Source: Marilutibacter aestuarii (GTDB taxonomy: Bacteria; Pseudomonadota; Gammaproteobacteria; Xanthomonadales; Xanthomonadaceae). From it: 47,289 nt of DNA. Both the position numbers and the translations under genes were made by a program. Under the pieces are notes generated by a model. It made no database searches, had not been told where the DNA came from, and worked only from the letters and a program-made list of their open reading frames with translations. Below, piece by piece: positions 1 to 47,289 of the stretch; the stretch's first letter is position 1, and each line of letters begins with the position of its first letter. Location of the stretch: contig NZ_VICE01000073.1 in the NCBI RefSeq assembly GCF_006546775.1, positions 1 to 47,289 on the forward strand, read 5' to 3'.

Positions 1-741
1 GAAGCGCCGGCCGCCCAGCGCGAACTTCGCCTGTACGGCCTCAATGCCGTGCGCGCGATGTTCGCCCGCCGTCCAGACGCATTGCGCAAGTTGTACCTGG
101 CCGAATCGCGCATCCCGGACCTGCAGCCGCTGCTGAAGTGGTGCGCGGCGCATCGCATCGGCTACCGGGTCGTTGCCGAGGACGACCTGCGCAGGCTCGC
201 CGCCAGCAGCCACCATGAGGGCGTCGTGGCCGACGTGCTCCGCACGCCCGCGCTCGACCTGTCGGACTGGCTGGCGATGCTCGATGCCGGGCCGCAGCTT
301 GCCATCTGGCTGGACGGCGTGGGCAATCCCCACAACTACGGCGCGATCCTGCGCTCGGCGGCGCACTTCGGCGTGTCCGCCATCCTGCTGCCGCGCCATT
401 CGACGCTCGCCCTTTCGGGTGCGGCGGCGCGGGTGGCCGAAGGCGGCGCCGAAGCGGTGCCGGAGGTACGCCTGGGGCGGCCTGAAAACGGGCTGGCCCA
501 GCTCCGTGGCGCCGGCTTCCAGCTTGCCGCGACGGTCGTGGCAGGCGGGCAGAGCGTGTTCGATGCGACGCTGCCCGAACGCCTCGTGCTGGTGCTCGGC
601 GCGGAGGGCGAGGGCATGGACCGTGAGCTCGCGCAGGCCTGCGAGATGCGGCTCTCGATCCCGGGCACGGGCGCGGTGGAGAGCCTGAACGTGGCCGCCG
701 CCAGCGCCGTGTTGATGGCGGCTTGGCGCATGCGCCACTGA
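1..741 (+). CDS. TrmH/SpoU-family RNA 2'-O-ribose methyltransferase (5' partial)
   Basis: The open frame enters from the left edge, so the N-terminus is missing; an internal ATG at 49 is unlikely to be the start because the codons before it already encode the conserved LYGLNAV stretch of the SpoU substrate-binding domain. The SPOUT catalytic part shows the three family motifs: NPHNYGAILRSA (motif 1, with the catalytic Arg), LVLGAEGEGM (motif 2) and SLNVAAASAV (motif 3). The family methylates ribose 2'-OH of tRNA or rRNA with SAM. The exact target nucleotide cannot be read from the sequence. Its last codons overlap the TTG start proposed for the next gene, suggesting translational coupling. 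Confidence 0.9.
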   Translation, partial: EAPAAQRELRLYGLNAVRAMFARRPDALRKLYLAESRIPDLQPLLKWCAAHRIGYRVVAEDDLRRLAASSHHEGVVADVLRTPALDLSDWLAMLDAGPQLAIWLDGVGNPHNYGAILRSAAHFGVSAILLPRHSTLALSGAAARVAEGGAEAVPEVRLGRPENGLAQLRGAGFQLAATVVAGGQSVFDATLPERLVLVLGAEGEGMDRELAQACEMRLSIPGTGAVESLNVAAASAVLMAAWRMRH

Positions 742-1583
742 GGCCAGTGCGGATGGTCGAACCTGCTGGCATGCATCGCTGGTCGAACCTGGCCGATTGG
801 CGCACCGACGCATCTCGTATCGCCCTCGGGGAGGCCGCGTCCGTCGCCGAAGCGATCCGCCTGCAGCACCTGCCGGGCCTGTGTGGGGTCTGCGGCGCGC
901 GGCGTGGATTCGCCAACGCCGATGGCAACATGCGCGAGGGCCTTGCGTGCCTGTCCTGCGGTTGCAACGCCCGGCAGCGTGCGGCAACGCATGCGCTGCT
1001 GGCATTGCTGGCGGTGCCATCATCGTCGACGGTGCGCATCACCGAGCAGGCCAGCCGGCTGTTCCTGGCGCTGGGGCGACGAGTGCGGCGTTTGCACGGC
1101 AGCGAGTACCTGCGTGGTTTCCGGCAACGGCTGCGCCTGTCCGCATGGTTGTGGCGGCATGGCGCGGCGGTACTCGTGCGGCATGGCGACGTGACTGCGC
1201 TCGACGACCCCGGCGAATCATGCGATGGCGTCCTGAGCCTCGACGTGCTGGAGCACGTGTCCGACTATCCGGCGGCGTTGCGTGAATTCGCGCGGGTCCT
1301 GCGGCCAGGCGGGGTGCTCGTCCTCACGCTGCCCTTCCACGACTCGCAGGCGTGCAACCGGCGCATCGCCCGGCCCCGTGCCGGCGGCGGGATCGAGCAC
1401 TTCGGCGCGCCCGAATACCATGGCGACCCGCTCAGTGGCGGCGTCGTGTGCTTCCATCATTTTGGCTGGCAACTGCTGGAAGACCTTCGAGCGGCTGGTT
1501 TCCACGAGGCAGCGGCATACCGGGTCCATGACCCGGCGGCGGGGTTGCCCCAGGGACAGTGGGTGCTGGTTGCCCGGCGTTAG
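723..1583 (+). CDS. SAM-dependent methyltransferase with N-terminal Cys-rich (zinc-ribbon-like) segment
   Basis: Class I methyltransferase of the Methyltransf_11 type. The C-terminal half carries the post-motif segment LSLDVLEHVSDYP followed by LRPGGVLVLTLPF. The N-terminal part has two CxxC-like pairs (CGVCGARRGF and LACLSCGC), which look like a small metal-binding ribbon. The TTG at 723 overlaps the end of the upstream gene; in-frame ATGs at 753 and 771 are real alternatives and the true start may be there. The substrate is unknown; the ribbon could bind a nucleic acid or a sugar-lipid carrier, but that is only a guess. A perfect 20-bp palindrome immediately follows the stop codon. Confidence 0.75.
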   Translation: MAHAPLRPVRMVEPAGMHRWSNLADWRTDASRIALGEAASVAEAIRLQHLPGLCGVCGARRGFANADGNMREGLACLSCGCNARQRAATHALLALLAVPSSSTVRITEQASRLFLALGRRVRRLHGSEYLRGFRQRLRLSAWLWRHGAAVLVRHGDVTALDDPGESCDGVLSLDVLEHVSDYPAALREFARVLRPGGVLVLTLPFHDSQACNRRIARPRAGGGIEHFGAPEYHGDPLSGGVVCFHHFGWQLLEDLRAAGFHEAAAYRVHDPAAGLPQGQWVLVARR

Positions 1584-1584
1584 G

Positions 1585-1604
1585 CGGGCGCCTGCAGGCG
1601 CCCG
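1585..1604. terminator. GC palindrome, probable weak terminator
   Basis: A perfect 20-bp palindrome directly after the methyltransferase stop; as RNA it folds into an 8-bp CGGGCGCC stem with a TGCA loop. There is no T-tract on either side, so termination would be inefficient or need help. The rest of the 1605-1860 gap shows no convincing gene. Confidence 0.45.
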
Positions 1605-1860
1605 TCGCGGCCACCTCGAGGGGCCGCATGCAGGCGAGGTACCGGGCCGCGCTGGCCACCTCGAGCGCGGCCTGCATGGCGGGGGCTCCGTCCACGACCT
1701 GGGTGTTGCTGTGCGGCCGCGCCGGTGAAGGTCCGGCCGGCAAGGGGCTCGAACGACATGGCATTGCCCCTGGCCTGCGATGGGCGTTCCGCGCCCGTCC
1801 CGTTCACGACGCGCCTCCCCGCGACGCCAGGTCGGCGCCGCGGGTGCGTCCCGGGCCGGC

Positions 1861-3294
1861 TCAGTCTTCCGCGGGGGGCGTGTCCCGGGGTGCGCTGCCG
1901 AAGCCGTGTTGGACCTCGTTCGATGCCGCCAGGTAGGCAAAGACCGCATACGCGGCGACATTCTGCGCGAGTGCCTCGGGGTCGATCTTGTCGAAGGTGT
2001 CGTCCGGCGTGTGGTGCAGGTCGAAGTAGTCGGTCCCATCCTGCGCCAGGCGCGCCCAGGCCACGCCGTTGGCCGCCATCGGGCCGATGTCGGGCCCCGG
2101 GCCGCCCTCGCCGGGCATGTGCACGATGCCCAGCGGCGCCAGGGCCTCGGCGATCGCCTTGTCGGCAGGCTCGGCATACGCCGGCGCCGAGCTCGAGTAA
2201 CCGTAGATGCGGCCGGCGCCGAAGTCGCTTTCCGCGCCGATCACGTGCAGGCCCACCTCGTCCTTGTGGGCCTCGGCGTACGCCTTGCCGCCGTACAGGC
2301 CCTGTTCTTCGTTGGCGAAGGCCACCACGCGGATGCTGCGTGCGGGCGGGGCAGGCAGCTGGCCGATCAGCGCGCCAGCGGCCATGGTGATGCCCACGCC
2401 TGCGCCATCGTCGACCGCACCGGTGCCCAGGTCCCAGGAATCCAGGTGGCCGCCGATCACCACCACCTCCTCCGGACGCTCGCTGCCGTTGATCTGGCCG
2501 ATGACGTTGTAGGAGGTGGCCGTGCCCGTCCAGCCGCAGTCCAGCGCGAGCTGCAGGCGCGTCGTGCCGCGGGCCACCAGGCGGGCCAGCTGGTCGGCGT
2601 CGGGGACCGAAAGCGCGGCCGAGGGGATCGGCTGCAGGCCCTCGTCGAAACGGGTGATGCCGGTATGCGGGTTGCGGTGCGAGTCGGTGCCGGCCGAACG
2701 CATGACGTAGCCGGCCGCGCCCGCGCGGATGGCCGCCGAAGGGCCGCGGCTGCGGACGCGGCTGCCCGGGCCGTAGCCCGCGCCATCGCGTGCGCGCTCC
2801 ATGCGGTAGTCGACGAAGGCGATCTTGCCGGCCAGCGATCCGGCCGGCGCGGCCTCCAGCGCGGCCAGGTCGGCGAAGCGCACCACCTCGCCCTCGACGG
2901 TGCCGCCGGGGCTGCCGCCCAGGGCGGTGATCGTCAGTGGCTGCGCGTTTGCACCCAGCACGCGAGCGTGTTCGCTGCGGCGCTCCCACTTCGGAAAGGT
3001 GACCGGCTCCTTCCAGACCTTGTCGAAGCCCAGCTCATGGAACTTGGCCTCGGCCCAGGCGACGGCGCGCGCGTCGGCTTCGCTGCCGGCCAGGCGCGGA
3101 CCGACTTCGGTGGTCAGTGACTCGACCACCCGGTACGCGAGGTCGCTGCGCAGGGCGGCGTCGCGCAGGCCCGGCACCACCTCGTGCGCTTCGACGCCGA
3201 TACGGGTCTCGCTCTCGCCTGCAAGGACGGGGCCGGTCGCGACGGTGCTCGACAGGAGCAGGGCAGTGGCCAGGGCCAGCAGGGTCTTGTGCAT
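1861..3294 (-). CDS. M28-family zinc metallopeptidase, exported
   Basis: The 477-residue protein begins with a signal peptide (MHKTLLALATALLLSS, cleavage near VLAGE at about residue 26), which fixes the start at 3294 although the frame runs further upstream. A PA-like insert (roughly 125-245) precedes the M28 catalytic domain. Zinc-ligand motifs of the family are visible: GGHLDSWDLG (His about 283, Asp 285), VDDGAG (Asp about 295), the catalytic NEEQGLYGG (Glu about 329-330), SDFG (Asp about 357) and LHHTPDD (His about 427). The family comprises di-zinc aminopeptidases and carboxypeptidases; this one probably trims peptides in the periplasm or outside the cell. A strong terminator lies just 22 bases upstream of its start. 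Confidence 0.9.
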   Translation of the reverse strand: MHKTLLALATALLLSSTVATGPVLAGESETRIGVEAHEVVPGLRDAALRSDLAYRVVESLTTEVGPRLAGSEADARAVAWAEAKFHELGFDKVWKEPVTFPKWERRSEHARVLGANAQPLTITALGGSPGGTVEGEVVRFADLAALEAAPAGSLAGKIAFVDYRMERARDGAGYGPGSRVRSRGPSAAIRAGAAGYVMRSAGTDSHRNPHTGITRFDEGLQPIPSAALSVPDADQLARLVARGTTRLQLALDCGWTGTATSYNVIGQINGSERPEEVVVIGGHLDSWDLGTGAVDDGAGVGITMAAGALIGQLPAPPARSIRVVAFANEEQGLYGGKAYAEAHKDEVGLHVIGAESDFGAGRIYGYSSSAPAYAEPADKAIAEALAPLGIVHMPGEGGPGPDIGPMAANGVAWARLAQDGTDYFDLHHTPDDTFDKIDPEALAQNVAAYAVFAYLAASNEVQHGFGSAPRDTPPAED

Positions 3295-3316
3295 GGGGTT
3301 CTCCACGAGGGGCCGG

Positions 3317-3357
3317 AAAAAAGACGAAGCCGCGAGCTTAGCAAGCGCGCGGCTTCG
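3317..3357 (-). terminator. Rho-independent terminator after mscL
   Basis: Read on the minus strand, stem GAAGCCGCG / CGCGGCTTC (plus-strand 3348-3356 and 3326-3334) is followed by GT and a run of six T. It ends mscL transcription and sits 22 bases upstream of the M28 peptidase start, on the same strand. Confidence 0.85.
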
Positions 3358-3438
3358 GCCGGGGTGCCTCAAGTCATGCGTGGCTTGAGCGTTTTGTGCC
3401 GCAGCCTGCAATCCCGTGCGAGGTTGGAGACGAGCGGG

Positions 3439-3852
3439 TCATTTCCGCAGCGAGTCGCGGATCTCGCGCAGCAGCAGGACCTCCTCGGTCGGCTCGGCGG
3501 GGGTTTCCTCCGCCGCTTCCTCGGCCCTCTTGAGGCGGTTGTAGGCTTTCACGAACAGGAAGATCACGAAGGCGATCAGCAGGAAGTCGATGATGCTCTG
3601 GATGAACATGCCGTAGCTGATCGCGACCTCGGCGACTTCGTTGCCCGCGGCATCCACGGTGGCCGGGTCGAGCACGATCTTCCATTCGCTGACGTTGACC
3701 CCGCCCGTCAGGGTGGCCAGCACGGGCATGACGATGCCATTGACCAGCGCCGTGACGATCTTGCCGAAGGCCGCGCCGATCACCACGGCGACCGCCAGGT
3801 CGATCACGTTGCCGCGTGCGATGAACGCCTTGAATTCGCTGACCATGCCCAT
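3439..3852 (-). CDS. mscL: Large-conductance mechanosensitive channel MscL
   Basis: The 137-residue length is typical of MscL. The N-terminal signature around [20 protein letters not shown] and the pore-lining [20 protein letters not shown] are clear, followed by a periplasmic loop (about 50-80), TM2 around [20 protein letters not shown], and a charged C-terminal helix ending [12 protein letters not shown]. It opens at high membrane tension to release solutes on hypo-osmotic shock. The first of two close ATGs (3852) is used; an ATG two codons later would also work. It is followed by its own terminator. Confidence 0.97.
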
Positions 3853-3923
3853 CGGGAGCTCCTCGTGTGTGGTGGATACCGGGAGACTACCCGAATCGGG
3901 GCAGGGCTCGTGGCCGGCGGGGA

Positions 3924-4652
3924 TCAGCCCGTCGCGGGCAGGATCCGGCCCGACAGCGACGGCAGGCCGTCGAGCGTGGCTTCGAAGCGATCGCCCGGCT
4001 GCAGGGGGCCGACGCCGGCAGGGGTGCCCATGAAGACCAGGTCGCCCGCGCGCAGCGCGTACAGGCGGGACAGCTCGTGCAGGATCTCCGGCACGGTCCA
4101 GATGAGGTCGTCGAGCGAGCCCTGCTGGCGGAGCTCGCCATTGACCTCCAGGCGGATCGCGCGGCCGTCGAGCGGGCCGAGCGTCGTGGCCGGGCACAGG
4201 GCGCCGATCGGCGCGGCATGGTCGAAGGACTTGCCGGTGTCCCACGGCAGGCCCTTGGCCTTGGCGGCCGCCTGCAGGTCGCGCCGGGTCAGGTCCAGGC
4301 CGAGCGCGTAGCCGTACACCAGCGCGCCGGCATCGGCAGGGTCCAGCACGCCGGTGGGCGCGTCGGCACCGAGCGCGACGACCAGTTCGACCTCGTGGTG
4401 CAGTTCACGCGTGCCGGGCGGGTAGGGCACCTGGCCATCGATCACGATCGCGTCGGCGGGTTTGAGGAAGAACACCGGCTGCCCGCGCGCTTCGCGGCTG
4501 GCGGGGGCGACGGCGCCCATTTCGCGTGCATGGTCGGCGAAATTGCGGCCCACGCAGTAGATCCGGCGGACCGGGAAGTGTTCGGAAGAAGCGTTGCCGT
4601 CGATCAGGACGGGGACGCGCGGCACTGCCGGCGCCTGGATGACGTCGCCCAT
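3924..4652 (-). CDS. Fumarylacetoacetate hydrolase (FAH)-family protein
   Basis: The 242-residue protein has the FAH-fold signatures: [16 protein letters not shown] near the N-terminus, [10 protein letters not shown], the metal-binding [36 protein letters not shown] and [10 protein letters not shown]. Relatives hydrolyse or decarboxylate 2-keto acid substrates such as acylpyruvates using Mg2+ or Mn2+; size and layout fit the acylpyruvase/oxaloacetate decarboxylase-like subgroup (YcgM type) rather than true fumarylacetoacetase. The start at 4652 is chosen because the reading frame upstream overlaps the next gene and loses similarity to the family. It lies 44 bases downstream of a small membrane-protein gene on the same strand and may be co-transcribed. 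Confidence 0.88.
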
Positions 4653-4696
4653 GGGGGGGTGGCTCTTGGTGCTGGGCCGCGACGGACCCGGGGCGG

Positions 4697-4990
4697 TCAG
4701 CGTACCGGCGGCAGGCGGTGTTTTTCCAGCACCCGGTACTCGCCGTCCATGACCCGGCTGTCGCGGGCCACCGGCTTGCCGCGCTGCTGCCACAGGCGGA
4801 ACAACAGCCCGATGGCGATCATCGCCGCGCCCACGACCACGCTGAACATCACCAGCACGGCCAGCAGGGCCACGCCAACGACGCCGAAGGCGACGCGCAA
4901 CCAGCGCTGCCGCGGCTTGCGCGGCGAGGCGGCGGCGTGGACGCGTGAGCGGATCCAGCTGGGATCGAAGCGGAAAGCGTAAGCGGACAT
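4697..4990 (-). CDS. Small membrane protein, unknown function
   Basis: 97 residues with a basic N-terminal region (WIRSRVHAAASPRKPRQRW), one long hydrophobic stretch of about 30 residues (VAFGVVGVALLAVLVMFSVVVG and beyond) that could form one or two membrane helices, and a polar C-terminal tail rich in Arg. The start MSAYAF at 4990 is preferred over an in-frame ATG ten codons upstream. I do not recognise a family. It is divergent from the Rieske gene and precedes the FAH-family gene. Confidence 0.65.
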   Translation of the reverse strand: MSAYAFRFDPSWIRSRVHAAASPRKPRQRWLRVAFGVVGVALLAVLVMFSVVVGAAMIAIGLLFRLWQQRGKPVARDSRVMDGEYRVLEKHRLPPVR

Positions 4991-5062
4991 TCGATACGTC
5001 GTGACACAATGCGGCAACATCGCCGAGCGACGAGTATCGGACGGCGACCGGTTCTCCGTGTA

Positions 5063-5437
5063 ATGGATTCGTTAACGATGCGTGATGGCAGTCAGGATTC
5101 AGACGGTTCGACCGCGCCGCTGCTGGCGCTCGAACGCCTGCCCGACGGTGGGCTCGTGGAGGTGGAGGCCGTGCTCGACGGCGATGCGGAATCGCTCGTC
5201 CTGTTCCGCGAAGGCGACGTGGTGCGCGGCTGGCTCAACATCTGCCCGCACGCCGGCCGGCGCCTGGACTGGTCGCCCGGCCAGTTCCTCCGGAGCAAGG
5301 AAGGCCTGCTGGTCTGCGCGGCGCACGGCGCCAGCTTCGAGCTGGACCGCGGCGAGTGCGTGGCGGGACCTTGCCGCGGTGAATCCCTGCGCGAAGTGAA
5401 GGTGCAGGTACGCCACGGCGCGGTCTGGCTGGGCTAG
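5063..5437 (+). CDS. Rieske [2Fe-2S] domain protein
   Basis: A 124-residue single-domain Rieske protein. The cluster ligands are visible: CPHAG (Cys61, His63) and CAAHG (Cys85, His88), with the typical intervening loop and a following SFELDRGECVAGPC segment. Stand-alone Rieske proteins of this size serve as ferredoxin-type electron carriers for oxygenases or nitrite-reductase-like partners. No oxygenase is adjacent, so the partner is unknown. The ATG at 5063 is used; an ATG five codons later (5078) is an alternative. It converges with the SLC13 permease gene. Confidence 0.88.
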   Translation: MDSLTMRDGSQDSDGSTAPLLALERLPDGGLVEVEAVLDGDAESLVLFREGDVVRGWLNICPHAGRRLDWSPGQFLRSKEGLLVCAAHGASFELDRGECVAGPCRGESLREVKVQVRHGAVWLG

Positions 5438-5490
5438 GGGGCCAGGCGCTGGCCGGCGATGCGCGGTGGCGTGCCGCGTCCGGGAGCGTC

Positions 5491-7329
5491 CTAGAACAGC
5501 AGGTTGACCATCAGCACCGTGATGGTGGTGTAGACCAGCGAGAGCGGCGCGCCAATCCGCCACAGTTCCTTGCCCGAATAGCCGGCCGGGCCGGTGATCA
5601 TCGAGATGACCGGGTTGGATGCGGTCATGAAGTTGTTGGACGCTGACAAGGCCACGATCAGGGCGAAAGCGGTCGGGTTGCCCCCTGCGGCGAGGGCGAT
5701 GTTGATCGCCAGGGGGACCACCACGATCGTCGCGCCGACGTGGCTGATCACCAGCGAGAACGCGGTCGTCAACAGCCCCAGCAGCAATTGCATGATCCAC
5801 ACCGGCGTGCCGCGCGGGAGCTGCTCGATGCTGTGGCCGGCGACCCAGGCCGCCGCGCCGCTGGAATCCATCGCCCAACCCAGCGGGATCAGGCAGGCCA
5901 TCATGAACACGGTCTTCCAGTTGATCGCCGAGTAAGCCTCGTCGATGTGGATGACACCGGCGATCAGCATTCCCGCCACCCCGGCCATCAGCGCCAGCGA
6001 GACCGGCAGGCGCGAGGACAGCGCAAGCAGCATGGCGACGGCGAAGATGCCCATCGCGATCTTGAACTTGTGCGGTCGCTGCTCGCCCTTGGGATAGTCG
6101 GTGACCACCACCAGGTCCTTGCCGGCCGCGGCCTTGGCCAGGTCGGTCCAGATGCTGTGCAGGACCAGCATGTCGCCCGAGCGCAGCGGCTGGTTGCGCA
6201 CGTCCTCGCGCAGCACGTCCTTTTCGCGGTTGATCGCCAGCAGGCTGATGCCGCGCTGCTTGCGCAGCTCGAGCTCGCGGCCGGTCTTGCCGATGAAGCT
6301 CGACGTCGGCGGGATCACGGCCTCGGAGATGCCGGCGCGACTGGGGTTGAAGAGGTCGCCGAAATTGCGCAGGCGCGAGGTCAGGCGCAGGAAGTTGTTC
6401 TGCGCGAAGTCCGCCACCTGCTGCTTGGGGCCCATCGCGCCGAGCACGCTGCCGACCCAGATGCGGGTATCGGCGGGGGGCGCCAGGCGCTCCTCGTTGT
6501 TGCTCTTGAGCGCGAGCAGCAGCGGTACGCCATGCAGGGTCTCGGCTTCGCCCAGCGACATGCCGACCAGGGGGCTCTCGGCGGTGACCGTCAGTTCGTA
6601 GACGTCGCCCTCGATGCCGTAGGCCTTGGCGAAGTAACTCTGGGTGCGCGCGGGCGTCACGCCCTTGCCGGCATCATCGCGTTCGAGCCGGTGGCCGAAG
6701 AAGTGGAAGTACGCCAGCGCCGCCGCCAGCAGGGTCAGGCCGATCGGCAGGGGCGCGAACATCTTCAGCGGTTCCAGCGTGGCCGCACCGGAGGGCAGGT
6801 TGCTGTTGGCGGCGACGAGGAGGTCGTTGAGCAGGATCAACGGCGAGTTGCCGACCATCGTCAGCGCACTGCCCATCATGATCGCGGCGGCGATCGGCAG
6901 CAGCAGGCGCGGCAGCGAGAGGCCGGTGCGCGAGGACAGGCGGGAGGCGACCGGCAGGTACAACGCCATCACCGCCGGGTTCTGCATGAAGGAGGAGTTG
7001 AGTCCCGCGATCGCCCCGGTCAGCAGCATCAGCCGCTGCTCGACCCCGTGCGCGCGCCGCAGCAGCCATGCCGCCAGGCGGTTGAGCGCGCCGGTGCGGT
7101 CGAGGCCGGCACCGAGGATCATCGTCGCGATGACGCTGATGACCGCCTGGCCCGAGAAGCCGTTGAACAGTTCGTCCGGTGCCACCAGGCCCGACAGGCC
7201 CAGCAGCACCAGCACGACCAGCGCCACGACGTCGGCGCGGATGCGCTCGAACAGGAACATCACCATCGTGAAGCCCACCAGCCCGAGGACGAGCTTCATG
7301 TCGGTGGTGAGCGCCAGCGTGGTGTCCAT
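5491..7329 (-). CDS. SLC13-family permease with two TrkA-C (RCK-C) domains
   Basis: 612-residue membrane protein. Two hydrophobic halves (about 10-210 and 410-612) flank a soluble insert (about 220-400) containing two TrkA-C-like repeats (YELTVTAESPLVGMSLGEAE and EAVIPPTSSFIGKTGRELEL). The final half contains the DASS/CitMHS-type helices, with conserved SNNFMTASNPV and GATIVVVPLAINIA. Family members are sodium-coupled carriers for dicarboxylates or sulfate; the ligand cannot be assigned here. It is monocistronic and ends 53 bases from the convergent Rieske gene. Confidence 0.9.
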   Translation of the reverse strand: MDTTLALTTDMKLVLGLVGFTMVMFLFERIRADVVALVVLVLLGLSGLVAPDELFNGFSGQAVISVIATMILGAGLDRTGALNRLAAWLLRRAHGVEQRLMLLTGAIAGLNSSFMQNPAVMALYLPVASRLSSRTGLSLPRLLLPIAAAIMMGSALTMVGNSPLILLNDLLVAANSNLPSGAATLEPLKMFAPLPIGLTLLAAALAYFHFFGHRLERDDAGKGVTPARTQSYFAKAYGIEGDVYELTVTAESPLVGMSLGEAETLHGVPLLLALKSNNEERLAPPADTRIWVGSVLGAMGPKQQVADFAQNNFLRLTSRLRNFGDLFNPSRAGISEAVIPPTSSFIGKTGRELELRKQRGISLLAINREKDVLREDVRNQPLRSGDMLVLHSIWTDLAKAAAGKDLVVVTDYPKGEQRPHKFKIAMGIFAVAMLLALSSRLPVSLALMAGVAGMLIAGVIHIDEAYSAINWKTVFMMACLIPLGWAMDSSGAAAWVAGHSIEQLPRGTPVWIMQLLLGLLTTAFSLVISHVGATIVVVPLAINIALAAGGNPTAFALIVALSASNNFMTASNPVISMITGPAGYSGKELWRIGAPLSLVYTTITVLMVNLLF

Positions 7330-7460
7330 CAGGTCCGTGCGTGCCTGTGACCGGATCGTGGCGCGCGGCAGGGTCGGTGCCGCCGTGCGCCGATGCGGGA
7401 GTCGTGAGCTTCGACCGAGACTACCGGTTGCCGCGTGTTTGCCGGATCACGAACCACGAA

Positions 7461-8204
7461 TCACGCATCCCGTGCCTTGTCGTAGAGCAGGTCCCAGACG
7501 CCGTGGCCCAGTTTCTGGCCCCGCGTCTCGAAGTGTGTCTGCGGGCGCCACGCCGGCCGCGGCACCGATCCCCGCGCACCGGCGCGGTTCTCCAGGCCGG
7601 GGGTGGCATCGAGGACGTCCCACATGTGTTCGGCATAGTCCTGCCAATCGGTGGCCAGGTGCAAGCGGCCGCCGCTGGCCAGCTTGCGCACCAGCAGGCC
7701 GGCGAAGCCGGGCTGCACGAGGCGGCGCTTGTTGTGGCGCTTCTTGTGCCACGGATCGGGGAAATAGATGCGGATCTCGTCGAGGCTGCCGTCGGCGACT
7801 TCGTGCTCCAGCACCTCGACCGCATCGTGGTGGTAGACCCGGACGTTGTCGCTGCCGTCCTCGGCCAGCGCGTTGAGCAGGCGGCCCACGCCGGGCGCAT
7901 GCACCTCCAGGCCGAGGTAGTCGCGCGAGGGGTCCTGGCGGGCCGCGAAGCGCAGCGCCTCGCCGTTGCCGAAGCCGATCTCCATCACCCGCGGCGCCAC
8001 GCGCCCGAACACAGCGTCGAAGTCCCGGGGCCGGCCCTGGTAGTCGAGGCCGAAGCGCGGCCAGGCCTGGTCGAACGCGCGCTGCTGGGCCGGCGTGAAG
8101 CGCCCCTGCCGGAGCACGAAACTGCGGATCTGCCGTTGCCCCTCGTGCACGGTGAAAGGCTTGGGCGGGGTCTTGCCGGCCGGCGTGTCGGGCGCGTCGC
8201 TCAT
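7461..8204 (-). CDS. trmB: tRNA (guanine-N7-)-methyltransferase TrmB
   Basis: 247 residues. Forms m7G46 in the variable loop of tRNAs with SAM. Diagnostic motifs: [12 protein letters not shown] (SAM binding), [21 protein letters not shown], and the tRNA-binding/catalytic [15 protein letters not shown]. The ATG overlaps the thiG stop by one base (TGATG), which indicates translational coupling and fixes the start. thiS-thiG-trmB is a known gene order in related gammaproteobacteria (for example Pseudomonas). Confidence 0.97.
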
Positions 8205-8998
8205 CAGCCGACCAGGCCGTCCACCGGGCTGGATGCCGAGGCGTAGCGCTTGCGCGGGATGCGGCCGGCCTTGAACGCGGCGCGACCGGCTTCCACGGCC
8301 AGCTTCATCGCGTGGGCCATGAGCAGCGGGTCGCGGGCGCCGGCGATGGCGGTGTTCATGAGCACGCCGTCGCAACCCAGTTCCATCGCGATGGCGGCAT
8401 CCGATGCGGTGCCGACGCCGGCATCGACGATGATCGGGACGCTCGCGTTCTCGACGATCTCCATCAGGTTGTAGCGGTTCTGGACCCCCAGGCCGGAGCC
8501 GATCGGCGCCGCCAGCGGCATCACCGCCACGCAGCCGATGGCCTCCAGGCGCTTGGCCAGGATGGGATCGTCGGAGGTATAGACCATGACCTGGAAGCCC
8601 TCGGCCACCAGGGTCTCCGCCGCCTGCAGGGTGGCGACGACGTCCGGGAACAGCGTCTTCTGGTCGCCGAGGACCTCGAGCTTCACCAGGGCGTGCCCGT
8701 CGAGCAGTTCGCGGGCCAGCCGGCAGGTCCGGACGGCCTCCTCGGCGGTATAGCAGCCGGCGGTGTTGGGCAGCAGCGTGTAGCGGTCGGGCGGCAGGAC
8801 GTCGAGCAGGTTCGGTTCACCCGGCGCCTGGCCGATGTTCGTACGCCGGATGGCGACGGTGACGATCTCGGCGGCGGCGGCCTCGGTGGCCAGCCGGGTT
8901 TCTTCCAGGTCCTTGAACTTGCCGGTGCCGGTGAGCAGGCGGGAGCCGTAGCTTTTCCCGGCGATGACGAGCGGATCGATGCGGTGTGGGGCGTTCAT
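8204..8998 (-). CDS. thiG: Thiazole synthase ThiG
   Basis: 264-residue TIM-barrel enzyme that makes the thiazole phosphate moiety of thiamine from deoxyxylulose-5-phosphate, dehydroglycine and sulfur delivered by ThiS-thiocarboxylate. The N-terminus [17 protein letters not shown], the Schiff-base lysine in [25 protein letters not shown] and [27 protein letters not shown] are all present. It overlaps trmB downstream. Its partner thiS is not next to it but about 7 kb upstream on the same strand, beyond the lipid operon. No THI-box (TPP riboswitch) was seen immediately upstream. Confidence 0.97.
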
Positions 8999-9055
8999 CC
9001 GCCCATTATCGCACCACCCGGCCGCGCGGGGGCGCCGCGCGGCGGTCCGATGGTG

Positions 9056-9604
9056 TTACTCGGGCCAGCGCTGCGGGACCCGGCGCAGGTCCTCGAGCGA
9101 ATACCCCATCTCCCGCAGGCGTTGCAGGTGGGCCTGGTAGTCGGCTTCGGGGATGCTCGGCGTGCGCGCCATGATCCAGGCATGGTCGCGCTTGCTGCGC
9201 CCGATGATCGTCTGGGTATAGCCGGCGTCGACGTAGGTGATCACGTACTCGGCCCGGATGGGCCACACGAACTGCATCGTCCACACGGCGTCGCCGGTGC
9301 CGGGCACGACGCGGCCGATGGGGTGCATGGCCGATTCCTCGGCGTCGAAGCCGCCCTTGCGCTGCGTGTAGGTGGTGCGGATCCGGCCCTCGTCGTCGAG
9401 TTCGTAACGCTCGACCGCGTTGTAGGCGTCGCGCTCGACGAAGGTCGGGATGTGCGCGATGACGTACCAGGTCCCCATGAAGCGCGGGAGCTCGACCGAG
9501 TCCACTGGCGTGATGGTCGGTGCCTGGTGGGCGCAGCCGGCGAGCATCGCCGCGCACAGCAAGGCGAGGATGCGCGGACGCAGTACCGCGGGGAACGCGC
9601 TCAT
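9056..9604 (-). CDS. blc: Outer-membrane lipocalin lipoprotein (Blc type)
   Basis: 182 residues with a lipoprotein signal ending LAGC (lipidated Cys24) and the lipocalin signature GTWYVIAHIP at about 44-53. Strand motifs follow (AVERYELDDEGRIRTTYTQRKGG, YVITYVDAGYTQTIIGRS, HAWIMARTPSI). Blc-type lipocalins bind fatty acids or lysophospholipids in the cell envelope. The start ATG overlaps the stop of the preceding CFA-like gene (ATGA), so it is the last gene of the seven-gene lipid operon and probably handles its acyl products. The gap of 57 bases to thiG holds a GC hairpin without a T-tract. Confidence 0.93.
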   Translation of the reverse strand: MSAFPAVLRPRILALLCAAMLAGCAHQAPTITPVDSVELPRFMGTWYVIAHIPTFVERDAYNAVERYELDDEGRIRTTYTQRKGGFDAEESAMHPIGRVVPGTGDAVWTMQFVWPIRAEYVITYVDAGYTQTIIGRSKRDHAWIMARTPSIPEADYQAHLQRLREMGYSLEDLRRVPQRWPE

Positions 9605-10704
9605 CGGCCGGTACCCGCGTGGGCGCCGCCGGGGCGGCTGAAGAGGAAGTGGCCCACGCCCCACTCGCGGCCGCCGTCGTAGTCGAACATCTCCGCGCAG
9701 GCCATCCAGAACATGCGCCAGCGTTGCACCCAGAGCGTGGCCTGCGCCTCGCCGTGCACCCGTGCCAGCACCTCCTTTACGGCATCGCCATGGCGGTCCT
9801 GCCGCGACAGCCACTGGTTCGCCGTGCGGGCATAGTGGCGCCCGTCCAGCAGCCAGCGGCGCTCCAGCGACAGGTGGTCCTGGAACCAGGCCAGGGTATC
9901 GGCCGACGGCATCAGTCCGCCGGTGAAGAAATGGCGGCCCATCCAGTTGTCCTCGCCCTCGGTCTCGAACGGATACATCAGCGTGCGATTCAGGAACACG
10001 TGCACGAAGAGCTTGCCGCCCGGTCGCAGCCAGCCGGCGATGCGCTCCATCAGGACGGCGTAGTTGCGCACGTGCTCGAACATCTCGACCGACACGCAGC
10101 GGTCGTAGGCCGCCGCGTCGAGCTCCAGCACGTTGACGTCCTCGGTGATGACCCGCACGTGGTCGAAGCCGCGCTGGTGGCACTGGGCGCGGATGTGCTC
10201 GCGCTGCGCCGCCGAATTGGACACCGCGGTGATCCGGGCGTTGGGGTAGCGCTCGGCCATCCACAGCGTCAGCGAGCCCCAGCCGCAGCCCAGCTCCAGG
10301 ATGTCCTGGCCGTCCACCAGTCCGGCCCGCTCGCCGTAGAGCGCGAGCATCGCCTCCTCGGCTTCGTCCAGGCTTTCGTTGCCCTCCGGGTAGTAGCAGG
10401 CCGAGTACTTCAGCCGGTTGCCCAGGCAGAGCCTGAAGAACTCCGGCGGCAGCTCGTAGTGCTGGGCGTTGGCGGCGTCGGCATGGATGGCCACCGGGCT
10501 GCCGCGGAGCATGGCCAGGCGTGCCTCGAACCGGCGTGCTTCGCCGGCCCAGCCCCCGGCGCGCTCTTCGTGCAGGCGCTGTCGGCACAGGCGCCGGATG
10601 CCGTGCCGGAGCAGCGTGTCGGGGATCCAGCCGCGTTCGGCCAGTCCGATCAGGCCGGGCCCGGGGCGCTCGTGATGGAGGGTGGACTCAATCCGCGCGT
10701 TCAT
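9601..10704 (-). CDS. CFA-synthase-like SAM methyltransferase (second paralogue)
   Basis: 367 residues of the Mycolic_PCS/COG2230 family. Motifs: HYELPPEFFRLCLGNRLKYSACYYPEG (acceptor-lipid region), SAM site ILELGCGWGS (about 135-144), VEMFEHV (acidic active-site loop) and FVHVFLNR. In classical synthases the acceptor segment reads YSCAY; here it is YSACYY, shifting the Cys by one. It is a paralogue of the gene at 11506 and shorter. It probably methylates an unsaturated acyl chain or a related lipid. Start ATG at 10704 lies within the end of the DUF1295 gene (17-base overlap), consistent with coupling; an in-frame ATG farther upstream was rejected. Confidence 0.87.
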   Translation of the reverse strand: MNARIESTLHHERPGPGLIGLAERGWIPDTLLRHGIRRLCRQRLHEERAGGWAGEARRFEARLAMLRGSPVAIHADAANAQHYELPPEFFRLCLGNRLKYSACYYPEGNESLDEAEEAMLALYGERAGLVDGQDILELGCGWGSLTLWMAERYPNARITAVSNSAAQREHIRAQCHQRGFDHVRVITEDVNVLELDAAAYDRCVSVEMFEHVRNYAVLMERIAGWLRPGGKLFVHVFLNRTLMYPFETEGEDNWMGRHFFTGGLMPSADTLAWFQDHLSLERRWLLDGRHYARTANQWLSRQDRHGDAVKEVLARVHGEAQATLWVQRWRMFWMACAEMFDYDGGREWGVGHFLFSRPGGAHAGTGR

Positions 10705-11509
10705 GATGACCTCGCTGGGACGTGGGGGAGGAAGGCGAGCGCGGGAACCACGGAAACAGCATCGGCGTGGTTTGCTGGTAGCGGCGATAGTCCTCGCCAC
10801 GGCTGCGCAAGGCCTGGGCCTCGGTGAAGGGGATGCCGCTGATCCAGCGCAGGAACGCGTACATCACGAGGGGGCCGGCCCAGGCCAGCCATGCGACGGG
10901 AGAACCGACGGCCAGGCACACGTAGGCGAACCAGTGCAGCCACTCGAAGAAGTAGTTCGGATGGCGCGAGTAGCGCCAGAGCCCGCTCCGGCAGACGCGG
11001 CCGCGGTTGCCCGGATCGGCGCGGAAGCGCGCCAGTTGACGGTCCGCGACCGCTTCGCCCGCCACGGCAAGCCCCCAGGTCGCGATGGCCGCCACGGTCC
11101 AGACCCCGAAGCCGTCGGCCGGGTTGGCGGCCACGGCCAGGAAGGGCAGCGCGAACAGCACCACCAGCAGGGCCTGTGCCTGGAAGAACAGGAAGAACAA
11201 GCCCTGGTGGCCGTTCCAGTGCCGGCGCAGGTAGGCGTAGCGACCGTCTTCGTCTTCGTCCCGGACGCGCTGCCAGAGGTGGCGCGCCAGGCGGAATCCC
11301 CACAGCCCGCCGAGCATGGCCAGCAGTACCCGTGGCAGGAGGGCGCCGGTGCCCAGCGCGGCGAGGACCACCGCCGAGGCACCAACGCCCCCGGCCCAGA
11401 CCACGTCGACGATGCCCGTGTTGGCGTGGCGCCGCTGCCAGGTCCAGGCCACGGCCATCGCCAGCGCGGCCAGGACCCACACCACCAGGAGATCGGAGAA
11501 GGTGCTCAC
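10688..11509 (-). CDS. DUF1295 integral membrane protein (steroid 5-alpha-reductase-like fold)
   Basis: 273 residues with about six or seven hydrophobic helices and the C-terminal signature of the DUF1295/ICMT/steroid reductase group: GLWRYSRHPNYFFEWLHWFAY, and later EDYRRYQQTTPMLFPW. These folds act on membrane-embedded lipid substrates with SAM or NADPH. The GTG start at 11509 overlaps the CFA-synthase stop (GTGA), matching the ATGA style of the other junctions in this operon. A reductase or isomerase step on the modified acyl chain is plausible but not shown by sequence. Confidence 0.85.
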   Translation of the reverse strand: MSTFSDLLVVWVLAALAMAVAWTWQRRHANTGIVDVVWAGGVGASAVVLAALGTGALLPRVLLAMLGGLWGFRLARHLWQRVRDEDEDGRYAYLRRHWNGHQGLFFLFFQAQALLVVLFALPFLAVAANPADGFGVWTVAAIATWGLAVAGEAVADRQLARFRADPGNRGRVCRSGLWRYSRHPNYFFEWLHWFAYVCLAVGSPVAWLAWAGPLVMYAFLRWISGIPFTEAQALRSRGEDYRRYQQTTPMLFPWFPRSPSSPTSQRGHHERAD

Positions 11510-12768
11510 GCCGCCGCCCCAACGACCATGCCGCGCCGGTCCGGGCGGCCCATGACCAGGTGGGCAACGCCGGTGGCGCGCTCCAGGAAGCCGCCCTCGC
11601 AATACGCCAGGTAGAAGGTCCACATGCGGATGAAGCGCTCGTCGAAGCCCTGCGCCCGGACTTCGGGCAGCCGGGCCAGGAAGCGCTGGCGCCACGCACG
11701 CAGGGTCAGCGCGTAGGAGGGGCCGAAGTCCTCCATGCGCAGCAGTTGCAGGTCGGTGTTGCGTGCCTTGGCATCGAGCATGGCGCTGATCGACGGGATG
11801 AAGCTGCCGGGGAATACGAAGCGCTTGATGAAGTCCACCGAGTCGCGGGCCTGCGCATAGCGGTGGTCCTCGATGGTGATGGCCTGCAGCACGGCCCGTC
11901 CGCCCGGCGCCAGCAGGCGCCCGAGGGTGGCGAAGTAGGTGTCCAGGTAGTCCGCGCCGACGGCCTCGATCATCTCGATCGAGACCAGCTTGTCGTAGCT
12001 GCCCTGGAGGTCGCGGTAATCGTCCAGCAACAGGGTGACGCGGTCCTGTAGTCCCGCCGCGGCCACGCGCTCGCTGGCCAGCGCATGCTGCTCGCGGGAG
12101 ATCGTCGTCGTGGTGACGTGGCACCCGTGGTGGCGCGCGGCGTGCAGGGCGAAGCCGCCCCAGCCCGTGCCGATCTCCACCACCCGGTCGCCGGGCCGGA
12201 GCTCGAGGTGGGCGCAGATCGCCTCCAGCTTGCGCCGCGACGCAGCCTCGAGCGGCTCGTCCCCGGATTCGAACAGGGCCGACGAGTACATCAGGTCGGG
12301 GGAGAGGAACAGGCCGAAGAATTCGTTGCCGAGGTCGTAGTGGGCGGTGATGTTGCGCCGGCTGCCCTCGCGCGTGTTGCGCTGCAGTGCGTGCCAGGCG
12401 CGCAGCATCCAGCCGCCCAGGCGGGCCAGCCCGCCCTCCATGCCGTCGAGCAGGTCGCGATTGCGCACCAGCAGGCGAACCAGCGCGACCAGGTCGCTGC
12501 ATTCCCAGTGCCCCTCGATGTAGGCCTCGCCGGCCCCCACGCTGCCGCGCGCGGCGACCGCCCGGTAGAACGCCGGATCGTTGATCCGGACCGTGGCTTC
12601 CAGGCCATCGGGCGCGGCACCGCCGAAGCGCGAGGTGCCCAGGCCATCGACGAGCGTCAGGCCGCCATGGTCCAGTGTCGCGAACATCGCGAGGAGGCGT
12701 TCGCGCAGGAAGCGGTCCAGCGTCGAATAGCGGGCGGGGTCGTCGATCCGGGTTACGGCTTCGGTCAT
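11506..12768 (-). CDS. Cyclopropane-fatty-acyl-phospholipid synthase homologue
   Basis: 420 residues aligning along the whole length of CFA synthases: AHYDLGNEFF (about 142-151), SAM motif VVEIGTGWGGFALHA (196-210), TTTTISREQHALA, DDYRDLQGSYDKLVSIEMIEAVG, FPGSFIPS and the C-terminal FIRMWTFYLAYCEGGF. Two positions that line the bicarbonate/active site in E. coli Cfa look changed: the YSCAY segment reads YSSAL (Cys to Ser) and the LLHTIG segment reads VLQAIT (His to Gln). Similar homologues beside DUF1365 and FAD oxidoreductase genes are tied to methylated rather than cyclopropanated acyl chains. ATG at 12768 overlaps the DUF1365 stop (ATGA). Confidence 0.9.
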   Translation of the reverse strand: MTEAVTRIDDPARYSTLDRFLRERLLAMFATLDHGGLTLVDGLGTSRFGGAAPDGLEATVRINDPAFYRAVAARGSVGAGEAYIEGHWECSDLVALVRLLVRNRDLLDGMEGGLARLGGWMLRAWHALQRNTREGSRRNITAHYDLGNEFFGLFLSPDLMYSSALFESGDEPLEAASRRKLEAICAHLELRPGDRVVEIGTGWGGFALHAARHHGCHVTTTTISREQHALASERVAAAGLQDRVTLLLDDYRDLQGSYDKLVSIEMIEAVGADYLDTYFATLGRLLAPGGRAVLQAITIEDHRYAQARDSVDFIKRFVFPGSFIPSISAMLDAKARNTDLQLLRMEDFGPSYALTLRAWRQRFLARLPEVRAQGFDERFIRMWTFYLAYCEGGFLERATGVAHLVMGRPDRRGMVVGAAA

Positions 12769-13544
12769 CGGGTCTCTCCGGCGTGGCGCGGATGGTCGTG
12801 TACGGGCGTGCGCTTGAGCCACAGGCGCAGGGCCTGCCAGTGGATCGCGCCGACGACCTGAGCGGTCATCAGCGGGTAGCGCCAGAGCAGGCGGGCCAGC
12901 GCGCGGCCGTCGAGCGGACGGCGCTTGAGCGACAGCGTCGCGTCGAATTCGCGGTCCTCGCCCTCGCGCGCCTGCATGTGCACGCCGAGGACCTCGCCCG
13001 GCACGGTGAAGCGCCAGCGATAACGGCGCGCCATCGCCATGAAGGGCGATACATGGAAGCGCTTGTCGAAGTCCCATTCCAGGACGTTGCCGCGTCGCTG
13101 CGCATCGCCGACGTCGAGGACATAGGCATGGCGTTCCTGCCAGGGCGTGTTGGTGATCTCCGCCAGGACCGCGTCCAGCGACACGCCGTCGGCCCGGTAG
13201 CAGTAGTAGAAGCTGACCGGGTTGAATACGTGGCCGAAGTAGCGCGGATGGGTCAACAGGCGGACCGGGCCGGTCGGCGCGTGGCCGATGGCCGCGCACA
13301 CGCGGCTGCGCACGCTCTCGGCCAGCGGCATGCCGTCGTCGCCGCCGAGGTAGTCGCGGCGCCGGAACTCGGCGACGTTGCGCCGGTCCACCGACCACAG
13401 CCAGTGCCGGTCGAACACGCGGTCGACCTCGTCCAGGTCCAGCCACAGCTGGCCCAGGCCATGCGAGAAGGCATGCAGGGTGGGGCGGTGTCGCCGGTGG
13501 TGGACCCGCCCTTCGTAGACCGCGCTGGCCAGTCCGCCGCTCAT
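12765..13544 (-). CDS. DUF1365 family protein
   Basis: 259 residues. The family signature is clear: YEGRVHHRRHRPTLHAFSHGLGQLWLDLDE at the N-terminus, LLTHPRYFGHVFNPVSFYYCY, EITNTPWQERHAYVLD, and the FDKRFHVSPFMAM segment. The biochemical role is unestablished to my knowledge; it nearly always lies beside COG2907 FAD oxidoreductases and CFA-like methyltransferases, so it is presumed to be a lipid-modification enzyme or chaperone. Both ends overlap neighbouring genes by four bases, which fixes the start at 13544. Confidence 0.92.
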   Translation of the reverse strand: MSGGLASAVYEGRVHHRRHRPTLHAFSHGLGQLWLDLDEVDRVFDRHWLWSVDRRNVAEFRRRDYLGGDDGMPLAESVRSRVCAAIGHAPTGPVRLLTHPRYFGHVFNPVSFYYCYRADGVSLDAVLAEITNTPWQERHAYVLDVGDAQRRGNVLEWDFDKRFHVSPFMAMARRYRWRFTVPGEVLGVHMQAREGEDREFDATLSLKRRPLDGRALARLLWRYPLMTAQVVGAIHWQALRLWLKRTPVHDHPRHAGETR

Positions 13545-14830
13545 GCGGCCTCGCCCTGGCGTTCGGCCCTGCCGTCGGCCTGGCCGGGCGCGACGCCGAA
13601 GGCCGAGGCCACCTCGTGCGCGCTGCGCATGCCGTCCTCGTGGAAGCCCCAGCCCCAGTAGGCGCCGGCGAACCAGGTATGGCGGCGGCCCTGGATCTCG
13701 CCGCGGCGGGCCCGCGCCGCGACCGCGGCATGGTCGTGCAGCGGATGGCGGTACTTCATCCGCCTGAGCACCTTGGCCTCGTCGATCGCGGCGTTCCGGT
13801 TGAGGGTCACCAGGAACGGGTGCCGCGACTCGATGCCCTGCAGCAGGTTCATGTGGTAGGTGACCGTGCACGGGGCGCCTTCGCGGGCCGGCACGTGTGC
13901 GTTCCAGGCGGCCCAGGCCCTGGGGTCGGCGGGCAGCAGGCGGGTGTCGCCATGCAGGACGGCATCGTTGGCCTGGTAGCGGATCGCGCCCAGGATCTCG
14001 CGTTCGTCGGCGCTGGCGTCACGCAGCAGGCGGAGTGCATCGTCGCTGTGGCAGGCCAGCACGACCTGGTCGAAGCGCTCGCGCCCCCCGGCATGGCGGA
14101 TCTCGACGCCGGCGCGGTCGCGGCGCACGGACTCCACCGGGCAGGCGAGGCGTTCGTCGACCTGCCAGCGCGCCTGCATGGCGCGGATGTAGGTCGAGGA
14201 TCCGCCTTCCACCACGCGCCATTGCGGTCGACCCGACACCTGCAGCATCTGGTGGTTCTGCAGGAAGCGCACCAGGAAGCGCATCGGGAACTCGAGGATC
14301 TTCCTCGGCGGGGACGACCACAGTGCAGAGGCCATCGGCACCAGGTGCTCGTCGCGGAAAGCGGTACCGTAGCGATGGCGCACCAGGTACTCGCCCAGCG
14401 TCGGGTCGTCGCCGGGCGACTGCAGCAGCGCCGGCGCCTCGCGGTTGAAGCGCAGGATGTCGGCGACCATGCGCAGGAAGCGCGGCGAGGCCAGGTTGCG
14501 GCGCTGGCAGAACAGGCCATCGAGCGTGCTGGCGTTGTATTCGATGCCGCTGGCCTCGCTGTGCACCGAGAAGCTCATCGTGGTGGGCCGCGACGCCACG
14601 TCCAGGGTGTCGAACAGGGCATCGAGCAGCGGATAGTTCGACCGGTTGAAGACGATGAAGCCGGTATCGACCGCGTGTCGTTCGCCATCGCGCTCGATCT
14701 CGTGGGTATGGGTGTGGCCGCCCAGGCGCGCCTGCGATTCGAACAGGACGACCTCGTGGCGTCGCGACAGCCACCAGGCACTGGCGAGGCCGGCGATGCC
14801 CGCGCCGACGACGGCGATGCGCTGGCTCAT
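13541..14830 (-). CDS. FAD/NAD(P)-dependent amine-oxidase-like oxidoreductase (COG2907)
   Basis: 429 residues. An N-terminal Rossmann FAD site, IAVVGAGIAGLASAWWLSRR, is followed by VVLFESQARLGGHTHTH and DTGFIVFNRSNYP, typical of the flavin amine oxidase/phytoene-desaturase-like superfamily. The C-terminus has the second FAD contact WFAGAYWGWGFHEDGM. In Rhodobacter and actinobacteria, related flavoproteins encoded with CFA homologues act on methylated acyl intermediates (desaturation or reduction of methylene groups). This makes it the probable redox partner of the methyltransferase at 11506. Four-base overlaps at both ends. Confidence 0.9.
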   Translation of the reverse strand: MSQRIAVVGAGIAGLASAWWLSRRHEVVLFESQARLGGHTHTHEIERDGERHAVDTGFIVFNRSNYPLLDALFDTLDVASRPTTMSFSVHSEASGIEYNASTLDGLFCQRRNLASPRFLRMVADILRFNREAPALLQSPGDDPTLGEYLVRHRYGTAFRDEHLVPMASALWSSPPRKILEFPMRFLVRFLQNHQMLQVSGRPQWRVVEGGSSTYIRAMQARWQVDERLACPVESVRRDRAGVEIRHAGGRERFDQVVLACHSDDALRLLRDASADEREILGAIRYQANDAVLHGDTRLLPADPRAWAAWNAHVPAREGAPCTVTYHMNLLQGIESRHPFLVTLNRNAAIDEAKVLRRMKYRHPLHDHAAVAARARRGEIQGRRHTWFAGAYWGWGFHEDGMRSAHEVASAFGVAPGQADGRAERQGEAA

Positions 14831-15786
14831 CGTCGTGCCCTTTCCGCGACCCAGGCCGGGACGGGCTTGAGACCGTGCACCACGCCGATCGCCGCCAATG
14901 CGCGCAGGCCGTACCAGGTCAGGTCGATCTCCCACCAGCGGAAGCCCTGGCGTGCCGAGCCGGGGAAGAAGTGGTGGTTGTTGTGCCAGCCCTCGCCGAA
15001 GGTCAGCAGCGCCAGCCAGGCGTTGTTGCGGCTGTCGTCGCGGGTGTCGAAGCGGCGGCTGCCATAGCGATGGGCGAGCGAGTTGATGGTGACGGTCGCA
15101 TGGAAGAGCACGACGGTGGAGACGAAGAAGCCCCACACCAGCATCTGGGGACCGTTGGTGCCCCATTGCGGCACGACCCGTTCAAGCAGCGCGCCCAGGC
15201 CGTAGACGGCGGCGGCCAGCCCCACCGGCACGAGCAGGTCGAAGCGGTCGAGCAAGCGCAGCTCCGGGTAGCGGGCCAGGTCAGGGATGCGCGCCCAGTC
15301 GGTGTGGAAGCCCCGCGGACTCAGGAACCAGCCGACGTGGCTGTGGACGAAACCACGGATGCGCGGCGAATGCGGGTCCTGATCGGTGTCCGCGTGCCGG
15401 TGGTGGTTGCGGTGGTGGGCGGCCCACCACAGGGGGCCGCGCTGCACGCACGATGCCCCGACCAGCGCGCCCAGGAACTGGACGGCACGCGAGGCGCCGA
15501 AGGTACGGTGCGAGAAATAGCGATGGTAGAAAGCGGTGAGCGCGAACATGCGCACGGCGTACAGCGCGACCGCCACGAGGATCGCGACGACAGACACGCC
15601 GACCCAGGGCACCGCCAGGCACGCCAGGTGCATGCCGATGAAGGGCGTCGCGCGCAGCCAGTCGACGCGATCGCCATCCGGTTCGTAACCCTGCGCGTCC
15701 GCGGTGTCGAACCAGCGCAGTATCGATCGCCATCGATGCGTTCGACCGGGGCTGGCTTCGCGCGGCTCGGCGCGGGTATTCGGCAT
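14827..15786 (-). CDS. Acyl-CoA/acyl-lipid delta-9-type fatty acid desaturase
   Basis: 319 residues with the three histidine boxes of membrane di-iron desaturases: HRYFSH (88-93), HHRNHH (124-129) and HNNHH (268-272), plus four hydrophobic spans. It introduces a cis double bond into a saturated acyl chain and so would make the olefinic substrate for the CFA-like methyltransferases downstream. It is the first gene of the operon. Start MPNTRAEP at 15786 has GGAG six bases upstream; an in-frame ATG 48 bases further up lacks this. Confidence 0.93.
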   Translation of the reverse strand: MPNTRAEPREASPGRTHRWRSILRWFDTADAQGYEPDGDRVDWLRATPFIGMHLACLAVPWVGVSVVAILVAVALYAVRMFALTAFYHRYFSHRTFGASRAVQFLGALVGASCVQRGPLWWAAHHRNHHRHADTDQDPHSPRIRGFVHSHVGWFLSPRGFHTDWARIPDLARYPELRLLDRFDLLVPVGLAAAVYGLGALLERVVPQWGTNGPQMLVWGFFVSTVVLFHATVTINSLAHRYGSRRFDTRDDSRNNAWLALLTFGEGWHNNHHFFPGSARQGFRWWEIDLTWYGLRALAAIGVVHGLKPVPAWVAERARR

Positions 15787-15794
15787 GGGGCGCT

Positions 15795-15814
15795 CCTGTC
15801 TTCGTCTGGACAGG
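15795..15814 (-). promoter_or_regulatory. Inverted repeat overlapping the desaturase ribosome binding site
   Basis: CCTGTC and GACAGG arms (6 bp) separated by 8 bases; on the minus strand the second arm ends in the GG of the GGAG Shine-Dalgarno sequence of the desaturase gene. It could be an RBS-sequestering hairpin or an operator. Confidence 0.35.
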
Positions 15815-15894
15815 AATACGCAATCCCGCGTCAAGCGGATGCATGCGAGCGGGACAACGCCTTGCGGGCGGCGCGCTCGCCGGCACGTGCGGCC

Positions 15895-16095
15895 TCAGCC
15901 GCCGCCGAGGGCGTGCACGATCTCCACCCGGTCGCCCTCGGCCAGCGGGTGCCCGGCATGCCGGCCGCGCGGCACGATCTCGCCATTGACCTCGACCGCC
16001 ACGCGCCGTTCCGCCAGGCCCTCGCTCGCGAGCAGCATCGAGACGGTGGTGCCGGCGGGGAGGTCGCGGGCCTCGCCATTGAGTTGGATGTCCAT
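15895..16095 (-). CDS. thiS: Sulfur carrier protein ThiS
   Basis: 66-residue ubiquitin-like protein starting MDIQLNGEARDLPAG and ending ALGGG, with the C-terminal di-glycine that is adenylated and thiocarboxylated to carry sulfur to ThiG. VEVNGEIVPRGRH and LAEGDRVEIVHALGGG are typical of ThiS. It lies 108 bases upstream of the lipid operon, with thiG on the other side of that operon, all on the same strand. The ATG at 16095 gives the normal family length. Confidence 0.95.
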   Translation of the reverse strand: MDIQLNGEARDLPAGTTVSMLLASEGLAERRVAVEVNGEIVPRGRHAGHPLAEGDRVEIVHALGGG

Positions 16096-16279
16096 GCCGC
16101 CATTGTCCCGCCATGCGCGGCGGCTGGGAAGTCGGCGCGCGTCCCCCATGACGCACTGCGGCTTGAGTCGCCGCCCCGGGGCGTGCTTGGATGCGCCATC
16201 CGCTAGCGTATGTCCTGCCTGCGGACAATCATGCACCGCGTGCAAGCGCGCACGACATCCCAGGAAACCAGGAACTCCG

Positions 16280-18112
16280 ATGAAAGCACCCGTTCGTACC
16301 GTGTTGGCCGCCGCCCTGGCGATCGCCGCCGCGCCCGTCGCGGCACAGACCTATTCGCAAACCGTCTTCTTCGGCGACAGCCTGACCGACTCCGGCCACT
16401 TCCGCCCGGCGCTGGTCAGCCAGGCGGGCCCGTCGGCGGCGATCCTCGGCAAGTTCACCACCAACCCCGGCCTGGTCTGGTCCGAGTACCTGGCCGACTT
16501 CTACGGCGACGAGGCCTTCAGCGCCAACCAGGGCGGCGACAACTACGCCGTGGGCGGCGCGCGCGTGGGTACGGACACGACCGGCGCACTCGGCCCGATC
16601 CCCTCGTTGGCGACACAGGTCGGCAACTACCTGGCCAGCACGGGCGGCCGTGCCGATCCGAACGCGTTGTACACGGTCTGGGGCGGCGCCAACGACCTGT
16701 TCGCCGTGACCGGCGGCGCACCGGCCGCGCCGACCATCGGCGCCGCGGTGACGTCGCAGATCGGCATCGTCGGCGCGTTGCAGGGCGCGGGTGCGCGCTA
16801 CATCCTCGTGCCGACCGTGCCGGACCTGGGCCGTACGCCGGGCTTCATCGCGCAGGGCCCGCTGGCCCAGGCGCAGGGCACCCAGTTGTCCACGGCCTAC
16901 AACGACGCCCTGTTCGGCGGCCTCGCGGCATCGGGCCTGCGCGTGATTCCCCTCGACACGTTCCATCTGCTCCAGGAAATCACCGACAATCCCGCGCCCT
17001 ACGGCTTCACCAACGTCACCGGGACCGCCTGCCAGCCGCAGATCACCGCGCAGTCGCTGACGTGCAACCCGGGCACCTACGTCAGCCCCGACGCGGCGGA
17101 CACGTATGCCTTTGCCGACGGCGTGCATCCGTCCTCGAAAGCGCACAACATCCTCGCCGACTACGCGATCTCCGTGCTCGAGGCGCCGCGCATGGTCGCC
17201 CTGATGCCGTATACGCAGGAAATCAGTGGCCTGGCGCGCACCGAGCGCGTCGCCGCGCAGGTCGAGGGGCGTCCGGACAGCGAGGGCATGCGCGCCTGGG
17301 CCGACGTGCGCGGCGACTACCAGAAATTCGACGAGGACGCCGGGCTGATGGTCGACGCCGAGGGCATCGGCCCGGCGCTGACCGCCGGCATCGACTGGCG
17401 CAGCGGCAACCTGGTCTACGGCGGCTTCCTCGGCTACGGCAGCCAGACCATGGACTTCGGCCGCCGCTTCGGCGAGTTCAGCCACGAGGACACCAGCCTG
17501 GGTGCCTACCTGGGCTGGCGTGGCGAACGCGCCTGGGTGACGGGCCAGGTCGGGTACAACTGGTCGAATTACGACCTCGACCGCAAGGTCCAGCTCGGCG
17601 CGGTCACCCGCGAGCATTCGGCCTCGGCGGACGGCACCAGCCTGGTCGTGGCGGTGGAAGGCGGCTATGCGTTCGAGCACGGCACGCTGCGCCATGGCCC
17701 GGTGGCATCGCTGGTGTCGCAGCGCATCGACATCGACGAGCTGGCCGAGAACGATCCGACCCTGTCGACCTCGATGGCGTTCCCGGAACAGAACCATGAC
17801 TCGCTGGTCGGCAGCCTGGGCTGGCAGGTCGAGATCGAGGCCAGCGAGGCCTTCCGTCCCTATGCCCGGGTCAGCTGGGAGCACGAGTTCGAGGACGAGG
17901 AGGGCGAGGCCTTCGCGCGACTGCAGTCGCTGCCGAGCGCGGCGCCGTTCGCCGTGCCCGGCCTGGAGATCGACGGCGACCACGGCTCGGTCCTGCTCGG
18001 CGCTCGCGCCGGCCTCTTCGGGCTGGAGGCGGATTTCGGCATTTCGGGCGCCTTCGCGCGCGAAGGTACCGACAACCTGTCGGCCTTCCTGAGCCTGGGC
18101 AAGGCCTTCTGA
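16280..18112 (+). CDS. GDSL-esterase autotransporter (EstA type)
   Basis: 610 residues: signal peptide (MKAPVRTVLAAALAIAAAPVAAQ), a GDSL lipase/esterase passenger (about 25-310) and a C-terminal 12-strand autotransporter barrel (about 340-610) ending in the aromatic Phe needed for outer-membrane assembly (LSLGKAF). Catalytic motifs are visible: FFGDSLTDSGHF (Ser34), GGARVG, WGGANDLF and DGVHPSSKAH (Asp/His). EstA-type proteins display a carboxylesterase on the cell surface, affecting rhamnolipid production, motility and biofilm in Pseudomonas. It is divergent from thiS. Confidence 0.95.
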   Translation: MKAPVRTVLAAALAIAAAPVAAQTYSQTVFFGDSLTDSGHFRPALVSQAGPSAAILGKFTTNPGLVWSEYLADFYGDEAFSANQGGDNYAVGGARVGTDTTGALGPIPSLATQVGNYLASTGGRADPNALYTVWGGANDLFAVTGGAPAAPTIGAAVTSQIGIVGALQGAGARYILVPTVPDLGRTPGFIAQGPLAQAQGTQLSTAYNDALFGGLAASGLRVIPLDTFHLLQEITDNPAPYGFTNVTGTACQPQITAQSLTCNPGTYVSPDAADTYAFADGVHPSSKAHNILADYAISVLEAPRMVALMPYTQEISGLARTERVAAQVEGRPDSEGMRAWADVRGDYQKFDEDAGLMVDAEGIGPALTAGIDWRSGNLVYGGFLGYGSQTMDFGRRFGEFSHEDTSLGAYLGWRGERAWVTGQVGYNWSNYDLDRKVQLGAVTREHSASADGTSLVVAVEGGYAFEHGTLRHGPVASLVSQRIDIDELAENDPTLSTSMAFPEQNHDSLVGSLGWQVEIEASEAFRPYARVSWEHEFEDEEGEAFARLQSLPSAAPFAVPGLEIDGDHGSVLLGARAGLFGLEADFGISGAFAREGTDNLSAFLSLGKAF

Positions 18113-18134
18113 TCGATCGGGACGTCGCGCCGCG

Positions 18135-18164
18135 TTGCCTGGAACGGGCCGCGCGGCGTAGACT
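18135..18164 (+). promoter_or_regulatory. Probable sigma-70 promoter for tRNA-Gly
   Basis: TTGCCT (18135-18140) and TAGACT (18159-18164) with an 18-base spacer, placing transcription start just before the tRNA at 18174. Confidence 0.5.
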
Positions 18165-18173
18165 CTGCGCCAC

Positions 18174-18247
18174 GCGGGTGTAGCTCAATGGTAGAGCTGT
18201 TGCTTCCCAAGCAACTGACGAGGGTTCGATTCCCTTCACCCGCTCCA
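18174..18247 (+). tRNA. tRNA-Gly (anticodon CCC), CCA encoded
   Basis: Cloverleaf assembled by eye: acceptor GCGGGTG pairs CACCCGC; D arm GCTC/GAGC; anticodon stem GTTGC/GCAAC with loop TTCCCAA, giving anticodon CCC; T arm GAGGG/CCCTT with TTCGATT loop; discriminator T and encoded CCA. It decodes GGG glycine codons. Confidence 0.97.
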
Positions 18248-18338
18248 GATCTAGGCGGCGGCGATGGTCCCACGGGGCCGTGCCGCCGTTGTTCTTTCCG
18301 ACGCCCGCCCCGGCCGTCGCCAGGGTCCAGGAGGCCCG

Positions 18339-18827
18339 ATGACCCATCCGCATGCCCCCAAGCCGGTGCGCCCGCCCCGGGTCGTGCTCGGCTGGCGAGA
18401 GTCGGTCGCGCTGCCGGACCTGGGGCTGGCAGCGGTGAAGGCCAAGGTCGACACCGGCGCGCGCAGTTCCGCCCTCCACGTCGACCAGCAGTGGCGCTTC
18501 GTCGAAGCCGGCGCACCCTGGGTCGGTTTCCGGCTCTCGCCCGGCCTGGGCGGCGCGGCGCGCGATGTCGTCGCCCCGGTCCTGGACGAGCGCGAGGTGA
18601 CCGATTCGGGCGGGCGCAGGACGCTGCGCGTCTTCCTGCGCACGACGCTGCGACTGGCGGGGATCGAACGCGAGATTGAAATCAACCTGTCGGATCGACG
18701 CGGCATGCTGTTCCCGATGCTGCTGGGGCGCACGGCCCTGGCCCGTGCGTTCACGGTCGATCCGGCACGCTCCTACCTGCATGGCCGCCCGCCCCAGGGC
18801 GACGCGCCGGCTTCCCCTTCCGGATGA
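18339..18827 (+). CDS. rimB: Retropepsin-like peptidase of the RimB/RimK-associated family (PF05618)
   Basis: 162 residues. The aspartic-protease-like motif [12 protein letters not shown] near residue 33 and [14 protein letters not shown] at the N-terminus identify the family formerly called ATP-dependent zinc protease. Later [21 protein letters not shown] resembles the second hydrophobic core. It is encoded just upstream of rimK, as in Pseudomonas, where RimA, RimB and RimK together tune polyglutamylation of ribosomal protein S6. GGAGG stands seven bases before the ATG at 18339, deciding the start over an earlier in-frame ATG. rimK follows after 7 bases. Confidence 0.85.
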
Positions 18828-18834
18828 TGTGCCG

Positions 18835-19746
18835 ATGAAATTCGCGATCCTGTCGCGCAACGCAAAACTCTATTCCACCCGGCGATTGGCGGAAGCCGCG
18901 CGCGAACAGGGGCACTCCGTGCGCGTGCTGGACCCGCTGCGCTGCTACATGCGCATCGCGTCCGACGGCTTCCAGATGCACTACAAGGGACGGGCCATGT
19001 CCGGGTACCACGTGGTGATCCCGCGCATCGGCGCGTCGGTGACCCGCTACGGCAGCGCGGTGCTCCGGCAGTTCGAGCTGATGGACACGTTCACCCCCAA
19101 CGCCTCCGACGCGATCCTGCGTGCGCGCGACAAGCTGCGCAGCCACCAGATGCTCGCCGCGCAGGGGATCGGCATGCCGGCCACGGTGTTCGGCGACAAC
19201 CCCGACGACACCAACGACCTGTTGTCGATGCTCGGGCCCCCGCCGCACGTGATCAAGTTGAACGAAGGCACGCAGGGTGCCGGGGTGATGCTGACCGAGA
19301 AGCTGAGCGCGTCCCGCGGCGTCATCGAGGCCCTGCGCGGCCTGTATGCGCAGTTCCTGGTCCAGGAGTTCGTCGCCGAGGCCAAGGGCGCCGACCTGCG
19401 CTGCTTCGTCGTCGGCGGGCGCGTCGTGGCGGCCATGAAGCGCCAGGCGCCGAAGGGCGACTTCCGCTCCAACCTGCATCGCGGCGGTCGCGCCCGGGTG
19501 GTGAAGGCCACCGCCGCCGAGCAGGACGTCGCGATCCGTGCGGCCCGGGTCCTGGGCCTGGGGGTGGCCGGCGTCGACCTGATCCGCTCCGCGCGTGGCC
19601 CGCTCGTGCTGGAGGTCAATGCCTCGCCGGGCCTGGAGGGGATCGAGGATGCCACCGGCATCGACATCGCCGGCGAGATCATCAAGTATTCCGCCGAGCG
19701 CCACAAACGCCGCGCCGCCAAGCGCAACCAGGTGCGCAAGGCCTAG
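18835..19746 (+). CDS. rimK: RimK-family ATP-grasp alpha-L-glutamate ligase
   Basis: 303 residues, the normal RimK length (about 300). Starts [21 protein letters not shown]-grasp elements include [19 protein letters not shown] (phosphate loop), [39 protein letters not shown] and the Mg-binding [15 protein letters not shown]. It adds glutamates to the C-terminus of ribosomal protein S6 and can make free poly-alpha-glutamate. It forms a two-gene unit with the RimB-like gene; no rimA-like gene (EAL domain) is adjacent here. Confidence 0.96.
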
Positions 19747-19886
19747 GTCGGCACACGGCGGTTCTTTGCCGGATCGGGCGGGTTGTCCCGTCGCGATGCC
19801 ACGCGTGCCTCGACCGCGCTAGCTTCATGGGCCAGGGGCCGGCATTGGGCCGGGCCAGTCCATTCCGGGAAACGAAGGAGTTCGTG

Positions 19887-20369
19887 ATGAAGGCAGTCGT
19901 CCTTGGCTGTGCCCTCTTGCTTTGCCTGTCCGCGCCGGTCCGCGCTGCCAATGGCGTGACCGCGCTCGACGTGACGCGTTCGGCCGGGGCAGGTTTCGAT
20001 GCCCAGCGCGCGGCGATCACGCGGGACCTCGCCGATGGCGAGACCTACGCCGAGCTTTCGGCGTCGGCGCGCGCCGAGGTCGTCGCCGCGCTTGATGCCA
20101 TGCAAGGCCTGCTCGCGGAGTCGGGAACCATCGAGGCGATGCCCCCGGCCCAGCGCGTGGAACTGTTCAACGCCCAGGAAAAGGTCAACACCTTGCTGAC
20201 CCAGGCTGCCGAGGACAGTCGCCGCGTCTGTAAGCGGGAGCGGCGCGTGGGCAGCAATTTCGTCGTCAGCACCTGCCAGACCGTGGCCGAGCGCCGGCGG
20301 CAGCAGGAGGCCGGTGCGGACGCGCTTCGCCAGGGGAGTCTGACCCCCGCAAGCGTCCTGGGCGATTGA
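19887..20369 (+). CDS. Exported small protein of unknown function
   Basis: 160 residues with a signal peptide (MKAVVLGCALLLCLSAPVRA, cleavage around residue 20). The mature part is helical and charged; the C-terminal region has two Cys (VCKRERRVGSNFVVSTCQ) that could form a disulfide in the periplasm. GAAGGAG lies about 8 bases before the ATG at 19887. I do not recognise a named family. It is 140 bases after rimK and probably transcribed separately or by readthrough. Confidence 0.75.
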   Translation: MKAVVLGCALLLCLSAPVRAANGVTALDVTRSAGAGFDAQRAAITRDLADGETYAELSASARAEVVAALDAMQGLLAESGTIEAMPPAQRVELFNAQEKVNTLLTQAAEDSRRVCKRERRVGSNFVVSTCQTVAERRRQQEAGADALRQGSLTPASVLGD

Positions 20370-20396
20370 CATCTTCTGTGATCCATGTGCAAGTGA

Positions 20397-20426
20397 CTGA
20401 TTCCAAATACAATAATTCGGAATCAG
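20397..20426. promoter_or_regulatory. Long AT-rich inverted repeat
   Basis: Arms CTGATTCC and GGAATCAG pair perfectly; after one A/C mismatch three more pairs (AAT/ATT) follow, leaving a 6-base centre. It includes a TACAAT hexamer that could be a -10 box on the plus strand. It looks like a dimeric-regulator operator, or a hairpin at the 5' end of a transcript. Confidence 0.5.
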
Positions 20427-20441
20427 GTCGAGGCGTCGGTA

Positions 20442-20458
20442 TTTAACAAGCCCTTAAT
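20442..20458 (+). promoter_or_regulatory. 11-bp-phased TTTAAC/CTTAAT direct repeat (OmpR-family operator candidate)
   Basis: TTTAAC (20442-20447) and CTTAAT (20453-20458) are spaced exactly 11 bp start to start, the phasing used by tandem OmpR/PhoB-type regulators. A matching pair occurs before the YegP-like gene (39160-39176). Confidence 0.45.
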
Positions 20459-20572
20459 CGGCACCCGCGTAGCCTTGGCCGGACCGCAGCTCAGCCCGTT
20501 CCAGTTCGGTCAGCCTCAGGTCAGTCGATGGACATAGCGGGTTACGGTATCGGGACAGTACGAACCAATCTT

Positions 20573-20609
20573 GGCCCAGGCACGGTGGTCCCGTCCCTGG
20601 GCCTTTTGT
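20573..20609 (+). terminator. Rho-independent terminator upstream of colR
   Basis: Stem GGCCCAGG / CCTGGGCC (20573-20580 and 20596-20603) with a 15-base loop, followed by TTTTGTT. Orientation is plus strand only; no T-run exists on the other side. It is about 200 bases from the preceding gene's stop, so it more likely serves a separate transcript. Confidence 0.7.
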
Positions 20610-20789
20610 TGGCCCGGGCCGCGAACGGGTGAAGGCGCCTGCACGGCGCCGTCCCGTCGCTCTGGCAGAATCGAGGCATGCGGTCGCATGGGGACCATGC
20701 TGCCTGTTCAGGAACCGCGGCTCCGGTCGGCGGTCAAACAACCATCGGGTCGGCGGTCCCCGGGCCGGCACCCACTGAAGGAAGGCGTG

Positions 20790-21473
20790 ATGCGCATACT
20801 CGTAATCGAAGACAACCAGGACATCGCCGCGAACCTGGGCGACTTCCTCGAAGATCGCGGCCACACGGTCGATTTCGCCGCCGACGGCATCACAGGCCTG
20901 CACCTGGCCGTGGTCCACGACTTCGATGCGATCGTGCTCGACCTCAACCTGCCCGGCATGGACGGCCTGGAGGTGTGCCGCAAGCTGCGCAACGAGGCAC
21001 GCAAGCAGACCCCGGTGCTGATGCTCACCGCGCGCGACAGCCTGGACAACAAGCTGGCCGGCTTCGATTCCGGCGCCGACGACTACCTGATCAAGCCGTT
21101 CGCCCTGCAGGAAGTGGAGGTTCGCCTGAACGCGCTCTCGCGTCGCGGCCGGGGCGTGCAGACGCGGGTGCTCAACGTGGGCGACCTCGAGTACAACCTC
21201 GATACCCTGGAAGTGCGGCGGCAGGGCAAGCTGCTCCAGCTCAACCCGACCGCGCTGAAGATCCTGCAGGCATTGATGGAGGCCTCGCCCGCGGTGGTCA
21301 CCCGCCAGGAACTGGAAACCCGCGTCTGGGGCGAGGAACTGCCCGATTCGGACAGCCTGCGGGTCCACATCCACGGCCTGCGGGCGGTGGCGGACAAGCC
21401 CTTCGAGGTGCCCCTGATCCAGACCCGCCACGGAATCGGCTACCGCATCGCCGCGCCCGATGAGCGCGACTGA
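20790..21473 (+). CDS. colR: OmpR-family response regulator, ColR-like
   Basis: 227 residues: receiver domain (1-118) with acidic pocket ED (7-8), phospho-acceptor Asp51 (IVLDLNLPGMDG) and Lys102 (LIKPFAL); winged-helix DNA-binding domain (about 130-227) with LNPTALKILQALME, DSDSLRVHIHGLR and TRHGIGYRI. The sequence around the wing (DSLRVHIHGLRAVADKPFEVPLIQTRHGIGYR) closely resembles ColR of Pseudomonas and Xanthomonas, which responds to excess zinc/iron and maintains the envelope and virulence traits. ATG at 20790 has a GGAAGG ribosome site. Its last 14 bases overlap the kinase gene. Confidence 0.88.
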   Translation: MRILVIEDNQDIAANLGDFLEDRGHTVDFAADGITGLHLAVVHDFDAIVLDLNLPGMDGLEVCRKLRNEARKQTPVLMLTARDSLDNKLAGFDSGADDYLIKPFALQEVEVRLNALSRRGRGVQTRVLNVGDLEYNLDTLEVRRQGKLLQLNPTALKILQALMEASPAVVTRQELETRVWGEELPDSDSLRVHIHGLRAVADKPFEVPLIQTRHGIGYRIAAPDERD

Positions 21474-22812
21474 CGCATCCCCGCGCCCGCGCCGGCGCCG
21501 GCGCTTCCGGCGACAACTTCGCAGCCGCATCATCCTCGCCTTCGTGCTGCTGGGCTTCGGCCTGACGGCACTTTTCGCATGGGCGACCAACTACACGCGC
21601 AACCGCGTGGAGAACCAGTTGGTCGAGGACGTGATGAACCGCAACATCGACGCCTACGCGGAAAGCTACTACACCGCGCCAGGGCAGTCGCCGAGCATCC
21701 CGTTCCAGCAGATGTACGGCAAGGTCGTGCGCCGCGAGAACTTCGATGCGCTGCGACAGGAGGAGCCGGACTGGTACGAGTTCGGCGACGGCATCCACAG
21801 TATGTCGGGGACCAACCCCGATGGCTCTCCGTTCGCCTACAAGCTGGCGGTGCGCAAGACGCCCAACGAGTGGTTCTTCCTCGCCTATGACATGACCCAG
21901 TCGGTGCGCGGCGAGACGCAGTTCAACCGGGCGATCTATGTCTCGGTCTTCGTCTTCAGCCTGCTGTCGCTGCTGGTCGGCTGGTGGTCTGCGTCGCGCG
22001 TCATGAGCCCGGTGTCGGAACTGGCCACGCGCCTGAAGGAGTCAGGCGACAGCAGCCAGCTCGAACCGCTGGCCAGCCATTTCCCGGACGACGAGGTCGG
22101 CCAGCTGGCCGAGGCCCTCGACGACTACTCCGCGCGGCTCACCGAAGTCGTGGAGCGTGACCGCGAATTCAATGCCGACGTCAGCCACGAGCTGCGTACG
22201 CCGCTCGCGGTCATCAAGGGCGCGGTGGAGCTGCTGCTTTCCCATCCCGGCATCGACGACAAGACCCGCAACCGGTTGTTGCGGATCCAGCGCGCCGAGG
22301 CGCAGTGCACCGACCTGATCAGCGCGCTGCTGCTGCTTTCGCGCAACGAGCGCGGACATGGCGCCACCAACGTCGGACGGCTTGCCGACACCCTGCTGGA
22401 ATCCCATCGCGCCCAGATCGCCGGCAAGCCGCTCGAGCTGCGGATCGAAGGGCACAGCGAGCTGGTCGTCGATGCGCCGGAAGCCGCGGTCTCGGTGGCG
22501 CTCGGCAACCTGATCGGCAACGCGGTCAAGTACACCAAGAGCGGCGAGGTCATCGTCCGCCTGCTCCCCGATTCGGTCGAAGTGATCGATTCCGGGCCGG
22601 GCCTGAGCGCCGAGGATGCCGCCAAGCTGTTCGAGCGCGGCTATCGCGGCACCCATGCCGGCCATTCGCAGGGCGGCGGCATCGGCCTGTCGATCGTCCG
22701 CCGCCTGTGCGATCTCTACGGCTGGAACGTCCGCGTCACCCCGGGCGAAACCCGGGGCGTGGTGGCGACCATGTCCTTCGCGCCGGAGGCCGCGGACGCC
22801 GGCGCGGATTGA
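21460..22812 (+). CDS. colS: Sensor histidine kinase, ColS-like
   Basis: 450 residues: basic cytoplasmic N-tail, TM1 (about 23-43), a periplasmic sensor of about 115 residues containing an acidic EEPDWYE cluster, TM2 (about 158-178), HAMP-like segment, DHp domain with phospho-acceptor His243 (DVSHELRTPLAVIKG), and the ATPase with N-box LIGNAVKYTKSG, DSGPGLS and QGGGIGLSIVRRL. ColS proteins sense Fe/Zn through a periplasmic Glu-x-x-Glu motif; the acidic cluster here is near but not exactly that motif. Co-translated with the regulator. Confidence 0.88.
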   Translation: MSATDASPRPRRRRRFRRQLRSRIILAFVLLGFGLTALFAWATNYTRNRVENQLVEDVMNRNIDAYAESYYTAPGQSPSIPFQQMYGKVVRRENFDALRQEEPDWYEFGDGIHSMSGTNPDGSPFAYKLAVRKTPNEWFFLAYDMTQSVRGETQFNRAIYVSVFVFSLLSLLVGWWSASRVMSPVSELATRLKESGDSSQLEPLASHFPDDEVGQLAEALDDYSARLTEVVERDREFNADVSHELRTPLAVIKGAVELLLSHPGIDDKTRNRLLRIQRAEAQCTDLISALLLLSRNERGHGATNVGRLADTLLESHRAQIAGKPLELRIEGHSELVVDAPEAAVSVALGNLIGNAVKYTKSGEVIVRLLPDSVEVIDSGPGLSAEDAAKLFERGYRGTHAGHSQGGGIGLSIVRRLCDLYGWNVRVTPGETRGVVATMSFAPEAADAGAD

Positions 22813-22820
22813 CCTCCGCC

Positions 22821-22849
22821 GCGCCGCCGCCTTCGGCGGTGGCGCGCTC
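22821..22849. terminator. Shared hairpin terminator between convergent colS and ilvE
   Basis: Eleven-base arms (22821-22831 and 22835-22845; one G-T pair) around a TTC loop, followed on the plus strand by GCTCTT. It stands between converging genes and may stop both transcripts; the T-tract is weak. Confidence 0.5.
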
Positions 22850-22861
22850 TTGGAGGGGCGG

Positions 22862-23782
22862 TCAGCCCTTGAGCGGTTCCAGCCAGCCGTGGGTGTCCTT
22901 CGTGCGGCCGTCGAACAGGCCGAAGAACAGGTCCTGGATTCTCTGGGTCACCGGGCCCGGGCGACCGGCGCCGACCTGGCGGCCATCGACCGAGCGGATC
23001 GGGGTGATCTCCGCCGCGGTGCCGCACATGAACAGTTCATCGCACAGGTACAGGTACTCGCGCGGGAGGTCGCGCTCCACGACCTCGATGCCGTTCTCGC
23101 GGGCGAGCGTGATGATGGTGTTGCGGGTGATGCCATTGAGCAGGGCGGCACTGACCGGCGTGGTGTGCAGGGCACCGTCGAAGACGAGGAACAGGTTCTC
23201 GCCGGCGCCCTCGCTCAGCAGGCCGGTGGATGCCAGCGCGATGCCTTCGCCGAAGCCCAGGCGGCGCGCCTCACGGGCGATCAGCTGGCCGGACAGGTAG
23301 TTGCCGCCCGCCTTGGCGCCGGCCGGGATGGTGTTGGGCGCGAAACGCTGCCAGCTCGACACGCAGGCGTCGATGCCGGTCTCGAGCGCGGCCTCGCCCA
23401 AATAGGGGCCCATGAACCAGGTGGCCACCGACATCTCGATCGGCGTGTCGGCCGACAGGCCGAAGCCGCCCAGGCCGCGCCACGCGAACGGGCGGAGGTA
23501 GGCACGGGTCAGTCCATTCCTCGCGATCACCTCGTGGCAGGCGGCGTTGAGGGTATCCAGGTCGTAGGGCAGCGCCATGTCGTAGATGCGCGCCGAGGCG
23601 TAGAGGCGGCGATTGTGGTCGGTCAGGCGGAAGATCGCCGGGCCGTCCGGCGTCTCGTAGCAGCGGATGCCCTCGAACACCGACGAGCCGTAGTGCAGGC
23701 CGTGGGCCATGACGTGCGTGGTGGCCTCCTGCCAGCGCTTGATGCTGCCGTTGTGCCATATCCAATCGGGGTACTGCTGCAT
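22862..23782 (-). CDS. ilvE: Branched-chain amino acid aminotransferase IlvE
   Basis: 306 residues, fold-type IV PLP enzyme. Starts MQQYPDWIWHNG; then HGLHYGSSVFEGIRCY, RAYLRPFAWRG, the PLP lysine in AKAGGNYLSGQL (Lys157), LSEGAGENLFLVFDGAL and the phosphate-binding NGITRNTII. It performs the last step of Leu, Ile and Val synthesis and in these bacteria also supplies keto acids for branched fatty acid primers. Start at 23782 is preferred over an ATG 12 codons upstream. Confidence 0.96.
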   Translation of the reverse strand: MQQYPDWIWHNGSIKRWQEATTHVMAHGLHYGSSVFEGIRCYETPDGPAIFRLTDHNRRLYASARIYDMALPYDLDTLNAACHEVIARNGLTRAYLRPFAWRGLGGFGLSADTPIEMSVATWFMGPYLGEAALETGIDACVSSWQRFAPNTIPAGAKAGGNYLSGQLIAREARRLGFGEGIALASTGLLSEGAGENLFLVFDGALHTTPVSAALLNGITRNTIITLARENGIEVVERDLPREYLYLCDELFMCGTAAEITPIRSVDGRQVGAGRPGPVTQRIQDLFFGLFDGRTKDTHGWLEPLKG

Positions 23783-23858
23783 CGCCGGGGTCCCTTGAAG
23801 TGGAGTAAAGGCGACCATTTTGCCCTGTCTCGCGGCGCGGCGCCCGCTGCCCGGGGGC

Positions 23859-24641
23859 TCAGTTGCGGATCCACCAGCAGCCGAAATGCCGGGTCAGCCC
23901 GAAGACGGTGCTGGTGGGGGTCACGCCATCGGTGAGCGTCTGCACCACCTTGATCCCGACCGGCCTGGCCGCTGTCACCGGCACGACCGGCGCGGGAGGC
24001 AGCGTGGTCGGCGGGGGCGTGGGACGGCCAGGTGCCGCGACCGCGGCGGCATGGTGGACTGCCGGCTCGGGCTCTGGCGAGTCGGCGTAGCGCCGGGCAA
24101 GTGTCTCCACGTAGGATTGATCCTCCTCGGCCGGCTCCGGCGATCGGCCCGTGCTCGCCGCATCGGCGGCGGGACGGCGCGGCATCGGTTGCTGGGTGGG
24201 GGGTGGTTCGGGCGGCGTGGGCATCATCGCCACGATATCCACCAGCGGGCGGCTGACCATGCGGTCCAGGCGCTCGATGGTCGCATAGGCGCTGCCCGAG
24301 GACATGCCGGCCCAGTGGTAGACGCTGGCCAGTCGATTGGGGTCGCCGGCATCGAAGGCCATCGACATCTCGAACATCAGGTCCTGTACCGAGCCCATGC
24401 AGCGCATCCTGCTGGCGTGGCGGGCGCCGTGCGTGCCCGCGTCGGGCAGGCTCGCGGTGGCGCCCAGCGAGGCGCAGGCGCGATCGGTGAAGATCGAGGT
24501 GCCGTCGGGGGCGTTGCAGCGATGCACCTGCGCTCCCGCCGTTCGCGGCCAGGCGGCGACCAGCAGGACGCTGGCCAGCAGCGCGGCGAGGGCTCGCGTG
24601 TTCGTCCAGGCGGCGGTGGGGTTGGGGCGGGGAGGGGGCAC
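23859..24641 (-). CDS. Exported DUF4124-domain protein with Pro-rich linker
   Basis: 260 residues. A long signal segment (LAALLASVLLVAAWPRTAGA) is followed by a DUF4124-type motif VHRCNAPDGTSIFTDRACASLG (about 39-60), a helical region with Cys (RMRCMGSVQDLM), then a proline/alanine-rich stretch and a C-terminal FGCWWIRN. DUF4124 proteins are periplasmic and lack a known biochemical activity. The assigned start (24641) puts 16 residues before the hydrophobic core; a later start cannot be excluded. Convergence with no partner: metF lies upstream on the same strand, ilvE downstream. Confidence 0.75.
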   Translation of the reverse strand: MPPPRPNPTAAWTNTRALAALLASVLLVAAWPRTAGAQVHRCNAPDGTSIFTDRACASLGATASLPDAGTHGARHASRMRCMGSVQDLMFEMSMAFDAGDPNRLASVYHWAGMSSGSAYATIERLDRMVSRPLVDIVAMMPTPPEPPPTQQPMPRRPAADAASTGRSPEPAEEDQSYVETLARRYADSPEPEPAVHHAAAVAAPGRPTPPPTTLPPAPVVPVTAARPVGIKVVQTLTDGVTPTSTVFGLTRHFGCWWIRN

Positions 24642-24717
24642 CCGTGCAGGTTACCGCCGCCCGCGGGGGGCGGACAGTGAAGGCGGCACGCCCCGTTCAG
24701 GGGCGCGCCAGTCGCCT

Positions 24718-25557
24718 TCAGGACAGGCGCTCGATCACGCTCAGCGACGGCTTGGCCAGGTTGAGGGTGTAGAAATGCAGCGCCGGCGCACCCCCCGCGA
24801 CCAGGCGCTGGCACAGGCCGGCGACCACGTCGGCACCGAACGCCCTGACGCTGGCGGCATCGTCGCCGTAGGCCTGCATGCGCTGCACGATCCAGCGTGG
24901 GATCTCCGCTCCGCACATCTCGGAAAAGCGCCGGATCTGGCTGAAGTTGGAGATCGGCATGACGCCCGGCACGATCGGAATGTCCACGCCATGGGCGCGC
25001 GCGTCGTCGACGAAGCGGAAGTAGGCGTCCGCGTTGTAGAAGTATTGCGTGATCGCGCCGTCCGCCCCGGCCTCGACCTTGCGCTTGAAGTGCGCGAGGT
25101 CGGCATGCGCGTCGCGCGCCTGCGGGTGGGTTTCCGGGTAGGCGGCGACCTCGACGTGGAAGTGGTCGCCATGCTCCTCGCGGATGAAGGCGACCAGGTC
25201 GGATGCGTAGCGGAAGTCGCCGGGGTGGCCCATGCCCGAAGGCAGGTCGCCCCGCAGCGCAACGATCCGGCGGCAACCCATCTGGCGGTATCGGCCGAGC
25301 AGTTCGGACAGTTCCGCGCGCGAGCCCCCGACGCAGGAGACGTGCGGCGCCGCGTCCAGTCCGTGCTTGCCGCTGAGGCGTGACACCGTCTCGGGCGTAT
25401 AGCTGAGCGTGGAGCCACCTGCGCCGAAGGTGCACGACACGTACTCCGGTGCGAGCCTCCTGAGCTTTTCCGTGGTGCGGTCGAGCTGCGCGCGCTGCTC
25501 GTCGTTCTTGGGCGGATAGAACTCGAAGCTGACGGGCGTGCGGTGGGATGTGCTCAT
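24718..25557 (-). CDS. metF: 5,10-methylenetetrahydrofolate reductase MetF
   Basis: 279 residues, FAD-dependent TIM barrel. Motifs: VSFEFYPPKND (catalytic Glu), YVSCTFGAGGST, RIVALRGDLPSG, AAYPETHPQA, ADGAITQYFYNADAY, PGVMPISNFSQI and ALHFYTLNL. It makes 5-methyl-THF for methionine synthesis and thus feeds the SAM cycle genes ahcY and metK nearby. The start MSTSHRTPVSFEF at 25557 gives the normal length. A TATC-N10-GATA palindrome lies 35-52 bases upstream. Confidence 0.97.
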   Translation of the reverse strand: MSTSHRTPVSFEFYPPKNDEQRAQLDRTTEKLRRLAPEYVSCTFGAGGSTLSYTPETVSRLSGKHGLDAAPHVSCVGGSRAELSELLGRYRQMGCRRIVALRGDLPSGMGHPGDFRYASDLVAFIREEHGDHFHVEVAAYPETHPQARDAHADLAHFKRKVEAGADGAITQYFYNADAYFRFVDDARAHGVDIPIVPGVMPISNFSQIRRFSEMCGAEIPRWIVQRMQAYGDDAASVRAFGADVVAGLCQRLVAGGAPALHFYTLNLAKPSLSVIERLS

Positions 25558-25591
25558 CGGGCAGGCGCTCGGGGGTTGGATGCAGCCAGTA

Positions 25592-25609
25592 TATCGCTTC
25601 ATCGCGATA
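25592..25609. promoter_or_regulatory. TATC-N10-GATA palindrome upstream of metF
   Basis: TATCGCTTCATCGCGATA: 6-bp perfect arms (TATCGC/GCGATA) around 6 bases, in the divergent metF/DUF3228 region. The metK leader holds an 18-bp element of the same outer design (33212-33229), suggesting a shared operator for a methionine/SAH-responsive repressor. Confidence 0.45.
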
Positions 25610-25678
25610 GAGGTAAATGTTATGCGCGGTTGCCGAAGGGCTACCCTGTGCGACAGCCCTTCCACCCGCGATTCGCCG

Positions 25679-26233
25679 ATGTCCATCCGCCTCACGCCCT
25701 TCGCCCGCACCCGGCTGTTCCCCCGCGAGCCACGTCCCAACACCATCCGCGACTGCAGTCCGGAGCAGTTCGAGCAGCATCTCAATGCAACGTCCCCGTT
25801 GCGCGTGCTCGAGGGTTATGCGCCCTTCTGCAAGCTGCACGTGCACCGCAACTGGACCACGACGCGCTGCCTGACGGTGCCGGTCACGGCGGCCAACCGG
25901 CACCTGCTGCGTTCGGGCTACGAGGCGCGCTCGCGCCAGGAGCTGCCGGTCCTCGTTCGCTGGTTCGAAGGCGTGGAGCCGCCGGTGGCCGACTACCTCG
26001 TGGTGATCCTTTACAGCGCCGCGCAGCTCGAGAAGGAAGGCAACCCGATCGACCGCGAGTGGGGCGTGGTGGGCTGCCTGTACACCGCTACGCCGGACGA
26101 GATCCCGATGGCGCCGATCACCATGATGCGCAACGCCCTGGGCGTGGAGGAAGGCGGCTCGGGCGTGCCGATCGACCGCGATGCCTACCGGCGCAGCGTC
26201 GCCTTCTGGGACGCCAACGCGAACTGGCGGTGA
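25679..26233 (+). CDS. DUF3228 family protein
   Basis: 184 residues starting MSIRLTPFARTRLFPR. Recognisable DUF3228 features are VLEGYAPFCKLHVHRNWT, TRCLTVPVTAANRHLLRS, GCLYTATPDEIPMAPITMMRNALGV and the end RSVAFW. No biochemical function is established. It is divergent from metF with 121 bases between starts, so both could respond to the same palindromic site. An upstream in-frame ATG at 25538 overlaps metF and is unlikely. Confidence 0.85.
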   Translation: MSIRLTPFARTRLFPREPRPNTIRDCSPEQFEQHLNATSPLRVLEGYAPFCKLHVHRNWTTTRCLTVPVTAANRHLLRSGYEARSRQELPVLVRWFEGVEPPVADYLVVILYSAAQLEKEGNPIDREWGVVGCLYTATPDEIPMAPITMMRNALGVEEGGSGVPIDRDAYRRSVAFWDANANWR

Positions 26234-26310
26234 GCGGGCGCGCGCGCCGCCATCGGGATCGGCGAGCACAATGAGCGCAACCCATCCCACGGCGCTACGC
26301 CACCACCCCT

Positions 26311-26526
26311 CGTCATCCCAGCGAACGCTGGGGTGCGGCGGACCGATTGCGCGGCGCTGCCGCGCGGTCCGGCCGAACACCCAGCGCGTTGCGCTGGACC
26401 GGGGGGTGAGGGGACGCAGGCTGCGAACCACCGGTTCGCGCGTCCACGAACGCCCGGGCACTGGCGTCCGGGCCGGGACAGCACGGGCCTGCCAAAAGCT
26501 GGATCCCGGCGTTCACTGGAATGACG
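26311..26526. repeat. MITE/REPIN-like element with 22-bp terminal inverted repeats
   Basis: Left end 26311-26332 (CGTCATCCCAGCGAACG...) and right end 26505-26526 (...GTTCACTGGAATGACG) are inverted copies matching at 19 of 22 positions. The interior carries further hairpins (around GCGCGGCGCTGCCGCGC and CCAGCGCGTTGCGCTGG). It does not encode a protein I can defend and resembles the palindromic intergenic repeats common in Xanthomonadaceae. Confidence 0.65.
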
Positions 26527-26575
26527 GTTTGTGGGGCCGCCGAACGGGTTTTGCCGCACCGTCGCCGCAGGGTCG

Positions 26576-26669
26576 CCGTAGGGTGGGTAGAGCCGAAGGC
26601 GAAACCCACCGCCGCGCAGCCGTACGCATGTCGAACGATGGGTTTTGCGTCGCGCTACCCATCCTACGG
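26576..26669. repeat. Short palindromic element with CCGTAGGGTGGGTAG ends
   Basis: 15-bp ends CCGTAGGGTGGGTAG (26576-26590) and CTACCCATCCTACGG (26655-26669) are inverted with one mismatch; inside, CGAAACCCACC and GATGGGTTTTGCG extend the fold. About 94 bp, non-coding. The GTAGGGTGGG...AACCCACC type is a widespread bacterial palindromic repeat. Together with the element before it, it fills most of the 529-base gap between DUF3228 and ahcY. Confidence 0.6.
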
Positions 26670-26709
26670 TGCTATGCGATCGCCGGGATGCGCGGCTCCC
26701 CGGAACGGA

Positions 26710-26733
26710 AACGGGCGCCGCGAGGCGCCCGTT
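26710..26733 (-). terminator. ahcY terminator hairpin
   Basis: Perfect 10-bp arms AACGGGCGCC/GGCGCCCGTT with a four-base loop, 30 bases after the ahcY stop. On the minus strand it ends CCCGTTTCCGTT, a short T-rich run. Confidence 0.7.
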
Positions 26734-26762
26734 CCGAGATGCCACTGGCGACGCGCGCCGGC

Positions 26763-28211
26763 TCAGTAGCGGTAGTGCTCGGGCTTGTACGGGCCGTCGA
26801 CGGCGACGCCGATGTAGTCGGCCTGTTCCTGGCTGAGCGTGGTCAGCTTCACGCCGATCTTCTCCAGGTGCAGGCGGGCCACTTCCTCGTCGAGCTTCTT
26901 CGGCAGCAGGTACACCTTGTTCGCGTATGCGTCCTTGTTCGCCCACAGGTCGATCTGGGCGAGGGTCTGGTTGGCGAACGAGTTGCTCATCACGAAGCTC
27001 GGGTGCCCGGTCGCGCAGCCCAGGTTGACCAGGCGGCCCTCGGCCAGCAGGAAGATCGAGCGACCGTCCTTGAAGGTGAACTTGTCCACCTGCGGCTTGA
27101 TGTTCGTGCGCTCCACGCCGGGCAGGGCGTACAGGGCATCGACCTGGATCTCGTTGTCGAAGTGGCCGATGTTGCAGACGATCGCCTGGTCCTTCATCGC
27201 CTGCATGTGCGCGACGGTGATGATGTCCTTGTTGCCGGTGGTGGTGACATAGATGTCGCCGCGGCCGAGGGTGTTCTCGATCGTGTTGACCTCGAAGCCC
27301 TCCATCGCCGCCTGCAGCGCGCAGATCGGGTCGATCTCGGTGACGACGACGCGGGCGCCGTAGGCGCGCAGCGAATGGGCCGAGCCCTTGCCGACGTCGC
27401 CATAGCCGCAGACCACCGCGACCTTGCCGGCCAGCATCACGTCCATCGCGCGCTTGAGGCCGTCGGCCAGCGACTCGCGGCAACCGTAGAGGTTGTCGAA
27501 CTTGGACTTGGTGACCGAGTCGTTGACGTTGATCGCCGGGACCAGCAGCTTGCCGTCCTGCGCCAGCTGGTACAGGCGGTGGACGCCGGTGGTGGTCTCC
27601 TCGGACACGCCCTTCCAGCTTTCCACGACCGTGGTCCAGAAGCCCGGGCGCTCGGCCTTGACGCGCTTGAGCAGGTTCTTGATGACCTGCTCCTCGTGGC
27701 TGCCCGAGGCGCTGTCGACCCAGCTGGCGTCGCCCTTCTCCAGTTCGTAGCCCTTGTGGATCAGCAGCGTGACATCGCCGCCGTCGTCGACGACGAGCTG
27801 CGGGCCGAGGTAGCCGCCCTTGCCGTCGGGGAAGCTGAGCGCCTCGAGGGTGCAGTCCCAGTACTCTTCCAGCGTCTCGCCCTTCCAGGCGAAGACCGGG
27901 GTGCCGGTGGCGGCGATCGCGGCCGCGGCGTGGTCCTGGGTGCTGAAGATGTTGCACGAGGCCCAGCGCACGTCAGCGCCGATGTCCTTGAGCGTCTCGA
28001 TCAGGACGGCGGTCTGGATGGTCATGTGCAGCGAGCCGGTCACGCGCACGCCCTTGAGCGGTGCCTCGGCTGCGTGCTTGCGGCGGATGGACATCAGGCC
28101 CGGCATCTCGTGCTCGGCGATGTCGATTTCCTTGCGGCCCCAGTCGGCCAGCGAAATGTCGGCGACCTTGTAATCGCCATCCTGGGAGAAGGTCTTCTTT
28201 ACAGCGTTCAT
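26763..28211 (-). CDS. ahcY: Adenosylhomocysteinase (SAH hydrolase)
   Basis: 482 residues. It splits S-adenosylhomocysteine into adenosine and homocysteine, removing the product inhibitor of methyltransferases. Motifs: [21 protein letters not shown] at the start, [48 protein letters not shown] (NAD/substrate), the NAD site [32 protein letters not shown] and the C-terminal YKPEHYRY. The start at 28211 has GGAG seven bases upstream. The leader carries a SAH riboswitch, so high SAH should raise its expression. Confidence 0.98.
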
Positions 28212-28275
28212 GTGGACTCCGGTTCTGTGCGCCCCGGCGGCCGTGGGCCGTCGCGGAGGCGGGGGTTCGCAGACC

Positions 28276-28367
28276 GGGCGCCGTTGGTGCGTGTGAAACC
28301 CTGCCGAGCCTGGCCGCCAGCGACGATCGTCCATAGGGACGGTCGCGGCGGTCGCAGCGCCCCTCGG
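28276..28367 (-). promoter_or_regulatory. S-adenosylhomocysteine (SAH) riboswitch
   Basis: On the minus strand the leader begins CCGAGGGGCGCTGCGACC and continues to GGCCAGGCTCGGCAGGG and AACGGCGCCC. These are the conserved blocks of the SAH aptamer: CCGAG pairs CTCGG (P1) and GGGCGC pairs GCGCCC in the pseudoknot. Position directly upstream of ahcY is the canonical one; the class is an ON switch for SAH. Confidence 0.93.
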
Positions 28368-28381
28368 CGGGGCAGGTGCGC

Positions 28382-28387
28382 ATTCTA
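28382..28387 (-). promoter_or_regulatory. -10 box of the ahcY promoter
   Basis: TAGAAT on the minus strand, ending 14 bases upstream of the SAH aptamer, so the transcript would start at about 28375 with the riboswitch at its 5' end. No good -35 box is visible at 17 bases. Confidence 0.5.
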
Positions 28388-28428
28388 CCGCGAGCGGCGC
28401 CCGCTGGCGCCCCCGTGGCGCGTCCCGT

Positions 28429-29175
28429 TCAGCCGTCGCAGTCGTCCAGCCACGGCGCCGGCTGGAGCGCGTTGAGGGCAATGCGCAGCGCATCGTTCCA
28501 CTGGCGCTGGAGTGTCATCAGGTAGGGGTCGGTTTCCTCCAGGCGGCGCTGGATGGTCGCGCCGAGGCTGTCGCGGCGGTACACCAGCAGGTCCAGCGGT
28601 GGCCCCACCGACAGGTTGGCGCGCATGGTCGAGTCCATCGACACCAGCGCGCACTTGCTGGCCTCGTGCAGGGAAGTGCCCGGTACGATCACGCGGTCGA
28701 TGATCGGCTTGCCGAAGCGTGTCTCGCCGGTCTGGAAGTACGGCGTCTCGGGCGTGCTTTCGATGAAATTGCCTTCCGAGTACACCAGGAACAGGCGCGG
28801 CGCCTCGCCGGCGATCTGGCCGCCGACGATGAAGCTGCCGGTGGGGTCGATGTCGCGGGCGCGCAGGTAGGCTTCGTCGCGGGCGCGCACTTCGCGCATG
28901 CAGTCGCCGACGAGCTGCGCGACGTCGACCATCGAGCGCGCGTTGTGCAGGCCGGGTCGATCGGGCTCGTGGCGGGCGCGCTGGTCGAGCAGGTTGAGCA
29001 CGTTCTGGGTCAGCGACAGGTTCCCGGCCGACAGCGTCACCAGCAAGCGTTCGCCATCGGCGCCGAAGGTGCGCATCTTCCCGGCGCTGCGCAGGTCGTC
29101 GACCCCGGCATTGGTCCGCGCGTCGGACAGGAACACCAGGCCGGCGTCGAGGTTCATTCCGATGCAGTAGGTCAT
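28429..29175 (-). CDS. Anbu-type proteasome-like peptidase (COG3484)
   Basis: 248 residues. Starts [26 protein letters not shown]; removal of Met exposes Thr2, the expected N-terminal nucleophile of Ntn hydrolases, with the supporting lysine in [10 protein letters not shown]. The remainder ([59 protein letters not shown]) follows the proteasome beta-subunit pattern of Anbu. Anbu forms helical or ring-like oligomers; its physiological substrate is not settled. It follows the ATP-grasp and alpha-E genes, its usual neighbours, after a 73-base gap containing a possible promoter. Confidence 0.92.
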
Positions 29176-29213
29176 GGGCGGCGGGCCTCGTGGCGGCAGG
29201 TCGCGGGATGGCC

Positions 29214-29241
29214 ATTGTGCCGGGAGGGCCGGAGGGGGCAA
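29214..29241 (-). promoter_or_regulatory. Possible internal promoter for the Anbu gene
   Basis: TTGCCC (29241-29236) and CACAAT (29219-29214) on the minus strand, spacer 16, about 40 bases upstream of the Anbu start. It may allow expression independent of the upstream pair. Confidence 0.35.
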
Positions 29242-29248
29242 GCGCGCG

Positions 29249-30268
29249 TCACTGGCGCACCGCCGATTGGGCCTGCGACGCGTTCCGCGACCTGTCAGCC
29301 ACCGGCGCGCCCTCGTCATCGGCGGACATGAACTCGCGGTGGATCTCGTCGCCAAGGCGGGCAAGCCGTTCCATCGCGTCGTGCAGCCATGCCTCCAGCC
29401 CGCTGTCGACGATCTCGTCGAGCCGCGCGTACTGCACCTGCGCGGCAAGCGAGCCTGCCTGGCGCACGACTTCCAGGCCATCGTGCGCCGCCAGCGCCTG
29501 CAGGACCTCGTGAAGGCGCGCGACGCAGGTGCGCAACGAGCGCGGATTGCCGCCGTTGAGCAGCATCAGCTCGGTGACCGTGACCGGGTTGACCGAGTCC
29601 CGGTAGAGGCGGCGATACGTCTCGAAGGCGGACAGCGATTGCAGCAGGGCGCTCCACTGGAAGTACTCCACCGCGTCGCGGACCTCGCGGTTCTCGGCCA
29701 GGTCGGCATCGCTGCCGACCACGTCGAGCATCCGTATCGCCCAGTCGGCGCGCTCGATGAAGGTGCCCAGGCGCAGGAAGTGGTAGCCCTCGTCACGGCC
29801 GAGGGTGCCGATCATCACCCCGCGGAACGAAGCCGAACAGTTCTTGATCCATTCGAGCACGCCGCTGATGCCCTCGTTCCGGATCCGCGTGGCATCGATC
29901 CCGCGCATCTCCAGCCAGGTCGCGTTGAGGTCTTCGTACATCTCGGCGGTGATCGCCACGCGCTGGGCCCGCGCGTTCTCGCGTGCGGCATGGAAGGCGT
30001 GGTGCACCGAAGACGGGTTGTCCGGCGAGAGGAGCAGGAAATCGACCACCGTGTCGCCGTCGACGCGGTCGTGGCAGGCGTCGAAGCGCTCGACCACGCC
30101 CAGCGCTTCCAGCGCGCGGCGCCAGGGCGCGGCATGCGCCTTGCCGCGGTCGAGGCGCTCGGGCAGCATCGCGATCCGCTGGGTCACGTCGAGCAGGCGG
30201 GCGGTGTTCTCGGCGCGCTCCATGTGGCGCGCCACCCAGTACAGGTCGTTGGCGGTCCGGCACAGCAT
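29249..30268 (-). CDS. Alpha-E domain protein (DUF403)
   Basis: 339 residues, almost all helical, with the family start MLCRTANDLYWVARHMERAENTARLLDVTQR and the conserved NARAQRVAITAEMYEDLNATWLEMR, FRGVMIGTLGRDEGYHFLRLGTFIERADWAIRML and LNGGNPRSLRTC. Alpha-E proteins are encoded beside circularly permuted ATP-grasp enzymes in predicted peptide-ligation clusters; their precise role is not known. The ATG overlaps the ATP-grasp stop by one base (TGATG), which fixes the start and implies coupled translation. Confidence 0.93.
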   Translation of the reverse strand: MLCRTANDLYWVARHMERAENTARLLDVTQRIAMLPERLDRGKAHAAPWRRALEALGVVERFDACHDRVDGDTVVDFLLLSPDNPSSVHHAFHAARENARAQRVAITAEMYEDLNATWLEMRGIDATRIRNEGISGVLEWIKNCSASFRGVMIGTLGRDEGYHFLRLGTFIERADWAIRMLDVVGSDADLAENREVRDAVEYFQWSALLQSLSAFETYRRLYRDSVNPVTVTELMLLNGGNPRSLRTCVARLHEVLQALAAHDGLEVVRQAGSLAAQVQYARLDEIVDSGLEAWLHDAMERLARLGDEIHREFMSADDEGAPVADRSRNASQAQSAVRQ

Positions 30269-31713
30269 CAGCGGGCTCCTCCTGGCAGCGGCGCGTCGGT
30301 GTCGAGCACCCAGGTGTCCTTGGTGCCACCGCCCTGGGAGGAGTTCACCACCAGCGAGCCCTCGCGCAGGGCCACCCGGGTCAGTCCGCCCGGCATGACG
30401 TGGATCTTCTCGCCCGAGAGGATGTACGGGCGCAGGTCGATGTGTCGCGGCGCCAGTCCACTTTCCACGAAAGTAGGGCACGTGGACAGCGACAGCGTGG
30501 GCTGGCCGATGTAATTGTCCGGATCGTCGAGGATGCGCTGGCGGAAGGCCTCGATTTCCGCGCGGGTGGCGGCCGGGCCGACCAGCATGCCGTAACCGCC
30601 GGCGCCGTGGACTTCCTTGACCACCAGGTCGGCGAGGTTGTCGAGCACGTACTGGCGCTCGTCGGGGTGGCGAAGCTGGTAGGTCGGCACGTTGTGCAGG
30701 ATCGGCTCCTCGCTGAGGTAGAAGCGGATCATGTCCGGGACGAAGGGGTAGATTGACTTGTCGTCGCCCACCCCGGTGCCGGGTGCGTTGGCCAGCGTGA
30801 CATGACCCGCGCGGTAGGCATTGAACAGGCCCGGCACGCCGAGCATCGACTCCTGCCGGAACACGGTCGGGTCGAGATAGTCGTCGTTGATGCGGCGGTA
30901 GATCACGTGCACGCGCTGGGGGCCGCGGGTGGTGCGCATGTAGACCATGTCGTCGCGCACGAACAGGTCGGCCCCTTCCACCAGTTCCACGCCCATCTGC
31001 TGGGCGAGGAAGGCGTGCTCGAAGTACGCGGAATTGGCCGCGCCCGGCGTCAGGACGGCGACGATGGGGCTGTCCACCGCGGGTGGCGCCGCCTGGCGCA
31101 GGATCTCGAGCAGGGCATCGGGATAGCGCTCCACTGGCGCGATCTGCTGGCGGGCGAAGAGTTCGGGGATCAGGCGCGCCATCATCCGCCGGTTCTCCAG
31201 CATGTAGGAGACGCCCGAGGGCACGCGCAGGTTGTCCTCGAGCACGTAGTACTCTCCATCGCCGGCGCGCACCAGGTCGATCCCCGAGACGTGCGAATAG
31301 ATCCCACCGGGCACCGCCAGGCCCTGCATCTCGTTCCGGTACTCGCTGTTGCCCAGCACCATGTGCGCCGGCACGCGCCCTTCCTTGAGGATCCTCTGGG
31401 CGCCGTAGACGTCGCCCAGGAACAGGTTGAGCGCGTGCACGCGCTGGCGCAGGCCGGCTTCGAGCATGCGCCATTCCGACGCGGGCAGGATGCGCGGCAC
31501 GATGTCGAACGGAATCAGGCGTTCGTTGCCGGACTCTTCGCCGTAGACCGAGAACGTGATGCCGACGCGGGTGAAGGAGATCTCCGCCTCGCGACGCTTG
31601 CCGGCGATGAGGGCGTCGGGGGTGTCGCGCACCCAATCGTCGAAGGCGCGGTAATGCGGCCGGACCTGTCCGGACGCATCGTGCATTTCGTCGAACCTGT
31701 CGGGCATGGGCAT
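30268..31713 (-). CDS. Circularly permuted ATP-grasp protein (DUF404/DUF407)
   Basis: 481 residues. Family landmarks: HYRAFDDWV near the start, GITFSVYGEESGNERLIPFDIVPRI, ALNLFLGDVYGAQRILKEG, GIDLVRAGDGEYYVLEDNLRVPSGVSYMLENR, VIYRRINDDYLDP, DDKSIYPFVPDMIRFYL and GGLTRVALREGSLVVNSSQGGGTKDTW. Predicted carboxylate-amine ligase, possibly making a peptide or peptide tag that the Anbu peptidase later processes. Start at 31713; a second ATG two codons in (31707) is equally possible. First gene of the Anbu cluster. Confidence 0.93.
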   Translation of the reverse strand: MPMPDRFDEMHDASGQVRPHYRAFDDWVRDTPDALIAGKRREAEISFTRVGITFSVYGEESGNERLIPFDIVPRILPASEWRMLEAGLRQRVHALNLFLGDVYGAQRILKEGRVPAHMVLGNSEYRNEMQGLAVPGGIYSHVSGIDLVRAGDGEYYVLEDNLRVPSGVSYMLENRRMMARLIPELFARQQIAPVERYPDALLEILRQAAPPAVDSPIVAVLTPGAANSAYFEHAFLAQQMGVELVEGADLFVRDDMVYMRTTRGPQRVHVIYRRINDDYLDPTVFRQESMLGVPGLFNAYRAGHVTLANAPGTGVGDDKSIYPFVPDMIRFYLSEEPILHNVPTYQLRHPDERQYVLDNLADLVVKEVHGAGGYGMLVGPAATRAEIEAFRQRILDDPDNYIGQPTLSLSTCPTFVESGLAPRHIDLRPYILSGEKIHVMPGGLTRVALREGSLVVNSSQGGGTKDTWVLDTDAPLPGGAR

Positions 31714-31906
31714 GCTCCATCGCGAAGGAAGGGAGTGCCATACCTCCGGGCGTGCCCATGGGGCGGTGCCGGCGCGGTCGAGCGTCGCGCTGCGGCGGGA
31801 GGATGAAGGGCGCAAGGATTCTCGTGCAAATGCGCGACCCACGGGGCCGTGCCAACGACGCGCCCTACGGCAGGGCCATCAAACACCACCGGGCGGCAAG
31901 GGAACA

Positions 31907-31932
31907 TGAAAACGGGCCGCAAGCGGCCCGTT
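31907..31932 (-). terminator. metK rho-independent terminator
   Basis: Stem AACGGGCCG/CGGCCCGTT with a CAAG loop (31911-31932), followed on the minus strand by TTTTCATG, 35 bases after the metK stop. The sequence style matches the ahcY terminator. Confidence 0.8.
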
Positions 31933-31967
31933 CCAGGAAGCGACGCCCGCGCGGGGCACTGTCGCGC

Positions 31968-33203
31968 TTACTTGAGTTTCGCGGCCTTGCGCAGTTCCTC
32001 GGCCTTGTCGGTCTTTTCCCAGGAAAAGGCCGTGGCGACCTGCGTGTTGCCGGCGCCATCGACGTAACTGACGTCCTTGGGCTTGCGGCCGAAGTGGCCG
32101 TAGGCTGCAGTGTCCTGGTAGATCGGATGGATCAGGTCGAGCATCTTGACGATGCCGTAGGGGCGCAGGTCGAAGTGCTTGCGGATCAGCTTCTCGATCT
32201 TGTCGTCGCTGATGCGGCCGGTGCCGAAGGTGGTGACCGAGATCGAGGTCGGCTCGGCGACGCCGATGGCGTAGCTCACCTGCACCTCGCACTTGTCGGC
32301 CAGGCCGGCGGCGACCACGTTCTTGGCGACGTAGCGGGCGGCGTAGGCCGCCGAACGGTCGACCTTGGACGGATCCTTGCCCGAGAACGCACCGCCGCCG
32401 TGGCGGGCCATGCCGCCGTAGGTGTCGACGATGATCTTGCGGCCGGTCAGGCCGCAGTCGCCCACGGGCCCGCCGATCACGAAGATGCCGGTCGGGTTGA
32501 TGTGCACCTTGTTCTTCGGCAGTGCGTCGAGCCACTTCTTCGGTAGCACCGGCTTGAGGATGTGTTCGCGCACGGCCTCGACCAGGTCCTTCTGCTTGAT
32601 GCCCGGGTCGTGCTGGGTCGACAGCACGACGGCATCGAGCCCGACGATCTGGTTGGCATTGTCGTAGCGCAGGGTGACCTGGCTCTTGGCGTCCGGGCGC
32701 AACCACGGCAGCGGCGAGTTGCGCTTCTTGCGCACCTTGGCCTGCTGCTCGACGAGGCGATGGCTGTAGTAGATCGGCGCCGGCATGAACTCCGGCGCCT
32801 CGTTGCAGGCGTAACCGAACATCAGGCCCTGGTCGCCGGCACCCTGTTCTTCGGGCTTCTTCTGCTTCTTCGCGCTGCCGTCGACGCCCGCGGCGATGTC
32901 CGGCGACTGCTTGCCGAGCATGTTGATGATCGCGCAGGTGTGGCCGTCGAAGCCCACGCCGGAGTTGTCGTAACCGATCTGGTTGATGACGTTGCGGGTC
33001 AGCTCCTCGATGTCCACCCACGCGGTCGTGGTGACTTCGCCGGCGACGATCGCCGCGCCGGTCTTCACCAGCGTCTCGCAGGCCACGCGGGCACGCTTGT
33101 CCTGCGCGAGGATCGCGTCGAGGACGGCGTCGGAAATCTGGTCGGCGATCTTGTCCGGATGGCCCTCGGACACGGATTCGGAGGTGAACAGGTAGCTGGA
33201 CAT
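31968..33203 (-). CDS. metK: S-adenosylmethionine synthase MetK
   Basis: 411 residues, longer than the usual 380-400. It makes SAM from methionine and ATP. Motifs: [28 protein letters not shown] (ATP/Mg), [34 protein letters not shown] (signature 1), [23 protein letters not shown] (signature 2). The extra length includes a lysine-rich insert, [11 protein letters not shown], just before the GAGDQG signature, where many homologues have only a few residues. Start at 33203 is preferred over an ATG six codons earlier. An 18-bp palindrome overlaps its ribosome-binding region. Confidence 0.97.
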
Positions 33204-33211
33204 CGAGGCTA

Positions 33212-33229
33212 TATCCTTCAATTCGGATA
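33212..33229. promoter_or_regulatory. TATC-N10-GATA palindrome in the metK leader
   Basis: On the minus strand TATCCGAATTGAAGGATA, 9-26 bases before the metK ATG and containing its AAGGA Shine-Dalgarno. Outer halves match the metF element. It may be an operator, or a hairpin that masks the ribosome site. Confidence 0.45.
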
Positions 33230-33430
33230 AAGGGATGGCGAAATGATACAGGTTGCCGCCCGGACGTGCATTGTGCCTCTTCCGACCGTTTCCTGCGGGT
33301 TAAGCGATGCGCCGGGGGTGCAGCCTGCCCGGACCCATGTCACGGAGCTGTCGTCGCGGCGACACACGTGCGTCGCGCGGCGCGCCCAAGCTGCCGCCGA
33401 CGACCGCAGGGTCGCCCGTGGTGCGAACGG

Positions 33431-35185
33431 ATGGGCCGGATCGAAGAGCGTTTGCAAGAACGTTTCCCGCAGTGGTTCAGCGGCCGCAGGTCGCGGCTGT
33501 CGCGGCCCCTGCTCAGGACCCTGGGCCGGTGGTCGCGACTGGACGAGGCGGAGCGCTTCGTCGAGGCGAACCGCCACCTGCGGGGCTTCGACTTCGTCAC
33601 CGCGGCGCTGGATTTCCTCCAGGCGCACTATGTCGTCGACCCGGCCGAGCGCGACCGGATCCCGCCGCGAGGCCGCCTCCTGGTCATCGCCAACCATCCT
33701 TCCGGGGCGCTCGACGCGCTGGCCCTGCTCGACCTCGTCGGCAGCGTGCGCCGGGACGTGCGCATCGTCGCCAACGAGCTGCTGTCCATGGTCGAAGGCC
33801 TGGACGGGTTGCTGCTGCCGGTCCGGGTGATCGGTGGCGCCGCGGGGGTCGACAGCCTGCGTGCCGTGGAGGCCGCGCTGGAACGGGAACAGTGCGTGAT
33901 CGTGTTCCCCGCGGGCGAGGTCGCCCGCCTGGGGCTGCGGGGCGTCTCCGACGGCCGCTGGCGTCGTGGCTTCCTGCGCTTCGCCCGGCGCAGCGGCGCG
34001 CCGGTACTGCCGATCCGCGTGCAGGCCCGCAACTCGGCGCTCTTCTATGGCGCCTCGGCGGTGTTCAAGCCGATGGGCACCATGCTGCTGGCGCGGGAGA
34101 TGTTCGTCCGGCGGCGGCGCCGCGTGACTTTGCGCATCGGTCGCCTGCTCCACCTGCCGGCGGATGCAGAGCCGACCGCGCTGCTGCGACGCGTCCGCCG
34201 CGAGCTGCACGCCATCGGCACACGGCGGGTGTCGCCGACCCGGGCGCCCGACGATGCAACGGTGCCACTGGTGCCGCCCGTCGATGCGGACGTGGTCGCG
34301 CGCGGCGTGGCAGGCCTGGCGCTGCTGGGCGCCACTGCCGACGGCAAGCAGATCCGGGTCGGTCGGCTCGCGACGGGTTCGCCGCTGCTGCGCGAGATCG
34401 GGCGCCTGCGCGAACTGACGTTCCGTCGCGTCGGCGAAGGGACGGGGTCGGCACTGGACCTGGACGAGTACGACGGCTGGTACGAGCACATCGTGCTGTG
34501 GGATGCCCCGGCACGAAAGGTGGCTGGCGCCTATCGGGTCGCGCGCGGCGCGGACCTGTTGCCCTCCCGGGGCCTCGCGGGCCTGTACACCGCATCCCTG
34601 TTCCGCTATGCCGATGCCACGCTGCCGCGGCTGCTGGAGGGCATGGAGCTGGGGCGGAGCTTCGTCGCGCCGGAGTACTGGGGCAGCCGCAGCATCGACT
34701 ACCTGTGGCAGGGGATCGGCGCCTACCTCGTGGCCCATCCCGGGGTGCGTTACCTGTATGGGCCGGTGTCGATCAGTGCCGCGCTGCCGGTCGACGCGCG
34801 CGAGCAGATCGTCGCGTACTACAGCCGCTTCTACGGGGGCGCCGAGGGCCACGCCGTTTCCAATCGGCCCTTCCGCTATCGCGCCGCGCCGCCGGGCTTC
34901 GACGAGGCCCTCGACGCGGGCATGGCCTTCGCGGTCCTGCGCGACAACCTCGAGGCGATGGGGGCGGCGTTGCCCATGCTCTACAAGCAGTACACCGAGC
35001 TGTGCGAGCCCGGTGGCGCGCGCTTCCTCGCGTTCGGCGTGGACCCGGGCTTCTGCGACGCGGTGGACGGCCTGATCGAGGTCGACATGCACCGGCTGCG
35101 GCCGCGGAAACGTGCGCGCTACCTGCAGGTGCGCTGCGCCGGACCCGCGATCGATACCCTCACTACGCATGGAGCCTGCCCATGA
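33431..35185 (+). CDS. Two-domain acyltransferase: PlsC-like plus OlsB-like (putative bifunctional ornithine-lipid synthase OlsF)
   Basis: 584 residues. The N-terminal half (about 60-260) is a PlsC/LPLAT acyltransferase with the catalytic NHPSGALD (88-95) and the substrate motif FPAGEVAR (159-166). The C-terminal half (about 320-584) resembles hemolysin/OlsB-type N-acyltransferases: REIGRLRELTFRRVGEGTG, YDGWYEHIVLWD, GLYTASLFRY, LELGRSFV-like MELGRSFVAPEYWG and YLYGPVSIS. This domain order is that of OlsF, which makes lyso-ornithine lipid (C-terminal) and then ornithine lipid (N-terminal). Product not proven; glycine- or glutamine-lipids are alternatives. The four-base overlap (ATGA) with the next gene implies coupling. 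Confidence 0.8.
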   Translation: MGRIEERLQERFPQWFSGRRSRLSRPLLRTLGRWSRLDEAERFVEANRHLRGFDFVTAALDFLQAHYVVDPAERDRIPPRGRLLVIANHPSGALDALALLDLVGSVRRDVRIVANELLSMVEGLDGLLLPVRVIGGAAGVDSLRAVEAALEREQCVIVFPAGEVARLGLRGVSDGRWRRGFLRFARRSGAPVLPIRVQARNSALFYGASAVFKPMGTMLLAREMFVRRRRRVTLRIGRLLHLPADAEPTALLRRVRRELHAIGTRRVSPTRAPDDATVPLVPPVDADVVARGVAGLALLGATADGKQIRVGRLATGSPLLREIGRLRELTFRRVGEGTGSALDLDEYDGWYEHIVLWDAPARKVAGAYRVARGADLLPSRGLAGLYTASLFRYADATLPRLLEGMELGRSFVAPEYWGSRSIDYLWQGIGAYLVAHPGVRYLYGPVSISAALPVDAREQIVAYYSRFYGGAEGHAVSNRPFRYRAAPPGFDEALDAGMAFAVLRDNLEAMGAALPMLYKQYTELCEPGGARFLAFGVDPGFCDAVDGLIEVDMHRLRPRKRARYLQVRCAGPAIDTLTTHGACP

Positions 35186-36027
35186 AGATGCCACCCGTGC
35201 ACGGCAATCCCGTGACTCGACTGCCCACCCGGCGCCGCGCGGTCTTCATCTCCGACGTCCACCTGGGGTCCAAGCATTGCCACGCCGCCGAGCTGGCGGA
35301 TTTCCTGGGCGGCCTGCGTTGCGAGCGCCTCTATCTGGTCGGCGACATCGTCGACCTGTGGTGGATGGCACAGCGCCGGGCGGTGTGGAAGACGCACCAG
35401 CAACGCGTGGTGGAAGCCCTGCATGCCCTGGCCCGCGCCGGCACCGAACTGGTGTACGTGCCCGGCAACCATGATCGTCCGGCCCGCCGCTTCTGCGGCC
35501 TGGCTCTGCCGCGCATGCAGGTCAGGCGGCGCACCGTCCACGTCACCGCGGACGGGCGGCGCCTGCTCGTCACCCATGGGGACGACTACGACGACGCCAC
35601 CCAGTTCGGTGGCCTGCAGGAGCGGCTCGGCGACTGGCTCTACTACCGCATCCTGACCGGCAACCAGTGGCTCAATCGCGCGCGCCGGCACATGGGCCTG
35701 CGCTACTGGTCGATGTCGGAATTCCTCAAGCGCCGAAGCGGCGCGGCCGAGCGCTACATCGCGCGCTTCGTCGGCGCGGGGCTGGCCGATGCGCGCCGTC
35801 GTGGCCTCGACGGCATCGTGTGCGGCCATATCCACCGGGCGGCGCTTTTCGTGCGCGACGGACGCATCTACGCCAACGACGGCGACTGGGTGGAAAGCCT
35901 CACCGCCCTGTGCGAGGACCCCGATGGCAGCCTGCGGCTGCTGTCGCATACCGGAGAGACGCTGGCCCTGCTACCCGCCCTCGCCAACACCACGCCGTCG
36001 CCGGTGGCGTGGCCGAGCGCCGCCTGA
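35182..36027 (+). CDS. Calcineurin-like phosphoesterase, LpxH-like UDP-2,3-diacylglucosamine diphosphatase family
   Basis: 281 residues with the metallophosphatase signatures FISDVHLGS, GDIVDLWW, PGNHDRPAR, VTHGDDYD and CGHIHRA for a two-metal site. LpxH-family enzymes cleave UDP-diacylglucosamine to lipid X in lipid A synthesis; this longer variant with a basic central segment (RARRHMGLRYWSM) matches the second LpxH-like group seen in many proteobacteria, often beside acyltransferase genes. It may therefore act on another nucleotide- or phospho-lipid. The ATG lies inside the upstream stop; an ATG two codons later is possible. Confidence 0.85.
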   Translation: MKMPPVHGNPVTRLPTRRRAVFISDVHLGSKHCHAAELADFLGGLRCERLYLVGDIVDLWWMAQRRAVWKTHQQRVVEALHALARAGTELVYVPGNHDRPARRFCGLALPRMQVRRRTVHVTADGRRLLVTHGDDYDDATQFGGLQERLGDWLYYRILTGNQWLNRARRHMGLRYWSMSEFLKRRSGAAERYIARFVGAGLADARRRGLDGIVCGHIHRAALFVRDGRIYANDGDWVESLTALCEDPDGSLRLLSHTGETLALLPALANTTPSPVAWPSAA

Positions 36028-36088
36028 GGACGCAGGGGCAGGACCTCCGGGAGGGGACCGGGCGGCGGGGGACCGGTAGCATGCGCGG

Positions 36089-37171
36089 ATGGATTCCCTG
36101 ACCCAGATCGTCCTCGGCGGCGCGATCGCAGCCGCCATCGCGCCGCGCGGGCACCGGCGCGCGGCCCTGCTCGCGGGGGCCGCGCTGGGCACCTTGCCGG
36201 ACCTGGACGTGCTGCCCATCCACCTGCTGACCGACGACCCGGTACGGCGGATGACCTGGCACCGGAGCGTGAGCCACTCGCTGCTGGTGCTGCCCTTCCT
36301 GGCCTGGGCGATCTGGGCCTGGTGCAAGGGTCGCGGGCAGCGCGTCGCGCAATCGCCGCGGCGCTGGTTCTGGGCGATCCAGCTGGCCTTGTGCACGCAC
36401 CCGCTGCTCGATGCGTTCACCGTCTACGGCACGCAGTTGTGGTGGCCCTTGCCGACGCGACCGGTGATGTGGTCGAGCGTCTTCATCATCGATCCGCTCT
36501 ACACGATCTGGTTGCTGGTGGCCTGCGCGGTGGCATGGTTCGCACGCGAGCGACCCCTCGCGCAGCACGCTCTGGCCGTAGGACTGACCATCAGCTCGCT
36601 TTACCTCGGGGCGTCGTTGCTGGCCAAGTCCAGCGTGGATCGGGTCGCGCGCGAGACGCTGGCCGCGCGTGGACTGGACGACGCGCCGCGTTTCTCGGTG
36701 CCCATGCCATTCAACATCCTGTTGTGGCGGGTCGTGGCGATGACGCCGGAAGGGTTCCTGGAGGGCGAGCGCTCGCTCGCCGCCGACACCGGGCCGATGA
36801 CCTTCCGCGCCTATCCATCCGATGCGCGCGCCTTCGCCCAGGTCGCCGACTATCCCAGCGTCAGCCGGCTGGGCTGGTTCAACCACGGCTTCATGAAAGC
36901 CGAGCAGCGCGATGGCCAGCTCGTGCTGTCCGACCTGCGCATGGGCGCCGAGCCCGACTTCAGCTTCCGCTTCGCGGTGGCCGAGGCGCAGGAAGGCGGA
37001 TGGCGCGAGATTCCGCCTGCGCAGCTTGAGTGGCCCTGGGACGCCAGTCGCCGGCTGGGCGACATGTGGCGCCGCATATGGCAGGCACCGGAGGATTCGC
37101 CGGACGACGAACGGATCGTGGACCGCGAGGGCGCGGCGCCGCCTCGCGCGGCGCCTGCCCTGGAGCGCTGA
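36089..37171 (+). CDS. Membrane-bound metal-dependent hydrolase, YdjM family
   Basis: 360 residues. The N-terminus MDSLTQIVLGGAIAAAIAPRG and the His/Asp-rich GTLPDLDVLP, MTWHRSVSHSLLVLP and THPLLDAFTVYGTQLWWP motifs identify the YdjM/COG1988 inner-membrane family, with about four or five helices followed by a soluble C-terminal region (from about 195). The family is predicted to hydrolyse membrane substrates with a bound metal; no substrate is established. It follows the phosphoesterase gene after 61 bases and may belong to the same lipid-related transcript. Confidence 0.87.
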   Translation: MDSLTQIVLGGAIAAAIAPRGHRRAALLAGAALGTLPDLDVLPIHLLTDDPVRRMTWHRSVSHSLLVLPFLAWAIWAWCKGRGQRVAQSPRRWFWAIQLALCTHPLLDAFTVYGTQLWWPLPTRPVMWSSVFIIDPLYTIWLLVACAVAWFARERPLAQHALAVGLTISSLYLGASLLAKSSVDRVARETLAARGLDDAPRFSVPMPFNILLWRVVAMTPEGFLEGERSLAADTGPMTFRAYPSDARAFAQVADYPSVSRLGWFNHGFMKAEQRDGQLVLSDLRMGAEPDFSFRFAVAEAQEGGWREIPPAQLEWPWDASRRLGDMWRRIWQAPEDSPDDERIVDREGAAPPRAAPALER

Positions 37172-37185
37172 GCGCGCCTCGATGA

Positions 37186-37503
37186 CTACAGCGTGCGGTC
37201 CGCGTGCGGGTCTGCAGGCAGTTGCACCACGATCTCGCGACCCTCGGCGTCGCGAAGTGCCACCGACTCGCCGCGCATGAGGCGTTCGTGCGCGTCCTTG
37301 CCGACTGCGCGGGTGAAGCGGGCGAGTGCGCGGTCGTAGGTATAGCGGTACTCGGCGAAAGCGGTGCGGTTGCCGAGCACCATCTGCACCTTGCGCTCGC
37401 TCAGGCCGGTGACGTCGGACAGGTCGCCGACCGGATCGTTGCCGGCGAGGGCGGGCATGGCCGCGAACGAAGCGAGTACGAAAAGCGTGATCTTGCCGTT
37501 CAT
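37186..37503 (-). CDS. Small exported protein of unknown function
   Basis: 105 residues with a signal peptide (MNGKITLFVLASFAAMPALAG). The mature part, NDPVGDLSDVTGLSERKVQMVLGNRTAFAEYRYTYDRALARF, resembles a small helical periplasmic domain; I do not recognise a named family. GGAG lies before the ATG at 37503. It is convergent with the YdjM-family gene, 14 bases apart. Confidence 0.75.
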   Translation of the reverse strand: MNGKITLFVLASFAAMPALAGNDPVGDLSDVTGLSERKVQMVLGNRTAFAEYRYTYDRALARFTRAVGKDAHERLMRGESVALRDAEGREIVVQLPADPHADRTL

Positions 37504-37666
37504 GGGGGTCTCCTGGGCACCGGGACGCGGCAGCGGGGGATACTGCCGATGGGGACATCCCGGCGTATCCATTGGAGCGCGGTTCCTGGCCGGGCGCATG
37601 AGCCAGACGCACCGATGACCTTTGGCTGGCACGCTTGATGCTTGGCGGGCGCGGGGCGTTCGCGGC

Positions 37667-38695
37667 TCAGGCAGCCGCGGTCAGGCGCGGCGGCTCGCCC
37701 GCGACCAGGGCATCGAAATACTCGGCGGTGATCCGCAACTGGTCCTGGGCATTGTCGGCCCGGTTGACCGTCGCCCGGAACAGCGCGCGTTGTTCCAGCG
37801 TGTGCTCGGGTCGGTCGCGTGCATACCAGCCCAGGTGCTTGCGCGCGATGCGCACGCCGGAGGTTTCGCCATAGAAGTCATGCAGGTGGCGCAGGTGCGA
37901 AAGCAACGTGTCGCGCACCTCGCCCAGCGAAGGCGGCGCCAGTTTCGTGCCCGTCGCCAGGTAATGCGCGATCTCGCGGAAGATCCAGGGACGCCCCTGC
38001 GCGGCGCGGCCGACGAGCAGTGCGTCGGCGCCGGTGTGCGCCAGGACGTGGGCGGCCTTCTCGGGCGAATCGATGTCGCCGTTGGCGAAGACCGGGATCG
38101 ACAGTGCCGCCTTGACCTCGGCGATGGTGTCGTACTCGGCGACGCCGGTGTATTGCTGGTCGCGCGTGCGCCCATGCACGGCCAGCGCGGCAATGCCGCA
38201 TTCCTCGGCGATGCGGGCGATCTGCAGGGCATTGCGCTGGTCGTGCGCCCAGCCGGTGCGGATCTTGAGCGTGACCGGCACGTCGACCGCGGCGACCACG
38301 GCCGACAGGATGCGGGCGACGCGTTCGGGTTCGCGCATGAGCGCCGAGCCCGCCCAGGCGTTGCAGACCTTCTTGGCGGGGCAGCCCATGTTGATGTCGA
38401 TGATCTGCGCGCCATGTCCCACGTTGTGGCGTGCCGCCTCGGCCATCACCTCGGGTTCGGTGCCGGCGATCTGCACGCTGACCGGTTCGGGTTCGCCCTC
38501 GTGGTCCATCCGATGGCGGGACTTGGCGGTGTTCCAGAAGCGCGGGTCGGACGTGGTCATTTCCGACACGCACAGGCCCGCGCCCATGCGCTTGCACAGG
38601 ATCCTGAAGGGCTTGTCGGTGACGCCGGCCATCGGCGCGAGCACGAGGCGCGGGGCGATGGCGTGCGGACCGATGCGGAACACGTCGTCGGACAT
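37667..38695 (-). CDS. dusB: tRNA-dihydrouridine synthase DusB
   Basis: 342 residues. An FMN TIM barrel with LVLAPMAGVTDKPFR, VQIAGTEPEVMAEAA, IDINMGCPAKKVCNAWAGSALM (catalytic Cys in the MGCPAKK motif), LKIRTGWAHDQRN, VHGRTRDQQYTG, VFANGDIDSPEKA and GADALLVGRAAQGRPWIF. It reduces specific uridines in the tRNA D-loop. In E. coli dusB is followed by fis; here no fis-like gene follows. The start at 38695 gives the standard length. Confidence 0.95.
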   Translation of the reverse strand: MSDDVFRIGPHAIAPRLVLAPMAGVTDKPFRILCKRMGAGLCVSEMTTSDPRFWNTAKSRHRMDHEGEPEPVSVQIAGTEPEVMAEAARHNVGHGAQIIDINMGCPAKKVCNAWAGSALMREPERVARILSAVVAAVDVPVTLKIRTGWAHDQRNALQIARIAEECGIAALAVHGRTRDQQYTGVAEYDTIAEVKAALSIPVFANGDIDSPEKAAHVLAHTGADALLVGRAAQGRPWIFREIAHYLATGTKLAPPSLGEVRDTLLSHLRHLHDFYGETSGVRIARKHLGWYARDRPEHTLEQRALFRATVNRADNAQDQLRITAEYFDALVAGEPPRLTAAA

Positions 38696-38754
38696 CCGCG
38701 CATTGTAAGGCGCGGCGCATCCCCGGCGCCGCCGCGACGAGTCCCTGGAACCCC

Positions 38755-39090
38755 TCAGGCGGTCTTGTCGTTGAGCAGGGCGGAGGGCGCGTGCGTCATC
38801 ACCGACTGGATGCCGTTGTCGCGCGCCGACGTGCTGCTGTACATCTGGCTGTGGCCGATGACCTGGCCGTTGCTCGCCTTCAGGTTGAAGTAGGGGCTGC
38901 CATTGGACGCGGTGAGCCGCTCGAAGAAGGCCTCGTCCTCGCTGTGCTTCTTGACCGATTCGACCCCGTTCAGGCACGCCGCCTTGGCGGAATAGCCCTC
39001 GCTGCTGAGGATGACCTGCCCGTTTCCCGCCATCAGGTTGAACTGGAATTCGCCATTGCTGCGGGTGCTGATCTCGAATTTGCCGGCCAT
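38755..39090 (-). CDS. yegP: YegP-like DUF1508 protein (two tandem repeats)
   Basis: 111 residues built of two DUF1508 repeats, FEISTRSNGEFQFNLMAGNGQVILSSEGYSAKAACLNGVESV and FERLTASNGSPYFNLKASNGQVIGHSQMYSSTSARDNGIQSV. The fold is a small beta-rich domain; the function is unknown, though family members are often stress-induced. It lies 60 bases before dusB on the same strand. Its promoter region carries 11-bp-phased GTTAA repeats like those upstream of colR. Confidence 0.92.
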   Translation of the reverse strand: MAGKFEISTRSNGEFQFNLMAGNGQVILSSEGYSAKAACLNGVESVKKHSEDEAFFERLTASNGSPYFNLKASNGQVIGHSQMYSSTSARDNGIQSVMTHAPSALLNDKTA

Positions 39091-39159
39091 GCGCTGTCTC
39101 CCTGAAAGTGTGACGGATGCCTCAAATACGAGGCTCGGGAGCAGGCTAGGGCATGCCTT

Positions 39160-39176
39160 GTTAATCGAGCGTTAAG
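39160..39176 (-). promoter_or_regulatory. 11-bp-phased direct repeat upstream of yegP
   Basis: GTTAAT (39160-39165) and GTTAAG (39171-39176) on the plus strand, or CTTAAC-N5-ATTAAC read towards yegP. Spacing and sequence match the site at 20442-20458, pointing to one OmpR-family regulator. It is about 70-85 bases from the yegP start. Confidence 0.45.
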
Positions 39177-39185
39177 CTTTGGGCT

Positions 39186-40163
39186 TCAGGCCTCGTCGGT
39201 GGCAAAGCGTGCCCGGAGCTCGCTGCGCAAGGGCATGGCGAGGGCGGCCCCCGCCTTCTCGGTCGACAGCGAGGCGAAGCGCACCGCGTCACGCAGCTGC
39301 GCCTCGAGGGCGCGGCCGGGCGCCAGGGACAGGGCCGCGGCGAGCGCCCCGTTGAAGGCGTCTCCGGCGCCGGTGGTGTCGATCGCCTCGACCCGGGGGG
39401 CCGCCACGCGCAGCCAGGCCGGATCGCCATCGGGGAGGGCCGCGTCCGGCCGCGACGCGAACACACCGGCCGCGCCGAGTGTCACGATGACGGTGCCCGC
39501 CGGGAGCAGCCGGCGGCACAGGGCGTGGAGCGATGCGTCCGGCTCCGCGGCCAGGGTGTCGGCATCGACCTCCAGCCCGCAGCAGCGCTTGAGCTGCATG
39601 CTGAACTCGGTTTCGTTGGGCGTGGCGAAATCGGTGAGTGCCCACAGTGCGTCGGGTACCCCGGCGTCGGCCGGGGCCGGATTGAGGATCGTCGCCATGC
39701 CGCGATCCCGGGCCACGGCAAACCCGGCCATCACCGCGTCCACCGGCGTCTCGAGCTGTGCCAGCACGACGCGCGCGCCCTCGAAGCGGTCGGCGACGCG
39801 ACCTATGTGGGCGGCGTCCAGCCGTGCATTGGCGCCGGCGCCGATTACGATGCGGTTGCGGCCGGTCGCGTCGACCTGGATGCCGGCCGTCCCCGTGGCC
39901 TCGTCCACGCGCAGGGCCAGCATCTCGATCCCTTCGTCGGCGGCCAGCGACAAGGCCAGCTCGGCGCCGGGGTCACGGCCCAGGGCGCAGGCGAAACGGG
40001 TGCCCGCGCCCGCGCGTCGCGCCGCCACGGCCTGGTTGAATCCCTTGCCGCCCGGGCCGCTGCGGTAGCGGCCGGCGAGGGTTTCACCGGGACGCGGCAG
40101 CCGGTCGACCGTCCACACGTGGTCGACGTTGAAGGAACCGATGACGACGACGGCGGCGGGCAT
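39186..40163 (-). CDS. rbsK: Ribokinase (PfkB family)
   Basis: 325 residues. N-terminal VVIGSFNVDHVWTVDRLPRPGET and GGKGFNQAVAARRAG (substrate loop) and the C-terminal ATP/anion-hole motif DTTGAGDAFNGALAAAL (catalytic Asp) define the PfkB family; the GGKGxNQA form fits ribokinase. It phosphorylates ribose or a related pentose. It starts 9 bases after the NupC gene, so it likely uses ribose released from imported nucleosides. Confidence 0.92.
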   Translation of the reverse strand: MPAAVVVIGSFNVDHVWTVDRLPRPGETLAGRYRSGPGGKGFNQAVAARRAGAGTRFACALGRDPGAELALSLAADEGIEMLALRVDEATGTAGIQVDATGRNRIVIGAGANARLDAAHIGRVADRFEGARVVLAQLETPVDAVMAGFAVARDRGMATILNPAPADAGVPDALWALTDFATPNETEFSMQLKRCCGLEVDADTLAAEPDASLHALCRRLLPAGTVIVTLGAAGVFASRPDAALPDGDPAWLRVAAPRVEAIDTTGAGDAFNGALAAALSLAPGRALEAQLRDAVRFASLSTEKAGAALAMPLRSELRARFATDEA

Positions 40164-40172
40164 GGGGCGTCC

Positions 40173-41468
40173 TCAGGCGAAGTGCGTGAGCACGCCGGCG
40201 ATGGTGGCGGTCATCAGGGTCGCGATCGAACCGCCGAGCACCGCGCGCAGGCCGAAGCGCGCGAGGTCGTGGCGCCGTTCCGGCGCGATGCCACCGATGC
40301 CGCCGATCTGGATCGCGATCGAGCTGAAATTGGCGAAGCCGCACAGTGCGTAGGTCGCGATCAGCCGGCCCTGTTCGGTGAGCACGACGCCAGGCACGTT
40401 GCCGCGGAGGATCTCGCCGAGCTGCACGTAGGCGACGAATTCATTGAGCACCACCTTCGTCCCGATCAGGCCGCCAACGGTGCTGGCGTCCTGCCAGGGC
40501 ACGCCGATCGCCCAGGCCAGCGGCGAGAGCAGGTAACCGAGCAGCGAGGACAGGTCGGTCGGCCGCCCGAGCACGTCCTGCAGGCCGGTGATCTCGCCGA
40601 TCCAGACCAGCGGCGCGTTGAGCAGTGCGATCAGCGCGATGAAGGCCAGCAGCATGGCGCCGACGTTCAGCGCCAGCTTGAGGCCATCGGCGGCACCCGC
40701 CGCGGCGGCGTCGATCACGTTGGTGGTGGTCTTCTCCACGTCCATGCGCACGGTGCCGAGTGTCAGCGGGGTCGCGGTCTCGGGCACCAGGATCTTGGCG
40801 ATCAGCAGGGTCGCCGGCGCGGCCATGATGCTGGCGGTGATCAGGTGCTTGGCGTAGAACGCCTGCTGCGCGGGGTCGCCGCCGCCCAGGAGCATGACGT
40901 AGGCGCCGAGCACGCCGCCGGCGATGGTCGCCATGCCGCCGACCATCAGGGTCAGCAGCTCGGACTCGGTCATCTTCGAGATGTAGGGCTTCACCACCAG
41001 CGGCGACTCGGTCTGGCCGATGAAGGCATTGGCGCACACCGACAGGGTCTCGGCGCCCGACACGGGCATCAGCTTGGTGATCACCCAGGCCATGCCCTGG
41101 ACGACTTTCTGCATCACCCCGAGGTGGTACAGAACGCTCATGAAGCTGGCGAAGAAGATGATCGTCGGCAACACCTGGAAGGCGAACACGAAACCGAACT
41201 TCTCCGGGTCGGTGAAATCGCCGAATATGAAGCGCGCGCCCTCGGTGGTGAATCCCAGCAGGTTGACGAAGCCGCGCGAGAGCATGTCGAACACGCTCGC
41301 CCCCCAGGGGGTGAGCAGCACGAAGCCGGCGATCAGCAGTTGCATGGCCAGGCCGATGCCGACCAGGCGCCAGTTGATCGCCTTCCGGTTGTTGGAAAAG
41401 CACCAGGCGATGGCGAGCAGAACGACGAGGCCGAACAGGCCGAACCCGATCCGGGTGATGAATTCCAC
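40173..41468 (-). CDS. nupC: Concentrative nucleoside transporter NupC
   Basis: 431 residues with about ten hydrophobic segments. CNT signatures: GVGLAMQ-like GIGLAMQLLIAGFVLLTPWG, QVLPTIIFFASFMSVLYHLGVMQ, ETLSVCANAFIGQTESPL (sodium/nucleoside site), MVGGMATIAGGVLGAYV, LITASIMAAPATLLIAKI and TKVVLNEFVAYVQL. It imports nucleosides with Na+ or H+. It lies in a unit with ribokinase, 9 bases apart. Confidence 0.95.
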   Translation of the reverse strand: MEFITRIGFGLFGLVVLLAIAWCFSNNRKAINWRLVGIGLAMQLLIAGFVLLTPWGASVFDMLSRGFVNLLGFTTEGARFIFGDFTDPEKFGFVFAFQVLPTIIFFASFMSVLYHLGVMQKVVQGMAWVITKLMPVSGAETLSVCANAFIGQTESPLVVKPYISKMTESELLTLMVGGMATIAGGVLGAYVMLLGGGDPAQQAFYAKHLITASIMAAPATLLIAKILVPETATPLTLGTVRMDVEKTTTNVIDAAAAGAADGLKLALNVGAMLLAFIALIALLNAPLVWIGEITGLQDVLGRPTDLSSLLGYLLSPLAWAIGVPWQDASTVGGLIGTKVVLNEFVAYVQLGEILRGNVPGVVLTEQGRLIATYALCGFANFSSIAIQIGGIGGIAPERRHDLARFGLRAVLGGSIATLMTATIAGVLTHFA

Positions 41469-41565
41469 GTAGTGACCCCTGCGGCCGCGATGGCGCGATG
41501 GACAAGCCGCCAGCCTAGTGCAGGGCCGCGAGAACGGGCAAGCGCGTACCTTCCGGGGCGGCGCG

Positions 41566-42705
41566 TCAGGCCTCCCGGGCCACGACGCGGTCGCGCCCGG
41601 TCTGCTTGGCGCCCTGCAGGCGCTGGTCCGCGCGGCGGAGCAGGGCCGAGAGGTTGCGACCGTCGTGCGGGTAACTGGCCAGTCCCGCGCTGAAGCTCAG
41701 GCGGACGGCATCGGCGCCACGCTCGGGCTGGTAGGGGCGGTCGGCGAGGATCCGGCGGATCGCGTCGACCCGCTCCCATGCCGTGCCGACCGGCTTGCGC
41801 AGCACCAGCACGAACTCGTCGCCGCGCACGCGCGCGAGCCATTCGCCAGCGTCGATCATCTCGTTGAGCATCGCCACCACGTGGCGCAGGGCGCGGTCGG
41901 CCTCGGCGTGGCCGATCTCGTCGTTCAGGCGCCGGAACCGGTCCAGGTTGATCAAGGCCAGGGTCAGGCTGCTGCCGTCGTCGTCGGAAGCCTCGAACAG
42001 GCGCGGCATGCGGTGGATCAGCCAGGTCCGGTTAGGCAGGCCGGTCAGTCCGTCCGTGCCCGACATCTGCACCAGCTGCTGCATGCGGTAGACGATCATC
42101 GCCGTGACCAGGGTGACGATGACCAGCAAAAGAAGGCGCTGCACCTGGCTGCCCACCGTGACCGTGCCGTAGTCGATGGAGATCAGCTGCTCGGGGGAGT
42201 CCGCCACCAGCAGGATGCATGCATACAGCGCACCGTACTGGACCAGCGCCAGCAGGCCCGCCATCAGGGTGACGCGGCCATCGTTGCGCAGGCCGGTGAG
42301 CAGGATCGCGAGGATGTAGCCGCACCACACGATCAGGCTGTTGAGGCCGGCCGGCAGGTGCTGGCTGGCGAGCATGGCCAGCACCAGGGTGGCGATGCTG
42401 ACGTCGAAGGCGGTGGTCACGAACGGCAGCCAGCGGAAGCGGCGCCGGCGACGCGCCAGCGCCAGCCAGACCTGGGCGAAGACGTTGACGATCACCGCGC
42501 CCGCCAGGCCGATCAGATTCTCGTCGATGCGGCCGCCGCCGAGCATGTTGGCCAGCGGGAGCAACAGCAGCAGCACCGCGATCACCGCGCGCAGCCGGGC
42601 CACCATGAGCTCGCCGCTGGCGCCGATCTCGAGCATGATCTCGTCGGGCCGCGTCAGCAACGTCGAGATGACGGCCTTCAGTCCATGGTCGGTCGCTGCC
42701 AGCAT
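41566..42705 (-). CDS. Membrane-bound diguanylate cyclase (GGDEF domain)
   Basis: 379 residues: a hydrophobic N-terminal part (about 38-212) with roughly six helices, then a GGDEF domain starting DGLTGLPNR (218-226). The metal-binding LINLDRFRRLND is intact. The active-site loop reads RGDEF (294-298), with Arg in place of the first Gly, and no RxxD inhibitory site is seen just before it. It would make c-di-GMP from GTP if the RGDEF variant is active. It is 97 bases upstream of nupC on the same strand. The sensory input is unknown. Confidence 0.9.
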   Translation of the reverse strand: MLAATDHGLKAVISTLLTRPDEIMLEIGASGELMVARLRAVIAVLLLLLPLANMLGGGRIDENLIGLAGAVIVNVFAQVWLALARRRRRFRWLPFVTTAFDVSIATLVLAMLASQHLPAGLNSLIVWCGYILAILLTGLRNDGRVTLMAGLLALVQYGALYACILLVADSPEQLISIDYGTVTVGSQVQRLLLLVIVTLVTAMIVYRMQQLVQMSGTDGLTGLPNRTWLIHRMPRLFEASDDDGSSLTLALINLDRFRRLNDEIGHAEADRALRHVVAMLNEMIDAGEWLARVRGDEFVLVLRKPVGTAWERVDAIRRILADRPYQPERGADAVRLSFSAGLASYPHDGRNLSALLRRADQRLQGAKQTGRDRVVAREA

Positions 42706-42750
42706 TGGGGGGTCCCCGTCACGATGGCGGCAGGATAGCCGGTGTCGCCG

Positions 42751-43329
42751 TCAGCCGCCCAATGCACGCCAGAAGGCCCAGGCCGAGAGCGCCAGGAACA
42801 CCGCCGCCGCCGCCAGCCGGGCGGTCTTCAGCGGCAGGCGGGAGGAGAAGCGGCTGCCCAGCGCCACCACCGGCACGTTCGCCAGCAGCATGCCCAGCGT
42901 CGTGCCCAGCACGACTTCCCAGAGCGGCGAGTACTTCGCGGCGATCAACACGGTGGCGACCTGGGTCTTGTCGCCCATCTCGGCCAGGAAGAAGGCGAAG
43001 AGGGTGGCGATGAAGGCGCCCCGCGCCGGCAGCGACTCGTCCTCGTCGAGGGTGTCGGGCTTGAGCGTCCACAAGGCCACGGCCAGGAAGCTGAAAGCGA
43101 CGATCCACTGCAGCACGTGGGGTGACAGCCAACTGGAGGCCAGGCTGCCGAGCCAGCCGGCCAGCGCGTGGTTGAGGAGCGTCGCGACGAGGATGCCGGC
43201 GACGATCGGCCACGGCTTGCGGAAACGCGCCGCCAGCATCAGGGCGAGCAACTGGGTCTTGTCGCCGATCTCGGCGAGCGCCACCGTGCCGGTGGAGATC
43301 AGGGTGGTGGAAAAGGGCAGGGCATCCAT
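42751..43329 (-). CDS. UPF0016/TMEM165-GDT1 family manganese exporter
   Basis: 192 residues, six to seven helices in two homologous halves, each with the family motif E-x-G-D-K-T: ALAEIGDKTQLLALM and FLAEMGDKTQVATVL. Bacterial relatives (such as MneA and MntX-type proteins) export Mn2+. A yybP-ykoY manganese riboswitch forms the whole leader, supporting this role strongly. The ATG at 43329 lacks an obvious Shine-Dalgarno, and the 3' strand of the aptamer's P1 helix ends 6 bases before it. Confidence 0.93.
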   Translation of the reverse strand: MDALPFSTTLISTGTVALAEIGDKTQLLALMLAARFRKPWPIVAGILVATLLNHALAGWLGSLASSWLSPHVLQWIVAFSFLAVALWTLKPDTLDEDESLPARGAFIATLFAFFLAEMGDKTQVATVLIAAKYSPLWEVVLGTTLGMLLANVPVVALGSRFSSRLPLKTARLAAAAVFLALSAWAFWRALGG

Positions 43330-43335
43330 ATCGGG

Positions 43336-43540
43336 TCCAGGGTCTCGACGTGGGCCGGGCTTTCGCAGGACGCGAAGGCGGACGCCGCACGGCCCGGCCC
43401 GGGTACGCGCAACGCCTGCCTTCGGTCTTGCCCGGTCGTTTCCTGGACGGATGTCGACTGCGCGCGCCATGGCCTGCCGGCCAAGTGTGTTGACGTCGCG
43501 CCCCGGCCCGCGCTGGGCGGCCGGTGGGCTACTCCCCGGA
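43336..43540 (-). promoter_or_regulatory. yybP-ykoY manganese riboswitch
   Basis: On the minus strand: GGGGAGTAGCCC (43537-43526), then GACGTCAACACA, then CCGGGCAAGACCG. These are the conserved blocks of the Mn2+-sensing aptamer. Outer P1 helix: TCCGGGG (43540-43534) pairs CCCTGGA (43342-43336) over 7 bp. P1 reaches close to the start codon, so control is likely at translation. Confidence 0.88.
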
Positions 43541-43554
43541 GGAAGAGTGGGCGG

Positions 43555-43560
43555 ATTGTA
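43555..43560 (-). promoter_or_regulatory. -10 box of the manganese-exporter transcript
   Basis: TACAAT on the minus strand, placing the start at about 43548, eight bases before the riboswitch P1 helix. The -35 region (TACCCA) is poor. Confidence 0.5.
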
Positions 43561-43565
43561 CCGGC

Positions 43566-43593
43566 TTGGCGCCGCCGTGGGTACCGATACACT
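43566..43593 (+). promoter_or_regulatory. Probable promoter of the aldo/keto reductase gene
   Basis: TTGGCG (43566-43571) and TACACT (43588-43593), spacer 16, about 28 bases before the ATG; back to back with the riboswitch promoter. Confidence 0.4.
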
Positions 43594-43620
43594 GAAGGCT
43601 TCCCAACGTTGGAGCCCGCC

Positions 43621-44592
43621 ATGCAATACCGTCGCCTCGGTTCGTCCGGCCTGCAGTTGTCGGCCCTGTCGTTCGGTGCCTGGATCACCTTCGGCGCGCA
43701 GATCGGCCGTTCGCAGGCGCGCGACCTCATCGCCTGCGCGTGGGACAACGGCGTCAACTTCTTCGACAACGCCGAGGTCTATGCCAAGGGCGAGGCGGAG
43801 CGGGTGATGGGCGACGTGATCGCCGACCTTCGGCTGCCCCGCGACGGCTTCTGCATCTCGAGCAAGGTCTTCTTCGGCAGTGCCCGGGACCCCGCGCCCA
43901 CCCAGCGCGGGCTCTCGCGCAAGCACGTGACCGACGCCTGCCACGACGCCCTCAAGCGGCTGCGGGTGGACTACCTGGACCTGTATTACTGCCATCGCGC
44001 CGATCCCGATACGCCGATCGGCGAGACCGTGCTGGCCATGGATGCACTCATCCGCCAGGGCAAGGTGCTGTACTGGGGGACGTCGGAATGGGCTGCGTCC
44101 GAGCTGCGCGAGGCCTGCAAGTTCGCCCGCGCCAACGGCCTGCATCCGCCGACCATGGAGCAGCCGCAGTACAACCTGCTCCACCGCGAGCGGGTGGAAC
44201 TGGAATACGCGCCCCTCTACGGCGAGTACGGGCTGGGCACGACGATCTGGTCGCCCCTGGCCTCCGGCGTGCTGACCGGCAAGTACAACGACGGCATCCC
44301 GGGCGACTCCAGGCTGGCGCAGGAGGACGCGGCCTGGTTGCAGGACAACATCCGCGGCGAAGCCGGTGCCGAACGGCTGGCGCGGGCCCGGCGTTTCACC
44401 GCGGTCGCCGCCGAACTGGGCGTCGACCCCGCGCCGCTGGCGATTGCCTGGTGCCTGCGCAACCCGCACGTGTCCAGCGTGATCCTGGGCGCCAGCCGGA
44501 CCGCCCAGCTCGAGCAGAACCTCAAGGCGCTGGAGGTACTCGAACAGGTCGACGAGCGCGGCTGGCAGCAGGTCAAGGCCGCGACGTCCTGA
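43621..44592 (+). CDS. Aldo/keto reductase (AKR6/Kv-beta-like)
   Basis: 323 residues. The AKR catalytic tetrad is recognisable: Asp in FFDNAEVY, Tyr in the same motif, Lys in ISSKVFFG and His in LYYCHRAD. Other family marks: MQYRRLGSSGLQLSALSFGAW, WGTSEWAASEL, QPQYNLLHR, GTTIWSPLASGVLTGKYN and the NADPH-binding VILGASRTAQLEQNLKAL. Similar proteins reduce small aldehydes and methylglyoxal-type compounds. The substrate cannot be assigned. It is divergent from the Mn exporter. Confidence 0.93.
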   Translation: MQYRRLGSSGLQLSALSFGAWITFGAQIGRSQARDLIACAWDNGVNFFDNAEVYAKGEAERVMGDVIADLRLPRDGFCISSKVFFGSARDPAPTQRGLSRKHVTDACHDALKRLRVDYLDLYYCHRADPDTPIGETVLAMDALIRQGKVLYWGTSEWAASELREACKFARANGLHPPTMEQPQYNLLHRERVELEYAPLYGEYGLGTTIWSPLASGVLTGKYNDGIPGDSRLAQEDAAWLQDNIRGEAGAERLARARRFTAVAAELGVDPAPLAIAWCLRNPHVSSVILGASRTAQLEQNLKALEVLEQVDERGWQQVKAATS

Positions 44593-44629
44593 GGGCCGGG
44601 GGCAGGGCCGTGGCGCTTGCCCCCTCGGC

Positions 44630-44661
44630 TTGACTCAAAAATGCGAATGATTATCATCATC
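44630..44661 (+). promoter_or_regulatory. hemP promoter with Fur box
   Basis: TTGACT (44630-44635) and a -10-like TATCAT (44652-44657) flank and overlap GCGAATGATTATCATCATC (44643-44661), matching the 19-bp Fur consensus at 15 positions. Fur with iron would block this promoter. Confidence 0.85.
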
Positions 44662-44686
44662 ATCTCATTCACAACGAGTCACGGCC

Positions 44687-44929
44687 ATGCCCATGCGTCA
44701 TTCGATCGCTGCTTCGTCCGTTGCCGTCCAGTTTCCGCCGCGCGCCGTCGAGCGCAGGGCGTCGCTCAAGCCCGGGGCAGTGGGGATGCCGGCCGCGCCG
44801 GTCCCGCGCGGTGCGCTGCTCGACAGTGACGCCCTGCTGCGTGGCGGGCGCGAGGTGCTGATCCAGCATGGCGGCGAGGTCTACCGCCTGCGCCATACCC
44901 GCAACGACAAGCTGATCCTGACCAAGTAG
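44687..44929 (+). CDS. hemP: Hemin uptake protein HemP
   Basis: 80 residues. The conserved C-terminus LLRGGREVLIQHGGEVYRLRHTRNDKLILTK is diagnostic of HemP, a small protein expressed under iron limitation and linked to heme uptake or heme-receptor gene activation. The N-terminal half is variable and Ala/Arg-rich. The Fur-controlled promoter lies just upstream, the terminator 86 bases downstream. A heme receptor gene usually follows but none is present intact. An ATG two codons in (44693) is an alternative start. Confidence 0.92.
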   Translation: MPMRHSIAASSVAVQFPPRAVERRASLKPGAVGMPAAPVPRGALLDSDALLRGGREVLIQHGGEVYRLRHTRNDKLILTK

Positions 44930-45015
44930 CACGATGCTGCCCTCGGCCTCGCCCGGCGGCTTTCCCCCGGAAAGCCCTCTCTCCCCCGCCGGGTGGGGCA
45001 CGCCACGGACGGCCT

Positions 45016-45052
45016 GCCTGCCACCGCGTTCACCGGTGGCAGGCCCTTTCCT
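45016..45052 (+). terminator. hemP terminator
   Basis: Perfect 11-bp arms GCCTGCCACCG / CGGTGGCAGGC (45016-45026, 45034-45044) with a 7-base loop, then CCTTTCCTT. Confidence 0.75.
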
Positions 45053-45136
45053 TCATCCGCCCCTCCCGGTCGCCGGCATCCATGCCGGATCGCGCCACGG
45101 GCGGCTACTTGCGACATACCCCATCGCCGGGTCCCC

Positions 45137-45259
45137 GTGACTTCCCGTTCGCTCCATCCGCATTGCCTGGCCATCGGACTGGCGCTTTCCGTGCACGCCC
45201 TTGCCCACGCCCCTGTCCGGACAGGCGGAGACCCTGTCGTCCGGCGGCGAAGTCGGTGA
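45137..45259 (+). other. Short frame beginning with a signal-peptide-like sequence; possible heme-receptor remnant
   Basis: From a GTG at 45137 the frame reads VTSRSLHPHCLAIGLALSVHALAHA, a plausible signal peptide, then runs out of sense and stops at 45259. In the next frame the same DNA gives QAETLSSGGEVGDAGIDAVFE, which resembles the mature start of an outer-membrane receptor. Its position behind hemP is where a TonB-dependent heme receptor gene normally lies, so it could be the broken 5' end of one. Weak evidence. The rest of the 44930-45325 gap holds only the terminator. Confidence 0.2.
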
Positions 45260-45325
45260 CGCCGGGATCGACGCGGTGTTCGAACGTCGCGCTGCTGACG
45301 CGCTGAGCGCGCCGGCGGCCGGCGA

Positions 45326-46609
45326 TCACGCGAAGACCAGCGCCTGCGCCATGCCGGATGCCGCGGGTGCGGGCGGGGGGAGTGGTGGCGCCGGTGCCGC
45401 AGGCACCGTGGTGGAGGGCAGGGCCGGCGGCGTCGGGGGGTTCGGCGCGGACGGAGGGCGCGCATCGGGTGGGGACGGTGCGGCCGGGGGTGCCGGCGGT
45501 CGTGGCGGTGCCGGGGCGCGCGGGAGGTTGATCACCATCGGCTCCGGCACGGTGACCTGGGCGGTGGCGGCCTTGCGATCGCGCAGGTATGCCACCGGGA
45601 CCCGGACACCGCTTGGCTTGCCGCGGAACGCCGCCATCGCCTCGCGTGGCGTGGCCACCGGCTTGCCGTCGACCGAGCGGATCACGTCCCCGGCCTGCAG
45701 TCCCTCCAGTTCCGGTCCGGTGCTCAGCACCAAGACGCCGGCGTCGGTGCCGAAGTAGCGTCCCAGCGTGGCATCCACCGACGCCAGGTTCAGGCCGTTC
45801 CAGCGAAAGGCTTCCATCAGCAGCGGCGAGGCGCAGGTGCCGCCGGCGCATTCGGACCGGCCCAGGTCGATGATCTCGGTGCGCACGCGCGGTGCCACCA
45901 TCGGTGATGCGATGCCGGCCCGGCCGCTGCCGTCGGCGTTGCCGCGGATCAGGATCGTCTCGTGGGCGCCGGAACCGTCGGAGGCCACGACATGGGTGAA
46001 GCCGTCGGTCTCGACTTCGAGCGTGCCGTCGCCGGCCTGCTGCCAATGCACGCGGCCGCGCGGGAGTATCGTCGTGTCGTCGCCACCACGGAAAACCATG
46101 ACGCGCTCGCTCACGGTCGGGGTGAGCGCCAGGCTGCGTCGCGTGCCGTCGCGTTCGTAGGCGATCGACACCGGCGTGTCGATCGAGAGGTCGGACAGCA
46201 ACTCGCGCGAGCGCGCCAGGCGTGCGTCCGCACTGGCGGCGGCAACCGTCTGCCCATCGACCTCGAGCAGCCGGTCCCCGCTCCTGAGGCCGGCCCGCGC
46301 GGCTGCGCTGCCAGGCGTCACCGCGGCGATCCGCACGCCCTTGTCGGAATCGGGCGCCAGCACCACGCCGATGACCGGCGAGCGCTGGAGGCGGCGCTCG
46401 ATGACCACCGGCGTCGCGGGGTCGGCGCCGCTCGCGCGCGACAGTTCGGCCACGCGGCGCGCGGCGCGATCCAGCTCGGCGCGTGCCTCGTCGAGCGCCT
46501 TGCGTGCCGCCTCGGTGTCGGCGGGCGGCGAAGTCTGGGCGTGGATTGCCCCTGCGGCCAGGCACAGGCCGCAGGCGATCCAGAGGGCACGGGAAGTCAG
46601 GGCGTTCAT
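45326..46609 (-). CDS. Exported protein with two PDZ domains and a Pro-rich tail
   Basis: 427 residues. A signal peptide (MNALTSRALWIACGLCLAAGAIHA) is followed by a short coiled-coil-like stretch (ARKALDEARAELDRAARRVAELS), PDZ1 (about 75-155: IGVVLAPDSDKGVRIAAVTPGSAAARAGLRSGDRLLEVDG), a spacer with a CAGGTC Cys pair, PDZ2 (about 275-355: GRYFGTDAGVLVLSTGPELEGLQAGDVIRSVDGKPV) and a proline/alanine tail from about 365. No protease domain is present, so it is probably a periplasmic adaptor. It follows the membrane-anchored gene at 46647 by 37 bases, likely the same operon. Confidence 0.87.
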   Translation of the reverse strand: MNALTSRALWIACGLCLAAGAIHAQTSPPADTEAARKALDEARAELDRAARRVAELSRASGADPATPVVIERRLQRSPVIGVVLAPDSDKGVRIAAVTPGSAAARAGLRSGDRLLEVDGQTVAAASADARLARSRELLSDLSIDTPVSIAYERDGTRRSLALTPTVSERVMVFRGGDDTTILPRGRVHWQQAGDGTLEVETDGFTHVVASDGSGAHETILIRGNADGSGRAGIASPMVAPRVRTEIIDLGRSECAGGTCASPLLMEAFRWNGLNLASVDATLGRYFGTDAGVLVLSTGPELEGLQAGDVIRSVDGKPVATPREAMAAFRGKPSGVRVPVAYLRDRKAATAQVTVPEPMVINLPRAPAPPRPPAPPAAPSPPDARPPSAPNPPTPPALPSTTVPAAPAPPLPPPAPAASGMAQALVFA

Positions 46610-46646
46610 GGGATCCTCGTCTGGGTGGTTCGAAGTCGGTGGGCCA

Positions 46647-47289
46647 TCAGTCGACGCGGACCAGGGTGGCGTCGTAGTCGCGTCCCTGGGCGGCCATCAG
46701 GCGCTGTGTGGTTTCCAGCCCGGCGAGGTCGCGAAGCGCGTCGACGCGCGCTTGCCACAGTTGCAGTCGCGCATCCGGCAGCAGCCCAGGTTCGGAGAGC
46801 GAGGCGTCGATGCCGCCGATCCGCGCATCGATGGCCGTGGTCATCGCCGCCGCGGTGGCGCTGGACATGCCGTCGTCGCGGGCGAGCGCCACCACGGCTT
46901 CCAGGCGCGCGGATTCCTCGTACAGGCGATCGAATGCAGGGGCGGTGGGCGTGGGGTGCGCGTCGACCGGCGCCGGCGCACGGGTGGCCATGGCCCCTGC
47001 CCGCGAGGCGCCGGCATCGCGCACCCGTCGGTGCGTTGCCGCAGGTTCGACGGCAGGCTCCGCGGCATCGGGCCGTCGGTCGGCGTTCGCGGGTTCGCCG
47101 GCAACGACCTGGCCGGGCGGGGGCGACGAGGCTTCGTGCCCCGGCCCGGGGGATCCATGCCCCCGCGCGGGCAGTGCAGCGGATGGCTTCGAGGCCATCC
47201 GCGCTGCCGGCACGGGCGTATCCAGGCGCGGCACGGCGATCCCGATCGCCAGGGCCACCGTGGCGGCGAGCGCCCAGGCAGCGACGGCA
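46647..47289 (-). CDS. Membrane-anchored protein of unknown function (5' partial)
   Basis: The frame runs off the right edge. The first visible residues, AVAAWALAATVALAIGIAVP, form a transmembrane helix, followed by a long Ala/Pro/Gly-rich region and a helical C-terminal domain (FDRLYEESARLEAVVALARDD, LQLWQARVDALRDLAGLETTQRLMAAQGRDYDATLVRVD). A GTG at 47258 is inside this helix and is unlikely to be the start. The layout (cytoplasmic part off-window, one helix, periplasmic tail) is that of many anti-sigma factors, but no such motif is visible here. The PDZ gene follows it. Confidence 0.7.
   Translation of the reverse strand, partial: AVAAWALAATVALAIGIAVPRLDTPVPAARMASKPSAALPARGHGSPGPGHEASSPPPGQVVAGEPANADRRPDAAEPAVEPAATHRRVRDAGASRAGAMATRAPAPVDAHPTPTAPAFDRLYEESARLEAVVALARDDGMSSATAAAMTTAIDARIGGIDASLSEPGLLPDARLQLWQARVDALRDLAGLETTQRLMAAQGRDYDATLVRVD

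Follow-up and report, generated by a model that had tools for sequence, protein, structure and literature searches.

The window, a 47,289-nucleotide stretch of Marilutibacter aestuarii DNA (contig NZ_VICE01000073.1), carries seven genes that read along the minus strand from 15786 to 9056, each overlapping the next. Five of the six junctions are 4-base ATGA/GTGA overlaps, as the initial annotation had described for most of them, and the junction between the DUF1295 gene and that of the second CFA homologue (CFA-2) is a 17-base overlap. The Pfam matches of all seven proteins lie above cut-off, and the features are as follows.

15817..15842, minus strand: predicted ECF-type promoter, GCATCC-N16-CGTA, an exact match, 30 bases before the desaturase ATG, with CGTA at 15820-15817
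14827..15786, minus strand: membrane fatty acid desaturase, 319 aa, operon gene 1 (FA_desaturase PF00487, 7e-26)
13541..14830, minus strand: UfaD-like FAD oxidoreductase of the COG2907 type, 429 aa (Amino_oxidase PF01593, 1e-19)
12765..13544, minus strand: UfaO-like DUF1365 protein, 259 aa (PF07103, 2e-85)
11506..12768, minus strand: UfaM-like SAM methylase of the CMAS family (CFA-1), 420 aa (PF02353, 2e-77)
10688..11509, minus strand: DUF1295 integral membrane protein, 273 aa, GTG start (PF06966, 4e-68)
9601..10704, minus strand: FufM-like SAM methylase of the CMAS family (CFA-2), 367 aa (CMAS, 3e-37)
9056..9604, minus strand: lipocalin, 182 aa, final operon gene (Lipocalin_2 PF08212, 2e-37)

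A sigma-70 promoter scan and a terminator scan gave no result. Of 77 relatives in the family, 71 keep the order desaturase, FAD oxidoreductase, DUF1365, CFA-1, CFA-2 on a single strand, and the arrangement is therefore more than chance. Among the remaining six, five loci (L074, L086, L094, L099 and L100) are truncated by a contig end, and L113 has CFA-2 alone.

The desaturase, the conserved first operon gene in those 71 of 77 relatives, displays three His boxes by eye and is predicted to introduce the cis double bond on which the UfaM-like protein acts. By sequence, the FAD protein, the DUF1365 protein and CFA-1 match the published UfaD, UfaO and UfaM. Measured against Rhodopseudomonas/Bradyrhizobium-like genomes, standing in here for the named CGA009 proteins, the FAD protein is 42-44% identical to the gene adjoining UfaO/UfaM, the DUF1365 protein 36-40% identical to Rhodopseudomonas-like UfaO orthologues, and CFA-1 41-43% identical to Rhodopseudomonas-like UfaM. 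The trio UfaD-UfaO-UfaM is contiguous in 10/10 such genomes, the same ten carry a separate DUF1295-FufM pair, and each of these genes is homologous to a gene of the operon. The UfaM-like protein is predicted to make a methyl-branched trans-ene, the UfaD-like protein to be a desaturase acting on the methyl-branched chain, and the UfaO-like protein to be an O2-dependent oxygenase that forms the furan ring. The last of these scores 286.7 bits against PF07103 (cut-off 25), and no second DUF1365 gene was found in the genome; a search for a DUF1365 relative of solved structure yielded none that was recognisable. UfaD is described in PMC7380195, which also places DUF1365 within UfaO and reports that UfaM, UfaD and UfaO suffice for monomethyl furan fatty acid (FuFA) in R. 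sphaeroides. Since UfaO contains DUF1365, the earlier statement that the role of this domain is open does not hold.

The best match of CFA-2 in Rhodopseudomonas-like genomes is a gene with 45-47% identity to it that corresponds to RPA0924/FufM by its position and its distance from UfaM. CFA-2 is 45% identical to the Rhodopseudomonas-like fufM-type gene and 24% identical to the operon's own UfaM, and PMC7380195 gives 26% identity between RPA0924 and R. sphaeroides UfaM and attributes dimethyl FuFA to FufM. The best PDB match of CFA-2 is the coclaurine N-methyltransferase 6gkv (2e-73), and FufM itself is 38% identical to AT4G33110 according to PMC10940516. CFA-2 is predicted to be FufM-like and to add a second methyl to the furan ring; the initial annotation is corrected here in that this homologue is a predicted furan methylase and not a second cyclopropane or methyl-ene enzyme. 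Across 149 genomes of the family, FufM and DUF1365 occur together in 77, each occurs singly in one, and 70 have neither (p 1e-40); the single genome with DUF1365 and no FufM is 71% complete. DUF1295 adjoins FufM in 71 of 77 loci of the family and in 21 of 32 outside it, and the lipocalin was found in 35 of the 77 relatives (tblastn, E 1e-3).

Different products have to be weighed against a dimethyl furan chain, and the residues aligned with E. coli Cfa, of which we take C139, E239 and H266 to be active-site residues, bear directly on them. In the UfaM-like protein, C139 is replaced by S, H240 by A and H266 by Q, and E239 is kept; C139, H240 and H266 are replaced likewise in 9/9 aligned orthologues and 2/2 Rhodopseudomonas-like UfaM proteins, and the genome's canonical Cfa, on contig C48, keeps all of C139, E239, H240 and H266. 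Lacking these three residues, the UfaM-like protein is unlikely to perform plain cyclopropane synthesis, and this activity was set aside on active-site grounds. It is very improbable that the operon as a whole yields cyclopropane or simple methyl-branched acyl chains with both CFA homologues as cyclopropane synthases: both proteins match the CMAS family, and two proteins of the orthologous S. maltophilia cluster are named CFA synthases in PMC11832516, but the replaced residues and the separate canonical Cfa argue otherwise, as do the closeness of CFA-2 to FufM and coclaurine N-methyltransferases and the confinement of DUF1365 to FufM-bearing genomes in the family sample, the one incomplete genome excepted. 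Quite improbable, too, is a monomethyl furan operon in which CFA-2 methylates something else, such as a lipid head group or a small molecule, as an N-methyltransferase. The plant N-methyltransferases that are its best PDB matches and its retention of Cfa E239 and H266 would suit such an activity; its identity to the gene corresponding to RPA0924/FufM and its all-or-none occurrence with DUF1365 in the family point instead to the furan ring.

The remaining two proteins are harder to place. DUF1295 gives profile matches to 7c83 (1.4e-6) and 7bw1 (5e-5), both 3-oxo-5-alpha-steroid 4-dehydrogenases, and its AlphaFold2 model is mostly helical (pLDDT 95.8). The positions equivalent to D164, N193, E197 and W201 of SRD5A2, which presumably serve NADPH binding there, are D156, N185, E189 and W193 in that alignment, kept in 47, 47, 45 and 47 of 48 sequences, but the N160 position is E in 47/48. 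DUF1295 is predicted to be an NADPH-dependent membrane reductase of the steroid 5-alpha-reductase-like superfamily, its sequence being probably NADPH-binding; it may alternatively be a methyltransferase, since the isoprenylcysteine methyltransferase 4a2n also matches (1.1e-4). The lipocalin has an LAGC lipobox, by eye, and is a probable lipoprotein; it matches the NCBIfam Blc subfamily at 5e-17 but with 62 bits, below the model cut-off of 267. The suggestion that it moves the product to the envelope found no direct support.

The initial annotation had proposed a singlet-oxygen-type regulator and a search for an ECF sigma/ChrR pair elsewhere in the genome. The pair was located on contig C23, where a ChrR (TIGR02451, 184.5 bits, cut-off 124.5) adjoins an ECF sigma gene, and the proposal is supported by the ECF-type promoter that the operon and the pair have in common, a GCATCC-N16-CGTA type motif with the same spacing preceding the sigma gene. 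This ChrR has both zinc sites (H6, H31, C35, C38 and H149, H151, E155, H185), the zinc residues listed in PMC6852236 being H6, H31, C35, C38, H141, H143, E147 and H177. The P. syringae motif reads TGATCC-N16-CGTA against GCATCC-N16-CGTA upstream of this operon; the ECF sigma, the ChrR and the promoter's minus-10 and spacing agree with the ECF11 sigma-E/ChrR definition, the sigma's own subgroup being a candidate assignment. Among 72 operon upstream regions, this one included, a relaxed form of the motif occurs at spacing 16 in 45 and at spacing 17 in six, and none was found at spacings 10-15 or 18-21; these counts refer to family-only regions, a larger 138-region set holding some genomes twice. 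The motif precedes 19 of 20 operons in ChrR genomes, 23 of 27 in ChrR-less genomes with another ECF gene upstream, and 2 of 23 with no ECF gene seen.

Such figures leave room for a real operon that is not ChrR-controlled here, driven by another ECF factor, such as an RskA-linked one, or expressed constitutively, although we regard this as unlikely on balance. An ECF-RskA pair lies directly upstream of the operon in the near relative Lysobacter spongiae, ChrR is absent at E 1e-15 from 57 of the 78 genomes that carry the operon, and the motif persists in those 23 of 27 ChrR-less operons; set against this, the genome under study has its own ChrR pair, with the shared motif and spacing before the sigma gene, and ChrR was found in 21 of the 78 genomes with the operon and in 0 of 71 others. 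A 7-base inverted repeat, TCCTGTC-N8-GACAGGA, that surrounds the desaturase's ribosome-binding site was considered as an operator and dropped, since the near relative L036 does not preserve the left arm. The motif by itself did not yield a genome-wide regulon: it is not enriched, with 10 matches in the genome and 20 for the reversed pattern used as control, which counts against the reading. The motif was located, on one strand, in five of the ten matched loci; among those inspected, besides the sigma gene, the gene of an outer-membrane-like protein on contig C39 looked promoter-like.

What the sequences show is which genes are present and how they are ordered and overlap, their orthology and co-occurrence, the differences at the active site and the promoter motif. 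On this footing it is likely that this is a self-contained operon for FuFA, probably dimethyl FuFA, under ECF/ChrR control. The chemistry that we infer would modify chains after their incorporation into membrane phospholipid: the desaturase would introduce a cis double bond, UfaM would add a methyl from SAM and shift the double bond, UfaD would create a second, conjugated double bond, UfaO would insert one oxygen from O2 and close the furan ring, and FufM would add the second ring methyl. DUF1295, as a membrane reductase, would be linked to the step catalysed by FufM or to what that step yields, and the operon's envelope protein would be the lipocalin. Transcription would start at the ECF promoter, through recognition by the RpoE-ChrR-type sigma/anti-sigma pair that the genome encodes on the other contig, which makes singlet oxygen or related oxidants the probable inducers. 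The identities to characterised-type enzymes are moderate (36-47%), and the order of steps and the substrate of FufM could therefore differ. The original idea of a single pathway, from double bond through methylation and oxidation to a furan-type chain, is supported by the UfaD/UfaO/UfaM/FufM orthology and the all-or-none co-occurrence.

Among the closest known counterparts is the nine-gene cluster smlt2375-smlt2367 of S. maltophilia (PMC11832516), which comprises a desaturase, an FAD oxidoreductase, a cytosolic protein, a CFA homologue, two inner-membrane proteins at the DUF2878 and DUF1295 positions, a CFA homologue and a lipocalin, in the same order as here including the DUF1365 position. 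It has in addition a leading periplasmic protein and the DUF2878-position gene, both absent here, and adjoins its sigma-ChrR genes, whereas here the pair lies on another contig. According to the same paper, the cluster rises 165- to 697-fold without chrR and reverts without the sigma factor (RNA-seq once, with a qRT-PCR check of some genes), the sigma-ChrR operon has hardly any effect on rose bengal or tBOOH tolerance, a point against the present reading, and the cluster is read as cyclopropane/membrane modification, with no furan assignment or lipid analysis in the sections available. The gene order and its sigma-ChrR control are already known from S. maltophilia, with furans going unmentioned in those sections.

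Rhodobacter sphaeroides has the same three core families in a sigma-E/ChrR regulon, but ufaM (RSP2144) lies apart from ufaD-ufaO (RSP1091-1090), which have among their neighbours RSP1087, for a short-chain dehydrogenase, and RSP1088, for a lipoprotein; dimethyl FuFA was obtained there with R. palustris fufM, according to PMC7380195. Rhodopseudomonas palustris possesses all four enzymes at two loci, ufaD-ufaO-ufaM (RPA2571-2569) and fufM (RPA0924), in contrast to the one operon here. In Rhodopseudomonas-like genomes a DUF1295 gene lies directly upstream of the fufM-type gene, and the short stretches around these loci gave no desaturase or lipocalin match. An R. palustris strain deleted for RPA0923, a candidate DUF1295 gene, is listed in PMC7380195, in whose main text no phenotype for it was found. 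As far as the available descriptions go, a light-inducible Pseudomonas ufaM cluster (LitR/PplR) shares the FAD oxidoreductase and CFA/UfaM-like genes and differs in its LitR-type light regulator, and an Aeromonas FAD-DUF1365-cfa-DUF2878 cluster unites FAD oxidoreductase, UfaM-like, DUF1365 and DUF2878 genes; short-chain dehydrogenase genes are included, and the descriptions mention neither a FufM nor a DUF1295 gene. Eukaryotic parallels are Arabidopsis UFAMD1/UFAO1/FUFM1, lipid-droplet homologues of UfaM/UfaD, UfaO and FufM, and the Chlamydomonas genes for CFA1, a coclaurine N-methyltransferase-like CFA2, DUF1365 and DUF1295, which need SAK1 for singlet-oxygen induction; the descriptions available give no products for these.

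The known pathway appears here in a one-operon version, with dimethyl furan fatty acids as its predicted product, and no lipid chemistry for this operon type was found in the literature. For the strongly regulated "membrane lipid modification" cluster lately described from Stenotrophomonas and its relatives, this gives a specific chemical prediction: that Lysobacteraceae, and some other bacteria, make dimethyl furan fatty acids. The furan-ring fats predicted here are antioxidants that scavenge reactive oxygen, and a single operon with all the enzymes would be convenient for producing them in a laboratory host. DUF1295 emerges as a frequent FufM partner, common also to the singlet-oxygen-induced genes of a green alga, which raises the question of whether furan scavengers are consumed or recycled.

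Singlet oxygen converts a furan acyl chain into an ene-dione. It is a long shot that DUF1295 makes furan protection renewable by reducing the double bond of the ene-dione with NADPH, which would leave a 1,4-dione; if so, the reduction would remove a toxic electrophile, or the chain would reclose to the furan by water loss, giving a catalytic scavenging cycle in the membrane. Such recycling would fit the superfamily to which DUF1295 belongs, the way it pairs with FufM across the phylum and, in Chlamydomonas, its SAK1-dependent induction by singlet oxygen with CFA and DUF1365 genes. It would be accessory, since DUF1295 is dispensable: three operon genomes (G061, G115 and G137) have no operon-type copy, their only DUF1295 being divergent, 32-33% identical to the operon protein and on the same branch as the copy of G013, a genome without FufM. 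The idea that DUF1295, having left the operon, persists at another place in the genome, raised for four genomes, proved wrong for these three and was dropped, which lowers the odds of recycling; the copy in the fourth, G023, is operon-like (54% identical to the operon protein), and its nearest tree neighbour is the copy of G072, a genome without FufM.

The seven genes between 15786 and 9056 on the minus strand form a gapless operon, which is real and conserved and most likely serves the synthesis of dimethyl furan fatty acids (FuFAs). Its coordinates and gene order, proposed in the initial annotation, were correct on minus-strand reading with Pfam, which backs all seven gene assignments, and the 4-base overlaps expected at most junctions were borne out, with ATGA/GTGA overlaps at five junctions and a 17-base overlap at one.

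15786-14827, minus strand, desaturase
14830-13541, minus strand, FAD oxidoreductase (UfaD-like)
13544-12765, minus strand, DUF1365 protein (UfaO-like)
12768-11506, minus strand, CMAS protein, first CFA homologue (UfaM-like)
11509-10688, minus strand, DUF1295 protein
10704-9601, minus strand, CMAS protein, second CFA homologue (FufM-like)
9604-9056, minus strand, lipocalin

A scan of 8950-16100 found no sigma-70 promoter or terminator-like site. On the minus strand, a small ThiS-like gene, whose end is at 15895, precedes the operon, and a thiG-like gene (8998-8204) follows it (both named by eye). In Lysobacter spongiae (locus L036), a thiG match lies downstream as in the window, but an ECF-RskA pair lies upstream, so the left border of the operon is not the same in near relatives. 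Divergently upstream, on the plus strand (15704-18112), is a GDSL-type esterase-like ORF, an autotransporter by eye, with its true start probably 3' of the listed GTG.

In the FuFA pathway (PMC7380195, J Biol Chem 2020), the methylation substrate of UfaM is cis-vaccenate in phospholipid, the NAD/FAD-binding protein UfaD yields a methyl-diene, UfaO uses O2 to form the monomethyl furan, and R. palustris FufM (RPA0924) produces the dimethyl furan. Since UfaO contains DUF1365, the DUF1365 protein of the window, whose role had been considered open, belongs to the furan-forming enzyme family. FufM shares 38% identity with Arabidopsis AT4G33110 (PMC10940516), and among solved structures the second CFA homologue best matches coclaurine N-methyltransferase (6gkv, 2e-73), resemblances that mark this protein as a FufM candidate. 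The gene set represents a single-operon version of an established pathway, with a known kind of regulator.

CMAS matches number four in the window's genome. Besides the two proteins of the operon, there is a canonical Cfa (contig C48) and a weak match (contig C139, 30 bits). Aligned with E. coli Cfa, the contig C48 protein keeps C139, E239, H240, and H266, among which C139, E239, and H266 are active-site residues (bicarbonate binding). The UfaM-like proteins, comprising that of the window, 9/9 orthologues included, and 2/2 Rhodopseudomonas-like UfaM, carry S or A in place of C139 and have H240 replaced by A and H266 by Q, a loss that would suit methylation without cyclopropane closure.

An orthologous cluster has been published, though not with a furan assignment. 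Stenotrophomonas maltophilia smlt2375-2367 encodes, in the order of the window, a desaturase, an FAD oxidoreductase, a hypothetical protein, CfaS2, two inner-membrane proteins, CfaS1, and a lipocalin. These genes rose 165- to 697-fold in a chrR mutant and fell back in a chrR/rpoEc double mutant in RNA-seq performed once (PMC11832516). Mutants of the sigma-ChrR-ChrA system showed hardly any shift in singlet oxygen tolerance (PMC11832516). No word beginning with "furan" occurs in PMC11832516, and the literature search found no paper containing both "furan fatty acid" and "Stenotrophomonas". Among papers naming FufM, those that seem relevant by title are PMC7380195, PMC10940516, and PMC12712439. 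The protein before the desaturase in ChrR-divergent loci, at the smlt2375 position (L067:2545-3309), has no Pfam or NCBIfam match at E 1e-3.

In a sample of 149 family genomes, 78 carry a close orthologue of the second CFA homologue (E 7e-138 or better; next match 1e-28), and DUF1365 was found in 78/149. Both occur in 77 genomes and neither in 70, with FufM alone in G063 and DUF1365 alone in G142, which is 71% complete (Fisher p 1e-40, a guide only, as the genomes are related). Across the 77 fetched neighbourhoods, window excluded, the desaturase-UfaD-UfaO-UfaM-FufM order is kept in 71, DUF1295 adjoins FufM in 71, and a lipocalin match appears in 35. Unlike the window operon, many relatives carry a DUF2878 gene between UfaM and DUF1295 (DUF2878 match in 65/77 loci).

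A profile built from 48 DUF1295 sequences and searched against solved structures matched two 3-oxo-5-alpha-steroid 4-dehydrogenases, 7c83 (1.4e-6) and 7bw1 (SRD5A2, 5e-5), followed by AtTam46 (8xku, 6e-5) and isoprenylcysteine methyltransferase (4a2n, 1e-4). DUF1295 residues D156, N185, E189, and W193, kept in 47, 47, 45, and 47 of the 48 sequences, align with D164, N193, E197, and W201 of SRD5A2 (chain numbering less four), positions with NADPH roles; the SRD5A2 N160 position is E in 47/48. The AlphaFold2 model is mostly helical (pLDDT 95.8), and the favoured prediction is an NADPH-dependent reductase. Because FufM was enough to give dimethyl FuFA in R. sphaeroides (PMC7380195), DUF1295 would probably act after FufM or on oxidised product. 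In Chlamydomonas, a DUF1295 gene is among those induced by singlet oxygen, as are CFA1, a DUF1365 gene, and CFA2, which is coclaurine N-methyltransferase-like (PMC4067076). The literature search, judged by titles, found no paper on DUF1295 function.

By Pfam model (E 1e-10), DUF1295 occurs in 79/149 family genomes, 77 of them with FufM; G063 has FufM without DUF1295, and G013 and G072 the reverse. This count overstates the DUF1295-FufM link. DUF1295 lies away from FufM in four operon genomes, among which only the G023 copy (54% to the window) is operon-like; the copies of G061, G115, and G137 are divergent (32-33%) and form one branch with that of G013, so at least three operon genomes can do without DUF1295. 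The operon type is present in at most 74/78 FufM genomes, including G014, whose copy beside DUF1365 on another contig was counted without alignment. Away from the operon, G112 and G086 (L263, L264) contain a second DUF2878-DUF1295 pair, its DUF1295 at 52-53% to the window, with a lipocalin match close by, possibly a partial second cluster.

Across the phylum, a FufM-like gene at E 1e-40 was found in 37/397 genomes. DUF1295 lies within the fetched stretch in 21 of 32 non-family loci and is absent from 11; it often occurs there without UfaD-UfaO-UfaM (e.g., L126, L129, L130, L138, L146, L147), and DUF1295-FufM thus forms a common module in its own right. Phototrophs were picked by photosynthetic reaction centre genes in the alphaproteobacterial family of G182 (36/295 searched), and ten were chosen; eight belong to genus g306, inferred to be Rhodopseudomonas, and two to the Bradyrhizobium-like g173. 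Each has a single strong match to the second CFA homologue (45-47%, E 5.5e-90 or better; remaining matches E 1e-20 or weaker), the FufM-type gene immediately following DUF1295 in 10/10, with UfaD-UfaO-UfaM grouped at a separate locus in 10/10. The G696 loci map to 1.04 and 2.88 Mb, close to the positions estimated from CGA009 locus numbers. R. palustris shares this two-locus arrangement, with RPA0924 apart from RPA2571-2569, and from its position before RPA0924, RPA0923 should be DUF1295. An RPA0923 deletion strain is in the strain list of PMC7380195; no phenotype was found for it in the main text.

The named-genome scan kept 80 loci, the closest from L. spongiae (93%), and UfaD, UfaO, UfaM, DUF1295, and FufM are all present in 68. 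Its genera include Stenotrophomonas, Luteimonas, Rhodanobacter, and Dyella, as well as Achromobacter and Bordetella. Achromobacter, Bordetella, and Comamonas records (L203, L207, L208, L218, L223, L232, L248, L253, L186) carry FufM (67-70% to the window) with operon genes as similar as in Rhodanobacteraceae, which suggests horizontal transfer. A record titled Bacillus subtilis SK7B5 (L212) contains the complete operon at Xanthomonadaceae-like identity, and this assembly is probably contaminated or mislabelled.

The ECF sigma/ChrR pair that the initial annotation had proposed to seek elsewhere in the genome was found on contig C23, sigma gene first. H6, H31, C35, C38 and H149, H151, E155, H185 of this ChrR correspond to the R. 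sphaeroides ChrR zinc ligands (listed in PMC6852236). A predicted ECF-type promoter, GCATCC-N16-CGTA, lies at 15842-15817, 30 bases 5' of the desaturase start, and also upstream of the genome's own sigma gene; P. syringae ECF11-type promoters read TGATCC-N16-CGTA (PMC5507510). In 72 upstream regions (family operons and window), the relaxed motif has spacing 16 in 45 and 17 in six, with none at other spacings from 10 to 21. It precedes 19/20 operons of ChrR-bearing genomes, 23/27 with another ECF gene upstream, and 2/23 with no ECF gene seen upstream, and it accompanies 30/40 ChrR-linked sigma genes and 11/70 other ECF matches (a set with duplicates). Genome-wide, the motif showed no enrichment (10 matches vs 20 for a reversed control).

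ChrR occurs in 21/78 operon genomes (0/71 others), so most operons must depend on another regulator or none. An ECF sigma gene without ChrR precedes the operon in a number of relatives, with GCATCC-N16-CGTA mostly kept, and in L. spongiae (G019) an ECF-RskA pair lies directly upstream, though the genome also has ChrR; anti-sigma sensors of two different kinds may control the same lipid operon. In the two such loci checked (L036:2232-3817, L058:1765-3227), the anti-sigma is RskA-type. Another exact motif copy (L119, G000:C39:6507-6532) lies 57 bases 5' of a gene with a signal peptide and an outer-membrane-protein look (by eye), possibly a further regulon member. Upstream of the sigma-ChrR genes, two opposed exact copies about 50 bases apart (L115/L116, G000:C23:55893-55993) suggest a divergent promoter pair.
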